Shown one piece after another: positions 1-64,000 of a DNA stretch of 64,000 bases. The notes beneath the pieces were generated by a model. The model ran no database searches, was not told the origin of the DNA, and was given only the letters and a program-made list of their open reading frames with translations. Position numbers and translations under genes: made by a program. Origin of the DNA: Darksidea phi (Eukaryota; Ascomycota; Dothideomycetes; Pleosporales; Lentitheciaceae). Location of the stretch: contig JASJFT010000026.1 in the NCBI GenBank assembly GCA_030770425.1, positions 186,001 through 250,000 on the forward strand, written 5' to 3'. How positions within the stretch are numbered: position 1 is the stretch's first letter; every line of letters starts with the position of its first letter.

Positions 1-1074
1 AGTTGAAGTGCTTAGATGCAGGCCTGAGATTGAAAGAGGAGTTTGAGGACCGGTGCGAAGTCCAGGTCTGTGCATTTGCGCAGCTGCCCCTGTTCTCGGG
101 AGCTGACGGAGGCGAAGAGGTGCGGAAGCTCATGAAGGTGGCTGCCGGGGAAGCGGGCGTAGATGTCGTAGGCAGCACTCCATATGTGGAAACGGATCTC
201 ACGAAGCAAAAGATGAACGTGCGCTGGATCTCCTCATTAGCCTTGACCAATGGCAAGTTCCTGGATCTCCAGTAGGCAACCCTAGGGCACAGTGCATATC
301 TCGCCCAAAAGTGAACATCATTAGCAAAGGATGTTTGCTTGGTAGACATGTACTGGTACCGACCCCCACTCTATCGACCGGTACTGACTTTGCACCCTTT
401 TAGCCTTGACTACTTCCTGGAAGAGGATAAAGAGCCGCTCATCTGGTCCGTTCTTGAGATTCTTAAAGATAGAAACTGGTCCGACCGAAAAGGCAAACAA
501 ATCACCCTGGGCCACTGCACTCGCCTTACTAGATTCAGCGACGGCGAGTGGAGTCGTCTGAAACGGTGTATCGACAACCTTCCCGTCTCATTCGTCGGCC
601 TCCCGACCTCAGACCTTTTCATGATGCGGACGGCGGAAAACGTGCGTGGGACACTGCCAGTGGTGGAGCTGGTCCAGAGACACGGCCTACAGGCAGCGAT
701 TGCAATCAACAATGTCGGCAACGCCTTCACGCCGCACGGAAATTGCGATCCACTCAGCATAGCAACCTTGGGTGTGGGTCTTTACCGGGCTGGGACACAG
801 AAAGATGCTGAGCTGCTCTATGCAAGTAGCCTCCCGGTGTGACAGCCTGCCTCCAACTAACGCCCCCATGCAGGAAACCGTCTCGTCTCGAGCAAAGGCC
901 GCCATTGGCTATGAGTCGTCATCTCTGAGTCTACACGTCGGGGAGCCTGCCGACTTTGTGCTGTTTGATAGGATGGACGCCGGGTGGCGCTGTAGAAAGA
1001 GTATTGTGGAGGTGGTCTACGACGCGGGCTCAAGCCGGCAGACGATCCGACGCGGGAGAGTGACAGCATGCTGA
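1..1074 (+). CDS. Amidohydrolase, cytosine-deaminase-like (3' part, truncated by window start)
   Basis: C-terminal part of a metal-dependent amidohydrolase of the cytosine deaminase-like group. The first complete codon starts at base 3. Exons read as 1-271, 404-836 and 874-1074. The 132-nt first intron was chosen because it restores the conserved run FLDLHLDYFLEE across the junction; the 37-nt second intron is unusually short but keeps phase 0 and has CTAAC before its CAG. Family marks are GHCTRLTRFSD (metal-site His region), LPVSFVGLPTSDLFMM, AIAINNVGNAFTPHGNCDP and the C-terminal GEPADFVLF that closes the beta-sandwich domain. Such enzymes hydrolyse cyclic amides or amidines in the cytosol; the substrate cannot be told from this part. 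The start codon and N-terminal metal ligands lie outside the window. Confidence 0.82.
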
Positions 1075-1417
1075 GGCCAGAGCCTGTGAGGTCGGTGTGG
1101 TAGCGCATGGCTCTTGGGAACTTGACGTGTAGAAGAGCAGGAGGGGCCATGCATGGACTAGGCGGTCTCCATGGCTCTATGTCTCTGTATCGATTGATGT
1201 GCACGACAACCCGTGATGGACTTTCACTGTAGACGGCCCCAGCCACCGCTTCAGCCCTAGGTAGACGCGGGATTCGCCACTCACGTGGCCTTCACCACGT
1301 CCGCACTCACGCCTGCCAAGACCGTGTGCCTCTCGCCGTTGACACGCCCACCGCCTTGCAAGGACGACGCACGCCCCGGTCAACATTCCAACTTTGCCTT
1401 CGCCGTAGCGTGGCACC
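1075..1417. other. Intergenic spacer, promoter side of the next gene
   Basis: Between the stop of the amidohydrolase and the ATG at 1418. No coding signal recognised; the ORFs here overlap out of frame with both neighbours. It must hold the 3' end of the first gene and the promoter of the second. Confidence 0.5.
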
Positions 1418-3847
1418 ATGGAGACGCCTCAATCGCCGCCTGAACCGACATCAACCCCCCCGTGAGTAAACCCCTGTGTGGGCGCGGGTAGCCGACGTAG
1501 CACAACTTTCTATGAGCTAACCATCCCAGTCTACCGGCGTCTCTCGTCCAACCAAAAGATGAGTCCAATGAGGTGCATTGTCAATACGAGCCCGGCAGTT
1601 TCAACGCCCAGTGTCTCATTTTTATGGGATACGTCAACGTAGGCCCGCAGAACTTATATCTCCTAGGAGCGCCCGCTAACGCTGCACAGCAAATCTTTGG
1701 GGAGCGCTCACCGGAGTCAAACAGGATCAACCAAGCGCTCGATGAGTTCAGGGACGGACACTTGGGCAAACGCGACGCTTATGGCACCATGATGGCGATG
1801 TTGGGCGACAATGAGGACCTCAGGCACGCTCTTTCGGACGTTCTCTCTCACAGTGATGGCAACCGGGGTCCCGGCAATCGCGACGAACAGGAAGCTGTCC
1901 CTGCAACGACAGCAGCGGATCCTCGCGCATCGTACGTAAATCCATCGCGATTCGCAAACCAGCGCAGCTTCTCGCCCGCATTACTGGATACCGACATCCT
2001 GCCGACGAACTTTACTGACATCGATAGGCCGGCATTTGTGCAGCCGCAACACCAACCGCAGATGCGTCTTACCCCCGCGTTGGCGGCGTTGTCCTCGGAT
2101 CAATATGTCTTGCCGCATGCTTTCAATTCTGCGCTTCTTGAACCGCCGCTGACGCATTACATCTCAGATCGAAGTGCGCTTATGCAGCAGCAGAGCACTA
2201 ACATGGTGGACAATACACACACTGGACACGGCGATGTCTACAATGTGTATGGAAGCCATGAGGGCTATGGAAACCCGGGCCGGAACCATCAAACGTATGC
2301 TCAAAATACGCACGTCAACTGGAATTCCTTCTCACCAAACGGAAACTTGCCACCCCCGCCTCCATTGCCAAGCGAAGTGCCGTTGGCACATCGCTACGCA
2401 TCAACAACATATGGTCCGACGCCTAGTCCCAACGTCCACGCCGGCGCGGGCTACGGTACGTGGTTTAGCTCACCGGGTTACAGCGTTGCCGAGCATGTGC
2501 ACCGCACCCCGTATCCTTCCCACGAGAGTTGGCAACAGGATAATACTCGTCGTGGATGGACAGATGCTGAAACTCATCATTCACATGAGGGTCTTCATCC
2601 CTTTAACGGGTACCAAATTCAATCGTCCTTTATGCCTTACCAAGAACCGACCCCCAAGTTGGCATCATCGCACCAAAACTCGCCGTGTGAGCCGCCATCC
2701 GAATGGGAAACTCAAACGGCTGTCCCATTCGGCCAGCCCACGCACGACGAGATGTTACCGCCGCCGAAGAAGCGTAACCGCAACAAGTCCCCTAATCACC
2801 AGCAGAAGGATACTCAGGCTAACATTAAGCCACGCAGGACCAGGGCGGCGATGGGACCGGGTCAGTTCGTTCATGGAATATGCGGGAAGGGCTTTGATAC
2901 CCGCAGCGGCGTGAAGAAGCATCATTGGGGCCGGAAGGTGGATGACATTTTGACAACAACTGGTTGCTGGGCCAAGCACGACAAGCCTAACCGTGAATGG
3001 TAAGTTTACATACCCCGTTCTACTACATCCGATGGGACAGCCAGTAATGCTTCTCGCGTGGGTGTAATTTTTCCCCGCCGAGTGTTGTTTGGCCAGCCTA
3101 CTCTGATAGCCTACAGTGCAATCCTTCTTCAAGGGATGCTCCATCGAATGTAGAAGGCCGCTGTGTACTCCACATGTTAGAAGCACGCTAACGCATCACT
3201 TTAGGGACGAGCACCCCAGTTGCAAGCAAGACATTCCCAAGCCCCGCTCGGTAGAGCCAATGCCAACTCGATCCAAGGCGGAGGGGCTCCAGCAGTTCAA
3301 GGCTCCGGTGGTGCCTGCCATGATCCCGACCCCTTTGAATACCATTCCCGGATTCCCCATACTGCAGGAGCTTCCCAATACCGTCGCAGAAGCCGTCAAC
3401 GCCACGCCCGTGTTTGATGGAAAGCCGGTCCCGTTCCATACGTCGCGAATGCCCACGAGAAGTAGTTTCGACTCTTTTGTGACGGCCGTGAACGCTGTCC
3501 CGAAGGTAGATGCACCGATACCACAGGCTCGAAACGATTCGGTTGTCTCACACCTTGATGCCCAGGCTACAGCTGCTGAGCATAATGCCCAACCCTTCTT
3601 GCCTTCTAAGCTCAGCCATCCGGGCTGGACGCACGCTTTCCACTCTCGGGAGCAGTATCCCCTTGGTGGCTTGGGCATTGCTCAGGCCGATGGATTTCCG
3701 GCGTCGTTGGATACGGCCCCTTTTTCGCAAGATGAGAAGGCTGTGTCGAGCGAAATGCAGCAGGCGCCAACGTCTCTAGGAATGGAGGCCGTCGCCGTGG
3801 CGCCGGGCAAGGATGGACGCCCGGAGAGGAAGAAGCAAAAAGTTTGA
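1418..3847 (+). CDS. Uncharacterised protein with a Cys/His/Trp zinc-finger-like module
   Basis: Exons 1418-1461, 1530-2999 and 3205-3847, about 718 aa. The start ATG at 1418 follows CACC and leads into a GTGAGT intron. The protein is mostly low complexity (Pro, Ser, His, Asn, Gln rich), with a basic stretch PPPKKRNRNKSPN before a conserved module: ICGKGFDTRSGVKKHHWG, then TTGCWAKHDKPNREW joined across the last intron to DEHPSC. This Cys-x2-type finger followed by GCW..H..W(D)xHxSC resembles degenerate C2H2-like modules in other filamentous fungi, so nuclear DNA or RNA binding is plausible but unproven. The last intron is 205 nt, much longer than its neighbours, and ends GCTAAC...TTTAG; it was chosen because it rebuilds WDEHPSC. 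The C-terminus is basic (RKKQKV). Function unknown. Confidence 0.65.
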
Positions 3848-4831
3848 AATCGCGGACCATGAACACGCTTCCGAATAGCTGTTGCTGCACAGGTATCATT
3901 GACGGTCGTCACACACTTTGCGATGGGGCGGCGATGTACATGATTGGGATAGCAGCGTCGGACGGTAGTTGTATTCTCCGTTCAGGAGCGGGCTGTCAGG
4001 GTGTACATAGCTACATGGCCATGACGAACGATGGTCAAGGCCTGGTTGCCCTACATTTTGCTTGCGTGCAAAAGAGGGCAACACAGAGGTATTAGCTGCA
4101 ATAAAAGAATGATTGAAGGAATGTTTGCATGTGTTTAGCCACCGGGACGTACCAATGGCACGACGAGTCTATGCACGTACCAACTTACCTGCCCGTCCTG
4201 TCTTAGCGGTCCCCGCCGACGGTTGGCGCAGGGATTGCAGCCCCAGCCGCTTCTTGTCCCCTGCTCGCGCTGTCATCACTCTGCATGCGAAGATTGATTT
4301 CCTCCAATCGGCGCGGACCATGATGATTGCTTCGCTGCATCTTCGTCCGGGATGAGCTGTGGGAGCTTGAGCTGCGGGAGCTTGAAGCTGTGCTTTGGAG
4401 CTTGTTGGCAGAGCTCAGCACACGGAACGTGCAATTGCTGCTCTCGCGGGACGGTGTTGGTTGGAAGGGCATGAGAGCGCTCAGTCTGCCAACAAGGGAA
4501 GGCCTTCCGCCCAGTACCCGTCCCGGTGCTCGTTCCGTCAGCGTCTGCCGTGCTCCTGGACCATCGTACTCACCAATTACCCCAGCTGCGGGGAAATTAG
4601 GCACCGTGGAGAAGTCCGGTCTGTGAACCAGGCCGGGCCATGGTAGTATCTGCACGACAAACGGGTATATAGTAACAGGGAAATGAGTTCCCGGGTCATG
4701 GGAACCCCGTGTAGCCGTCCACATAAAAGCGAGCTGACGCCCATGTCCGCGGTACCTGCCTAATCCCAGCCACCTCCACGCGCACCCAGCTTTACCTTCG
4801 AAAGACCGAGTACACTTGAGGTCTAGACAAG
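3848..4831. other. Intergenic region upstream of aldose epimerase gene
   Basis: About 1 kb with no supported gene. A 234-aa minus-strand open frame at 4203-4907 is low complexity (Ser/Arg) and overlaps the epimerase start, so it is taken as noise. CT- and AC-rich DNA just before 4832 looks like a fungal core promoter and leader. Confidence 0.45.
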
Positions 4832-6237
4832 ATGAAAACCTCATGCGTGGTTTCGATCCTTGCGGCTGCCGCGACTGCGGTTGCGCAGTACGGCACGCCG
4901 TCCTCATCGAATGAAACGCTGGGCCCCGACAAGAATGGGAAGTATGAAATCTCTGCCAATGGGATCCGCGGCTTGTTCATCCCCTACGGCGCTACAATCA
5001 CGAACTTGTTTGTCAAAGATAGGAACGGCATTGAAAGAGATATCGTTTTGGGTTTCGACAACGCGAGCTTTTACTCGGTGGACCCGTTCCATCCGCATCT
5101 AGGTGGTGTGCCCGGTAAGTGTCCAATCTTGATACACAGTGACCGGAAGGGCGAGCGCGAGAGCTAATGAATGAACAGGTCGCTATGCAAACCGTATCAA
5201 GAACAGCACCTTCAACATTGATGGTGTCGATTACCACGTTACCCCCAACGAGAATGGTGGCAAGAATCAATTACATGGTGGGCCTGATGGCTGGGACTAC
5301 GTATGCCGTTCATATCGATTGGTACATTGAATGAGGTCTAATCTCCTTGCAGCGAAACTTTACGGTTGTTTCACATACCAAAGACTCCATTACCTTCTCA
5401 ATTGTCGATCCAGACGGTAAGGAGGGCTTCCCCGGTGAGGTCGTCAGCTACATAACGTACACAATGACGCCATATACGTGGAGTTTCAAGATGGTGGCTC
5501 TGTCCACCACTAAGAAGACACCGATCATGCTGAGCTCTCATGTAGGTAGAGACTAATAAACCCTTCTCTAAGCAGAAGACTGATTGTACAGGTCTACTGG
5601 AATCTCGACGCCTTTGCCAACCCTGATACGCCCACTGCTCTGAACCACACGCTCCACTTGCCCTACTCCGGCCAGCGCATTGGTGTCGATAACATTCTTA
5701 TCCCGGATGGTACCATTCTACCAAACCACAAATACTCCGTGAATGACTTCTGGTCGGCACCCAAGCAGATCGGTGCTAATCTCACTGCTCCGGAACTCAA
5801 GGGCAACTGTGGATTCAATTGCACTGGATATGATAACTGCTTCCTCGTCAATCGCGGTCAAAACGGTCCCTACAATTGGCGACACGATGGCCCTGTGGCT
5901 ACTCTATCGAGTAACTTCACAGGAATTCAGGTCGATATCTATACTGATCAGGAAGCTTTCCAGGTCTACAGCTGCATTGGCCAGAATGGTATGTACAAAT
6001 GGCATTACCTGTAGTTTCCGCATCTCACAGGGTTTAGGTTCTCTCCCTATCAAGTCCACGCAAGGCTATGAGGGCCGCCCGCGCGTCGTCGAGCAATACG
6101 GCTGCATTGTTATGGAGGTCGAGGATTGGATCGACGCCATCAACCAGCCCGAATGGCAGCGCGAGAAGAAGCACATCTTTGGTCCTAACGATCCTGCTTA
6201 CACCTTGGAGGCGTCGTACGTCTTCTCGGCCAATTAG
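4832..6237 (+). CDS. Secreted aldose 1-epimerase (mutarotase) family protein
   Basis: Interconverts alpha and beta anomers of aldohexoses; this fungal branch is extracellular. Five exons: 4832-5114, 5179-5300, 5353-5541, 5592-5988 and 6038-6237, about 396 aa. Introns are 49-64 nt and all junctions keep phase. The N-terminus MKTSCVVSILAAAATAVAQ is a clear signal peptide. Family motifs are in order: GATITNLFVKDRNG, DIVLGFDN, a GRYANRIKN segment (substrate-site Arg), QLHGGPDGWDY (catalytic-region His), SSHVYWNLD and, near the end, GRPRVVEQYGCIVMEVEDW. For the last intron the TAG at 6037 was preferred to the CAG at 6030, because only it gives QNGSLPIKS. Several NxT/NxS sequons fit a secreted glycoprotein. 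The real sugar substrate is unknown. Confidence 0.92.
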
Positions 6238-6661
6238 TACTAGGCACGCGAATGATCTCCTTTCTCACATAAAGGTTGACAAGGTGAAGTCAGCACCCAT
6301 AGGTGTCGTGGGAACTTTTAGTGAATTATAATGCTTAATGCCACTTTCTTCAGGTACGGAGACGCTTCACCGGGGCTTGGTGTCATCAAACGAAATGGAA
6401 AATCCTTGTTTACATATATTTCTCCTTCACTTCGTCAATTTCGCTCCTGCCTGTCATGGCAACCTAATCGCGTCTCTGCGTCAACCACGCACCATAGCTT
6501 GACCCCAAACAGCGCCTCTCGTCTCCCCACGCTCTCTCAGTCTCGCAAAACAACAGCTTCCCTTTACATCCTGCTACTGCTTCCTGGTAGCTACAAGCCT
6601 TCAACCGCCGCTCCTTTGTTGCAAGTAAGATTTCTCTAGCGACAGACAAGCTCAACGCGTT
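6238..6661. other. Intergenic spacer with pyrimidine-rich leader
   Basis: Holds the 3' end of the epimerase gene and the promoter of the gene at 6662. The final 200 bases are C/T-rich, typical of fungal promoters and 5' leaders. No coding signal. Confidence 0.45.
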
Positions 6662-8566
6662 ATGGATCCCGACCGCCCTCACGGTTCTCCGCGTGAGAGC
6701 GGCGTCGAGGCTGGGGACTTACTGAGTCCCATCTCGCTTGCTGCTCTTAACAGGCCCAGCTCCCGATCATCTCTGACGTTTCCAGATTCGGCTGAGGTAT
6801 CACCGACCACGGTTCCGTTGGGAACAATTCTGGAGGAGGACCCATTTTGGTCGAGCTCAGACTCCGAACCGGCACCATCGCGTGAGACGAGCACCCTCGA
6901 GGAGCAGACTGAAGCTCTGAACCTCGCCGATTCTAATCTCCCTCCAGAGAAGGAACGAACTCACCACTACCCCGCCGAGACGCCCAAGGCTGCCAAAGCA
7001 AGTATGACGACGGGCGTGCAGAGGGCCATCGAGGCTTCGAAGAAGTTGCAGCAAGTCCTGGGTCAGCAGCAGCCAGTTCCGTTCAAGGCACCACCATACA
7101 TGCCGCCGAACCTTATGAAAGCCTTCGAAGAGGGACTGGTGGAGTATGGCCTTGGCATAGATCTAAGGGATTTGAAACTGTCCGAGCAGAAAGGCCAGCA
7201 GACTGGTGCCGAGAAGACAGACCAAGGCATTCAGCAGGGTCTCTCAGACAAAGGAAAGGGCAAGGCGAAGGTCACTGAGGACTTCCAGGCGCAGGGCCCC
7301 GGACAGCCAACCGGCCAGCATGATGTTGTCATGGAGGCTTCTGTGGCTCCGCCAGCCTTGTTCCCCTCTCCCAACATTGAAACCGGAAAAGAGACCGAAG
7401 CTGACCTACCTTCTGAGAACCAAATTACCCGGCCCGCTAACGTCGATGGCTTCCTCACCTCGCTCTTCTCTCGTCCGCCGCCGGCGGCCTCGCCAAAGGT
7501 CACCTCAACACTTGTCAAACTCGGCCGTCTCAAAGGCAAAGACCGAAAGCGAGCCCGAGCAGAGTCTCAGAAAGAGACTGCACGTCCTGCCCCTGTGCTC
7601 TCGCAAAAGAAAGCTCGTACAGATGGTATTACCGGCATTCCAACGCTCCCTGCGAGCTTCACTGCTGCCTGGCTGACCGACTTCCCCGGAAATTGCTTGG
7701 ACCTCGCTCAAACCTTGTTGAGGTGGCACCATACTATGACGACGCTCTACCGTCGCTGCCAGGAAGACTTCATGATGGAAGTTCACCCGGTCTTTCCCTA
7801 TCCGCCCACGCGCCCTGTCAACATCCCGCTTGTCTCGATCAGCTTCTGGGATACTTCAAGTGAGCCGCACCGTGAGCTTCGCTTCATCGGTCCGGGAGAC
7901 GTCTCATCCATCCTCTACGCTGAGGTCGACACCTTCCATCGCACCGAAGACTGCGAAAGCAGTGCATTCGCGAAAGCAATGGCTAGCGGCAAACTACCAG
8001 ACCCCAAGGACTTGAGGAAAGTCGACATGCGAGCGCGCAATGAGAGGGGCGAGGGACGTTGGTGCTTCATTGTCATCAATGGAAACAAGAATGAGGGAGA
8101 GGAGCAAGGAAGTGTAGCCCCCTACGTTACGCTCGCGTGGCCTACGACCGCAGTCACAAGCAAGAGCGACTGCCTATACACTCTTTACCCTGACGAAGTC
8201 AAAAATCCAGCATCGGCAGCGTCATCTGCGGGTACTGCACCCAGCGGCCCAAAGCCCATCCTCCCACCCAAAATCAGCATGATGCCAAACATGTACCCGG
8301 GCTTCTTCGCCACGCCCAGTGTCCATAACGCCCTGCGTGCCGCTACCAGCACTACACTTCCGCCTCCCGTCAAGGCTCTAGGCTCAATGGGAACGGGTAA
8401 CCCGAAAGACGAGTTGACCGTTCGACGCACTACGCTGCAGTTCCGGAAAGCAGGTGGAATACCGTTGATTCAAGCGTATCGTACGGATGCGGCGGCTTGG
8501 AAGGAGTTCCTGAATGTTGTGGGTAACGGCTGTGGCAAGATGATGATGAGTTGTGAGGTGAAATAG
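6662..8566 (+). CDS. Hypothetical protein, 634 aa, intronless
   Basis: One uninterrupted frame from an ATG preceded by a pyrimidine-rich leader. Residues 1-330 are low complexity, with Ser/Pro/Glu and Lys patches: an acidic stretch near 55-75, a KGKGKAKV patch near 195, and a basic segment GRLKGKDRKRARAESQK near 290 that could act as a nuclear localisation signal. The C-terminal part (about 335-634) looks folded: TLPASFTAAWLTDFPGNCLD, then VHPVFPYPPTRPVNIPL, LRFIGPGDVSSILYAEVD, GRWCFIVING and PYVTLAWP, suggesting an alpha/beta domain. I do not recognise a family or catalytic motif. Codon use and length argue that it is a real gene. Confidence 0.75.
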   Translation: MDPDRPHGSPRESGVEAGDLLSPISLAALNRPSSRSSLTFPDSAEVSPTTVPLGTILEEDPFWSSSDSEPAPSRETSTLEEQTEALNLADSNLPPEKERTHHYPAETPKAAKASMTTGVQRAIEASKKLQQVLGQQQPVPFKAPPYMPPNLMKAFEEGLVEYGLGIDLRDLKLSEQKGQQTGAEKTDQGIQQGLSDKGKGKAKVTEDFQAQGPGQPTGQHDVVMEASVAPPALFPSPNIETGKETEADLPSENQITRPANVDGFLTSLFSRPPPAASPKVTSTLVKLGRLKGKDRKRARAESQKETARPAPVLSQKKARTDGITGIPTLPASFTAAWLTDFPGNCLDLAQTLLRWHHTMTTLYRRCQEDFMMEVHPVFPYPPTRPVNIPLVSISFWDTSSEPHRELRFIGPGDVSSILYAEVDTFHRTEDCESSAFAKAMASGKLPDPKDLRKVDMRARNERGEGRWCFIVINGNKNEGEEQGSVAPYVTLAWPTTAVTSKSDCLYTLYPDEVKNPASAASSAGTAPSGPKPILPPKISMMPNMYPGFFATPSVHNALRAATSTTLPPPVKALGSMGTGNPKDELTVRRTTLQFRKAGGIPLIQAYRTDAAAWKEFLNVVGNGCGKMMMSCEVK

Positions 8567-9507
8567 AGTCCGCTTGGGGCTGCTATGGATCGGAAGATCG
8601 GATGAGTTATTGAGAGGATGATTGGGCACACGTATGCATGGAAGAAGAAGATGGTGGTGGTGGTAATTACCTTTATTAAGGCGCGGGAAGGGTTTTGTTC
8701 GATTAGAAAGGCTAGCGCATCTGCATTGAGAGAGAGTGTGTGTGTGTGCCTGTACTATAGCCGCCCGTCTTAAGAGACGACATGAATGACTCATTACCTT
8801 GCATATTTTCCATCCGGTGTGACATCTCCCTCACACTGCACACCATCCTCCTCCGCCCACTCCACTCCACTCCACTCAACCACACACACACTCAAGTAGT
8901 CATAGTCGCAGTACCCATCTACTCATGCCATAACACCCACGAGCAAACTAAGAATCTGTCGTATAGCCACATCAAGAGCTGAGGAGTCACCCTTCTACTT
9001 TTTTTTTCTTTATCAAAAACTGCGATTATTGGGGGATGTAATTCATTCCTTCTATCTTTCTAGCGAACCAACTACGTCATATGTAGAACACCACTTGGGT
9101 AGGTATCTTTTCGCAGCTCCTCAGGGACTCTCGGTGACTATTCTAGACGAGAAGAATTCGCGGAGCGCGTTTAGATGTGCGCCGGTATCGCCATGGAGCG
9201 CGCGGTGCCTTGGCTGACTTGTGGTCTTTCTTGACGTGACGGCGTCGACGGATTATTTCCCTATATTCCGCTGTGGTGGTACGGCCAAGTATTGGACTTT
9301 GAAGTGGTGACGCGTAAAGCCCAGAAGAGAACTTGCACGAGCGTGAGACCATCGAAGTTTGAGGCGTGTTGGCGTCGTACGTTCTCTCGTGCGTTCCCGT
9401 GGAACTGCTTCACTGTGCTGCTGTTGTTCTAACTCCTTCCGTACGAGAGATGTGGTTCGTCTAGAACAAAAGCATCCGCTCGACCCCTCTCGTACATTAC
9501 CTCCACA
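8567..9507. other. Convergent spacer with simple repeats
   Basis: Lies between the 3' ends of two converging genes. Contains short simple-sequence tracts: GAAGAAGAAGA followed by GTGGTGGTGGT near 8640-8663, a GAGAGAGTGTGTGTGTGTG tract near 8730-8750, CCACTCCACTCCACTCCACT near 8860 and a T-run at 8998-9010. No gene seen. Confidence 0.5.
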
Positions 9508-10523
9508 TCATCCGTCAAGCTCTTTGCTCTTCCCCGGTCCATTGCCTCCCTCAGCATCCACATCATCGGTAGACCCTCCTTTGACCATATTTCGCTTTAA
9601 TAGGCCCTGATAAACATGCGGCATGATCGCACGATCTCTCGGTTTCTTACCCTGCCCATCCTCCTCACCCTCCTTAGTCTTGCGTATCTCTCCTTTCTCC
9701 AATAACTTCTTCTCTCTATTATGCCTAATCTTGAAATACATAAGCGCCATCTCCATCCGCTGCAACATCAAATCATCGCCAACCCGCGGAATCCGCTCAA
9801 GGTCCAATTGAAGATTCACACGGTCGCGGATATCATTCTTGACGTGATTCGGTATCTCGGTCCATGTCATATCCGGGTGCTCAGAAGCATAGTTGTTGAT
9901 TTCGGTGCGGACAAGCCTCTGTGGAGTGCATGCGTTAGTGGGGACACCGGAAATATTATGGAACATGTGTTGTAGGTACCTGGAATCTCGACATATGGGG
10001 TCCGAGCTCTGCAGCATAGCCTGCCATTGCATTCTCTTGTACATAGGCTCCTATCGCTTGCCTCGCTGCTCTGAATCGTTAGCAAGCCTTTCTTCTGCGG
10101 GATAGTGGAGGAGGTAGATGATCACGTGCCTGTCTTCATCCGACGCATGTTTTTGAATACTCGGTGCAATCGCCAGTAGAGAACGCGCTCGCCTGGCATA
10201 TTCTTGATGCCATTTTCTTTCAGCTGGGCATTGACTCGGAGTTCAATGTCGCGTTTCTCTGCACTACTGAGTTGCTGACCAGTAGGAGTGTCTGCTAAGT
10301 CGTTGTCGCCGTAAAGCGCCTGCGCTACGCTCGCGGTCACGGTCTTTAGGCTGTGTTAGTGTGATGAAAATATCATTACGGGGTGAGAGATTACTTTGAA
10401 GACTGCCCATTCTTGGTGGTTGTAGTTTGTAATGTTGCGGATGTCGGCGACGGTAGCGTCGAGGGCGATGGTGGTGTACCTATGGTAGGCTTTGCGCCCG
10501 AGTAGAAAGGGTGTGAGACGCAT
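9508..10523 (-). CDS. Hypothetical protein with two related halves
   Basis: Four exons read on the minus strand: 10523-10395, 10343-10126, 10070-9980 and 9918-9508, 282 aa. The start is the ATG at 10523; a tempting 3' splice site at 10480 lies inside exon 1 but the frame runs through it without a stop. Introns are 51, 55 and 61 nt with CTAAC or CTAAA branch sites. I recognise no family. The two halves resemble each other: KRDIELRVNAQLKENGI then WRLHRVFKNMRR in the first, KNDIRDRVNLQLDLERI then MEMALMYFKIRHNR in the second. In each half a phase-0 intron falls right after a Phe-Lys/Gln pair. The tail (from about residue 215) is Lys/Glu/Gly-rich and looks disordered. Function unknown. Confidence 0.72.
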
Positions 10524-11027
10524 TCTCCCAACGAAAGACTATGAAACCATTGCCGCTGATCTGTACCTGATGATTTTAGCTTTTGCGCAACGGGCTGGCG
10601 CTGGGGACGGTAACACGTGAGGTCGAATAGGGTGTAGGTAGGGGCTTCGGCGCGTACCTTCCCGTCGCTGATTATTAAGATGCTGTTATATACACGGTAG
10701 ACTAGCAGGACGCAACTAGAATGTACAAGAAGCAAAGATTTTGTGTTGGAGTGGTTATCTGCAATCATTTGTCAAGCTCCCTCAAAAAGCTCGCGCTCTG
10801 ATATGGCCCGTGCCCCTCTCGTCTTGTCTCCGATCTGGCCGGGTTAACTGGGCGCCAATTAAGTTTCCGCCCGGTTCCGACAGGCTGAGCTCTCGCTAAC
10901 AGACGATTTGGGATTGGATCTCTGCAGCGCTCGCACACAAATCTTTCACTTTCACAACGGGCTATATATTTTTCAATATATAATGCTTATAAGGCAGCAA
11001 AACTTTCATAAACATAACAAACTTACC
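10524..11027. promoter_or_regulatory. Upstream region of the tRNA gene, AT-rich
   Basis: Between a minus-strand gene start and the tRNA. The last 70 bases are AT-rich (TATATATTTTTCAATATATAA near 10963-10983), a place where TFIIIB could sit upstream of a Pol III gene. No coding sequence recognised. Confidence 0.4.
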
Positions 11028-11034
11028 GGCTTCG

Positions 11035-11045
11035 TGGTCTAGTGG
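11035..11045 (+). promoter_or_regulatory. A box of the tRNA gene
   Basis: TGGTCTAGTGG matches the Pol III A-box (TRGYNNARNNG type) in the D arm and is intact. The B box (GTTCGANTC) starts at 11093 but is cut after T-loop A58 by the 52-nt insert. Because the insert begins GT, the DNA still reads GTTCGAGT before it departs from the consensus. Confidence 0.7.
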
Positions 11046-11098
11046 TATGATTCCTGCTTTGGGCTCTAGTTCAAACTTGCAGGAGGCCCCGCGTTCGA

Positions 11099-11150
11099 GT
11101 AAGCATATATCCGCCGACAATTATGAAAAAATTGTCCTAACGTTCATTAG
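11099..11150 (+). other. Spliceosomal-type intron inside the tRNA T-loop
   Basis: A 52-nt segment with 5' GTAAGC, a branch site CTAAC at 11137-11141 and 3' TTAG ending at 11150. The branch A is 10 nt from the end. Length and signals match the mRNA introns in this window (44-75 nt). A small hairpin is possible: ACAATT (11117-11122) with AATTGT (11130-11135). Its exact excision restores tRNA positions 58 and 59 as A-A and a perfect T stem. It does not look like a tRNA-endonuclease intron, which sits at 37/38. Confidence 0.78.
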
Positions 11151-11190
11151 ATCGCGGCGGAGCCCTTAAACACCGTTCGGGTGAAATATC

Positions 11191-11195
11191 TTTTT
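11191..11195 (+). terminator. Probable Pol III terminator (T5)
   Basis: A run of five T on the coding strand 27 nt beyond the tRNA 3' end, the first T-run of that length after the gene. It is a little far but within the usual range for Pol III trailers. Confidence 0.5.
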
Positions 11196-11751
11196 GTTGC
11201 TAAGATGGCCTGAAGAGAGATTTTTGCCCTCTTTCTTTCCTGGTGGCACGCAGGAGCCAATAGATTTCAGGGAAATGCAATACTTTTATGTTCCGAATCT
11301 GTTGGCTCTCTTTTTGTTTTAGTCGGGTGCGCTGCATAAAGGCATAACGTAGGTCTTCTCTGGCGCATTTCTTACCTTTGACAATTTTGCATAGAAATAG
11401 TTTTATTGGTTCTAGCACCCTCCGCATGCTTTGAGCGCTACACCCTAAAACCGCAAATCGAATTCGTATGTTAAAAGGCCAAAACATGCTGCTGATTTCT
11501 TTGTGGGGAGGTTACATGGAGAGGCAAGCGGTAATAGAGGTTGTGAAGTTTATTGGAAAAAACATGTGAGGTATCATAATCATTCATCCCAACCAACCCC
11601 AAAGGGCAGAACGCCAAAGGAAACAATACCAGAAAACCACAGAGCCGAAAAACTCCCCCAACATAGACTTTTGCCTCTGCGCCAATAGCTATCGTTTCCA
11701 CATGATGATTCAGAACGGCGTCACCTCGTTCACAAGCACATCGACACCCAC
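11196..11751. other. Spacer downstream of tRNA
   Basis: No gene supported. The minus-strand 95-97 aa frames here have no recognisable similarity and lie in the 3' flank of the AT-hook gene. Confidence 0.4.
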
Positions 11752-14700
11752 TCACGCCGGCCACATGATAGTTAGCCCACCTCTCTTATCCACCTTCACG
11801 CCCTTCTTTTCATCCCTCCTCAGTTCCTCTCCCATGATCACAGTGGCCAGCCTCTTTACCACTTCTTCAGCCTTGATCTCCTCTCCGCTAACACCGGGTC
11901 CACAATCGCCCATCTGTATCTCCTTCCCAGCCAACTTCTCGTACTCCCACACATCCTTCAAGACAAGCAACTGCATGTACACAGCGCACAACACTACAAG
12001 GCTCTCATCCAGCGTGACGGAGTAGCCCCAAACCGAGTAGCTTGCGCCTACAAAAGGGCGCTTGTGCGTGCGCAAGAAGTCTTCCAAAATCGCGTTATTG
12101 GTGTTGGCGGTACTAGAGGATGAGGATGGCGAGAAAAGCGTGAGCTGCTTCCTGTGGCGTTGATAGAGCGCGTCGAGGGCTTTGTAGTGGGTCTTTGTCC
12201 AGGGTTCAACTTTGGGAAGACGGTCGAACTTCGCAAGGACCGGGTGGATTGGTGGTGGTGGAGCGCTACCGAGGGCACTCCAAAGGGTGGAGGTTAGGCG
12301 GCCAAAGATACTGGAGGAGGGCTGAGAAGAACCCTCTAACCTCGGTGCGGTGATGCTGGTCGATTCCACTGCGGGTGGCGGCTCTGGACGCGAAGGCCTT
12401 AAAGAAGTTGACTCCGATGCCAACTCGCCGCTGAAAAGTGAAGGATACGTGCGCGCAGGCCTAAGCATGCTCTCCTCAAAAGCCTGTTTTGCCGGTGGAC
12501 TCAACGGTACTACAGTTGTCTCCCTGTTCCAGCTCCTGCTTGGTTCAGTGACCTCTTCGATCTCGCCCAGAGTGCGCTCTTGTGCTTCATAGGCGTCAAG
12601 GTAGTCGTCTGCCTCGTTTCGAATGTTACGAAGGCTAGAGTCTGCTGTGCCTGCCATCTCTTCACGGAACTGGCGTTGATCGGATGCTGTATTAAGAACA
12701 CTCTCCTCAACTTGGGTGTGGAAGGGAGAGCTTGGCGGAAGGGGCAACGTCGACTCTTCAAAACCTTGCTGAACCGACTCTGAAGACGTGTCGGATGCTC
12801 GGATCTCGTGTCGAAGAGGGCTACTTCTGACTGGGGAAGACATGTATGCTGCAAAGCGTGGTGGAGTATCCAAGAAAGGGTTCAGCTTGATGACGGCAGG
12901 TGGCTGAGTTTTGGCGACTGGCGGAGAAGATTCTGGTAGCAAACTTTCTCCTTCGTTCTTAAGCAGTGACGAATCCAATCTTTTGGCTTTCTTCTCTCTC
13001 AGCTCAGTTGAACGCCTCCCGTTGGAGACGTTTGGGAAATTGTTCGTGAAGAACATGCCAGTGTCATCGCTTGCTTCGCTCATGTCTTCTTCGTCATTGG
13101 ACTCTTCGTTTATCGCAGACTCTACCATCTTGCCCTTGCCCTTGCCCTTGCCCTTGTCGACTTTCTCAGTAGGAGCTTCCTCTGACCTGGTCGATGAAGG
13201 TGTTCGCTCGGGAGTTTCTTCAGCTTCATCACTGTATTGGAAGTTGCTGGAGCTCTTACGTCGCCACGTTTTAGGTAGTTTACCACGAGCAGGTTTGATG
13301 AGGCCTTCCTGTGCAAAAAGATCCCGGAGCTGTTGAGCTCCTTCTGTGGGACCGAGAACACCTTCTGGCGAGTTCGACGATCGACTTGCTTCCGCTTCCC
13401 ATATGTCGCCGTAATTGTCGTTCTTGTCTTGCTCATCTTCATCCGCAACAGCAGAGATCTCTCTGTCACAAATAACCTGCCTGTGCTCGTTGCCAGCAGT
13501 CTTTTGTTCGTCTTCATCCGCAGTCAAAGAAATTTCTTGGCCGCGGATTACCCGACCTGCCTCATTGCTGACAGCCATGAACCACTGACCTTCACCAGTG
13601 ATTCCGCGAACAGGAGGCGTGTCGACCCGCCAGCTCATCTCATCTTCACTTCGAGCTGGGCTGAGCAGTTTTGGTTCCGGATCACCGACATCTAGAGACG
13701 GGTACTGAACATCGGCTGACTGGGTAGCTGGGGGTGAGAGCATCACATATTCATCCTGATCCTCGGGCGTTAGAAGACGCGAATTGGGATGCTCGGTATG
13801 AGGCGCAAAGACGTCGTCACTGGTGTTGCCTTCCATTCTAGCTTTGATATGACTAGATAGAGCAGGTGAGTTTCGTTTACTTGGCGGGCCTTGCTGCGCC
13901 AACTGTTCTCCAAGTCGTAGTCCTGCTTGAAGCTCTTTACGAGTGCGCTCACTGAAGCCCCGGAAGATGTCCTCATCCAGAGCCTTAGCCGCGCCTGCTT
14001 CCGGAGTTACGCGGTTGGGATCTAGTACGCCCTGTAGAGCAACCCCGGCCTTGACAACGCGGCCAATTTTCGGTGTCTCAGCCTCAGTTGGGGACATTTG
14101 CACCGGTGCAATTGGAGGAGGGTTTGAGGGCGAGCGTGAGTTAATTGAGGGCGTTTTGTGTCGTGGAGCGGCAATAGACTGAGTAGGGCGTGAAAGGCCA
14201 GGCGAGGACTTGGATGTGGCCTGGGGACTGCTTCGTGGCTGATGAACTTCCACAGGCGGTATTTTGAGATATGCCGAGTCTTGAATTGATTCCATGCTCG
14301 GTTTTGTTGGCGTCTTCCCAGTGGGCCCGTAGACTGGGCTAGTCAAACCTCCAGTGCTGGGCAGCGATCCAACCGACACCATGCTGAAGTTTTCGCTCTC
14401 CAAAATGGTAGTGTCATTAGGCATCCGCGTGACACCATCCTCGAAGGCGAAATTGGTTAGGTCTTGGATTCCATCCTCCTCATAGTCATCTTCAGGTGCC
14501 TCAAATGTTATGACTTCATCCGGCTCGAAAGTTGCACGCTTGAGACCCTCTAGAGCTTCCTCGTCCGTCCCCGCCGGCGTATGAACACCGCTACCTATAT
14601 CTGACTCTTCATCTGATGATATCTCGAGTACAATCTTCCCTTTGTGCGCTGGGGTGCCTTTACGTGCGCGTATTCTGCGCGAGAGTTCTGTTTGTGGCGG

Positions 14701-15600
14701 AGTGAACTTCATCGGCTCTTCATACTCCTTCAATGCCTCAGGCGTCTGCTTATGTTTATGAGTGGGAGGAAGTAGGCATGTCTTGTCCAAGGGTTTGCCT
14801 CTTGCTGACCTCTGCTGCTGCTCCTGTGGGGTGGCGAGCGTTGTCTCGATAACTGGCATCACCATAGGTGCCGGTTGCGGGGTCGCGTTGTCGGCTTCAA
14901 CGTTCACTTCCTTCTGCATCCGCGCCTCTTCTAATGGAGCCTCGGCGAGGGGAGTAGCCTCTTGTGCTGCAGGCTCTCCCACGACCAACGTCTCATCATC
15001 TTCAGTCGGCGGCTGAATGCTCTTCCTCGGTCGTCCTCTGCGCTTCTTAGGTGGTGCATCTGTATCCACATCGGCCGCATTTCCCTCAGCTCCTATGCTC
15101 GAAGCCCGCGCTTTTGATTTTGCTGTCCTCTTGACTGGCGTACCGCTTCGCTTAGCCTTTGCGCTCGTAGCCTCTGACTTCCTTGGCCGTCCACGGCGTT
15201 TGACTGGGGATGTCTCATCGGCATCTTTGAGGGGTATTGCAGTAGTCTTCGTTCGTGTCACGCGCTTGACAGTCGGCGAATCCATGTTCTCATCGTCGCT
15301 GCCCGGCTCCGCTTCCACCGTGACTTTGATGCGCCACGGGCTCGCTCCGCCGCCTCGCGGAGTACTCAGGACCATCGACTTGGAGGGCGAAACCGCCTCG
15401 AGCTCCCCGTAGTTCGATGCGCGATTCTGCTTGCTGGGCGAACTTGACGTCAACGGCTGCTTGGGTCCTGCTGTTATGCGCCGTCCCCTCGCTTTGTTTT
15501 CATTGATGGATGCGGCGAGCGGATCTGGTGATGATTCGGGGTAGCTGCGATCGGGATCGTCGCTCATACCGACATTGACGGTTTTTGCGCGCGGAACCAT
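11752..15600 (-). CDS. Large AT-hook DNA-binding protein, 1282 aa
   Basis: Single exon from the ATG at 15600. Near the N-terminus are AT-hook cores: VKRRGRPRKS (about residue 135) and KKRRGRPRKS (about 185), each followed by basic Lys/Ala stretches, so binding to the minor groove of AT-rich DNA is likely. The middle 900 residues are Ser/Pro/Glu-rich and look disordered, with many SP sites suitable for proline-directed kinases, and a GKGKGKGKGK run near 815. The last 170 residues are different: ILED..RTHKRPFVGASYSVWGYSVT, then an LVVLCAVYMQLLVLKDVWEYEK helix and EEVVKRLATVIMGEELR, a compact domain seen in fungal AT-binding proteins of unknown role. Nuclear and chromatin-associated by inference. 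It shares a 211-nt divergent promoter with the Yen1 gene. Confidence 0.85.
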   Translation of the reverse strand: MVPRAKTVNVGMSDDPDRSYPESSPDPLAASINENKARGRRITAGPKQPLTSSSPSKQNRASNYGELEAVSPSKSMVLSTPRGGGASPWRIKVTVEAEPGSDDENMDSPTVKRVTRTKTTAIPLKDADETSPVKRRGRPRKSEATSAKAKRSGTPVKRTAKSKARASSIGAEGNAADVDTDAPPKKRRGRPRKSIQPPTEDDETLVVGEPAAQEATPLAEAPLEEARMQKEVNVEADNATPQPAPMVMPVIETTLATPQEQQQRSARGKPLDKTCLLPPTHKHKQTPEALKEYEEPMKFTPPQTELSRRIRARKGTPAHKGKIVLEISSDEESDIGSGVHTPAGTDEEALEGLKRATFEPDEVITFEAPEDDYEEDGIQDLTNFAFEDGVTRMPNDTTILESENFSMVSVGSLPSTGGLTSPVYGPTGKTPTKPSMESIQDSAYLKIPPVEVHQPRSSPQATSKSSPGLSRPTQSIAAPRHKTPSINSRSPSNPPPIAPVQMSPTEAETPKIGRVVKAGVALQGVLDPNRVTPEAGAAKALDEDIFRGFSERTRKELQAGLRLGEQLAQQGPPSKRNSPALSSHIKARMEGNTSDDVFAPHTEHPNSRLLTPEDQDEYVMLSPPATQSADVQYPSLDVGDPEPKLLSPARSEDEMSWRVDTPPVRGITGEGQWFMAVSNEAGRVIRGQEISLTADEDEQKTAGNEHRQVICDREISAVADEDEQDKNDNYGDIWEAEASRSSNSPEGVLGPTEGAQQLRDLFAQEGLIKPARGKLPKTWRRKSSSNFQYSDEAEETPERTPSSTRSEEAPTEKVDKGKGKGKGKMVESAINEESNDEEDMSEASDDTGMFFTNNFPNVSNGRRSTELREKKAKRLDSSLLKNEGESLLPESSPPVAKTQPPAVIKLNPFLDTPPRFAAYMSSPVRSSPLRHEIRASDTSSESVQQGFEESTLPLPPSSPFHTQVEESVLNTASDQRQFREEMAGTADSSLRNIRNEADDYLDAYEAQERTLGEIEEVTEPSRSWNRETTVVPLSPPAKQAFEESMLRPARTYPSLFSGELASESTSLRPSRPEPPPAVESTSITAPRLEGSSQPSSSIFGRLTSTLWSALGSAPPPPIHPVLAKFDRLPKVEPWTKTHYKALDALYQRHRKQLTLFSPSSSSSTANTNNAILEDFLRTHKRPFVGASYSVWGYSVTLDESLVVLCAVYMQLLVLKDVWEYEKLAGKEIQMGDCGPGVSGEEIKAEEVVKRLATVIMGEELRRDEKKGVKVDKRGGLTIMWPA

Positions 15601-15811
15601 GGTGTCTTCCTTGCGTGGGACGGGTGGGTCAGACTTTTATGAAGAATGCGACCGAAGCACGCAGTTCGATGTTGGGATGGGAGCCTTGGAATGCGCGTCA
15701 CGTTTCGTGGCCATTACCATAGCAACAATCTAATCGCGGCCCCTGCCGAGATCAGGCGAACAACACCACGACAAAGGCGAGGCGGCAAAGTCGCAGAGCA
15801 TGGAGCTGCAA
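15601..15811. promoter_or_regulatory. Bidirectional promoter, AT-hook gene / YEN1
   Basis: Only 211 nt separate the two divergent start codons, so regulatory sequence must be shared. No clear TATA box seen. Confidence 0.6.
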
Positions 15812-18691
15812 TGGGAATTCACGGGTGAGTCTGATATGTCGTTGTATCTCTTCCACAATCATTAATCGTCGCAGTATATATAAAGAGATCGGCCCTGGTC
15901 AGCGCATAGCCCTGTCGAAGCTCGCCGTCGAGAAGTTTGAAGAGACGGGCAGGCCGTTGCGCATTGCTATTGATGTATCCATATGGCTCTTTCAAATACA
16001 AGCTAGCAATGGTAGCTATTCATGCCATCAACCGCATGCGCTGGGTGCTAATCGCGATGACCAGGTGGCACGAATCCTGCGCTGCGCACCTTCTACTACC
16101 GCCTCCTTCGTTTGATCGCCCTCTCTATCCACCCCATTTTTGTATTTGACGGACCGAACAAACCGCCTTTCAAGCGCAACAAACGCACCGGACCGAATGT
16201 CGCATCGATACCGGAATTCCTAGCGAAGCAGCTCCTCAAGCAGTTTGGATTCCCTGTACATCTTGCGCCGGGCGAGGCAGAAGCAGAATGCGCACTATTG
16301 CAGCGGGAAGGCATCGTGGATGCTGTATTGAGCGAAGATGTGGATACCCTCATGTTTGGAAGCGGGTTGACTATTCGCAATTGGTCGCCGGAGCAGAAGA
16401 CGGGCAAGACGCCGACACACGTAAATGTGTATGATGCTGTGCAGACGAAGAATGGGCCAGCTGGGCTAGATCGTGAGGGCATGATATTGATAGCCTTAAT
16501 GAGCGGTGGAGACTACGTCCCAGAAGGCATTCCCGGCTGTGGTCCAAAGACAGCCTGTGAAGCGGCACGAGCAGGTTTCGGATCGGATCTGTGCAAGATC
16601 GCAAGTAACGACAAGAGCGCCATGCGAGAATGGCGAGAGCGATTGCAGCACGAACTCAAAACGAATGAGAGCAAGCTCTTTAACCGAAAACGGCCGAGCA
16701 TGAAGATCCCGGACGACTTTCCTCGTACGGATATACTAGGCTACTACACACATCCTGCGGTATCGTCGCAAGCCGGATTAGATAAACTAAAGCGGACCAT
16801 CAACTGGGATCAAGACCTCGATTTTCCTGGCTTGCGCGATTTTGCATATGATGCCTTTGATTGGGTCAAATTGGAGGGTGCAAAGCATTTCATACGGAGT
16901 CTTGCCCCATCGCTTCTTGTTCGTCATCTTCGATTAAGGGGAGAACAAGCGGATAGATTCCCTTCGAACAATACCCAAGCTATTGAAGAGGATGAAGCGC
17001 TGATCGTGAAAGGCATCCACGGAAAACGACAGCATGCGGTTACCGACAACGCCACGGAGCTCCGGGTGAGCTTCATCCCTATTGAGCTTGTCAAGATCGA
17101 CTTGAGCAACGAAGAGCCGGATGAAGACCCTGATGACCTGCTTCATAGTGCACAAGCACCTGAAGCTGACCCAGACGACGAATTACCACTCGAGCTCGAC
17201 GATGATGTAGACGTAGGGCCTAAGAAGCGAGGACCTACCAAGTTCGACCCTGAAAAACCTGCGCGAGTCTGGCTTCTTGAGACTTATGTGAAGGTTGGCG
17301 TGCCCCTGAAGGTACAAGATTGGGAGGCCGGAAGGCAGAAACCGTTAAAGGCGAAACGAGCAGCTACAACGGATGATGTTAGCAAAACAGCACCGAAACC
17401 TCGTGGAGCGAGACGCACAAAAACTACCGAAGATGCAGCACAAACAAATATTCAACGCTTCGCCAAAGTCACGAAACCAGGCGTCAAACTCTCCCAGGCG
17501 CGATTCAAAGCCCAAACTACGCCTTCAGGCCCTCCCGTTACATCAGAGCTAGCACTGCAGCCAAGCAGGACAGTTGTAGACCTTGTATCCTCATCGCCTG
17601 ATAGACCTTCTGCCTCTGTTCTTCCACCGATGCAACTACCCAAAGAAAAGTCCATCTCCCCGGTTCCAGAATCAACCTCCAGCATTACAAAACGGCGCAG
17701 ATGTGCCCCATTACAACGCTCGAACACGCTTCCTTTGGACCCCACAACCGCACTTGGTCGACAAGGTACGCCTTCATTGGATACAATAGAAACACTGGAC
17801 CTCGTCGATCTACCGCCCTTACACTCACCGTCACGACTTCCTGCTAAAAAGGCAAAGACACGGATCACACAGGCTGCTCCTACGACGCGTGGAACATCGA
17901 TGGTTCCGAACCCCGAAGAGACGAAGCAATCTACGTTAGATGCATGGCGAGGTTCACCAACCGTAGCGCCTACGAAACCCAGAAGGAAAACGCCGCCACC
18001 AGTAATAGCGCCCATTCCACTACCATCGAAGTTCCAGACAACGCCAGATGGGGTAGAAACACTCGACCTCACACTCTCATCCCCGTTACATCCTTCACCC
18101 CCTCCACAACCCGCTAATCCATGCCGAACAATAGCATCAGTCTTCACGTCTCGACAACCACTCGTTTCAATATCCTCAAATGCGTCTCACCTCTCTTCTA
18201 TCCCATCTACATCACGACCAAGCAAGGTCTCAAAATCCAATTTTAAACAACCCTCGCAGAGTACCTGCCTCAGCTCTCCCCACCTCCGCAAAACTAAATC
18301 AGCAAGCCTAGAGGTAGAATCGCTGGACCTGACAGAAACCTCCCCGTCACCTTCCCACTCTAAACCTCCCGCCTCGACGATATCCACCACACCACCCCCG
18401 CCCCAACCCACACTCCGCCGCTCCCCTCGCACGCACATCCCCCCTTCACTCAAACCATCTCCATCAGCAGCATGGAAATCGCAAGCCAAGAAAAAGCGCG
18501 AAATACGTCTGCGGAAGAGTCTAGCAGGGGCCTGGGACTATGTCGACGTAGAGAGTCCTGCTCTAGCTGGAGGGTTTATACGGGGAGGAGATGATGATGA
18601 CGAGGGGAGTTGTAGGGGTACGACGGTGTTGAAGGGGAGGGAAAGGAGGAGATGGCGCGAGAGCGAGATTGAGGTTTTGGATTTGACGTAG
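15812..18691 (+). CDS. yen1: Yen1/GEN1-type Holliday junction resolvase
   Basis: Rad2/XPG-family structure-selective nuclease that cuts Holliday junctions in the nucleus late in the cell cycle. Exons 15812-15825, 15875-16011 and 16065-18691, about 925 aa. The first exon encodes only MGIHG, as expected because XPG proteins begin Met-Gly. The N domain shows IYKEIGPGQRIALSKLA and RIAIDVSIWLFQ (metal-binding Asp), then IHPIFVFDGPNKPPFKR. The I domain shows LAPGEAEAECALLQREG and DAVLSEDVDTLMFG (catalytic Glu and Asp). A helix-hairpin-helix begins SGGDYVPEGIPGCGPKTA. The C-terminal 450 residues are disordered, basic and Ser/Pro-rich, with five repeated hydrophobic-acidic DL motifs that look like SUMO-interacting motifs, and SP sites that fit CDK control. 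The last motif VLDLT is the very C-terminus. Confidence 0.95.
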
Positions 18692-19216
18692 AAACGAGGG
18701 AGGGGGTTTGAATTGGGTTGGACATGATAGGGATGAGTGGGTGATGAATTGAATGTTTACATGTAGGATAGCAACGGTGGCGGATTGATCATTTGTCGTA
18801 AGGATGCATATTGTCGTACGTATAAACCTTCAATCTAAATCACAACCGCAAAGTTGCCGTTCGCAACACACAACTATCAGTTCATACTACAACACAGTCT
18901 TTATAAGCAGCGTTTTGATTCCAATACCGTATCATGCCATGCCCAAGCTAGGCCCATCATGTACGTCATTTACTACGTAAAGGGCAATTAACATGCATTC
19001 CGCTACTTTTAATTGTAAGAAGCAGCAAGTCAAAACCGTGTCAACGCCACTCCTGACCCCAATCCGAACATCGTTTTGACGAACCGAGGAGCGCTCCCAT
19101 GATACCACCGGGTATGCCGTGAATATAGAAAGAGGGAAACGCGCTGCTGTCTTCCACCTGGTGGGGCTCTATGTATCTGTTGAACCTATAGCCCATAGCT
19201 ACTATCAACACCCAGC
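18692..19216. other. Convergent spacer
   Basis: 3' flanks of yen1 and of the PARP gene. No gene or structured element recognised. Confidence 0.45.
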
Positions 19217-22200
19217 TCAGGAGTATGAACCTGAGGCTTCAGCTCCGCCATACGCCATTTCCTTGAAGCCGTCAGGGACCGCCCAGCCGTGCACACCACA
19301 GGCACGAACAAACGCTTGAACAGCCTCACCTATGCCATAGTCGTGACGGCCGCCGCCACCCTCGAGACGAGCGGGTTTGGGGTCAAGAGAGCTCATGGCC
19401 ATGCGTACTTGGAGAAGAACGGATTCAATTGAGTTGGTAGGCATCCATCCCTGGTTAGTAAGAAGCTATCGTTTGTTAGCTGTGCGCAGTCGAATCAAGT
19501 GTGAGTGAGACATACCTGCATACACATGGCACCACCGGCGGTGACATGGCCGCCACCACCCTGTTGGAATCCCAAGAAACGTGGCCGAATAACGCGCACG
19601 AAAGGTGGGCTCATAGGGTAGTCCTTGCCAAAGCGGAGCTCCAGCACGATGCTCTTAATATTTTGGCTTTTCATGTCCTTGGCCAACGGGAGGGTAGGAT
19701 CGAAAGAGTGCATCTCTACGATCCACTGATACATGTTCTCGATCTTGTCCTCATCCACGTGCCAGCCCAGCTCATGGGGTGCCTCCTTGTTCTGGACCTT
19801 CAAGAGTTCACTAAAATCTTTCATCAAGCGCTTCGTAGCGGAAGAGGTTGCCCAAACGGGTTTTGCAAGCATTGGTAAAGTGCTGTAGTCCAAAGTGCCG
19901 GGTACGTAATCGGTCAGAGGTTTGGCTGGTGTGAAAGAGGAGCCAAAGACCTTGGACATGAAGCTACTAGCCTTGGACTTACCCTTGAATGAGTTCGGCG
20001 TGGGCAGACCTAAGTCAGCAAGATCAGGCTGGGGAATAGGTGCGTCATCGTCGCGGAAGATGATCTAGACACACGTTAGCTTTGTCCATGCGCCGTATGC
20101 AGTTAACGTACCAAGTCTTCTTCGAGAGTAGCGACGCTCAGGCCATCGTCGTCATCTACATCAACATCTATCGGATCGAAAACAGAAGATCCAGAGGTCT
20201 TCTGTCGCTTATTCTTCGACATAGTAAATGGACGAGACTTTGGTCGCCGTGACCCGGGAATAGCGGATTTCGGAATGATAAGTGGGCCTCCAGTTCCTTT
20301 GGGAGTATATGATGGATCTTGCTCTATCGGGTCGAACGGTTGGGTCTCGGAGGAACCGTTTGTCTGGGAAGGGTCCTCATTCCCAGTTTTGACAAACAGG
20401 TATCGCGTCTGAATCCAGTCGAGTTGCGCAACGACCAAGTGAGGAGACTTACTGATGAATTCGCCTGGTGCGTTGACAATCTCGTTGAGGGCCAAAGCCT
20501 GGCTGATCTTGAGTTCACTCACAGGCCAGGGGCTGGTATTTCCAATGGCATAATACCCGCCGGTATAACCAAGACTAGTATGGCAGTCGAGCGAGTGATA
20601 CACACCATGGCCGTAGGCACGTCCATGGATAGTGTGTTTGAAATGCAGACCCTCACGAATGATGCTGTGCCAATTGCATAGAGGACTGCCATGCCAAGCA
20701 AAAAGAGTAGAGTGCCTCAGCTTCAATCGCTCTGTGGTCTCTCGCACAGAGGTGACAAATCGGCGCTCTTTGTCAGGCGCGCCCATGGCGAAACGGAATT
20801 GTGACCAGTTTGGCATGCCACACAGGCGGTCCTGGCCCTTACGGCCTATTGCGGCAGCATCGTCGTCTACTTGCATGATGCAAGCACGGTTAGACGCAAT
20901 AATCCAGCGCAGAAGACCCAGCGCCGCTGGCGGTAGACGATCCACCCAGGTGCTCAGTGCTGACTGCTGCTTACGGATAAGATACTGCCTCATATCAGCA
21001 ACACTAGGAAGGATGTCCAGTAGGGCGTAGATAGCCTCGTGCTTGCTATTCTCTTCCAGCTCATCAAAGTTTTGCTCGTAGATATAGAAGTGCCCAGCTT
21101 TGAATTCGTCCGAAGGCGCGGCTGGAACCGCAGCGGCAGACGCCGTGGTGTGTTTTGGCTTCGAAGAATGCTGTTGGCCAAGTGCTAGGACAGCCGGCGT
21201 GATAGGCTCTGCGACTGATATAGTTGGATAGAGCGAAGTGTCGGAAACGCGGCAATGTAAGCCTTTGCTAGGGGTGTCGGGCGTGTGCATGATGATCCAA
21301 TCGCCAGTTCGAACAGGGCACTTCACGCTCTTGTCCTCAAACAAGATCTCCTTCATTGTGGCATTGTACTTCATTTGCACTACTGTTCCTTCCTTTGAGC
21401 CACTCGTAGTCGATGCTCTACGTGGCGGAGCCGGTATTGGGTGATAGGGATTGTAGTTCTGTTGAATATTCTGACTGTCACTGTCATGGGCGGAGCTAGG
21501 TGGAATCATCAGGCTGAGACCGGTAGGGAAGTCCTTCAGTCTCCCTGTACGTGCGCTCGTGTAGCAGAAGCTTACTAACAAGTCGACGACTTTTGGCTGC
21601 GACAGAATCTCATGCTCGATGCTAGGTCCAAAGCCGAGCAACATGTACTGATAAAGACAAAGAGGCTTGTCGCAGACATACGGCTTGATGGCTTGCAGAT
21701 CATCAGGCATCTTCGAAAAGCAGATGAGGCAGAACTCGCAACAGCGCACAAAGTGCCGCAGTACGAACTGCATGCCCACGAGCGGAAGCGAGTGACTCTG
21801 GTCCGTGGATTCCTGGATGTGGTCCGCTGTGACCAGTGGAGGATAGGCGGTGCTTATCTCTTCTGGTTCTACGTACTGATCGGCAAGGCCGAGGCTGGAG
21901 TGACTGTTTGCCCCAATATGGTCGTGATAGAACTTCTCTGCTCCACTCCATGGCATTCCATTATAGCGGTACTTGAGGAGCTGGGGAAACCGCTCTGCTA
22001 GGAGATCGTTGAGAGGCCGTGAGATGAATGAATTGCGGAAGCCTTTGTGTGGAGTCTGGATCTCCGACTGAGATTCTTCCTCGCAGCACTGCTCCTTCTC
22101 CTTGCTATGGATGGTGAAGGCTTCTTCTGCCTCTTCCATCGTTGGCTTGTAGGTGGTGCTGATACCAATGCGCATCTCGAAATTTCGACGAGCGGTAGGC

Positions 22201-22934
22201 ATATCGTAGGTTTTCAAAGAGTCCATATTCTTGTAGCCATTGGGATAAGAGAAAATGACAACGAGATATTCGGACGGCTCCACCTGCCATGCTTGCATTG
22301 CCTCCTCGGATATGCCCAGTTTCGATATACGACATGAGAGGCTGACGAAGCACCTTAGACCATCCATGAGGCGGCCCAAGTGACCAACCTTGAATCCATT
22401 GGCTTTGGCATTCATTAAATCCGCTCGGATCCGTGCGCGGAACTCAGAAGTGGGTTTCGCATGACTCTCGGTAGCTGTTGAGGTCCCGTGGGAGGAAGCG
22501 TACCTGGCTTGGACCGGCTCGTCCTCAAGATAGAAATCGTCCACTTCCTCGTCGGAATCTTCTTCCTCCAGCCCGTCATAGTCTTGGGAGTCGAGCATCT
22601 GTTGATCTCCATCTTTGTCGATAGAGTCGAGTTTCCGCGAGACGAGCTCCATCAATTGCTGGATCGGCTTGCCAAAGGCATCGTCAGCGATGGCGGAGAG
22701 AGCGTTGGCAACGGAGGCAGGCGCGTGGTCTGGCGCAAAGATCATGTACATGTGACTTGACGGATATTCGGAGACGTCTGTAATGAGTGCTGAAATGCGG
22801 AACTGTTCCCCATCGGCGAGGCACATGAAGGTGAACATGCCATCATCGTCACCTTGCTTGACCTCTGAAATGCCGGCAATGGAGACGCCAGCAATGGCGT
22901 TCTGGAGGTCGGCGACGAACTGTTTACGGGGCAT
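19217..22934 (-). CDS. PARP-ubiquitin E2 fusion protein
   Basis: Exons 22934-20112, 20064-19516 and 19465-19217; 1206 aa; introns 47 and 50 nt, both phase 0. The N-terminal 110 residues look like an RWD-type fold; an acidic linker follows. The PARP catalytic domain (about 700-860) shows FAWHGSPLCNWHSIIREGL (H of the NAD-binding triad), GRAYGHGVYHS (Y) and a segment ALALNEIVN at the usual third position, where other PARPs have Glu or Ile. So it is more likely a mono-ADP-ribosyltransferase. Residues from about 990 form a UBE2Q-like E2 fold: LELRFGKDYPMSPPFVRVIRP, then GGAMCMQ joined across the last intron to LLTNQGWMPTNSIESVLLQ; the Cys in AMCMQ is the probable ubiquitin-thioester Cys. Fused PARP-UBC proteins are known from Pezizomycotina. 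Target and role are unknown; they plausibly couple ADP-ribosylation and ubiquitination. Confidence 0.92.
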
Positions 22935-23665
22935 GGCTGTGTTGGAAGGTCGAAGGCCCCCAGCGGGAAAGTCCGTCGGAGTAGAAGCAGAGAGAGGGCG
23001 AGCAAACTTAAGTACTCGACGAGTGCTCGGGAGAGTTCCAGTAAAGCTTCACCGGGGCGGCGTGTGTGAACCACAGTTCCTCTGGGAGAGCGCCGAGTTT
23101 GGGTCAAGCGAGAGTCGAGGTGTCGCCGTGCCAGAAGACGTTGGGCCGGGAGGGTGGCTGCTCAAGTAATGAGAGGACAGAAGAGGAGGGAGACAGAACC
23201 CGCACACTGCACCGCCGCAGCAGACACGCCCACTGGCCGCCAATGTGGCCGGACGACGCTCTGGTTTCTCGCTGCCTTGCACAACGCAGCCCGCGGTGGT
23301 GAAAGCTCCAGGCAGCAGACGTGTGGCTCACTCTTCGTACAGAAAGGGAGCTTGGGCCGCTCAGCCACCCCACTTGTCTGCACATGAGCTGTCCGCGGCG
23401 CAGTACGCCTTGTTCGTCATATCTCGATTGTTTTCGAGAAGCGGCGCAAGAAGATGGAGAAATCGCATTTTTTGCAGGTATTTTCTCTTTGATCATAGAA
23501 CCCCCGGACGCGAGACGGCGAGCCCTGCTGCATTATCGTGTATCCACTTTAGTGAGGGGCACGCTAGCAGCGGGAGCGAAGCTCGTCGCGTCCAGCCCCA
23601 ACGCCTCTCCACCAAACTCCCCGTAACGCCAAGCCACAGCTCTCCGCGGCACAGCAGTAGCAAAC
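22935..23665. promoter_or_regulatory. Divergent promoter region, PARP-UBC / Cog7
   Basis: 731 nt between divergent start codons. GC-rich with no coding signal; several short overlapping frames on both strands are not supported. Confidence 0.45.
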
Positions 23666-24688
23666 ATGGCCGCATCCGAGGAGTCCACCGTACCCAGGTC
23701 AACCCATGTCTCTGACCCTGCCCTCGCTCCATTCCTCGAGAAGCAATTCGACCCCGCAGCCTACCTCAATGCCACCCTTCCTTCGCTATCGCTTTCCTCC
23801 GCCAGCTCAAGACCTCTCAAACAGGGCAACTCAGTCCCATTAGCAGAGCTCTCTTCGCAAACGCAAGACCTTCTCTCACAGCTCAACGCACACACGACAC
23901 GATTGTCGACGGTCCTTACTCAATTGACCGACGACATACTACGGAGCGGGGCACGACTGGCATACGAGGTAGAAGTGCTGCGAGGAGAAACGATTGGACT
24001 CACAGAGACGCTTACAGATGGCGTAAAAGGAGATATCGAGAAATTTCTACCTGGCGGCATAACGCTGGAAGTAAAGGCAGCTGAAGAGGAGACCCCATCC
24101 ACGGACGAGGATGCTGAAGAAGACACTCGAGAGAAAACTACCACAAAAACTACCCCCACAGACACAACGCCCGACTACATAACCCAACTCCAAACCCTAA
24201 CCCAGATCCGCACACGCCTCGAATCCGTCATAAAAGTCTTCGGCGAAGCCATGCACTGGACGCTCCCCCCCAGCGAAGTCTCTCTCACCTCCTCTCTGAT
24301 ATCCGTCTCCGGCCCCGAACACGATTCCACGCTCGAACAGAAAGGCAAAGAATTCGCCGCCGCCCTCCGCTCCGAGATATCCGACCTGATCACCGGTGAT
24401 CCAGAGAATGGAATCGAAGCGGCGGGGCTGAGGATACAAGCGTTACGGGAGCTGGCCGTAGTGTGGAAGGGCACAGCCGAGGAGAAAGCGCGGGGCAAGT
24501 TTGTTGAGGGGCTGGTTAGGTTGGCGGAGGAGAAGCAGAGGGCCGCTGATAATGAGAGGGAGAAGAAGGGTAAGACGGCGAGGAGTGGAAGTTTGCCGAA
24601 ATCGCAGGCACCACCACCAGTGCCGCAGCGGAGTGGTGGCGGGTTCTTAGACAATCTGCAGAGGATACGGGAGAATTACATACAGTAA
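23666..24688 (+). CDS. cog7: Conserved oligomeric Golgi complex subunit 7-like
   Basis: Intronless, 340 aa. COG is an eight-subunit tether at the Golgi for retrograde vesicles. The N-terminus has the family look: DPALAPFLEKQFDPAAYLN, a run of helices QTQDLLSQLNAHTTRLSTVL, then GARLAYEVEVLRGETIGL, which matches the heptad-rich first helices of Cog7. An acidic Thr-rich linker lies near 140-165. A second helical region contains LQTLTQIRTRLESVIKVFGE, and the C-terminus ends GGGFLDNLQRIRENYIQ. Fungal Cog7 proteins of this type are much shorter than the animal protein, so the length is as expected. The assignment rests on these N-terminal helices and the length. Confidence 0.72.
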   Translation: MAASEESTVPRSTHVSDPALAPFLEKQFDPAAYLNATLPSLSLSSASSRPLKQGNSVPLAELSSQTQDLLSQLNAHTTRLSTVLTQLTDDILRSGARLAYEVEVLRGETIGLTETLTDGVKGDIEKFLPGGITLEVKAAEEETPSTDEDAEEDTREKTTTKTTPTDTTPDYITQLQTLTQIRTRLESVIKVFGEAMHWTLPPSEVSLTSSLISVSGPEHDSTLEQKGKEFAAALRSEISDLITGDPENGIEAAGLRIQALRELAVVWKGTAEEKARGKFVEGLVRLAEEKQRAADNEREKKGKTARSGSLPKSQAPPPVPQRSGGGFLDNLQRIRENYIQ

Positions 24689-25247
24689 ATGGCAGACATA
24701 TCAAGAGATCCATGTGAGCACTCAAGAGGCGTTTTCAATCGATCACGTGATGGCGCGTCGAAAGCGCGTCGAATGCTCTTGAGCAGTGAGACGTACAAAG
24801 GCTCATGCAAGCATGAGGCTACGCATTGATCTCGGAGGGTTGTCCTGCGAAGCCACAGGATAACATCATGGAGTGATTGCCTGACACGAATATGAACAGT
24901 TCGTCATCTCATTCATCAAGTATTCTACAAGAAAGGGAGGTAGTTACCTTCAGCTCCTACTATATCCCTACCCCTTCACCTGGCTAGTGTTGGGTCCCAA
25001 GGGGAGGCCAGCCCGTAAAGGCGGCCTACAACCCCCAAGACCTTCAAGCCTCGATGAAGAGGCAGGGACGCCATTAACGCCCAGAAAGTCATTACCCATA
25101 CCGGCGCACTCTATGCCTTTATCCACACTGTACAAGCGATAGAAATATAAAAGGCCGCGTACGTGACCCAGGCACTAGCGCCAAAACACCATTACCCAAT
25201 CCGAGTGCGCCCATGTCATATACACACACCACCTCCGAATCCGTCGT
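24689..25247. other. Convergent spacer
   Basis: 3' flanks of the cog7-like gene and of bir1. A TATAAAAG sequence near 25148 has no gene after it and is probably chance. Confidence 0.4.
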
Positions 25248-27012
25248 TTAATATGCGTCAAGAGCAGCAAGTGCCCTCAGACCCTCGCCCTCAAACGCCG
25301 CAATCTGTCTCTCACACTCCGTTCTCAACTTTTCCTCTCCCCTCTTCGCATTATACACGACCCACTCTTGAACCGACATCTTCCTCTCAGGACTTGTGAG
25401 ACCAGCTTTAACAGCCTGTGTGAGATTCTCCGGCGTATCTTTCAGATCGATGTCCATGTTCTCTTTGTCAAGGCCGGAGTCGACGATAACATTAGAGACA
25501 ATACCGAAGACATCGCGTTTCTCAAAGAAGTCGTCGACGTTGATAGGGTCCCATTTCGCTGTTGATTTAGGGGTGAATGCGAGCTCGGGTGTTCGCGGCT
25601 GCGGCGGCGTAGAAGGACTCGGGCTCTGGACTGGCAGGGTGACTGGAGGTTGGGGGAACGCGAGCGGAGTATTGATGGGAGTTGATTCATCGAGGATCAT
25701 GTTACTTGAAATGTCGCTGATCCTGGCACGCTTTGGTGACGGCGCTGGTGCCATCACTGGCTCATCATCTGCTTCCATCTCATCGCTTGTGCGCTTGTTG
25801 CGTCTCGTGCTGCGGGTTGTTGATGCGACTGAAACAGTGGATGCGCGTTTCGCAGTTTGCTTGATCTTGCGACCCTTTGCTGCTAGAGCTTTGGTAGGTC
25901 CCGATGCAATTGAGTCTGCAAACGACTCGGCGAAAGACTCCAACGGCACCGGTTCTGGGGTGGGAGCTTTCTTAGGCTTTCGTCCCTTCTTTGCGGGCTG
26001 CGAAATTACCGAGTCTGCGAATGATTCTCCGATTGCATACGACTCCGCAAATACCTGCGTGGGTGCCTCATCTAGGATTGGGGTTTTCTTGACCTTACGT
26101 CCTTTAGCGGACGCTTTGCCTGGCACTGATGCGATAGAATTTGCGAACGATTCTCCAGCTGCAATCGAGTCTGCGAACGACTCCGTCACTTTCTCATCAG
26201 GAGGAGGAGGCAGTGATTTGCTGAGGTCTCCCTTGGCCGTAGCCTTCTTTGTGCGCGTAGTCTTTGTGCCTTTCTTACTTGAAGTCGATGACCGACTCGA
26301 GACCCGCTTACCGCGGGTTGCCTTCGGCTTCTCTGCAGGGTGGTAGAAGTCCTTGAGTGTGAAGAATAAACAGTCGGGAGAGCGCTTGCGGTGTTCCTCG
26401 GTCGGATCATCCCCAGCATCCCACGCATCGAGCGAGAGCGAGCAGTAAGCGCAGGTGGTACCATCGAGGTTTTCGAGGCTAGGATCGTAGTACCATCCAG
26501 CCATGGCCATCTGCGAGTTATTAGCTACCAGACAGGAGAAGATTCGCAGTGTCATATTATACCTGTTCTACGCTCGGAAAGCCAGCCGCGACATCCAAAG
26601 GCCACAGATCCGCGAAGGTACTGCGTCGCGCTTCCACCATCCCGCTGCTGAGCGGATCATCCTCGGTCCTTCCCGGATCGCCGTCCCTCAGACGAATGCA
26701 GACATTGATGGCGAAACCGCAATGCGGCGAGTGAGTAAGGTGCTCAAAGGCCGGGACGTCGGTTTCCTCCCAGCCATCGAGCTGCGTCTGGCAATGGAAA
26801 CATTGTACATTATCGGGGCTCGCCGAGGTAGGTTTGAAGACAAACCCAGCATAGGCGAGGTCCACGGGGCTCGGGGCTGATAACGGCCATCCTCCTTTTT
26901 GCGCGACTTTCGGTGCCGGCTTCTTCGATCGTGAAGAGGGGCGTCGCGACTTTGTTTTTGAACCCGCGAAGCTATCCAGGCGTGCCTGGAAGCACACGTA
27001 CGCGGCGTCCAT
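25248..27012 (-). CDS. bir1: Bir1/survivin, chromosomal passenger complex subunit
   Basis: Exons 27012-26563 and 26510-25248 (52-nt intron, phase 0), 570 aa. Two BIR zinc domains: the first shows DLAYAGFVFKPTSASPDNVQCFHCQTQLDGW in pieces, with CFHC, then HLTHSPHC; the second, right after the intron, shows AGWYYDPSLENLDGTTCAYC then EEHRKRSPDC. Each has the Cys-Cys-His-Cys set that binds zinc. Survivin-type proteins take Aurora B and INCENP to centromeres and the spindle midzone. The long middle is Lys/Ser-rich with about four degenerate repeats of the type ESFADSIAS...KGRK and a nuclear signal RSTRRNKR. The C-terminal 60 residues (PERKMSVQEWVVYNAKRGEE) are conserved in fungal Bir1 and are probably the INCENP-contact helix. 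Divergent from tam41, 241 nt apart. Confidence 0.93.
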
Positions 27013-27253
27013 AGTGTTCGTGAGTGTGATACGGCTTAGTCGCTTCCTTGATAAGTGGTAGTATGCAATTTCTACGCAAAAAGCCCTCGGCGCCGCTGAA
27101 TCGCGGTTGTTGATGTTGGTGGTGTTGTTTGCGACAGCTCCATCGCGAGTGCCCAAACAAACAACATGAAGCCCCCGCAGGTTTGCCAAGCCTTGGTGCT
27201 TAGTCATTCAAACTTCACATTCGCAAATCCTCAGCCACGAATCGATCTCCATC
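27013..27253. promoter_or_regulatory. Bidirectional promoter, bir1 / tam41
   Basis: 241 nt between divergent start codons. Contains CTACCACTTATC-type pyrimidine tracts but no clear TATA box. Confidence 0.5.
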
Positions 27254-28612
27254 ATGTCTCGACTACGCCCATTGACACGGATACCATGGTGTAGGCGGCC
27301 CTTTCTCTATGGCAATCGCCGCTATGACAGCTCGCAAGCCCCGCAATCAACCGTCTCGACGTCCAACCAGCCTCTTGCACTCGACTGGGAAGATGGGTCG
27401 CACTCACTGTCGGACTTCACAGAGCTGCCGCACAAGGACTTTGGGAAGAACCAGTTGATGGAAACGAATGAAGAGTTCAAAAGAAGCTTGCGTGGCATAC
27501 TCCGGAAGTTCCCTCCCATCACATACGCTTTCGCCTACGGATCCGGCGTGTTTCCGCAGTCTGATGCCACGGCATCGCGCATTACGCATTCTCCACATCC
27601 GAACCCACCCGAAGCGATATTGAAATGGCAGAAAGGAGGAGGAAAGATGATCGACTTTGTTCTGGCGACGCGGTTCTCTCAGCACTTCCACTCGTTGAAC
27701 CTGCGCGAGCATCGTGACCACTACTCGTTCCTCGGAAGACTGGGCTCTGGTGTGGTCAGCCATGTTCAAGAAGCCTACGGCGCTGGTGTGTACTTCAATC
27801 CATACGTTATCGTCAACGGCACAATGATCAAATATGCCGTCGTGAATGTGGAAACCCTACGCCGCGACCTTTCCGATTGGGATACACTCTACCTCGCCGG
27901 TCGCCTCCACAAGCCCGTCAAAATCCTCTTCGAAGAGCCAAATATCCGTGTTGCGAACCAACGTAACCTCCTCTCTGCCGTCCGTTGCTCATTGCTACTC
28001 CTCCCGCAAACTTTCACTGAGAAAGAGCTCTACTCCACAATTACAGGCCTGAGCTACCAGGGTGATCCACGAATGGCGTACGGCAGCGAGAATCCCAAGA
28101 AAATCCACAACATTGTCACCCATCAGATCAAGAACTTCAGAATACTATACCACGACTTGATCATGTCTCTACCTAACATATCTTACGCCGACGAGAAACC
28201 GCTCCAGAACCCCTCTTGGATGGAAGACCCCAACCTCGACCTTAAACTCAGCCAAGACATGGATGTCGAGCGGCGCGCCAACATGGTGCGCCGCCTTCCA
28301 AAGTCCTTCCGCGAGAAAGTCTACTTCCTCTATCAACGCAAATTCGGCATTCCCGGTCGCGAATACCAAGAAATGCTTGAAGCAAGCAAAGACGAGGACG
28401 CAAAGGGCAGTTTGAAGAAACAAGTGGGAGGTGCATTCGATAAACGGATCGCCGCCGAGAAAGATTTGCCCGAGCAGATTACAAAGGCGATTAACCAGAC
28501 GGTGAAATGGCCATCGACAGTGCAGAGTGTGAAGGGGATCTTAACGGCAGGACCGGCGAGAGCTTGGAAGTACTTGCAGGAGAAGAGAGAAAAGGGAAAG
28601 ATGAAGTCATGA
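27254..28612 (+). CDS. tam41: Mitochondrial phosphatidate cytidylyltransferase Tam41
   Basis: Makes CDP-diacylglycerol from phosphatidic acid and CTP on the matrix side of the inner membrane, the first step to cardiolipin. Intronless, 452 aa. The N-terminus MSRLRPLTRIPWCRRPFLYG is Arg-rich without acids, a good mitochondrial presequence. Family motifs: FPPITYAFAYGSGVFPQ (nucleotidyltransferase GS motif), KMIDFVLAT (metal-binding Asp), HRDHYSFLGRLGSG, GAGVYFNPYV, IKYAVVNVETLRRDLSDWDT and LYLAGRLHKPVKIL. The C-terminal region is helical and basic. Length agrees with fungal Tam41 proteins. The 3' end of the gene leads into a long spacer. Confidence 0.95.
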   Translation: MSRLRPLTRIPWCRRPFLYGNRRYDSSQAPQSTVSTSNQPLALDWEDGSHSLSDFTELPHKDFGKNQLMETNEEFKRSLRGILRKFPPITYAFAYGSGVFPQSDATASRITHSPHPNPPEAILKWQKGGGKMIDFVLATRFSQHFHSLNLREHRDHYSFLGRLGSGVVSHVQEAYGAGVYFNPYVIVNGTMIKYAVVNVETLRRDLSDWDTLYLAGRLHKPVKILFEEPNIRVANQRNLLSAVRCSLLLLPQTFTEKELYSTITGLSYQGDPRMAYGSENPKKIHNIVTHQIKNFRILYHDLIMSLPNISYADEKPLQNPSWMEDPNLDLKLSQDMDVERRANMVRRLPKSFREKVYFLYQRKFGIPGREYQEMLEASKDEDAKGSLKKQVGGAFDKRIAAEKDLPEQITKAINQTVKWPSTVQSVKGILTAGPARAWKYLQEKREKGKMKS

Positions 28613-29380
28613 TATGCATGGTCAGGCTCGCCTTTACAGGCTTCTCTTTTGTTCCGTGTATTTTAGTTGTCACAATAGCGAAGAAAACCTGCATAGATTT
28701 TGGGTGGGAATTGCATATGGTCGCCGTCGCTCGTCTACGGGTCAGACTTGTATTACTCTTCGTGCGTAGCCACTGATGAAAGCGCCTTAGGTAGCCAGTA
28801 GGGGAAAGGATCAGCCTTTTATAAGCTGAAGTTTCATAAAGCATGGGATGCATGTCGTTGAATTGCTAATTCACATTTGTCTTTCTAGCTAGATCGGTAC
28901 GCCGCAGACAGAAGTTTGAGATACTTCTTCACCTTGCATACAATATGTAACACCAAGTGTGGGTTTGAACATCTCTCATTTGTTTCAATTTATACTTTCT
29001 ACAATCCTAAACTATTCTGTATTCACATCTTTGGCGTCGAAGTCAGACTAGTACTCGGCTTTGAGCTCGCATCGGCGATCCTGTACCGTATTGTTAGCTC
29101 TACGTCCAAAAGAAAAGGTTGCAGGAGCGACAAGATGGCGAACATGATATTGATTCAAACAATGACTTGATCGACGTAATATAGAATCCTGATCGTAAAT
29201 ATACACTAGAACATATGCAAAGCCTGCTCATGTCTAAAGAAGGTATACACACAAAAGAAGTGGAAAAGATATACACATGCACTGTTTTGGGATATTCCGC
29301 GAGTTTGACAACGCGATGGCTACTCATTCGAAGATATAAACATGTTCACACACCTTACTAAGAGCCCCGCTTAACCCGTT
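28613..29380. other. Intergenic region after tam41
   Basis: About 770 nt, AT-richer than the flanking genes, with no supported gene on either strand. Confidence 0.4.
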
Positions 29381-29530
29381 TTACCTGCTACCATAGCTAC
29401 CATAACTAACATAGCCGCCGGAGCTGATGCACTGCGCGTACCAGTCATTCATGGGCATGCACTTCCAGCCGTTGGCACACTTCGCAGCGCCATTCCAGTC
29501 TTGCCACCGCGTTGTCCGTATTTGGGGGCC
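29381..29530 (-). pseudogene. CBM1 (fungal cellulose-binding) domain fossil
   Basis: Read on the minus strand, one frame gives WQDWNGAAKCANGWKCMP followed by MNDWYAQCI and a Gly/Ser/Tyr tail, then stop at 29381. This matches the second half of a CBM1 module (WxGxxxCxxGxxCxxxNxWYxQC). The expected beginning, YGQCGG, is present as YGQRGG in another frame about 29505-29522, so the first Cys has changed to Arg and one base is missing between the halves. No signal peptide or catalytic domain could be joined to it. A GTAAAA after AGCAG could be an intron donor, so a larger original gene is possible. Confidence 0.5.
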
Positions 29531-30149
29531 TCCCCCTCGTTTATGAAGGGGAAAATAGTTGAGATACCGTAATTAGCGGCGTATATGCGTGGTGCATGGA
29601 AAACGGGTTGGACGAGGCTCTGAGAACGCGGGCTTTAAGGAGTATTGAGAAAGATGCAAGAGGTGCAATAAGTTGAAGCTTGAGTTCAATTCCTACGATG
29701 ACTCACGTGTCAATGCTCCTCCACGAACATTCCTTCGCTGTTTTGCCGAATAACTTAAGCAATAAGAGTACGACGGTATAAACACGATGCTGTAGAAGAT
29801 GTTTGTGATCCTTCACACTATGTGATTGCCCTAAGGTTTGTATAGCACACGGGAAGCAGTGATACCTAATGTCACCTGCCATTTGATGCTTTTGAGACAG
29901 CGAAATGCCTCAGCAAGGGTAATCCAGAACTCGTACTCTCGCCGGACGTGTTAACTTAAAAGGCGTACCTCGAGTAAAATGGTGGTTTGACCATACTGAT
30001 CATAATATGTCGGCAGCGGGAGATTCGCATGACGCAAGGATGTCGTCTAGCAGATGCTTGAGGCTCGCGCAGGCCAGATGTGGGTCACGCACCGCAAGCC
30101 GGAAGCGGGGTATGCTGGTAGTAGTGTAGTGTTACTCTCTCGCCGGGGC
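29531..30149. other. Spacer between CBM1 fossil and gpi8
   Basis: No gene seen. It would be the place for the lost upstream part of the CBM1 gene, but no frame here encodes a signal peptide in register. Confidence 0.4.
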
Positions 30150-31373
30150 TCAAAGCGATTCGAACCAGGATCCGGCAGCCCACAAACCGGCACAGCCAAG
30201 GAGGGCAACCGCACCGACCATCTGCTTCTGCCAGCCGGACTCTTCATCCACCCTGACAGCTCCTTCCTTCTTTATAGCTTGTTGTGATTGCGTTTGTTCC
30301 GCCTCCTCCACAAGATGCTCCGCTAGTGGGCGCACACTCAATGACTCGTTATGCCGCCTCTTCGCCTCTTCAATCATCTTCTCAATCGCCTCTAGCTCTT
30401 CTTGCCACTGTGTTTCATTCCTGCTCTCTCCGCCATCAAGCTCTACATTCTGAACATTTCCGAAGAAGTCCATGACTAGCCTTGATCTCGCGCCTGCCTC
30501 GCCGCCATCGAACAGATCATAACGAACACCTGGGTGCGAGTGTATCTTCGCCTCGTCGTAGCTGTCGAACAGTTCGCCCATTGTCAATTTGGACGTGGGG
30601 TCACGAACCTGCGTCTCGAGAAATTCGAGGTTGTAGTAAGTGTAGCGATCAATGACGGCGACGCCAACGTCGTTGTCAGCATGGTGAGAGTACGATGATT
30701 GATCGATCTCGGAGGAGCCGGTTGCGAGGATGTTGGGAGAGTAGAACTTAGAGTACATAGTGTTAGCTTGACATGTGTCGATCATGAAGAGCATCTCGTG
30801 GTATCTACCCCGTATCAGCGTTAGGTTTTAGAGCCTGATGGAGGTCCTGCCTTACCGCTTCTTCTCCCACATCTGGTCAAAGGCGTCGGCCAAGTCATAT
30901 GCTGATATTTCTTCTGCATCTTGAAATTTGAGGAACTCGTTGCCTCCATGCCCAGTCATGTACACCAGGATATTGCTCCGCTCATCCGTCATCAACCGTT
31001 TCGATCGTGGCATATCCTCGGCAACCCTGTCCGTCATCAACCGAATAAAGTTCTCCACCGTAACCTCATAACCCCTATAGTCCACCTCTATGTTGTCTCC
31101 GTACAGATCAAGCGCGCGGTCCGCGTTGTTGTAGACGGTCCCTGGGAAAGCGTTGCGGGGGTTGCAGGCCATGTCGTCGGGCAGCATGAGAATGATTTGC
31201 GAATCAGGGATCCCCAGACGCTTGACGGTACGGTATAAGGAAAGAACATTCGCGAGATGGCGGTAATTGAACCAGAAGCGCGATGTGCCTACTAGAACCG
31301 CCCAATTCGACGTGTGTTCGCATGCGCCTAGTGGCGCCAATAAGAGCGGGAGGAGAGTGGATGAGAATTTCAT
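30150..31373 (-). CDS. gpi8: GPI-anchor transamidase catalytic subunit Gpi8
   Basis: Cuts the C-terminal signal of GPI-anchored precursors and transfers the protein to the glycolipid in the ER membrane. Exons 31373-30856 and 30804-30150 (51-nt intron), 390 aa. The N-terminus [20 protein letters not shown] is a signal peptide. The C13 cysteine protease core is plain: [47 protein letters not shown] (catalytic His), and after the intron [15 protein letters not shown] (catalytic Cys), then [16 protein letters not shown] hydrophobic helix near the C-terminus ([20 protein letters not shown]) is the membrane anchor. A Glu/Lys-rich segment before it is longer than in yeast. Divergent from the OPT gene. 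Confidence 0.95.
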
Positions 31374-31696
31374 GCCGGTTGTAAGGAGGTACTGGTTCGG
31401 TTGTTGGTTTACGAAAGTTTCGTTCGTCGTAAGAGAGCACGCCTTACGAGGAAGGCTTGGGAGTAATTAATTAGTTCAACTTCACGATACGCGCTTGGTG
31501 ACGGCTGACAAATCGGAACGTTAATCACCGACGCGCCGACTAACATTTGAACCATGCGATCCGGCATTATAGTATCACTGCTGGCCATCCGCATTCTTCA
31601 TCATACGTTTCAGAAAGAGCTTAGAACAGACGTCGGTCTATTATCGAGTTCCATGCTAGCACGGTAGTACCCTTCTTGCGCGTCCCACGTGCAAAC
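31374..31696. promoter_or_regulatory. Divergent promoter, gpi8 / OPT transporter
   Basis: 323 nt between the start codons. No coding signal and no clear TATA box. Confidence 0.45.
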
Positions 31697-34045
31697 ATGG
31701 CTCCAGGCCGGGGATCGTCAGCAACTCGGAGCATGTCTGATAATGAGAGAAATCACGAACTTCACGATGCAGATGATGCACCGCTCAGCCAGAGCGTTTC
31801 CCGGGAATCTGGCATTCGAAACCACCTTGCCGAAACAGTGTCGCAGCCGCAGAATTTTACTCTCAGAGGAGTACTAGTCGGCCTGGCTATTGGAGTGGTG
31901 ATTTGCTTCTCGAACATGTACTTTGGACTCCAGACCGGATGGGTCTCCGGGATGGCGATGCCTTCAGCACTTATTGGCTTTGCCTACTTCAAGACGGTCT
32001 CGCGATTGCTCAAGTTTCCGTTCACTCCGGTCGAGAACGTGCTGGTTCAATCAGTTGCCGGGTCTGTAGGAACGATGCCACTAGGATGCGGTTTCGTCGG
32101 CGTGATTCCCGCTTTGAACTTTCTCCTGACAAAAGAAGAGAATGGGCCCCTGATCATAAGTTTATGGAGGCTGATCATTTGGTCTGTGGGGATATGCTTC
32201 TTCGGAGTGGTATTTGCGGTCCCTCTACGGCGAGAGGTCATCATCCGAGAAAAACTGAAATTTCCAAGCGGGACGGCCACAGCACTCATGATCCGAGTAT
32301 TACATGGGAATGAGGAGTCGAAAAGTGCCAATGCTAAGCCAAGAAGCAATACTGCAGAAGGGGTGGAAGAAGAGCAACGTCTTCTGCGATCCTCTCTCCA
32401 AGAACAAGAAGAGTACCCACTGCGTTCATCAAGCGAGGAGGGAGACGAAGCGAGACAAGAGCAGGAGCTTGGGGAAGATGGGGACTGGAAAGCAAAGATA
32501 CGGCTTCTGATCATCTCCTTTGCTGGCTCTGCGGTTTACGTGGGTCATTCCCGCCGGCCGCAGGATCTTGCTAACATGGATAGACTATCGTCTCGTACTT
32601 TATTCCTCACTTGCACGATATCCCCATTTTAGGGCTTTCGTTAGCCAACAACTGGCTCTGGGCCCTCAATCCATCGCCAGCCTATGTCGGGCAGGGCATC
32701 ATAATGGGCCCAGCTACTACCCTACATATGCTGCTTGGCGCTGTTGTGGGCTGGGGTGTCCTCTCACCCCTAGCAAAACACAAAGGTTGGGCACCAGGTC
32801 CTGTATCAGACTGGACCAACGGCTCAAAAGGTTGGATTGTCTGGGTATCTCTTGCGATTATGCTTGCAGACTCGCTAATCAGTCTCGGTTGGCTCGTCTT
32901 ACGGCCACTGGTCGCCATCGCCCGATTTTACTACCCAACGGCCAAAGAAATCTTCCGGTCACACAGTTGGCATGAACTCCTAACGTTCAACATCACCCAC
33001 AGACCCGCCTACACCCAAGTCAGTGACGGGACGTCCAGCAACCCTCTCATCGCCCTGAAGAATCACCTGCACGAAGAAAATGAACCGGATGCTCCCCCCG
33101 AACACCTCATCTCAACTCGTACCACTATCATCGGTCTCCTACTCTCCCTAGTGGCCTGCATCGTTGGTGTTCATGTCTCGTTTCCCGACCTCATTCCCTT
33201 CCGGCTCACCATCCTCGCGCTCATCTTATCACTCTTCTTATCGGTCATGGGCGTCAGAGCACTCGGCGAAACAGATCTAAACCCAGTCTCCGGGATCTCT
33301 AAGCTTACACAGCTCGTCTTCGCACTTGTTACACCCACAACTGGTCCTGCAGCCAAAAACTCCGTCATCATCAACCTACTTGCGGGTGCTATCTCCGAGT
33401 CCGCAGCCCTACAAGCAGGCGACCTTCTTCAAGACCTCAAATGCGGGCACCTCCTTGGTGCAGCGCCAAATGCGCAGTTCTGGGGTCAGATGATCGGATC
33501 AGCTGTTGGTGCCATCCTTTCTGCAGTGGTGTACAAACTCTACACGAACGTTTACACGATACCTGGAGGCCTTTTCGAAGTGCCGACTGGATATGTATGG
33601 GTCTTTACAGCAAGATTGGTGACGGGGAAGGGTCTACCGCCCATGGTCAAGCAGTGGGCTGGTGGTGCGGCCGTAATCTTTGCAGTGGCCACAGGTGTGA
33701 GGGTGTGGGGTGCGACGAGGAAGAGGGCAGGGTTGAGTGAGTGGTGGATTGACTTTATACCCGGTGGGATTGCTGTTGCTGTTGGTGAGTATCCGCCCAC
33801 CCTATCTATGGTAATGAGCTCTGGAATGTTTTAGAACTTTTGCTAAAGTGGTTCTAGGCATGTATAACACGCCCTCCTTCACACTCGCCCGCACCATCGG
33901 CGGGCTCATCAGCCTCTGGTGGCGTAGGTGGAAAGGTCGCAGCGAGACTCCTATCATCGTCCTCGCGAGTGGCCTCATTCTTGGTGAGGGATTATTTAGC
34001 ATTGTAAACTTGCTGCTGGCGAGTATGAAGGTGCCACACCTTTGA
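31697..34045 (+). CDS. OPT-family oligopeptide transporter (YSL-like branch)
   Basis: Exons 31697-32539, 32584-33784 and 33858-34045; introns 44 and 73 nt; 743 aa. The ATG at 31697 was chosen because codons upstream in frame lack ATG. About 14 membrane segments are visible, beginning FTLRGVLVGLAIGVVICFSN followed by MYFGLQTGWVSGMAMPSALI, a signature of the YSL/OPT superfamily, and LVQSVAGSVGTMPLGCGFVG. A long Glu-rich cytosolic loop (about residues 205-265) separates the first helices from the rest. Late motifs include LNPVSGISKLTQLVFAL and LLAGAISESAALQAGDLLQD. The last exon encodes the final helices (ASGLILGEGLFSIVNLLL). OPT proteins are proton-coupled carriers of small peptides, glutathione or metal chelates; which one cannot be read here. 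Plasma or vacuolar membrane. Confidence 0.92.
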
Positions 34046-34323
34046 CTCTGCGCATGCTTTCCTGTGTTGCAATGTCTTGGCGTATTTATGTGTTTAAAAA
34101 GTCTTTGTACATACGAACCGTTCTGCTCCATGCGCACAGCAGGAAAGATATATCCAGCGACGATACGAGATAGGATTGATTTGCTTGCTTGCTTGCTTTG
34201 TTATAAATGCCTATGTGGAAAAAAACATCCATCGTCGACAAAATGACTACACCATACCACACACATTTGCTAAACGCCGCAGACCATGCCAAACAGAATC
34301 ATGCCTCCCAAATGGCCCCTAGT
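34046..34323. other. Short convergent spacer
   Basis: 278 nt between the OPT and cdc45 stop codons, with a TTGCTTGCTTGCTTGCTTTG tract at 34180-34200. No gene. Confidence 0.5.
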
Positions 34324-36920
34324 TCACCCGACAACAGCCTCCATGCTCAGCCGCTGCAAAAAGGGACTTAGATCATCTTTCTTGATCTCAATCACACAGG
34401 CCTCAAACGAATCCATGCGTACTCTCGCACCCGTCTCTTTCACTACCTCCTGGAAGGCGTTGCCGAATCGGTTTCTCCCCGAACTACGCTCTTTCTCTTC
34501 CTCTTCGTCATCGCTCTCCTCTTCGCTCTCCTCTTCCTCATCCGAGTCGTCTTCAACCTCGTCCTCATCTAAACCAGCAGCTTCCAAGCGAGCGAGACGA
34601 GCTTCCCGTTTCGCTTTCTTTTCGGCAGCTTTAGCAGCTTTCTTAGCTTCACGAGCCTTGAAACGCGCATCCCGTTTCGCTATTCTTTCTTTGGCTGATA
34701 CGGTGGCGCCGCCGCCGCCGAGACCGACGACGACGTAGCGACCTTTTACTTCGTCTAGACCGGCCATGACGAGCTCACTGCCTTTGTTTTTCCCTTTCGT
34801 TCCATTGAGTTCTACGATCGCTTCCGCGATCCAGAGCGCGAGTTTGGTCAGGGCACCAGGGTGCGTAAAAAGCTGGACGTCTGGACCTTCTTTTACAACG
34901 GCCATGCGGAAGGATCGGAGATGACGAATCTGCTTCTTCTCGATAAGGGCAGTGCCTGTGCGGAGGATAGCTTTGTGCAAATACTGTGCTGTGGAGATGT
35001 GTTCGACAAGAAGGTCGATAGAGTTTAGGGAGTCGTACGCTGTCCAGAATCGCGCTGTGATGTGTTCTTGTGCGTCATCATCATTAATTGTGGGGACTTG
35101 TTCAGTGTGGTCTTGTGGTGTGGTGAAATTTGAGGAGTCCAAGGAGGATGCAGAGAGCGATTTTGCGTCACCAACTTCAAGGATGGCACCGAGGATTACG
35201 CCTGCGTCTATTGCGGATAGACAGGCTTTCCAGCCCCAGCAACGAACGAAACCCCAACCGTCTTTTGAGTCGCCGCCACGCGGAGCAGGAGGTACAAGTC
35301 CATCCAGGCCATACTGTGGTGCAAATTTGAGAAGGCGTTCGCGCAGCCCGCGTTTCAGTTCCATATCCATGTGCGTGTAGTTTTGCTTGCATTGGGTGAG
35401 ACTAACCCCCATCTTTGCAAGCAACTTGTCGAGTCGTCGGCGGCCTATGTCGCTCCAAATATGTAGGCGTGCGGAGAGATATGGTGAGTGCAGCATGCTC
35501 TCATATAAGCTCCAGTGCCGGAGGAGGAGAAAGCGAGGCTCGGGGGAGAGGCGGATGGACTTGTCTGTTGCGGAGCGAGCACTGGTAGGGATGACGCCGC
35601 TTGCATCGCCTAGGCTTACTTCGCGTGCGTTTTCTCTGGTGTCGATGGCGGGGTTCAATCGGCGTACTTCATCGCGAAGCACAGCACGTATACGTTCTCC
35701 TCGGTCGCCGTTCCAGCCGGCTGAACCACCTGCCGCTGACAGCGGATTGAGGCCCACACCACTACCCGTTCGGCCGTACAATTCGAGACTACTGACACCG
35801 ACTATGGCATTCCAGAGGAGGTCGTTGTCTTCTCGACCTAACTCTGATGCTAGCGAGTAAACAAGAGAGGAGACCGGTTCCGAGTATGTGGCACCCAATT
35901 GGTAGTACTTGTCAAGTACGTTTGTGTATTTGTTTCGAAGAGCCATCAGTTGTTTTCGCATACTCTTGATAGACTTCTCCTTAGGTGCGGCTATTGCTGG
36001 TGATGCGGACCGGCTGCGGGAATCGGAACGTGAGAAGTCGGAGGACCCGCCTAGTATCATGAGACCGCGTCGGGGTGGTCTTCGTTCGGGTGATGATGGT
36101 ATTGAACCTCCCTGTGCAATGTGTTAAAAATATGACTTTGGGGTGAAACGTATAGACGTACTGAATTACTCCTCCGTCTTTGCGCAGGACGCTCATCGTC
36201 AGACATATGCTCATCCGAGTCCTCGCCATCACTCCACGATTTTCTTTTCTTCGGCAGCTGACCCGACATAGGAGACTCGCCCTCCTCATCCTCATCCTCC
36301 TCTTCGTCTGACCCTATATCCTCTCCCACATCTGGCATCTCCTCCAACGCGCAATAAGCCTGCCGCTCCGCCTCAAGCTCTTCCTCAATATCCCCATCAT
36401 CAAATACTATTATCCCTCCTTTTGTAGACTGGTACGTGTGCAGCAACCGTCCCTTATCTACACCAGTCCGTCTCCTTAGTAGCTCGCCCGTAACAGCATC
36501 CACACTCAGCGGCGTCCCAAATACGTTCGACAAGTTCCACGGCCGCCGGGCATCCATAACCCAGACCTCAACGTCTCCGGTCCCGCCATTCCCTTGCTCG
36601 TCCACGTCCATGCCGAAAATCTCTTCTAGATCCACCATACCACCGACACCTAAACAAACCACAACACCACCGTTTCCACCTTCTGTTGTTCGCATAGGTT
36701 GTATGAGATCTTCGGCCGCGCGGTATAGGTCGCCATATCCGGCAATTGGTTGGATCTTGTGCGGTATATAGTCGCGTTTTAGCAGCGCGGTGAGGATGCG
36801 ACATGCGCAGAGCGCGTCGGGCTCGAGCGCGACAAGTAGGAGGACTGGAGGAGCGGCAGCATGGTTGCGTTTGACAAGGTTTTGGTAGAGGTGTGCTACC
36901 AGGTTCCTAGGAAGATACAT
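34324..36920 (-). CDS. cdc45: Cdc45, CMG replicative helicase component
   Basis: Joins Mcm2-7 and GINS to make the active helicase at replication origins. Exons 36920-36162 and 36111-34324 (50-nt intron, phase 0), 848 aa. The N-terminus MYLPRNLVAHLYQNLVKR and PVLLLVALEPDALCACRIL are the DHH-like fold of Cdc45. VEVWVMDARRPWNLSNVFG follows, then an acidic Glu/Asp run. After the intron come a Ser/Arg-rich linker and KSMRKQLMALRNKYTNVLDK, YYQLGATYSEPVSSLVYSLA, DNDLLWNAIVGVSSLE and MGVSLTQCKQNYTHMDMELK. Near the C-terminus an unusual charged insert (about 755-815: Lys/Arg/Ala helix then a Glu/Asp run) precedes the conserved end VIEIKKDDLSPFLQRL. The acidic runs may bind Mcm or other partners; this is inference. 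Confidence 0.95.
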
Positions 36921-37392
36921 GGTCGTGAAGTGTGGGCGTAAGGGTAGCCGCGGGACGCTCGAGAAACACGCACAGCAAGACGCGTCGAAAGGGTTGTGGA
37001 GGGATTCTACTGCTGGTCAAGGTACATTGCTTGCTGAGAGTGAAGTTGGAAAATAATATTAAGGTCTACAAGAATATGGGGCGAAAGGGAAGGCAATTGT
37101 TGGACGTGGATGCGGGAACTTGCACGGCTTCGCGGAAGTGCATCGTTCTGTAGCAGAGAACGCGTCTTGCGCTAGTGCTCAGGTTGGTTAGCGCCATGTG
37201 GCGTGCACTTTCATCCCCGCCATCTTTCCGCAGCTATTACTGGCACCACGACGACCATCCCAGATCAATCTTGTAAAGTTCTCGTAGCCCAAAATACATG
37301 TATCTATTCGGTGTCGCTAGTCGCTGCAGCTTCAATGACTTTTTGCCGCCTGCCGAAATGCAAATTCGTCATACAATGCCTATTCATCACTG
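36921..37392. other. Spacer upstream of cdc45 and 3' of aquaglyceroporin
   Basis: 472 nt; holds the cdc45 promoter on the minus strand. No further gene seen. Confidence 0.45.
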
Positions 37393-38785
37393 CTACACCA
37401 TACCCTCTTCCTTCGCCTTCCTGTGTCGCTCTCTCCACGCTCTTCGCGTATACCCTGGACTGAATAGATGCTTTAGACCTATCCACGGCGTGTTCACCGG
37501 GGACGGGCCGGTAAAGATGAAAAGATCATAAAGAAAGCCACCGAAAGCACAGCCGCAGAAAGGTGCAACCATCGGAATCTAGTTATGATGAGCAGGTCGT
37601 CCATGAGATGCACATAAGGTAATGTTGTTTGCTCACCCAGAAATAATATCCGCCAGCAGACCACACCTCTGGGCCATATCCGACTGCGTACGACATCAAA
37701 CGTGGGCCAAAGTCCCTAGCAAGATTGATCGCGTAACCAGTTTCCCAACCAAAGCATGCACCGAGGCCGAAGATCAAAAAGAACAAGACCAGAGGGAACC
37801 ACTTCTGGCTCTGCACACCGTTAGTAATTCGTCATGCAGTCTAAAAGCTAGAGGCTATACCTTTCCACCACCATTATTGCTCGGATCCTTCAACGCAAAG
37901 ATGACGAACATCAAAATTGCGCTTGCAATAAATTCAGAAAAGAACTGGCTGGACTTTGTGAGGAATGCCTGTGGGTAGGTGCAAAAGATGCCCGCCGTAG
38001 CTTTCTCAGCTGGTGGCACCGTTCTGATACCATGTCCTTCAACGGAATCGATGGCGCTGATATAATTGGCGTAGACGATACCGGATCCGACGAATGCGCC
38101 GAGAACTTGCGCAATGAAGTAGACGGGAAGGCGCCGCCATGGCAACTGGCGGAACAGACAGCTGCAGAAGGTTATCGCAGGGTTGAGGTAGGCGCCAGAA
38201 TCGCCTGCAACGTAGACGCCCAACATCACACCCAGGCCCCATCTACGGAAAGCAGTCAGTCTCTCTTCATGCTAGCATATCTGAAAGGCGTAACTTCACC
38301 TACCCCCATGAGATACTTTGATATGAGCCAAAACCATTTCCGCCTGGAGCCGTCGTCTGGCCTGTTGACAGCAAAACTTGCGCAACCGACCCATTGCCAA
38401 ACAGTATCATGATAACAACGCCCCAGAACTCTGCAAACGGCTCCCGTAACGCAATTCGGATCCGACTCCACCATAGCTTCTGCCGATCGTGATAGTCGTG
38501 GTCTTCGTCGAGCGGAGCTTCGGGGGGCAGACCAATTGCTGAGCGTGTGCGACGAAGAGTAGACGAACTCTTGTGGGATGTGCGCGAAGCGCTATTTGTA
38601 TTTGTGGAACTCGCTGTTGTGACTTCAGTTATGGGGAGGGTAAGATAATCACGGTGTTTTGGGCTTTGAGTGGGTGCGTATTCGATATGGTGAGGTCCAT
38701 CGTCAGCGGCAAAGTCATGTGTTTTGGGAGGACCGGGAGGGCCGGGAGGGCCGGGAGGATACGATAGTTCTTTGGCGGTAGCCAT
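37393..38785 (-). CDS. Aquaglyceroporin (MIP family)
   Basis: Channel for glycerol and small solutes in the plasma membrane. Exons 38785-38304, 38242-37861, 37810-37637 and 37578-37393; introns 61, 50 and 58 nt; 407 aa. The last exon, which the frame needs to reach a stop at 37393, encodes PMVAPFCGCAFGGFLYDLFI, the sixth helix, and a basic tail. Helices include PFAEFWGVVIMILFGNGSVA and SEFIASAILMFVIFAL. The first pore motif is NPA (SGAYLNPAITF). The second is NLA (GYAINLARDFGPR), so the second half-helix has Leu in place of Pro; the Arg that lines the filter is kept. The long N-terminus has a PPGPPGPPGPP repeat encoded by GGGAGGGCC units, and Ser/Thr-rich phosphorylation candidates. Confidence 0.93.
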
Positions 38786-40948
38786 GATATGCAAGTCCTA
38801 CCACTGCAGTGGCAAAAGCCAAGAAGCCGTAAAGTCAAGGAATTAACTTCAGTAGTTTTGAACCAAAGGAACGAGTTCAATAGATCAACCCTCCATCGTG
38901 TGCGGCAACAGCTGCTTAAGTCTTTCCGTTCCCGACCTCCTCGGCCGTGGCTGCTAAACCATGTCACCCAAGCACGTCGTACGACATGCTAAGAGAGCTG
39001 AGAACTTTAGATTGGAGGAAGAGATGGGGGGTCGTTGTCGAAGGATGCACGCGAGACCCGTCTGGGGTATAGAAGCCGTTCCCCGCGTCAGCAATGGTAC
39101 GGTAACCACTGCATGGTAGGTTGTGATGAAGGTGGCATGACGTCTGTTGCATCGGATGCGGAATAATTGCTGACAATTCCTCGCGAGCGTGCATGGCATA
39201 CCTCGGCTTCACTGCCGTTAACGATTCATTATGTTCTGACGGATGACTTTTAACAATATAAATCGCGGATTTAATTTTCGATGCGACCCATTATTCCCGT
39301 GGAGAAGTGGAGCGTTCGGTGGAGAGATTCTGTGGGGTACGTGGCTAGATCGTCTGGAGCAGTGGGGCATTGTTCAGCGCTAGCGAAGTTTGATGCAACT
39401 TCATCCTTCTCTACGTCAACTCTCCCCCATTTTGTCGCACATCTATTGAATGTGACGATAATTTGGGTATCATTTTTTAAGCGCATCGTAAAGGGAATGC
39501 CCTTGTGAATGCAGTCACGTTTGCGGAGACTAGAACGAGCGGAGTAATGAGTTTTCACGTGGACCGAAGAATTGCGACTCCCTAGGGAGTGAGGGGGCTG
39601 ACAGTCGCGACCCATCCTTCACTTTAATCCGTTACAGTGTCCACTTGCAAGTTCACAAATTTCTTTCAGCCTCTAGAGTCGCCTTCACCACTCTTCTCTC
39701 TTATTCCGTCTTCAATATTCTCCACCTTCTGTCGGGCGTTTGGAATAACCCTTTGGCAAACATCTCCGCATGGGCCAGAATTACCTCACTCTGCTTGTTC
39801 GTCTATTCCCAGAAAGTGTCTGCCAGACTCCGCAGCAGTTTGCTTATGTGCTTTTAAACGGCGCGGCAAGAAGCGGCCACTGTCCCTTGAACTTCTTGCG
39901 AGACCAGTCTTCCTTCGAAAACCCTTCCGCTCTTGCTTTCGTACTACAAAATTCAACTCAAGCACGTACCGCGCCTCTGCTGCTAACATGTCACCAGCAT
40001 GCTTCTTCTCGCCAAAAGCCGGATTGTTCAGACTTGGCCGCACGAAGCTTTCACGGCCGCATCTCGACCTATTATAACACATCATCAGCTGTTGCCCTGA
40101 CTCGATTTGGGTCGCATAACCACTTGCAGTAGCTGCAAATGGTAAGTACCCGGCAAGACCGTCATTGGCATCGACGAGGAGAAGCATGCCGTTGCCATAG
40201 CTGAGAGTAGAGCAGCTACAAGCATGGTTTGTGGTTATGCTTGTAAGGTCGAGCGCGATTGCGTGGCATAATTCGTAATTAACATCAGGCGCAGGCTCTT
40301 GAAGATCGTCCGCAGTCTCCGAACTTCATAACGTTATCGCAACTCTCTCCGGGACTCGCGTTGGCGCGTTGACCCGCTACCTTCACCAAGACCGCCTGCC
40401 TTGGTTTCCACATACCTTCACGACCACTCCTTCCTTCACTCGCACCGAACGCTCCACCTGCACATTACAATAGATTGTTACCCTATATATTTATTCGCTC
40501 AGCAGTTCATCCAAGTTAGCGATGTCGTCAGTTGAGCAAAAATGTTATGATCTCAAGATCGAAAACCCTGAGGGTCAACTACTTGGTACCTGATCACCGC
40601 TCGCTAGCCCACAGAGTACAAGCAGCCTAACAGCTCGCATATTGGAACTGTAAAGATAGCCATACGGTGGTACTATTCTTTTGCTCCTTACTGTTGTTCG
40701 ATTTCAAGTATTGTCATTTACTTTTTTGCCTTTTTTGGCACTATCACTAACAGCAGGACTACTAGACCTTACAAGTTTTTGGCACATAACCACCCTTCGC
40801 AAATTAGTCACCGCAAGGCTGTGTACAAGGCAGCGGGCACGTGATCCACACTGCCCCGCCTCTTCTTCAGCGTGTCGTTTAGACAACGGCATTCAGTCTC
40901 TTTAATAGCCTCATAAACGATTGTTTATCAAGACTCTATGACGAACCT
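38786..40948. other. 2.2-kb gene-poor region
   Basis: No supported gene. Frames of up to 146 aa (39637-40077) are unlike any family I know and show no splice partners. A CTATATATTTATTC sequence near 40482 is followed by an ATG at 40522 that opens a 23-codon frame; this could be a promoter and a very small or spliced gene, but I could not join further exons. The aquaglyceroporin promoter lies at the left edge. Confidence 0.4.
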
Positions 40949-41760
40949 ATGGACAGCCATGAAGCAGCAGCTATTTCTAGGCTCGCTCCAGAACTTGGCC
41001 TTCCAAGCACGACGGAGGAGGCACCTGCGTGCCATATATGCGCAAAACTGGCAAAGATTGTGCAAGTTCGAACTGAACAAGAAGTGGAATTTACCTCACA
41101 ACTCCTGAAGCACAGCGCTTGTTATACGTGCCAACGTCTTGCACACATGATTGAGCAAGATAGTGGATACAGTCTCAGAAACCCCAAGATTAGCGCCTTC
41201 TGGTCACTCAAGATACTTTGTTTTAATCTGTTCACTGACCACAAACACCCACTATATGTTCTTCAACTCAGGCGTGGTGAAAGCCTACATTGCTTAACGA
41301 CTGACCAAACTTACATCCACGAAGCCATCCAGGATTGCGAGAGTATACTCGCGGGTACCTGTCATTCAATGTCAGAACCCTGGGTCAAGCTGGAGTGCGC
41401 TAAAACACTATTGATGATTGCCGTCGAACTTCAGTGCTTAATTCCGCAATTAGGCCTTTGCAAATACTTGACCCCCAGTTACATCTGGGGAAAATCTAGT
41501 CCTGTTGCACCACTACAAAAACTCTTGGGAATATCGAAAGCCTATGCCATGAAGGTGCTCTCCGAGATTTTAGCGATAGTCTCGTCTCCTAGCCGCAATC
41601 TACGATGCCATGTTCCTCACTCGAGAGATCGGACTAAGATACCTCTGGTACGTAGAATGCGCAACTAACGGGTACTCCAAGTTCTCAATCTCCATGCTTG
41701 ACTATTGGAGATAAACTCGCTGCCTTATAGTTCCTGGATCGATCGATTTGCATCTTTCAA
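40949..41760 (+). pseudogene. Decayed HET-domain (heterokaryon incompatibility) gene
   Basis: The open part (40949-41668) has an N-terminus typical of HET proteins: ACHICAKLAKIV and HSACYTCQRLAHMI, and later LTPSYIWGKSSPVAPLQKLL, which matches the HET start (ALSYVWG) with two changes. After SSPSRNLRC the frame is wrong. The adjacent frame reads DAMFLTREIGLRYLW, the next HET block (DAxxxTRxLGxxYLW), before it decays; the expected VDSLCIIQD is not recognisable. So at least one frameshift plus substitutions have broken the domain. HET proteins trigger cell death after fusion of unlike hyphae and are often lost. Whether the 240-aa remnant is still translated is unknown. Confidence 0.65.
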
Positions 41761-42266
41761 GATGAAAGCACGCCTAAGGATTTCGAAACTAGGCATGCCG
41801 ACTGCCCGTCAGACTGTTTGAGCGATGAAATAGACTGTCTATGGGGTCTGGATGAGAAGTACCAGTTCTATTTTATGCTTTGAATTGAGTGGGAAGAGGG
41901 CGTTGGGTCAGGTGTATAAAGATTATTGGGAGAACGCTGAGACGGAGGAAGTGGATGTACGGTTGGGATAGCAGGGACATCTTACATCATGAGTCATTAT
42001 TTGGAAGTTTGGAAGCTCGAGGGCGACCTACGATCTTGACATTAAACGGTCAGACACTGCAGCAATCCTGCGGGATTGGGATTCTGGCTCTCCCTATACC
42101 ACGCAGTAGCTCGTATTGCAATATCTCAAGTTCAACTAAATGAACGAAGGGGCAAGTCTTGACCTTATGCAAACATGCGAATACATGACCGCGACTAATC
42201 GAGGATAGTATTGCGAATCTATAAACGCCGTGTACTTCTATATCTATGCTCTGTTTGGGAGGAACT
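41761..42266. other. Spacer, possible decayed HET C-terminal region
   Basis: Short stop-broken frames follow the HET remnant. A stretch GQVYKDYWENAETEEVDV (about 41908-41962) looks protein-like but could not be assigned. Confidence 0.35.
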
Positions 42267-43262
42267 TCATCCGACAAGCGCCTTGCTCACCTCCTCTACC
42301 TCCTTCTTCGTCCCACAAATCAGCCCGCCCCTTTCATCTGTGTCCTTTACCCCGCTCTCCAGTATCCTTTTGCCACTCCCGGCATCAACAGCTGATCCAC
42401 CGGCGCATTCAACGATAAGCGCAACAGGCGCCAGCTCGTATAGCCGCCTTAGTTTCGCCCTGCTCGCCGCAGTGACTGGAGAGATATACACTCCATGCCC
42501 TTTGACTAGGGTATGAACGATATCCGGAACTAGCCCTCCGCTGTACCGCAGCGTGTACTTTTGATCAATGAAGTGCGTGATGAGGTCCATGTACTTGCGG
42601 TCTTCGGCGGCTGCGCGAAGATTCGCAGGGGCGAAGTAGCGAGTTTTGAAGGGTGGGCTTTGCAAGCATATTCTTGGGTGTACAATCTCTATAGAAGCCG
42701 TCCCTGAGCCGGGAGTTGCATCACCAAACCCGACTTCGAAACAAGCGTCCGCGTACCTTGGAATTCTAAGAGCTATGATAGCTGTAGTACGCGGCCCATA
42801 GATACCCAAAATCGCCGCGATCTGCTTCTCAGGGTTTTGACTGAGAGCTGTCTCTCCATCCCAAATCCCAACGATAGTGCCGACAGTCCAGTTCGGAGCC
42901 ATAATGGAACTGCCATCTAACGGGTCAAATGCGAGGGTATATTTCTCTGTTAACTCTTGGCTGCTGGAGATTGGACGCTCAGTTGGATCTTCTTCGCTGC
43001 TTGCGGTAATTATTGAAGGACACTCTGCGATGGCGCTACGAATGATGTCTTCGGCGATGACGTCAACATTAAGCTGGTCGTCGCCAAAAGCGTTGGCGGT
43101 CCCGACTTGAGAGACTTTTGACGAGTTGCGGAGGGCGGCTGCGGTATCTGAGACACATTGTAGGAGTGCAGGTATGACGCTGTCGCGCAGTGATGACCGC
43201 GAGTCTGTTGGGATGAGGGCTCGTAGGTGCGTTGATAAATCGGACTTTCGTACTTCCGCCAT
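42267..43262 (-). CDS. Fructose/sedoheptulose-bisphosphatase-like phosphatase
   Basis: Metal-dependent sugar-phosphate phosphatase of the FBPase superfamily. Intronless, 331 aa from the ATG at 43262; the frame is open 38 codons further up but begins there with GTG. The core motifs are present: EKYTLAFDPLDGSSIM (metal-binding Asp-Pro-Leu-Asp-Gly-Ser-Ser), an earlier acidic DVIAEDII, AAILGIYGPRTTAIIAL, and the sugar-phosphate contact region TLRYSGGLVPDIVHTLVKG followed by GVYISPV. A C-terminal ECAGGSAVDAGSGKRIL supplies the metal-site Glu. The motif set and length fit the fungal sedoheptulose-1,7-bisphosphatase-like group better than cytosolic gluconeogenic FBPase, because the AMP-site N-terminus is missing. 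Likely in the cytosol; substrate not certain. Confidence 0.85.
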   Translation of the reverse strand: MAEVRKSDLSTHLRALIPTDSRSSLRDSVIPALLQCVSDTAAALRNSSKVSQVGTANAFGDDQLNVDVIAEDIIRSAIAECPSIITASSEEDPTERPISSSQELTEKYTLAFDPLDGSSIMAPNWTVGTIVGIWDGETALSQNPEKQIAAILGIYGPRTTAIIALRIPRYADACFEVGFGDATPGSGTASIEIVHPRICLQSPPFKTRYFAPANLRAAAEDRKYMDLITHFIDQKYTLRYSGGLVPDIVHTLVKGHGVYISPVTAASRAKLRRLYELAPVALIVECAGGSAVDAGSGKRILESGVKDTDERGGLICGTKKEVEEVSKALVG

Positions 43263-43706
43263 GGCTGGCTGGCTGCAATGCTTTAGGAGGTACGACGGAG
43301 GTCTATGCGTTCGTTCCCGTCGGACTAGATTCGTGTTGAGCTTCGAATGATGAGCGATAACGGAAAAGGAATTCACTTCGTTAGTGGCATTTACTTAGCT
43401 AAACTATAAAGGGATTAGCGTGAACAGGTGCCTTGTTCCCCGAAAGACTAACAATTGTAGCAACAAAGTGCAAATCAGTGTCACAAAATAATCCGAGTAT
43501 GAAATAAGATACCTTCTGCGGATAGAGCAGCTATGTGGTACAAATTTGGCGTATGGTTAGAGTTGAATTTCCTCCGCTGTCACTGTGGTCGGTGTGCAGA
43601 GATCCTGTCCTGTATTTCGAAAGGTGAGAGCATCAAGACCACGCTGGGTCAGCAATAACCAGTCTTCGGGCTGCTCGGCAATCCTCCAAGCCTAGCGTTC
43701 CCCTCC
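43263..43706. other. Spacer upstream of the phosphatase gene
   Basis: 444 nt, AT-richer; promoter of the phosphatase gene and 3' flank of the acetyltransferase gene. No coding signal. Confidence 0.4.
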
Positions 43707-44495
43707 TCAAGCGCCAATTTTCGGATACCGTATGAGTGCCACATGCGTGTGACTTCCCTCACCCCCATACCTACTCAAATTTTCGATCGTACTACTCTCC
43801 TTCTCTTCAAAGCCTAGTTTCTGATACAGTCCTTTGGCGGGGTTGTCACTCGCCGTGTCGAGATACACGACTAAATTCTGCTTATCTGCCTGTGGGAAGA
43901 CCCAGCGTAGGAGTTGCGAGGCTAAGCCTTTGCCGCGGTGCGTAGGGTGTGTTGCTATATTTTCTAGGACTGCGTGGGTGAGTCGAGTATACTGGGACTG
44001 CGGACTGAGGGGATGAAGGCTATGTACGCAAACGAATAAATATAGAAGTGACGTACGATAATGTTTCTGCCCGGCGAGAACATCGCTCCGGAGACGTCGC
44101 AGTGCAACTGTGAAATCCATAACCAAATCCTTATTACTACTCTTAGGTAATCGGTTTCGATATGCCTCATCTTCAAAATTTTGCCTTTCAATTTTCTCCT
44201 GCGCGGATTCTTCCTTCCTTCCTACTTTTTCATGGGGTAGAGTCCATTGGGCAACGGCCGCTACTTCTTGCTCACCCGGTCTTGTGAGATCGGAGTACCG
44301 CATCACGATAAAGCGCGAGTAGGGCTTGCCCATCTGTTCCTCTATGCGGGGCGCCATTGCAGCTGCGAGTGTGGCAGGATCGACATGGCCGAATTGAAGG
44401 CGAGTGAAGGGGGAGGTCCAGGATTGGGCAAAGAGGGAGGCAATCGCCGGGGCGTCGGCGGGGGTTGCGTCGGAGAGAGTGTATGAGGATGACAT
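43707..44495 (-). CDS. GNAT-family N-acetyltransferase
   Basis: Exons 44495-44057 and 43969-43707, 233 aa. Early part: TPADAPAIASLFAQSWTSPF is the usual first helix; the acetyl-CoA site is THPTHRGKGLASQLLRW (motif A, R/Q-x-x-G-x-G/A), followed by VYLDTASDNPAKGLYQKLGF, the strand-helix common to GNAT enzymes that act on small molecules. The 87-nt intron is a multiple of three and free of stops, so the unspliced frame also reads through (262 aa). It is taken as an intron because it has GTACGT and CACGCAG ends and because removing it brings GQKHY next to LLENIATHP, the spacing seen in relatives. Substrate unknown. Confidence 0.82.
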   Translation of the reverse strand: MSSSYTLSDATPADAPAIASLFAQSWTSPFTRLQFGHVDPATLAAAMAPRIEEQMGKPYSRFIVMRYSDLTRPGEQEVAAVAQWTLPHEKVGRKEESAQEKIERQNFEDEAYRNRLPKSSNKDLVMDFTVALRRLRSDVLAGQKHYRTSLLYLFVCVHSLHPLSPQSQYTRLTHAVLENIATHPTHRGKGLASQLLRWVFPQADKQNLVVYLDTASDNPAKGLYQKLGFEEKESSTIENLSRYGGEGSHTHVALIRYPKIGA

Positions 44496-45404
44496 GGTGT
44501 TGGGATCCAGTTATTAGATATCACGTGCTGGTTGATGATCGAAGGGCTGTTCGAGTACGATAGCAGGATTTTGGAGTAAGGAACTTTGGGGGATGGGGTG
44601 GTGTTTGACTTGGTTATCTTCAATACGTCTGCGGTTATATTGACGTCCGGTGTGGGGTGTGAAGCGCAAATGCTTTGCATTACGGAAGGCGCAAAAAGTA
44701 GCTAAAGGTGTAATTAGTGCGGTCTGCCAGGCTGGGGTAGTTTCATGGGCCTCGGTACAAGCGAGCAGCCATCTCTAATTGAGAACATAAAATTTTGCGT
44801 ACTACCAATTATGCCGATATATCGAATAGCCTCTAATCTTTCGACAAGATTATCAGCATCTGGAACGATGGGTCAACTCGTTTCAAAGTTCCTTCACCAA
44901 CTGCTTTTTGCAATTGACATCTCAAGGTTGACGCCACCGCGGACCACGCTTGTGATTACTTACCAAACCCGCAAAAGCGACCATATAATGGATTGGAGGC
45001 CGCCGGTTTGTTAGTCGTAGTCGACACTGCCAGCCAGGGCGTGGTATCCGATACGCCTACCATCTACGACTAAAATCTACCTTTTGGGCATGGTACGCGC
45101 GGGCTCATTGTGGAACTTCATTTTCAGTTTGGCAGTTGGCTTCAGGGACTGGCCTCCAAAGTCTAACGTACGTACAAATAAGCGACATATTCTGTACAAG
45201 AGATTTGTAAACCCCGACTCGCGCGGAAGTCTATCGAAACGACGAACTAATGTGCATAAGAGATGCATCGGGGAATATCCTATGCCATCGATGAAACGCC
45301 TTCCGTTGTAAGCTGAAACGAAAGTTATAAAGTGGGGAAGCATGTAAAGTATTGGAGAACCTCTCCTAACGATCCACGGAAGCTGACATCCAGCTTATAC
45401 ACGC
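44496..45404. other. Intergenic region
   Basis: 909 nt with no supported gene; the 89-aa and 75-aa plus-strand frames show no similarity or splice context. Confidence 0.4.
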
Positions 45405-47190
45405 TCATTGTATGGCTGGAAATGTCAAGGTCGGCATGCTTGCTACGCTTCCATGCATTATCTCGCTCCATAAATCGCTCGCGGTAGTCAAAAGAATTTC
45501 AGTGCTAGGAAAGAATTCGAGAGCCTTCCGGAAATCCTCAACCGCTTTCAACTTCAATAGCTCAACAACTCTTCGCAAGGTACTAACACACCATGGTCTC
45601 CAAGGATCGCCATACTCGCAACCCTCGACCGCATATACGAGCGTAGCCATGATTGGTTCAAGGCATTTCCCCCGAGGCCAAGCATTGTAGCTTCCAGTGC
45701 TCTCAAGCATGGCGCGAATCCGGGCGAAGATTGGATCGTATCGACTGCGTGGCAGATTCATTCCGTTCTGCGCCTTCGCGTGGCGAGCAGTAGCCCAGAC
45801 AAATAGAGGCAAGCCAGCTGCCCAAACTTTGAACATAGTTGCCGCTTCTTGACCCTGAGTTCCACTCGGCAGGGTTTCGTTCCAAGGCTCCTCTAGCGGT
45901 ACCACAACAACACTGTGCATTGTCTCAAAGTAAAGGTTGCTTAAAGCCCGCTGATCAATGACGTCGTACCATTCTAAGGACGTTGCCAGTCCCAGCTGAT
46001 GAAGTCGCAGGACGAGATCGAACACGAACGATGTATTTTTTGGAAATCGCTTCACTGTCCGCCACGCGCGAATCTGTGCGTCATCGTGAAATGCTAATGG
46101 ACATGGCCTGAAATTTGGAAACATCGAAGGCGGGAGGCGTGGACGAATCTGCAAGGCGGCTGATAGAGAATAGGTTGCCCTGCTCAGTTAGTGTGTGGAA
46201 CGCACGCAACGTACGCGGGTGCTTACCAGCTCACCGTTCTTTGCAACTCAAAGTCAAGGGTTTGGATTCCTCCACGCATGTCGAGAACATGTTGCAACGC
46301 TTCGACATGGCCTCTCGCTTCGTCCCACGCTTGATCCGCACACTTCAAACGATTAGCACGGATAAGATGACGACCTAAAGTCACTTACGCATCCTTGAGC
46401 TAACAATGTAATGGCGAAAATGATTGACTGTGGCACTTTGTTTCCGCAGGCGGCTATTATGTCTTGTGCCATACGAATCGCCTCGCCTTTGGCATGCAAA
46501 GTCTCAAAGCTGGGCTGCAAGAGGCCGGACTTCCTATCTTGCGCCACGCAACTAACATACATTTGTGCAAATGTGGAAACCTCGTCCGAGGGTGCGACAA
46601 AGTGGAAGTCAAGTGCGAAACGCTGGTCGAAGCCTATATGCATCCACACCATCAATTAGTCTACGTTCACACATACAGAGGTCAGGGAACGCGAGGGATA
46701 GCCTACCAATTTCGGCCTGCGCTGTATATGCGCTGCCAGACAAATACGTTGGCAGCAAGGAATCGGGAGGTGTGGACCCTATTTCAGCCGATGCGGATGC
46801 AGAACGCCCTCGCATACCCCTCGACATTGTCGGGCTTGTGGAACTTTCCGTATCTCGAGATACAGATCGACTAGACCTTGCTCTCTGCTTGCCTTTCCTC
46901 CTATCAGTACCTGTTGCGAGCGAGGATGAGCCTGTTCCCTTGCTCTGGTGGCTCTGTTGTTGCTGGTGTAGGTAGTTCTTCATAACGTGGCTCCGAACAG
47001 TTTTGAGCTTTCTTTTTGCTGTCGCCGCGCTCTCATCCCCCGTTTGCACGATAAACTCGTACTGTGTCGTTGGAATTGTGTCGAAAGCTGATTGCTCAGG
47101 AATCTCAAGCTGTGCTATACCTGCCAAAGGGCTCTCTGGCATGGACTGAGCGTACGGAGACCATGAGTCCTGAGGTGGTGAGCGCGCCAT
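45405..47190 (-). CDS. Fungal transcription-factor-like protein
   Basis: Exons 47190-46707, 46633-46389, 46342-46227 and 46179-45405; introns 73, 46 and 47 nt; 539 aa. The N-terminus has a block common in Pezizomycotina proteins, TTQYEFIVQTGDESAATAKR then KTVRSHVMKNYLHQQQQ, followed by a basic Ser/Arg stretch (RRKGKQRARSSRSVSR) fit for nuclear entry. The remainder is helical: FALDFHFVAPSDEVSTFAQ, ARGHVEALQHVLDMRGGI (a typical block of fungal regulators without a visible Zn2Cys6 cluster) and, across the last junction, QRTVSWATYSLSAALQIRP. For the third intron the GTAAGC donor at 46226 was preferred to the GTGAGC 10 nt earlier because only it keeps frame. No DNA-binding motif seen, so regulation is an inference. 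Confidence 0.75.
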
Positions 47191-50100
47191 GGTGATCCTG
47201 GAGGCGAAAATAAGAATGACGGCGGATGCCGGATCAGTTCTTCTAAGAATACAGAAACTTTATGTATCCGAGACACTTTGGGGTCTGATAATGTGGGCAG
47301 GAGCGTTGCCAATGTCTAAGGGGGAAGCGGAAGAAATGAGCCACTACGGTCCACTGACACCTCATCGGCGCAAAATATGGCCCCGCTGAACCATCCTTTT
47401 TCGGCTATGCAGGACCCGGTACCCAGAGTGCGCATGGGATCAGAACAGCTCTGATGGACGCTTGCATCAACCTTTCTACGAGTCGAAGTTCTGAGCGAGA
47501 CCCCGCACTAAGAAAATGAACCACCAAGTGAAGGATCGAGTCGCAGGACACCATCTGGTTTAGCTTTTGGTACCGTTGAGGCTGACGCACGTGCCGGCCC
47601 CGAGTCTTATGCTTTTCGCAAGCGGATCCGGGAGACGGGGGCGGAGGTGGACTGGAGGCAACCCTGTTACACTCCTTCGGCAGCCAGTACGCAAGCTCGT
47701 CGACTAGTTCAGAAAAGGATGTGGCCCATCAGGATCCAGGTCGGGGGTGCCGTCGAAATAAATGTTCGAAATTTGTCAGTCAGCAGGCAGGACATGGTTA
47801 GAACATACGAGGCGCTTTTTGATCCTTCGCGTCGGTTTTCTCCTAGCCTCAGACTAGCACGGGCCTACAAGTAAATATTGACCTGTTGGGTCTTTAATTC
47901 TGGGCTGACGTACCATAGCTTAGTATGTCATTGTTGACACCCACTCCGTCGGCATGTTGAGTATGACTCGTTCACAGCAACGCGGGTGTTCCCGGTTCAT
48001 TACACTCGCCAATGTTGCGACCATTGCATCGCGTATAGTACACCTTCGGCATATCCTCCAGGTACCAGCCTCTGCTCGTGGCGGCCTGTCAATCACATAA
48101 AGATCCAGCGGCTTGACGCGCTGGAGCAACTATGCTCTTTCCAGTACATGAACATGTCTCTGGACACATCCTTACGTTGACCCTCATTAGATTTAGAATA
48201 CAAAGCGCTGTGGCATTACCAAGCTTTGTTTTCTTCACTAGAATGGGTCGGCTTATCGAGTGAGCTTCTCACAGCTGCTATTCGGACGTGTAGCGGGCGA
48301 AATGTCAATAAGCCACCCCACGTCCAAGCATTCAGTCATGTCCTGGCGGACATAATCCATCTTTAGAAAACGTAAAGCGGGAAGCACTTTGCGCCGGAAC
48401 ACGCGTCTTTTCGGGATGTCTTCCACTACAGCCGATTGGTATGCGTCCAGCCACCTTCGCTGCATTGTGCTAGGCACCTTGGGGGGACGGGTAATCGCCG
48501 CGGTAAAGCTCTAACTTGTATCAGTACCTACAAACCGGCCGTTATCCACCGTGTGTGGAGATGATCGCAGCTACAATTTTCTCGTGTTAAACCAAGATTT
48601 ATTTAGACAGGTTAGGAAGAGATTGTTTCTCCTCCTTGTTTTATACTTCTATAGAAGGTTCGCGGAGCGCTATTCCTTGAGACAGGCAATGCCTGGACAC
48701 TACTAAGGGATGATGGGTAACGTGTAGTCCCGGCCTAGGTTGGAGATTTGGCGCGGTAAGCGGCGGATCCAGCCCGCTCTTAACTCCGAAGCTGTCGAAG
48801 AGCTTAGCACCGAGTAACAGTAGACACTTGTGTACCAAAATTGAGACAAACTTTCAGAACTGTCGTGAGGAGGCGGAGGCGAAAAGTGGAACTTTCAGAG
48901 CGGGAACTCCAAGAAACGGACGCGCATATGGGAAGGTTTGTGCAGCAGATGACCGAGGAGATGAAGTCGGAACAGGGCGCCGGGTTACAGGACGCCAGCC
49001 ATACTTTATAAAGCTAGACACGGAGGATAGTAGGAGCCACGCCCAAGATCATGTTATGGAACGCTAGCGTAGGGGGCGGACAGTTCAAATACGAGATAAT
49101 ACACATTTGTTGCGCCTTTACTATTTTCACAGAATTCCCCTCAGGACGCTATCCCTTGCACAAACCGGAATATTGCCTCATGCACCGTAGATATGATCAT
49201 GGTTATGGCAACTCAAATCCTTGGCCACGCATTGATAACTTATTCTCACCCTGACCCGCGAACATCCGGATACTCTGGCATTGATGCTGGCAGTGGTTTG
49301 CCGGACCTACACTGCTTTATGAGGCAGGTCTGAGAATAGCATGCACTTCCATGCTTCTGTATGGCGCGAGAACCGTAATACGTGATCCCAACGGGAAGGA
49401 ATGTCGGCGACAATTTGTTGGGGACCGAGGCTCGAGCGTTAATCGCATTACTCGAGCGAAACACGCATTTCGAGGTCCTTGTCAATGAGCAAGGCTGGGA
49501 GTCGTGATTACGAATGCAAATTAGTGCCCAAGAGCCGGCGCCTTGGGCGACTGCGCGATCTTTGTGTAACGTGTAACGTTAGCTTTAATGCTGGATATCC
49601 TGATGGCTGATCTACAATCTTGAACGGTATGTCCTTTGTCAATGATTGCCATATCTTCGCAGCCGCTGCCCAACTACCCAGCCCTCCAAAACGAAGTACG
49701 CGCGTCAATGTGGAGCTTTACATTCACAATTGCTCGTGTCGGTCGGTGAATGGATGAGCGCACCCTCGCAAGAGGCTTGGCGTGTCCGTGTAATCCTAGA
49801 TCGTCGCTTCATTGCGCAAGTGGTGCTTCGTCCCAACTCTCCTTAACTCGGCAGACTAATGGCTGCTAGAAGTCAACACGATCCTGCTGTGGTTCGATGA
49901 GTCGTTGGGAGCGGTCCTCGCTTGACCGTGTTTTCTGTAAAGCAAAGGAAAATAATTATAATAAGTAGAGACCTCCTTCCTAAGGTCATCGTTTCCGGCA
50001 TCCTAAGGGGTTTTACCACGGAAACGACAATATGATTAGATGGTTGAGGCGCACATAACACACAGGCAAATTGATATCGGCTGGAACGAACTTATGCGTA

Positions 50101-51780
50101 TCAATTTATGACAGCCATATCTCTCTTGTCAAGCAGCAACTTATGACTGTCCTCTTATCTGTCACCAAATATCCGCCTTCCACTCTGCATTCGAAGACAT
50201 CGAGAAAGTTTCCTACTTTAACTATCACTAAGTATATGGTGCCTCAAGTAAATTATTTACGGGTAGCCTTGCGAAGGTTTCGGGTGGTGGCTTTCAATAT
50301 CATCTTCGCCCAAACCCCTGTTTTACCGACATGTTCTTCAGGGCTCGTAGTCCGTGAGGTTTTCCTCCACCGCATCCAAGCAGTTCTTTGACTTACTCGC
50401 ATCCCGTCGACTGAAATCGATCCTCCTCTTGGACCGAATCTTCGGTGCTTGTCAACCACAGGTAGAGCCAAGCTACCGACCACGCCTAACATCATTGGAT
50501 ATTACTGACAGTATCGCAACAACGGCGTACAGCAGCTGAGCATAAGATTTATTTTTTCCAGCCACCCTGAACGCCCTTAATCTCTATACAGCCACCCATT
50601 CCACAACATTCCAACTTGAAGCGCCCCCAAAAATTAACATTTCGCCCCAAAACCTGGAACAAAAATCCTTCGGCAGATGAACCTAAACAATGAAGCCATG
50701 CATAATGTATAAGCTTATATTTAGGCGCATCAACTCTCCTTATCGTATTCACAAGCAAGTTCGGTTTAGCTTGATGTTGGGCTTAGACTTTCGTTACCCG
50801 TTTGAGTGGGGCTGACTGAGGGCGGAATTTTGGCCCCATGGTTTCAGTAACACGCTGGCTAATTCGGCTTACCCCTGGATATATGACTCGAACGAGTGCC
50901 ACGTAAGCTGGCGATCTGAAAATCGGGCAACCTCTCCGCCCAGCTTACCTATCACCTCTAATATCATCATGGCTCTTGTATTTGTATATCCTAACCTAGT
51001 TGCGAAATCAGCTCGCCGAGACGTCCCGCGCAGTAGACAGCTCAAATTCTGAAGGTAAGGTTTAGAGTTGGCCTTGATTGTCTCTTCCTCTCAAACCACT
51101 CTATAGCCCCTATTAGTAAACGGTGAGGTTCCTAGACTAAACTTTATATATGCATTAATGACTACTTACAAAAGAGACTCCTACTATGAAAATCCAAATC
51201 AATAAATCAATGACAAACCACATTGCTGTCATGCAGAAACATTCTGCAGCGCGAGTCCCACGAAGCCATACAGCACGGTGGTGCTAATGATCTACACTCT
51301 GCAGCTCTACGGCCTTTGTATTACTAAGCTGAACTACATGAGACTTTTATAGATGTATAAATATCATAACGCTAATTGCAAACAACTGCTTCCTCCGGAT
51401 TGGCTACTATCTCGGATCGGGCATGCAAGAGATCATAGTATAAGGGGGACGAAGTTTGAGTGAGAATGCAGGACAAGAAGGTCGATGGGAAGCACCGCCA
51501 CGGCTACTGACACGGCAGAATAGACATAGTTAATACAAGCTATGCCTGGGATAGAACTTCGACATGCTAGATGCTCTGTTACTCAAATCGGTGTGCGAAG
51601 GATCTCTGGAGCCGAGCTCCCGCACCCCTAGCTCCCCACTAGGTTCGTAACAAGTTGTGTAGTGAATGAAATAGTACTTTTGCAAATGCCTAAACGCATA
51701 CTGCAAGAAATAATATCCCCGCATTAAGTCTCAATTCTCGCCAATATGGACAGGTCCACCCCCTTTACCCCCTCAACCAC
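47191..51780. other. 4.6-kb gene desert
   Basis: No supported gene on either strand; open frames rarely exceed 80 codons and none has family motifs or joinable splice sites. Two minus-strand frames (48253-48477, 47920-48129) look mildly protein-like but could not be identified or joined. The right part (50.0-51.5 kb) is AT-rich. No long repeat or terminal inverted repeat was seen by eye. It may be decayed transposon or gene sequence. Confidence 0.4.
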
Positions 51781-54700
51781 CTACTTATACTGCCGACAGA
51801 GCTCTAGAGCATCTAGAACGGGCTCATCCAGAATTTCCCGTGCCATTTTGACCATAGCATGCAGCTCCGCACGAAACTTCTGTCCTTCTGGCGTATCATT
51901 GTCTTTCTTCGTACTCATGCGCGCAAAGTCCGACTGTATCTTATCCAAAATACCTGAGATCTTGGACTTGAGCTGATTGCCATTGTTACTGAGAGCGATT
52001 TTGCATTTCTTTTGGACGGTCTCGGTGGTGGTTTGAAAGGGACTTTCAGCAGCGCACACAAGGGATTCAAACGTTGCACAGCGGGACTTGTGGAGGGTAC
52101 TTCCTGATATACGTCAGTCAGTGAGTCGGTGGACTTAAAAGTAAGAGTGGAAGAAGCCTACCTCTCTTCGCTAGCGAGATGTTGGATTGATTATAGATTG
52201 GTAGCATAGCTGCAGTGAAGTAGTGTGGCACATCCTCGTGTTTGTTGTTCTTCGTGTAGCCATCCGTCGCGGTCTTGACATGAATAGTGCGAAAATCCTT
52301 CTGTAAGTTCTTCATAAAATTGCTTACTTCTCCGGAAATCTCATTGTTGTATGCCTCTAGATTTCGGAGGAAGCAGTCTTTGTACGCATTGCAGACAAGC
52401 GCTTGAGGATCATCTAATAATATAGTCAGCATAAGTGCAGCTGAATGTAGAATAGTCGTCTCTTACTCTTGAGTTTCTGATTCAAGCTCGTCATGATCTC
52501 TTTCAGCACTTGAGACATCTCGGCCTTGAATGTTTCGCATGCTTCGTCGTGTATCTTGGCGAAGATGCGATCAATGCCATCCTTGAGAGGAGCGAGGAAT
52601 TCTTCATTCCAGCAAGCAGCTGGGATCTTCTTGGTCTTGTAAGTTCCTATTCCATGTCAGCTGCATTGTGTGGCTTGGCACATATCAAAGAAGTCAAACC
52701 GTTGTTGCGTATGAAGGCGCGATGACCCTGTGCCGGCAACTGCATGCGTGTTAGCGAATCTGGGTTCAATAGTGAGTCAAATCAATTACCTGTGACAACT
52801 TTCTACAGAGGGCTCGTGCACTCCTCTCGAAAATCCAGTGCAATGAGTTCTGATCTTTCATAGAGAGTTGCCCTGCGAGCTCTGCCACGTCACCGTCGTG
52901 GAACTTCTTGAGCGAGACATCGATTTGTTTGATCATTTCCTATGCATATATATTAGGATCTACGCCTGCATATTTATATACATCTGCAATACGTACATCT
53001 TTGGACTGCTTCACAATGCTGACAAGATGTTCCTTTCGGGCAATCGTCGTAGTGCTGCAGGACATCTGGATGATGCTAAGAAGGGTGTGCAATGACGTCC
53101 GATGGTAATGTTCCAAGGTTGAGAACTTTCCTTTGGAAGGGCGAGCGTAAATGTGGGCACGCATCGAGGGTATCTGAGTCTCGGCTAGTCCCATAGCTGG
53201 TGGCTCGGCCTTTTCGTATCCGCGGATATGCTGCATGTACGCTTTGTTCGAGATGCAGAAGACCGGCACTGTATTTTCATCGCGTGTATCAGCCCTATAA
53301 TTATTCTTCAGGACAGCTGCAAACTTCTTGTTGCGCGCTACAATACGTATCTCCAATCGTCTACATTCGTTAGAGTAACGTCGATCGAAAAGGTAGCTGA
53401 TCATCTTACTCTTGTGCTAGTGCTTTCTTTCGTTGCCTTGCAGGTAATTGTTAGTGATTGCAGGATAACAAGGTGTAGTGGTTACCTACGATAGCTTGTG
53501 GTTTTGTTCCCGGAGCTTCTTGTTCAGCGAGGCCTTGCCTGACGCCTTGTTTTTCTCCATCATGACTCTGTTCTCCTCAAACTTCTTGTCTAGCGCTGTA
53601 GCGTTCTGTGTGACAACAGCGAGCCTTTCCTCGTCCTGTAGCCCGAACTCAATATTAGTCTTCCCGGCAAGGTTCAGATCATCGGACCGCGTGATAACTA
53701 TAATGACACTCCCACTCCTCCTCCTGCGGTAAGCATCCATATATTGTCGCTTAAAGTGTATGTTCTTCTCCGGCCGATCGATTTTGGCGACCACAATAGT
53801 AACATCACAAGTCTGCATGTACCGGTTGGCGGCGTCAACGCGGAAACGGTTGATGTCAGACACCCCTGGGAGATCGGCGAGGATGATTCCTTGAGAGAGA
53901 ATCGGCGAGTGGAGGCTGACCCGTACGAGCCTTACCAGCGGCCATGGCGAGAACTTCAGGTCCTTTCCTCGGAATGAAGCATACGACACTTTCCGCGTGA
54001 ATGGTATAAACTTTTCGACAAGCCCCTCTGCGGTGTCAGAGCCTAGGTTTAAGGTGCTTTTGCCGTCCGAGATGAACATATGGAGGATATCCCGTGTGTA
54101 CTTCAAAAGCTTCTTGAGCACGTCGGAATTATTTGGGGCCACTGCTGTAGACAAGAAGATCTCAGCAGACTCCTCATTCTTGAACTCTGGGTATGCACTA
54201 AACAGCTCCTGGAAGCATTCGCGAGCTGTTGCGGCATTCTCAGTGTCCATCTCATCGAGTTCGGCGGAGTCATCTAAGCATTTCTGGTGGTGTCGGACCC
54301 ACTGAGCTAGCAGCTCAGTGATCATCTTCTCACACAATTCTTGTGCGAAGAACTCAACCTCAGTAGCAAAAGGTTGCATTTGTGTCCCTGTAGCGGACAC
54401 AAACTCGATCACCACATAGGTGCAGCTATCGCCGTCATCCCCCTGAATTAAATTAGCATCGGTCTACAATCGCGTTCCGAAATGGATTTACCTCAACCGT
54501 CAGATTCGCTACACCTAGGATAGAGTTGATGGCAGAAGATTTTCCAACTCCGGCGTCTCCGATTAGCCCAATGCGTACGGCATCTCCATAAGGGATTTTG
54601 CTATGCGCTTGGATGTCCTTCATCAGATGTTTCGCTTCAGCATCAGTATATCCACTGTTCTCGATAAATTGACGAAAGGTCTTGAGCATCTTTCTCGACG

Positions 54701-55205
54701 TGTCTTCCACCAACTCGAAAGCAGGATGATAGACAGGGAGGCGGGGAAGAGGCTCAAGTTGTGGATCATGAGGGGGCACGCAGCCGTCATCATCATCTTC
54801 CTCGCCTTCATCTATGTCAGTGATGTCTGTGCCTATTTCTGAGGCTAATCAATTGTCAGCAGAAGATAGTAGCTGTCATGGTCGAGACGTACCCTTTCTC
54901 TTTTTAGGAATGAATGGAGTTGCGGCGTTGGTGAGCTTGGTGTGATCAGGCTTCAATTTTTTCATTGACAGTACGGACTGTTGCGCATCGACCTTGATGT
55001 TCTGGAGTTGCAAGATGGAGGGAGAAGTCGACGTATCGGCCGAGTTAGTAGTTGTCTCAGTATCATAATCGGGCTTTACGGGGATCATCATTGTTACTGG
55101 GATCTCTGCAGCCTTCTGTTGCTTTCGATGTTGCACGGACGGTTCTTCGGGCTCGAATATTGGGCTCGAAGATCTACTCCCTTCCTGGGATGATACGTCG
55201 CTCAT
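51781..55205 (-). CDS. Dynamin-type large GTPase (SLIP-GC/NUGGC-like)
   Basis: Ten exons on the minus strand: 55205-54893, 54838-54492, 54442-53490, 53436-53410, 53360-52997, 52939-52790, 52739-52700, 52646-52467, 52413-52162 and 52103-51781; 982 aa; introns 47-58 nt. All ten phases agree, including a 27-nt microexon that encodes a coiled-coil segment (SQRKKALAQE). GTPase marks: IGLIGDAGVGKSSAIN (P-loop), GIILADLPGVSD (G3, DxPG) and IIVITRSDD (G4, TRSDD in place of the usual T/NKxD). The remaining 600 residues are helical, with FAKIHDEACETFKAEMSQVL and a stalk-like C-terminal half. The N-terminal 100 residues are acidic and disordered, with KKRKE. Proteins of this type occur in many fungi and are unassigned; membrane or nuclear roles have been suggested for animal relatives. 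A broken relative lies at 57.9-60.0 kb. Confidence 0.85.
53410..53436 (-). other. 27-nt microexon of the large GTPase gene
   Basis: Flanked by GTAGGT...CAAG upstream and GTAAGA downstream. It supplies one base to a Ser codon, eight codons, and two bases of a Glu codon, joining HKLS to RLEIRIVARN as one helix. Confidence 0.65.
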
Positions 55206-56240
55206 TTTTCGTTTGGGACTGGGGTCGTAACCTGTCGAGACGTTGCGCTTTGTGCGCCAACTAGAGCCAGGTATGGAAGAGCGTAGTTCAGATTAAGGGA
55301 AGGTTGTGGAGTAATGAGAGTAGGATAAGAGGATGGAGGATTATAAGGAAGGTGAGGGAAAGTGGAAGGGCATTTATATGGGTGGGAACGGGAATTGCGA
55401 CAGCAGGTAAGAAAGAGAAGACGATCAACGCCGGTACTAATCTGGGGGCGCAGGTGAGAGACTCGGGAGCCGACAGGCTGTTGTATAGTATTATTTCGAA
55501 AGTCTGCGGAGCAAGGCGTCAAGTGAGGGCATGATGGTGTATTCCTAGGAGAAGATTCACTTCTCCTTAAACACTGCTATGACTATTCCGAACAAGAACT
55601 GATCAATCTGTGCGCACGGAGAGAAGCTCATAACGCTTGAGGACGGTTGGAAAGAGCGTGCAAGAATTTTGCATGAGTCTTGCTAATTGGGTTGGCTTCG
55701 AGCAGGAGGGCGCATTTGTCCAGTGGAATCCAGCGAATCGGTCGATCGCTCTATCTAAAAGACAGTTACATGTCTATCAAAAGGTAGAACATTAGCAAGA
55801 TGCGCTAATGCCGCAAAGGGTTCAATAGGTCGGAACTTCTCGGCCCGAGGAGGCTTGGCGGGCAGGCTGCTTCTGTGCCTGTCCAGACTTCTCGAATATT
55901 CTCTCCAGAACCCTCTATTTGTATCACATCAGCTCTACCCAACTTCCGTTCCTTGGACTTCGTTCAGCTACTGCTCGACCAGCTTTTGCGACAATTAGAT
56001 TTGGTACGTACAATCTGAGTACTTTCGTATTCCCCTGTTCGAATGATGAAATTTCCAGCTGGCACCAGTCCTAGAAGACTTGTACTCTTTTGATGCGGAT
56101 CAGCTTTGCGGGAGCATAGCTCCTAGTCCTGACAACACGAATCTGTCCCGTTTCTCTACGCTTTTGTGAGAGATTGACGCTAATTGTACCCAATGCAGAA
56201 CTTCTAGGAGTGATTCAAAGCCCACGCTGCGCCGGTCACG
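55206..56240. other. Divergent promoter region, large GTPase / aha1
   Basis: 1035 nt with no supported gene; frames of 70-106 aa at 55202-55534 are GA/CT-rich artefacts of the leader. Confidence 0.4.
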
Positions 56241-57353
56241 ATGGTCCTCCACAACCCGAACAATTGGCACTGGGTGAACAAAGACGTTAGCTCATGGGCG
56301 CGGAACTACCTCGACAACGAACTAGCGCAGATCTCGGCTGAGCAGGATGGCGTCACGGCTAAAATTGACAAGGTCATGAGCATGGACGGAGATGTAGATG
56401 TGAGCCAACGCAAGGGCAAGGTCATCACTATCTTCGACGTGAAGTTGAAGCTCGAATACTCTGGTACGTTTCATTTTCGTAGGTCTGGGCATGTTCAGCT
56501 GGCTGACATGCTCGGCAGGCAAGAACAAGGAAGGTGAGGAGGCTAGTGGAACCATCACCGTTCCCGAGGTGGCGCACGACACGGAGGAAGACGAGTACGT
56601 CGTATGTTCCCTACGCTCCCAGCATCAACATGGTCTTTGGGGCAGGTATGAACCAGCTAACATATGAGCCAGTTTGAGATAGACGTTTATTCGGATGACC
56701 AAAGCAAACAGCCCGTGAAGGACCTCGTCCGGTCAAAATTGCTCCCCCAACTCCGGAAAAGCTTCGCGAAGTTGGCTCCGGCTCTCATTGCCGAGCACGG
56801 GAAGGACATTCAGCATGCTGCTGGCTCGAACCCTTCAAGCGGAATATCTACCCCCAAGTACTACTCCAGCTCAAGCATCAACAAGTCTGAGTCTAAACCG
56901 TCCACATCAGCCTCGAAGACAAGCTCAGGCTCACTTGTCAACACTGTGACTATCACAGACAGTACTGAGTTCCGCACCACGGCCGAAGAGCTTTTTAAGA
57001 CCTTCACGGATCCACAGCGGCTGGCAGCGTTCACGCGCTCGCCACCGAAAAATTTCACTGGCGCAAAACCTGGTGGCACATTTGAGCTATTCGGCGGCAA
57101 TGTGTCTGGGGAGTTTACCGAGCTAGAGGAGCCGACGCACATTGTCCAGAAATGGCGCCTTGCGCAGTGGCCGGCCGGACATTATTCCACTCTCTCTATC
57201 TGGTTCGACCAGAATGACGTCGATGCGGTTACGGTAATGAGGGTAGAGTGGAAGGGTGTTCCCGTTGGCCAGGAAGAGCCGACTAAGGGCAACTGGGGCG
57301 AATACTACGTGAGGAGTATGAAGACCACCTTCGGCTTCGGTACTATACTGTGA
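56241..57353 (+). CDS. aha1: Aha1, activator of Hsp90 ATPase
   Basis: Binds Hsp90 and stimulates ATP hydrolysis during client folding in the cytosol. Exons 56241-56463, 56519-56601 and 56673-57353; introns 55 and 71 nt; 328 aa. The N domain starts NPNNWHWVNKDVSSWARNYL, the family hallmark, followed by VSQRKGKVITIFDVKLKLEY, the Arg-Lys-x-Lys segment that contacts Hsp90. After the second intron come FEIDVYSDD and KDLVRSKLLPQLRKSFAKL. A Ser/Lys linker (about 145-180) leads to the C domain: TEFRTTAEELFKTFTDPQRL, GGTFELFGGNVSGEF and KWRLAQWPAGHYSTLSI, which is the START-like AHSA1 fold. All junctions keep phase. Confidence 0.95.
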
Positions 57354-57946
57354 TTGTACGGACGAAGTGCAAAGGCGGCGTCGTGGTATGGGACAAGGCA
57401 TGATACACCGAGTGGGAAGGAATACGAAGTTATGGATCTTTGACGCCGGAACGAACCTTTAGTAACATATAGAGTCCAAGAAACTGTTCTACTCAAACCG
57501 TCGTTTGTGCTTTCCTCCGAAGCGCCTTTGACGTCTCCCTATATTCTGACTCTAATGCAAAGCGCCCTCTACTCACTATCCTACTTGCATCTCATGTTCG
57601 TCGAAGGGCGCCCTGTTCTCTCACCCGCTTGCTCCAAACTCTGATTCACTTTCTTTCCGGTACATGGCTGCCGTCTTTCTTGCTTTATTCATCCCACCGG
57701 TTGTTGACGGCGCCTTGTTGACCATTTGTCTCCTCTTCTTTCTCGCCCACCTCTCAAGCTTGACAACCCACCCTCGACTCTTTGGCGCACTCCTACTTTA
57801 CACTTTTTGCCTATTTGGCTGGACAATCTCAGTGAGTGACAGTCCATTGTTCGAGCCTCATGCCGGCTTTGACCTTGATTCATCGTCCCTCTTCCCGGAA
57901 CCCGGACTAGCGCTTAAAGGTATACTAACACCCTACATGTATCTGG
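57354..57946 (+). other. Spacer; doubtful small membrane-protein frame at 57664
   Basis: A 145-codon frame starts at the ATG at 57664 and begins with three hydrophobic stretches (LALFIPPVVDGALLTICLLF and after). It sits in C/T-rich DNA, which gives hydrophobic residues by composition alone, and its 3' end overlaps the GTPase pseudogene. Not accepted as a gene. Confidence 0.3.
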
Positions 57947-60037
57947 ATGCAACGGTATATGTCAAGCAGTCAATCAACGACGATGATAATCAGCCCGAGA
58001 ACCGTAAACGTAACACCATTGGTGAATCTAGATACCGTTGGCTTAAGAAGAACAGGCGAAGAACTGGATTCGTATGTTGCCGCCCGTTTCGAGAAACTTA
58101 GCGAGGATTACGCCCGCATCGATCATGATACGAAGTCTAGTCATGGCTCTACCTTGGAGCCCCTTCCCGCGATATCCGTCTACTACCCCTGCTTTCCCAA
58201 GGCAGTGGGCACGACGACAAGTCAGAGAAACTACATGAAAGAGTGCTTGAAAGGGGTGACTTCGTCGACAGATCCCGGATCTCGTACCATTTGCCTTTAC
58301 GGAGTTGTGGTGTAGGAAAACCTTCGCCCATTAACGCAACTCTTAGTATCGAAACACGCTCCCTAAAGATGAGCTGCGCCGATTCAGCATGCTGCATTGC
58401 CTACTAAAATATCATATAGCCCAGTGATGGGGGCCCAGGCACTAGAGACACCCCCCTTCCCCTACGCAGCTCTGATATTCTCCTACCCGGCACAGATGTG
58501 CGAAGGCATAGCCAAAACATGTCCTGCCGACTACTACGAAGCTCGTCCCGCTCCTATGGAAGAACAAGGCAAAGATATCGCAACGGTCGGTTTTGGGGAC
58601 CGGCACTGAAGACTTCCTCGCTCTATTTGGTGATAAGACTGAGTTTGAGGATGAAAGAGCTGATGTTCGTTTTCTAGGCCAAGCCACAAGTGGAAACGAT
58701 CATAAGATTCTGAGCAAGGTACTAAGTTAGGAAAAAACATTAGCGAGCTAGCAAAGCTAAGAGACGTGAATACCATCTATTCTCACACTGCAAATAACCT
58801 AATGAGGGCGCTAATGCCTTTTATCCAACAGTGCTCTTATCCAGAGACGAAGGGAATGTCGCTTGGGTGTTGTGTATGCCTATTTGTTAGAACCGTTAGG
58901 AAGCATCTATCAAGCTTTGTTCTCGCCAAGGGAATCGTTCTCATTAATCTTTCAGCTAAGCGCAGGCTCACTCATCGAGTTACGAAAAATGAAGTGCTTC
59001 GTCTATGAGGGTCTTCGTTGTCGCACAGGCGTTCTCAGTTCCATATCGCAAATCATTAAGCTGCATTGCCTTACTAACCCATCAACCTTTCAGGCGTGTC
59101 CGCCACGAAGCCGCAACGTGTGCAACTGGTGAAGAACTATATGAGGTCCTGTCATCAGGTGATTGTGATCCCTAGCATCTAGCGAGCAGAAGACGACCGG
59201 GACACTTGGGGAATACATTCTTGAACACTTTCAACAGACAGCGAAGGGGAGGCGTTGCCGTAGTGCTCACCCGTTCTAATGTAAGTTGACCTCAAGAGCG
59301 AGATCGAAGGCATTCTAACCCTCTTTGGGACATTGAACAAGAGAGTAATGGTTGTACCAAATACACACGAAAACAGGAGGAGCGGCTGAGGTCGCTAGGC
59401 GATTACGAAGAGGAGATCAGCGACGAGTTGATGGCGACCAAGAAGAGAATCCGCAAGGCTGGTAAATTCGATGTCGCCGGAGAAATGAACAAGCACGGGA
59501 TTTATCAGTTTTGCAGAAATACATCAAGTGTAAGTACGAAGCTACACTCCATGCGTCTTCGTAAGCTAACCACGTCCTAGGCGCACCAATACCCTCACCA
59601 CTGTCAGGAACGCAAAGATTCGCAAGACTATTCAGGGCTAGTACCGTTCAAAGGCTGACAACGGCAAGAACTCCGGATGTTTTGCCTGAGTAGCAAGTGT
59701 CACATCAAAGCACAACCTAACAAAATCTGTAAATCCCCTCATCTTCTGTGGCCTACTATTCGCTCATAATTCTTTGGGCCACACCAAGCACGTCACCCGC
59801 CATACCCAACTTAGGACCTCTGTCTGTGCTCGTAAATGTAGACCCTACGCTGCTATGACACGATATCTCGAGAAGCCCTTCACCAAGGTTATGGATGATG
59901 CCGATAAGTCCGTGGTTATGAGCTGTGAGAAAATCCTCGATGGGGTTATGCACGACTTCAGCCAAGTTTGTCCGGAGCGAGGGGACAACGGCATACAGGC
60001 GCTTAAGCGGCTGAAGGCCTTGGGGAAGCAGGTTTGA
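57947..60037 (+). pseudogene. Degenerate large-GTPase gene, relative of the 51.8-55.2 kb gene
   Basis: Fragments in different frames follow the intact gene's order: TLEPLPAISVYYPCFP (intact: QLEPLPRLPVYHPAFE) near 58150; a P-loop scar GVGKPSPIN near 58312-58340; ISYSPVMGAQ near 58420; FLALFGDKTEFEDERADVRF near 58615-58675; QRVQLVKNYMRSCHQVIVIP near 59117-59175 (intact: RFRVDAANRYMQTCDVTIVV); GGVAVVLTRSN near 59249-59281 (G4 block); and RNAKIRKTIQG, stop, YRSK near 59608-59655. A final frame, 59774-60037, gives AAMTRYLEKPFTKVMDDADK, which resembles the intact ACWNEEFLAPLKDGIDRI. Several stops and frameshifts break it. It is on the opposite strand to the intact gene, with aha1 between. Divergence is high, so this is not a recent copy. 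Confidence 0.7.
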
Positions 60038-60614
60038 GAGAGCAAAAAAAAAAAAAGGGGTAGATTGGGAGCTGAGGCAGATGATTGCAGAGTGCAATGT
60101 TATCATGAATTGAGGACTAAAGATTTGCGCAGCTACGCATTTGGACTCGCAGATTTTGGTGAGTAGATTTGCGCCTGATAGTAGTTAGGCTACCCGTTGG
60201 GAACTTATATGGCATAGACTCGCGACGCCGAGCGATATGCCGCTGATAACAGTGTACTCTTAGTTGAAAAGCATCGCTCTGAATACTGATGTACATCAGT
60301 GTGTTACGCACAAATTTCATGGCGGAGCATCATTCTAGGATTCTATCTGATCGGAAAGAGTTTAGATAAATTTTTGAGGTAAAAATTTATTGAGGTTCTG
60401 CGACCCAAGTTTTGCCCGGATGTATATGTTTTGGTCACGTCAATCAAGGATACGGGCACAGAATCAGCACACGAAAGTTCATTTTCTATACGAAAGTGGA
60501 ATAAATAACACCCTTTTCGTCTCCCTTGCCAACTATCTTCGACTCCAATAATCCCACTTCTGGGCTCGTGTGGTGTCGGATCGCGACTCGAAACCCCCTT
60601 CAGCCTCACTCACC
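60038..60614. other. Spacer with poly-A run
   Basis: Contains a 13-base A run at about 60044-60056. No gene supported. Confidence 0.45.
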
Positions 60615-61211
60615 ATGTCAGCAGTAACGCTATACTGCCCCCGGGCCGGCATGACTGTTTGTGATCGCCCGGACGCTATAACCTACTCGGTAAGTGAGCA
60701 GGGACAAGACACTCTTTCGTGTACATTATACTGGCACGGCGTAGGATACTTGCCCACCCTCCTACTCTGTCGACCTCGAGAATAACAACCCTCAGGGTGC
60801 GTTCCATGAAACAAGGATTACGAATTATCCCCAGAGCGTCACCACAGGCGCGTAGGGTACGTTTTCATCCTCTTTCCACCCACTTCTGGCCTATACTAAA
60901 TCTTCACTAACTCCAGAAACGCTCCCCTTCTCCGCCCCCACTAGCTCACCAACAACTGCCATCACATGCCTACACGCTTGCTGCGTATTCTCTACAAGAT
61001 TTTCCACGAGCTCCACCTCGGGCAGCTAATCCCACGGCTCGCAATGCTGATGTTCAAATTGATCTCCTCACTCGCCAAACATGCCAGCAGCAACAGATGC
61101 AGAGGCCTGGGGCCTTGAATAGGATTCCTGTCCGGACACGCTGGGATCTCTTTGTGCAGGTTTTGGCAATATTGGGGATGGGTGTTGTTGCAGCTGTAGT
61201 TTTGTTGTGAT
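60615..61211 (+). CDS. Possible small multi-exon gene, single C-terminal membrane helix
   Basis: An ATG after CACC opens MSAVTLYCPRAGMTVCDRPD, ending 25 codons later at a perfect GTAAGT (60690). Downstream, a frame from about 60917 to a stop at 61211 encodes a Pro/Gln-rich stretch (LTRQTCQQQQMQRPGAL) and then VRTRWDLFVQVLAILGMG and VVAAVVLL, a terminal hydrophobic helix. An acceptor CTAACTCCAG at 60907-60916 fits this last exon. The middle part (about 60780-60860, with QGAFHETRITNYPQSV in one frame) could not be joined in a consistent phase, so the exon structure is unresolved. No family recognised; it may be a tail-anchored orphan. Confidence 0.35.
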
Positions 61212-61908
61212 ATTTGGTGCAGTAGATGAAGCGTGGAAGGATGGCGAGAGTCGTTGAGGGGTGCTATTGGTCTGAGTATATGCCGCTTCCCGTACCTCTT
61301 CCTCAATGGCTCTAATACAGAAAAGGTCCTTCCTCAGAAACCGTAGTCATTTCATTCGGTTGTAGCTTGTAGCGGCTGTGTATAATCTGTATTTATCTGC
61401 ACTTCATATTGAGGGGTGGACATGGTGTAATGTGATACAGACCGTCGAGTGGCTGGTGATTGAATCCTGCCGCGATAAGGCTGAAAAAGCGCTGGTGCCA
61501 AGCATTTCCATGTGAACGCGATGCAGTGCACGGGCCACAGCGGAATTAAGGTAGGCGAGGCGGCGATTGCTGACTGTCGACTTGAGCATCATGCCGCCCA
61601 GAGCCAAATGGAAGCTCGCCGAAGTTTGACCAACCACCAAGCTCCACCACAGTTGCCTGTTCATTTTCATTGCCTATAGTTCGGGTGGTGAAGCTTACTG
61701 GCTCATGTCGCCATCCTGACGTGCTTTTAGTCGCCGCTGCCCACGATACCCGGTCCTTACAGCGCACTTGCGCCCAAACCTTACTCCCTCCAGTGACAGC
61801 CTTCTCATACTTTCGGCTCTAGCCTAGAGGAACCCTCTACCTCGCCGCCGCGCTCCAGCGATCCAGACCCCATAACTACCGCGAATACCCCCACCACACC
61901 CCGCCGCC
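61212..61908. other. Intergenic, promoter of hul5-like gene
   Basis: Nearly 700 nt. C/T-rich sequence just before 61909 is a plausible core promoter and leader. No gene seen. Confidence 0.45.
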
Positions 61909-64000
61909 ATGTTTACGAATTTCTCTGGCAACACCAAACGCCCACGTAATGTTAACCTCGGGGGACGAAGAACACATGCTTTTGGGAGCTCAAGCCCAGG
62001 CTCAGGTGCTGGATCCCAAGCTGCCCTCGACCGCGCTCAGCAGGACCGAATACAGCGGCAGCGGGAGCGTGAGGAACTGAAGGCTGCAAACACGATACAG
62101 AAAGTATGGAGGGGCCACTCAAGCAGACAGAAACTTTCTGGCTTGCTGCGGCAGGAATGGGATGCTGCTGAGGAGTCTCATACTGCTCAGCAGGCAGCGG
62201 CACCGTACGACTCCGAAGACTACGCGTACGCACAACTCCAGCGCCTCCTGCGATTTGTCAACACAAGGAACCAAGAAGATGTCAGCCGATTACGGCATTT
62301 TACCTCCCGACAGGTGGAAACTGTGCGGAAGTTAGGTTTCACAGCGACCGGACCGTGGCCATCAGCATACCTGCGGCTTGAGACGATGGCGTTGACAGTA
62401 ATAGAGCGGCAGATGAAGGGTTCGGCGTCATCGGAGCAGATTGGGGGCTCGTTGGCGATACTACGATTCCTAGCAGAGCAAATACCCGCCGAGACCTCGC
62501 AGAACGCCGAACGCTTCTACCGTACACTCGCACAAGTCATCTCAATACTGTCGTTAGAGAAAGTAGCGGACGGCGACACGGATACGTTGGAGGCTTTGTA
62601 CGAAACGGTCATCTCGCCATTAAGGAAGGTGACAGGATATACATTGAATGCGTATGAGGCTTTTGGATATAGCTTCCTGCCGCTTCCGGTGTTAAGCGCC
62701 GACACGAGCTCTCCATGGGCAACCAAATTCCGAGACTCTCTCGCGGACTCTGTCAATTACAAGCTGCTGGCAAACGCTTTGGCAACCTCTCTCAAGCAAT
62801 CAGGCTTGCAAGCACGTCGAGAATTGGCCGATACCGCAACTCGGTTGCGGCTTTTGGGTTCATTCGTCTACTTTCATCGCTTCGCGCACAACTTCCACTC
62901 GCCAGAAGCCTACTCCGTCCACAAAGATTTCGTCACGGTGGTTTCGCCGCTTCTTAATTCGCTACCCACCAACGTTATCGACGGCTCGACATCAGACGGC
63001 GACAAAGTGGATGACGTAGAAGTAGAAGCGGTGAACGCTTTCTTGAAAGACCAACTACTGTCACTGGTGAACCAAGAAGGTATCGGCAATCTTCTGGCCG
63101 GTTCTTCGCAATCTTCTGAGGCATCCGAGGATGAGCGGGTGGAAGAATCGAGGCAGCTCGCGAACTATGCCCTAGCGCTTCTTCGCTTCTTTCCACGGCG
63201 AGGCGACGAAATACGTATGTGGCTCTACATGGGACCATCAGACGCGCGAGCTGGTAAGAGCGTGAAGAAGGCTCCCGCTATCAGGTACTTCTGGGAAGCG
63301 TCAAAGCGCTCGTCTGTGTTTAGAACCATATCCCAAGATTCTAGGGCTGCTGTTAATCTACTTCGACCGCGCAAAATCCAAGCTAACGATTCAATGACTG
63401 GCCACGTACGGACTTCCAGCTTGACCCAGCATTCCTTTTGGCAAGCACCTCAGCAGCAAATTGACCGCGATGCTGTCACAGCTGACGAGTGGAGAGTGAT
63501 CCTCGTGTTCCTCGAGTTGTATACCTTCGTTCTGAAAGTAACCGACGACGAGGAGTTTTTCTCGGGCGGTCAAGATATCTACACGGGTCAAGTACGCGAC
63601 AACTCATTGCCACTTGCCGAAGTCAAAGATTTGACGATATTCCTCAAAAATCTTGGTTTCACACTATACTTCAACGCCTCGGATATCAATGCCCAAGAAG
63701 AGCGTGATTCGAATAACACCGGTCTCGGCTTGTTCGCAAAAGCGCCCGAGCCTCAGCAACAGAAACAGGCTGAACCCTCCGTAGGAGGTGTTGCTGGTCT
63801 GAGCCTCGATCATGTTAAGGGTCTAGTCACTGGCCTTCTGCGCATGGTTTATGAACGCGATTCACGCCGCAAATTTTTATCTACGGAGCACTGGCTGATG
63901 ACGTCACGGTTCGACATGACTAGTTTTATCCCACAGGTTGTGGGTGAAGAAGAGAACAGACACAAGCTCGAAGAAGAGGATGCCGATGATATTGAGGAGG
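61909..64000 (+). CDS. hul5: HECT-type ubiquitin ligase, Hul5/UBE3C-like (5' part)
   Basis: The frame is open from the ATG at 61909 to the window end, about 697 codons with no stop or needed intron, so only the N-terminal half is here. The start MFTNFSGNTKRPRNVNLGG and the IQ motif NTIQKVWRGHSSRQK match Hul5/UBE3C, which extend ubiquitin chains on proteasome-bound substrates. Later blocks FVYFHRFAHNFHSPEAYSVH, DEWRVILVFLELYTFVLKVT, and VKDLTIFLKNLGFTLYF are the conserved helical region before the HECT domain. The catalytic HECT domain and its Cys lie beyond the window. Ends within an acidic run EEEDADDIEE. Confidence 0.92.
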   Translation, partial: MFTNFSGNTKRPRNVNLGGRRTHAFGSSSPGSGAGSQAALDRAQQDRIQRQREREELKAANTIQKVWRGHSSRQKLSGLLRQEWDAAEESHTAQQAAAPYDSEDYAYAQLQRLLRFVNTRNQEDVSRLRHFTSRQVETVRKLGFTATGPWPSAYLRLETMALTVIERQMKGSASSEQIGGSLAILRFLAEQIPAETSQNAERFYRTLAQVISILSLEKVADGDTDTLEALYETVISPLRKVTGYTLNAYEAFGYSFLPLPVLSADTSSPWATKFRDSLADSVNYKLLANALATSLKQSGLQARRELADTATRLRLLGSFVYFHRFAHNFHSPEAYSVHKDFVTVVSPLLNSLPTNVIDGSTSDGDKVDDVEVEAVNAFLKDQLLSLVNQEGIGNLLAGSSQSSEASEDERVEESRQLANYALALLRFFPRRGDEIRMWLYMGPSDARAGKSVKKAPAIRYFWEASKRSSVFRTISQDSRAAVNLLRPRKIQANDSMTGHVRTSSLTQHSFWQAPQQQIDRDAVTADEWRVILVFLELYTFVLKVTDDEEFFSGGQDIYTGQVRDNSLPLAEVKDLTIFLKNLGFTLYFNASDINAQEERDSNNTGLGLFAKAPEPQQQKQAEPSVGGVAGLSLDHVKGLVTGLLRMVYERDSRRKFLSTEHWLMTSRFDMTSFIPQVVGEEENRHKLEEEDADDIEE

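Follow-up and report, generated by a model that had tools for sequence, protein, structure and literature searches.

The tRNA-Pro(TGG) gene in the window, i.e., the whole stretch of 64,000 nucleotides of Darksidea phi DNA analysed here, is interrupted in its T loop by a segment (11099-11150). Very probably, the gene is a functional nuclear one and the segment a spliceosomal intron of the U2 type, with no fewer than 13 introns of this kind distributed over 12 tRNA genes in the genome. The presence of similar interruptions in at least 11 other tRNA genes suggests, as judged from their sequences, that the spliceosome is needed to make these tRNAs. The best reading of the data is that these are working genes whose transcripts would require both the spliceosome and the tRNA endonuclease.

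The T-loop insert of the tRNA-Pro(TGG) gene

ARAGORN did not call any tRNA from the unspliced gene, and the gene was not recognised by the Rfam tRNA model even at E<=10. The initial annotation of the window had proposed that a tRNA fold requires the removal of a 52-nt segment, and this is exactly what we observed: after deleting 11099-11150, ARAGORN called a tRNA-Pro(tgg) containing a normal 14-nt intron at position 37/38, and the acceptor stem (7/7), the T stem (5/5) and the T loop TTCGAAT were all rebuilt as predicted. The start of the gene had also been placed correctly at 11028, but its end is shifted from the proposed 11164 to 11165, with a C as discriminator base. The removal was further evaluated by an excision test comprising 2,359 trial removals of 40-70 nt around the site, 11099-11150 among them. 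A tRNA was obtained from 34 of the removals. These all map to a single place in the T loop, and 11099-11150 is the only one of them with GT...AG ends. The splice signals described before (a GTAAGC donor, CTAAC located 10 nt before the end, and a terminal TTAG) agree with the sequence, the acceptor being TAG. The features of the gene, together with the other interrupted tRNA genes and the native mRNA introns used for comparison, are listed in Table 1.

Table 1. Features of the window and interrupted tRNA genes elsewhere in the genome (positions without a contig name refer to the window; BHB, bulge-helix-bulge).
Feature	Location	Strand	Remarks
TATA-like run upstream, about -65 to -45 from gene	10963..10983	+	simple motif, putative
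tRNA-Pro(TGG) gene, two interruptions	11028..11165	+	138 nt; 72 nt without both introns; ARAGORN and stem pairing
tRNA exon 1, up to position 37, anticodon TGG	11028..11063	+	
14-nt intron at 37/38, ordinary tRNA-endonuclease type	11064..11077	+	central BHB helix 4/4
tRNA exon 2, positions 38-58, 3' end ...CGTTCGA	11078..11098	+	
Best remaining B box in interrupted gene, CGTTCGAGTAA	11092..11102	+	score 3.7
52-nt spliceosomal-type intron (very probable) GTAAGC...TTAG, T loop 58/59	11099..11150	+	excision, motif and pairing tests
Branch-site consensus CTAAC	11137..11141	+	branch A = 11140, 10 nt from intron 3' end
tRNA exon 3, positions 59-73, ATCGCGGCGGAGCCC	11151..11165	+	
TTTTT, first Pol III terminator-like run	11191..11195	+	starts +26 from gene end
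GEN1/YEN1 native mRNA intron 1, 50 nt	15825..15874	+	ends by reading frame
GEN1/YEN1 native mRNA intron 2, 53 nt	16012..16064	+	ends by reading frame
CDC45 native mRNA intron, 50 nt	36112..36161	-	homologous protein
Second Pro-TGG	C467, L002/L057		37/38 intron and 51-nt GTAAGT...ACTAAT...CAG insert at 53/54
Pro-CGG	C157		51-nt insert at 58/59
Gly-CCC	C79		insert at 58/59
Trp	C57		insert at 45/46
Two initiator-type Met	C312		inserts at 54/55
Gln-TTG	C149:44952-45170, L121		insert at 53/54
Gln-CTG	C335		insert at 54/55
Leu-CAA	C85:54180-54620, L131	-	inserts at 49/50 and 34/35 (inside anticodon)
Two of three Glu-CTC	C335 and C440		inserts at 52/53

Further interrupted tRNA genes in the genome

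A non-exhaustive search of the genome assembly (477 contigs totalling 51.35 Mb, of unstated completeness) yielded 12 nuclear tRNA genes with 13 mRNA-type inserts. They comprise the genes for Pro-TGG (2), Pro-CGG, Gly-CCC, initiator-type Met (2), Trp, Gln-TTG, Gln-CTG, Leu-CAA (with two inserts) and Glu-CTC (2), the Met genes being taken as initiator genes because of their ATCGAAA T loop. The 12 loci are spread over 10 contigs (C57, C79, C85, C149, C157, C179, C312 twice, C335 twice, C440 and C467), and each of them carries its own, different insert sequence. The inserts are located at positions 58/59 (3), 54/55 (3), 53/54 (2), 52/53 (2), 49/50, 45/46 and 34/35, corresponding to six sites in the T arm or V loop and one inside the anticodon, and none of the 13 is found at 55/56 to 57/58, the core of the B box. 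All positions were computed except the 34/35 site of the Leu-CAA gene, which was read from the spliced loop. The latter gene also contains a 28-nt intron of the 37/38 type, as indicated by ARAGORN, and therefore carries three introns in one tRNA gene.

Most of these genes were identified by searching for D arms. The search with a Pro D-arm pattern, which takes no account of the T arm, returned six matches including four tRNA-Pro genes (TGG twice, CGG and AGG), with the Pro-AGG gene (C201) as the sole uninterrupted Pro gene found, containing a 37/38 intron only. Counting the tRNA-Pro(TGG) genes, as envisaged in the initial annotation, thus added one further gene with an insert at 53/54. The scenario of a dead gene discussed there, with intact Pro-TGG copies elsewhere and decay at this locus, did not emerge, since the only other Pro-TGG gene found is interrupted too, as is the Pro-CGG gene, and the stems are undamaged. 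Six D-arm searches in total, with 6 + 10 + 79 + 9 + 4 + 8 matches, revealed 34 clear nuclear tRNA genes by reading, 11 of them interrupted. This count excludes mitochondrial matches (C304, C417), non-tRNA matches, the odd or tRNA-like loci L027, L049, L132 and C382, and 56 two-mismatch matches of the search with 79 matches. The Gly-CCC gene is the twelfth interrupted gene. The string GTTCRAGTAAG gave 40 matches genome-wide versus 74 for a backward-read control, and inspecting the surroundings of all 40 matches revealed three tRNA genes, namely those of the window, Pro-CGG and Gly-CCC.

Other search methods were of differing sensitivity. A genome search with a tRNA model, in which 63 of 1,735 candidates were scored, resulted in 50 matches and missed the intact Phe and Pro-AGG genes found by the D-arm patterns. 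A covariance model built from the genome's own tRNAs was tried on seven loci and scored both Pro-TGG genes, one of them with a wrong end. Spliced Pro sequences used as queries in a DNA search matched their own genes only, indicating that it lacks the sensitivity needed to demonstrate absence. The exact Pro D-arm pattern did not match any of the prokaryotic genome contigs or viral contigs.

Several additional loci were recorded during these searches. L027 (C51, Thr-like) and L049 (C119, Cys-like) contain D and anticodon arms with a truncated T loop (TTA) and were missed by ARAGORN; they are either decayed copies or something odder. In L132 (C451:12750-13150), a D arm and acceptor of the Leu type (GACAAGATGGCCGAGTGG) are not followed by any recognisable T arm. 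L075 (C42:20488) and L084 (C96:92612) are similar, but non-identical stretches sharing the common sequence ...GACGAGTTCGAGTAAGTGTACA..., which possibly represent a repeat rather than a clear tRNA. The window itself also contains a C/D snoRNA at 56041-56133 on the plus strand, matching Rfam Afu_190.

Common properties of the inserts

The spliceosomal-type intron proposed for the T loop of the window gene shares its length and splice signals with the complete set of 13 inserts in 12 genes. All 13 inserts start with GT and end with AG, and their lengths (52, 51, 51, 50, 53, 51, 51, 52, 55, 52, 51, 51 and 50 nt) stay within 50-55 nt. A CTRAY branch site is present in 12 inserts, the window intron included, the exception being Pro-CGG with TTGAC, and the branch A is located 10 nt from the intron end in ten cases and 11, 12 and 12 nt in the others. 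The donors are GTAAGT or GTAAGC in 8 of the 13 inserts, with one weak donor, GTTAGA, in the Leu-CAA gene, and the acceptors conform to YAG in 11 inserts and are AAG in two (Gly-CCC and Gln-TTG). Depending on the insert, one to five registers of removal would give the same product, and exactly one of these has GT..AG ends in all 13 cases. GT..AG ends together with a properly placed branch site are what the spliceosome reads. The Gln-TTG intron ends with the tandem acceptors CAGAAG, and splicing to the first of them, CAG, would add three bases to the T loop.

The chance background for these signals was taken from 319,739 overlapping stretches of 50, 51, 52, 53 and 55 nt on the plus strand of the window. 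GT..AG ends occurred in 1,179 of them (0.37%), and GT..AG ends combined with CTRAY at branch distance in 105 (0.033%). The 37/38 introns of the same interrupted genes are 10-29 nt long, and none of the eight that were delimited has GT..AG ends; this set leaves out those of the Leu gene, whose ends are uncertain, and the Glu genes, and the ends of the Gly and Gln introns could shift by a base. The 4-bp core of a bulge-helix-bulge motif is complete in none of the 13 inserts (best value, 3 of 4), while a 4/4 core was obtained with one or more registers for three of the eight 37/38 introns, a comparison that favours the 37/38 introns because registers from -2 to +2 were allowed for them and only the GT..AG register for the inserts.

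As a yardstick for the inserts, we used native mRNA introns of the same genome. The initial annotation had described the window insert as being as long as nearby mRNA introns, which is borne out by the three native introns of the window (50, 53 and 50 nt). With a further one of 47 nt in a chitin-synthase-like gene (L089), likewise fixed by its reading frame, the 50-55 nt of the inserts compare with 50, 53, 50 and 47 nt in four native introns. A survey of splice motifs over the window gave 40 instances versus 31 +/- 4 in a first-order random control, and because this is little above random, the yardstick was limited to introns fixed by proteins or reading frames. The window proteins Tam41, CDC45 and GEN1 are 90%, 95% and 73% identical to those of Lentithecium fluviatile.

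Integrity of the interrupted genes

Removal of the inserts resulted in complete acceptor stems (7/7) and T stems (5/5) in all 12 genes. When the 37/38 intron was removed as well, ARAGORN returned the expected isotype in all ten genes run, the Leu-CAA gene being run with the inserts alone removed. The two interrupted Glu genes were checked by pairing and by comparison with their intact twin, which ARAGORN identifies as Glu(ctc), rather than by a run of the spliced sequence. Removing only the insert also led to tRNA calls in 10/10 genes, three of which were named Ser because ARAGORN puts the 37/38 intron elsewhere. The unspliced genes gave a wrong ARAGORN model in three of ten cases, Trp being misread as Arg-TCT and Leu as Met-CAT. 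The spliced Trp tRNA contains an A.C mismatch in its anticodon stem.

Two gene families contain both interrupted and intact members. The intact initiator Met gene L010 (C334) and the interrupted gene L113 (C312) are identical in 72 of 72 exon nucleotides, such that L113 consists of the L010 exons plus a 53-nt insert, and their flanks are unlike. Of the three Glu-CTC genes, one is intact and two are interrupted, and all are identical outside their introns, those at 37/38 differing among them. The mature sequence is therefore the same with or without an insert in both families.

For several other isotypes, only interrupted genes were found. Among the genes revealed by the searches, inserts are present in both nuclear Gln genes, in the sole nuclear Trp gene and in each of the three Pro genes with a TGG or CGG anticodon. 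Neither the tRNA model nor the D-arm patterns detected an intact nuclear copy for Gln, Trp, Pro-TGG or Pro-CGG; these searches were non-exhaustive, and intact genes for Gln, Trp or Pro-CGG may have escaped them or be located outside the 477-contig assembly. The Pro-AGG tRNA, read as IGG after deamination, would not read CCG. As far as the genes found tell, a cell incapable of removing the inserts would apparently have no cytosolic tRNA for Gln, for Trp or for reading CCG.

Signals for transcription by Pol III

The B boxes were scored with a matrix derived from 20 intact tRNAs, whose own scores are 10-18. Six of the 12 interrupted genes retain a B box at or near the score of the spliced gene (the second Pro-TGG, Trp, Gln-TTG, Leu-CAA and both Glu-CTC genes), and in three others, those with inserts at 58/59, it is weakened. 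These include the window gene, which scores 3.7 in its interrupted and 6.8 in its spliced form. The B box is broken in one Met gene (iMet_c, -0.4) and in Gln-CTG (1.2), both with inserts at 54/55. The remaining gene (iMet_b, identical to L113, C312:8153-8469, minus strand) has its own B box split by the intron, and the intron contains TGTTCGATTCC, which scores 14.5 compared to 10.0 for the spliced gene. The initial annotation had assumed that the GT of the intron keeps the next B-box bases near consensus; this applies to the three 58/59 inserts, although even these boxes are weakened, and fails as a general rule. We likewise rejected B-box preservation as a rule, which holds for half of the genes and clearly fails in the two at 54/55. 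The B-box pattern over the 13 inserts, none of which lies in the box core, is taken as a hint.

TATA-like matches were detected upstream of 7 of the 12 genes, in a scan which covered only 13-26 nt of upstream sequence for the two Gln and two Glu genes. The window gene has TATA[AT] matches at -65, -63, -51 and -49, and the Trp gene has no TATA-like match in about 50 nt upstream. A run of four or more T starts at most 26 nt past the gene end in all 12 genes. Avoidance of T runs within the introns was considered as a Pol III signature and discarded, because the absence of T4 is explained by chance (shuffle P 0.22).

Alternative explanations

The interrupted genes may be regarded as dead copies containing inserted sequence, with the real tRNAs being made from intact copies. 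This would accord with the available excerpts of a published account, in which D- or T-arm insertions in eukaryotic tRNA genes are mostly treated as supposed pseudogenes, with algae and nucleomorphs as exceptions (PMC4090602), as well as with the existence of intact initiator Met and Glu-CTC genes and the non-exhaustive genome search. We nevertheless consider it improbable in view of the fully paired acceptor and T stems in 12/12 genes, the 72/72 identity of the Met exons to their intact twin, the failure to find intact nuclear Gln, Trp, Pro-TGG or Pro-CGG genes, and the composition of the inserts, which are not random DNA (13/13 with GT..AG, 12 with CTRAY). An artefact of assembly or sample, with inserts or chimaeric genes that are absent from the organism, has a practically negligible probability: even for an assembly of 477 contigs without given completeness, it would have to account for twelve loci on 10 contigs, every one with a different insert sequence.

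Removal of the inserts by the tRNA splicing endonuclease, as for the ectopic introns of Cyanidioschyzon, cryptophyte nucleomorphs and archaea, is very unlikely, although the sites as such would have parallels, since the accessible parts of two reports place archaeal introns at 45/46, 53/54, 56/57, 59/60 and other sites and describe nucleomorph introns that in many cases lack a defined BHB and whose mode of excision is unknown (PMC4090602, PMC3978253). The endonuclease requires no GT..AG ends, branch site or fixed length, yet these are present in 13/13 and 12/13 inserts and within 50-55 nt; the position for the fungal enzyme is 37/38, where none of the 13 inserts is located; and a complete 4-bp BHB helix occurs in 0/13 inserts versus 3/8 of the 37/38 introns, albeit with registers favouring the latter. 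The inserts might also be real spliceosomal introns that are tolerated without serving these tRNAs, if the tRNA halves are joined at a negligible rate or exclusively in read-through transcripts of Pol II. Spliceosomes normally act on Pol II transcripts, and two of the genes have broken B boxes, but the cell would then be short of Gln and Trp tRNAs unless copies have been missed, and yeast is capable of removing ectopic spliceosomal introns from Pol I rRNA, according to an excerpt of the respective study (PMC8527467). We therefore regard this explanation as exceedingly improbable.

Proposed processing and origin of the introns

If the genes are working and their inserts are spliceosomal introns, Pol III would transcribe each gene as far as the downstream T run, and the spliceosome would take the 50-55-nt intron out of the uncapped precursor, allowing the T arm to fold. 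The tRNA endonuclease measures the folded tRNA body, and together with the ligase it would next remove the 37/38 intron. Because the T arm cannot form before the insert is removed, we infer that the spliceosome would act first. Going by the genes found, we hold it fairly probable that the spliceosome is an essential tRNA-processing machine in this lineage, with the Gln, Trp and CCG-reading Pro tRNAs requiring spliceosomal removal in the T arm or V loop, and Leu-CAA in the anticodon, before the tRNA endonuclease acts, with a gain or precise loss of the introns that is so recent that occupied and empty twins are still visible, and with at least one intron supplying a replacement B box.

The lineage probably acquired the introns one at a time. 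A possible route is the reverse splicing of an intron into a tRNA precursor, which would then have been copied back into the genome by reverse transcription and recombination. The intact twins could be either empty sites or the products of precise losses. No second copy of the window intron was detected in the genome at the sensitivity of that search, and the 13 inserts show no clear similarity among each other (best z of 3.8 among 78 pairs); the six most similar pairs do not include that of the two Glu introns, which share their site. A multiplying introner is thus not seen, and we rejected an introner-like element, for which near-identical genome copies are expected. Group I or II ribozymes were rejected because they cannot fit in about 50 nt.

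If the introns are spliced as proposed, one class of transcripts would depend on both splicing machineries, acting one after the other in a set order, and the supply of tRNAs, and with it translation, could be limited by the activity of the spliceosome. The genes would also provide a clean test bed for the origin of new spliceosomal introns, since the constrained, alignable product of about 72 nt and the presence of empty and occupied twins in one genome make reverse splicing into folded RNA directly testable. Because ARAGORN misses or misreads the interrupted genes, as does the Rfam tRNA model, an automatic annotation of this genome might lack tRNAs for Gln and Trp, and other genomes may hide more such genes.

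Comparison with known systems

We did not find any report on spliceosomal introns in tRNA genes in the open-licence literature. A precedent among Pol III genes is represented by some fungal U6 snRNA genes, which carry spliceosomal introns with reverse splicing as their proposed source. Reverse splicing is easily pictured for U6 as part of the active site of the spliceosome, in contrast to a tRNA. The single U6 gene found in this genome (L050, C179:23388-23487, on the same contig as the window) is uninterrupted, and U6 was therefore rejected as a second carrier of such introns. A B-box-like sequence, GGGTTCGATTTC, is located downstream of this gene.

Spliceosomal introns in the rRNA genes of ascomycetes were reportedly described by Rogers 1993, Cubero 2000 and Bhattacharya 2000. 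Ectopic introns of this kind in nuclear rRNA genes also figure in the available excerpts of more recent papers (PMC11782384, PMC11889510, PMC8527467). Like the tRNA inserts, they are spliceosomal-type introns in a non-coding RNA outside the realm of Pol II, but they reside in a large, structured Pol I transcript, whereas the genes reported here would yield a product of about 72 nt from short exons and would involve a second splicing system acting on the same transcript.

In the accessible parts of a 2026 review, tRNA splicing is described as spliceosome-independent (PMC13149111). Introns outside position 37/38, in the T arm or V loop and with several per gene, are also known from the tRNAs of archaea, Cyanidioschyzon merolae and nucleomorphs. 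As far as the available excerpts of the respective reports go, the tRNA endonuclease cuts the archaeal and C. merolae introns at BHB-type motifs, those of the G. theta nucleomorph are 3-24 nt long and in many cases without a defined BHB, with an unknown mechanism of excision, and none of them is described as GT..AG or spliceosomal (PMC4090602, PMC3978253). The canonical 37/38 introns, which are present in most of the same genes, differ from the inserts in their position, in their lack of GT..AG ends (0/8) and in their length of 10-29 nt.
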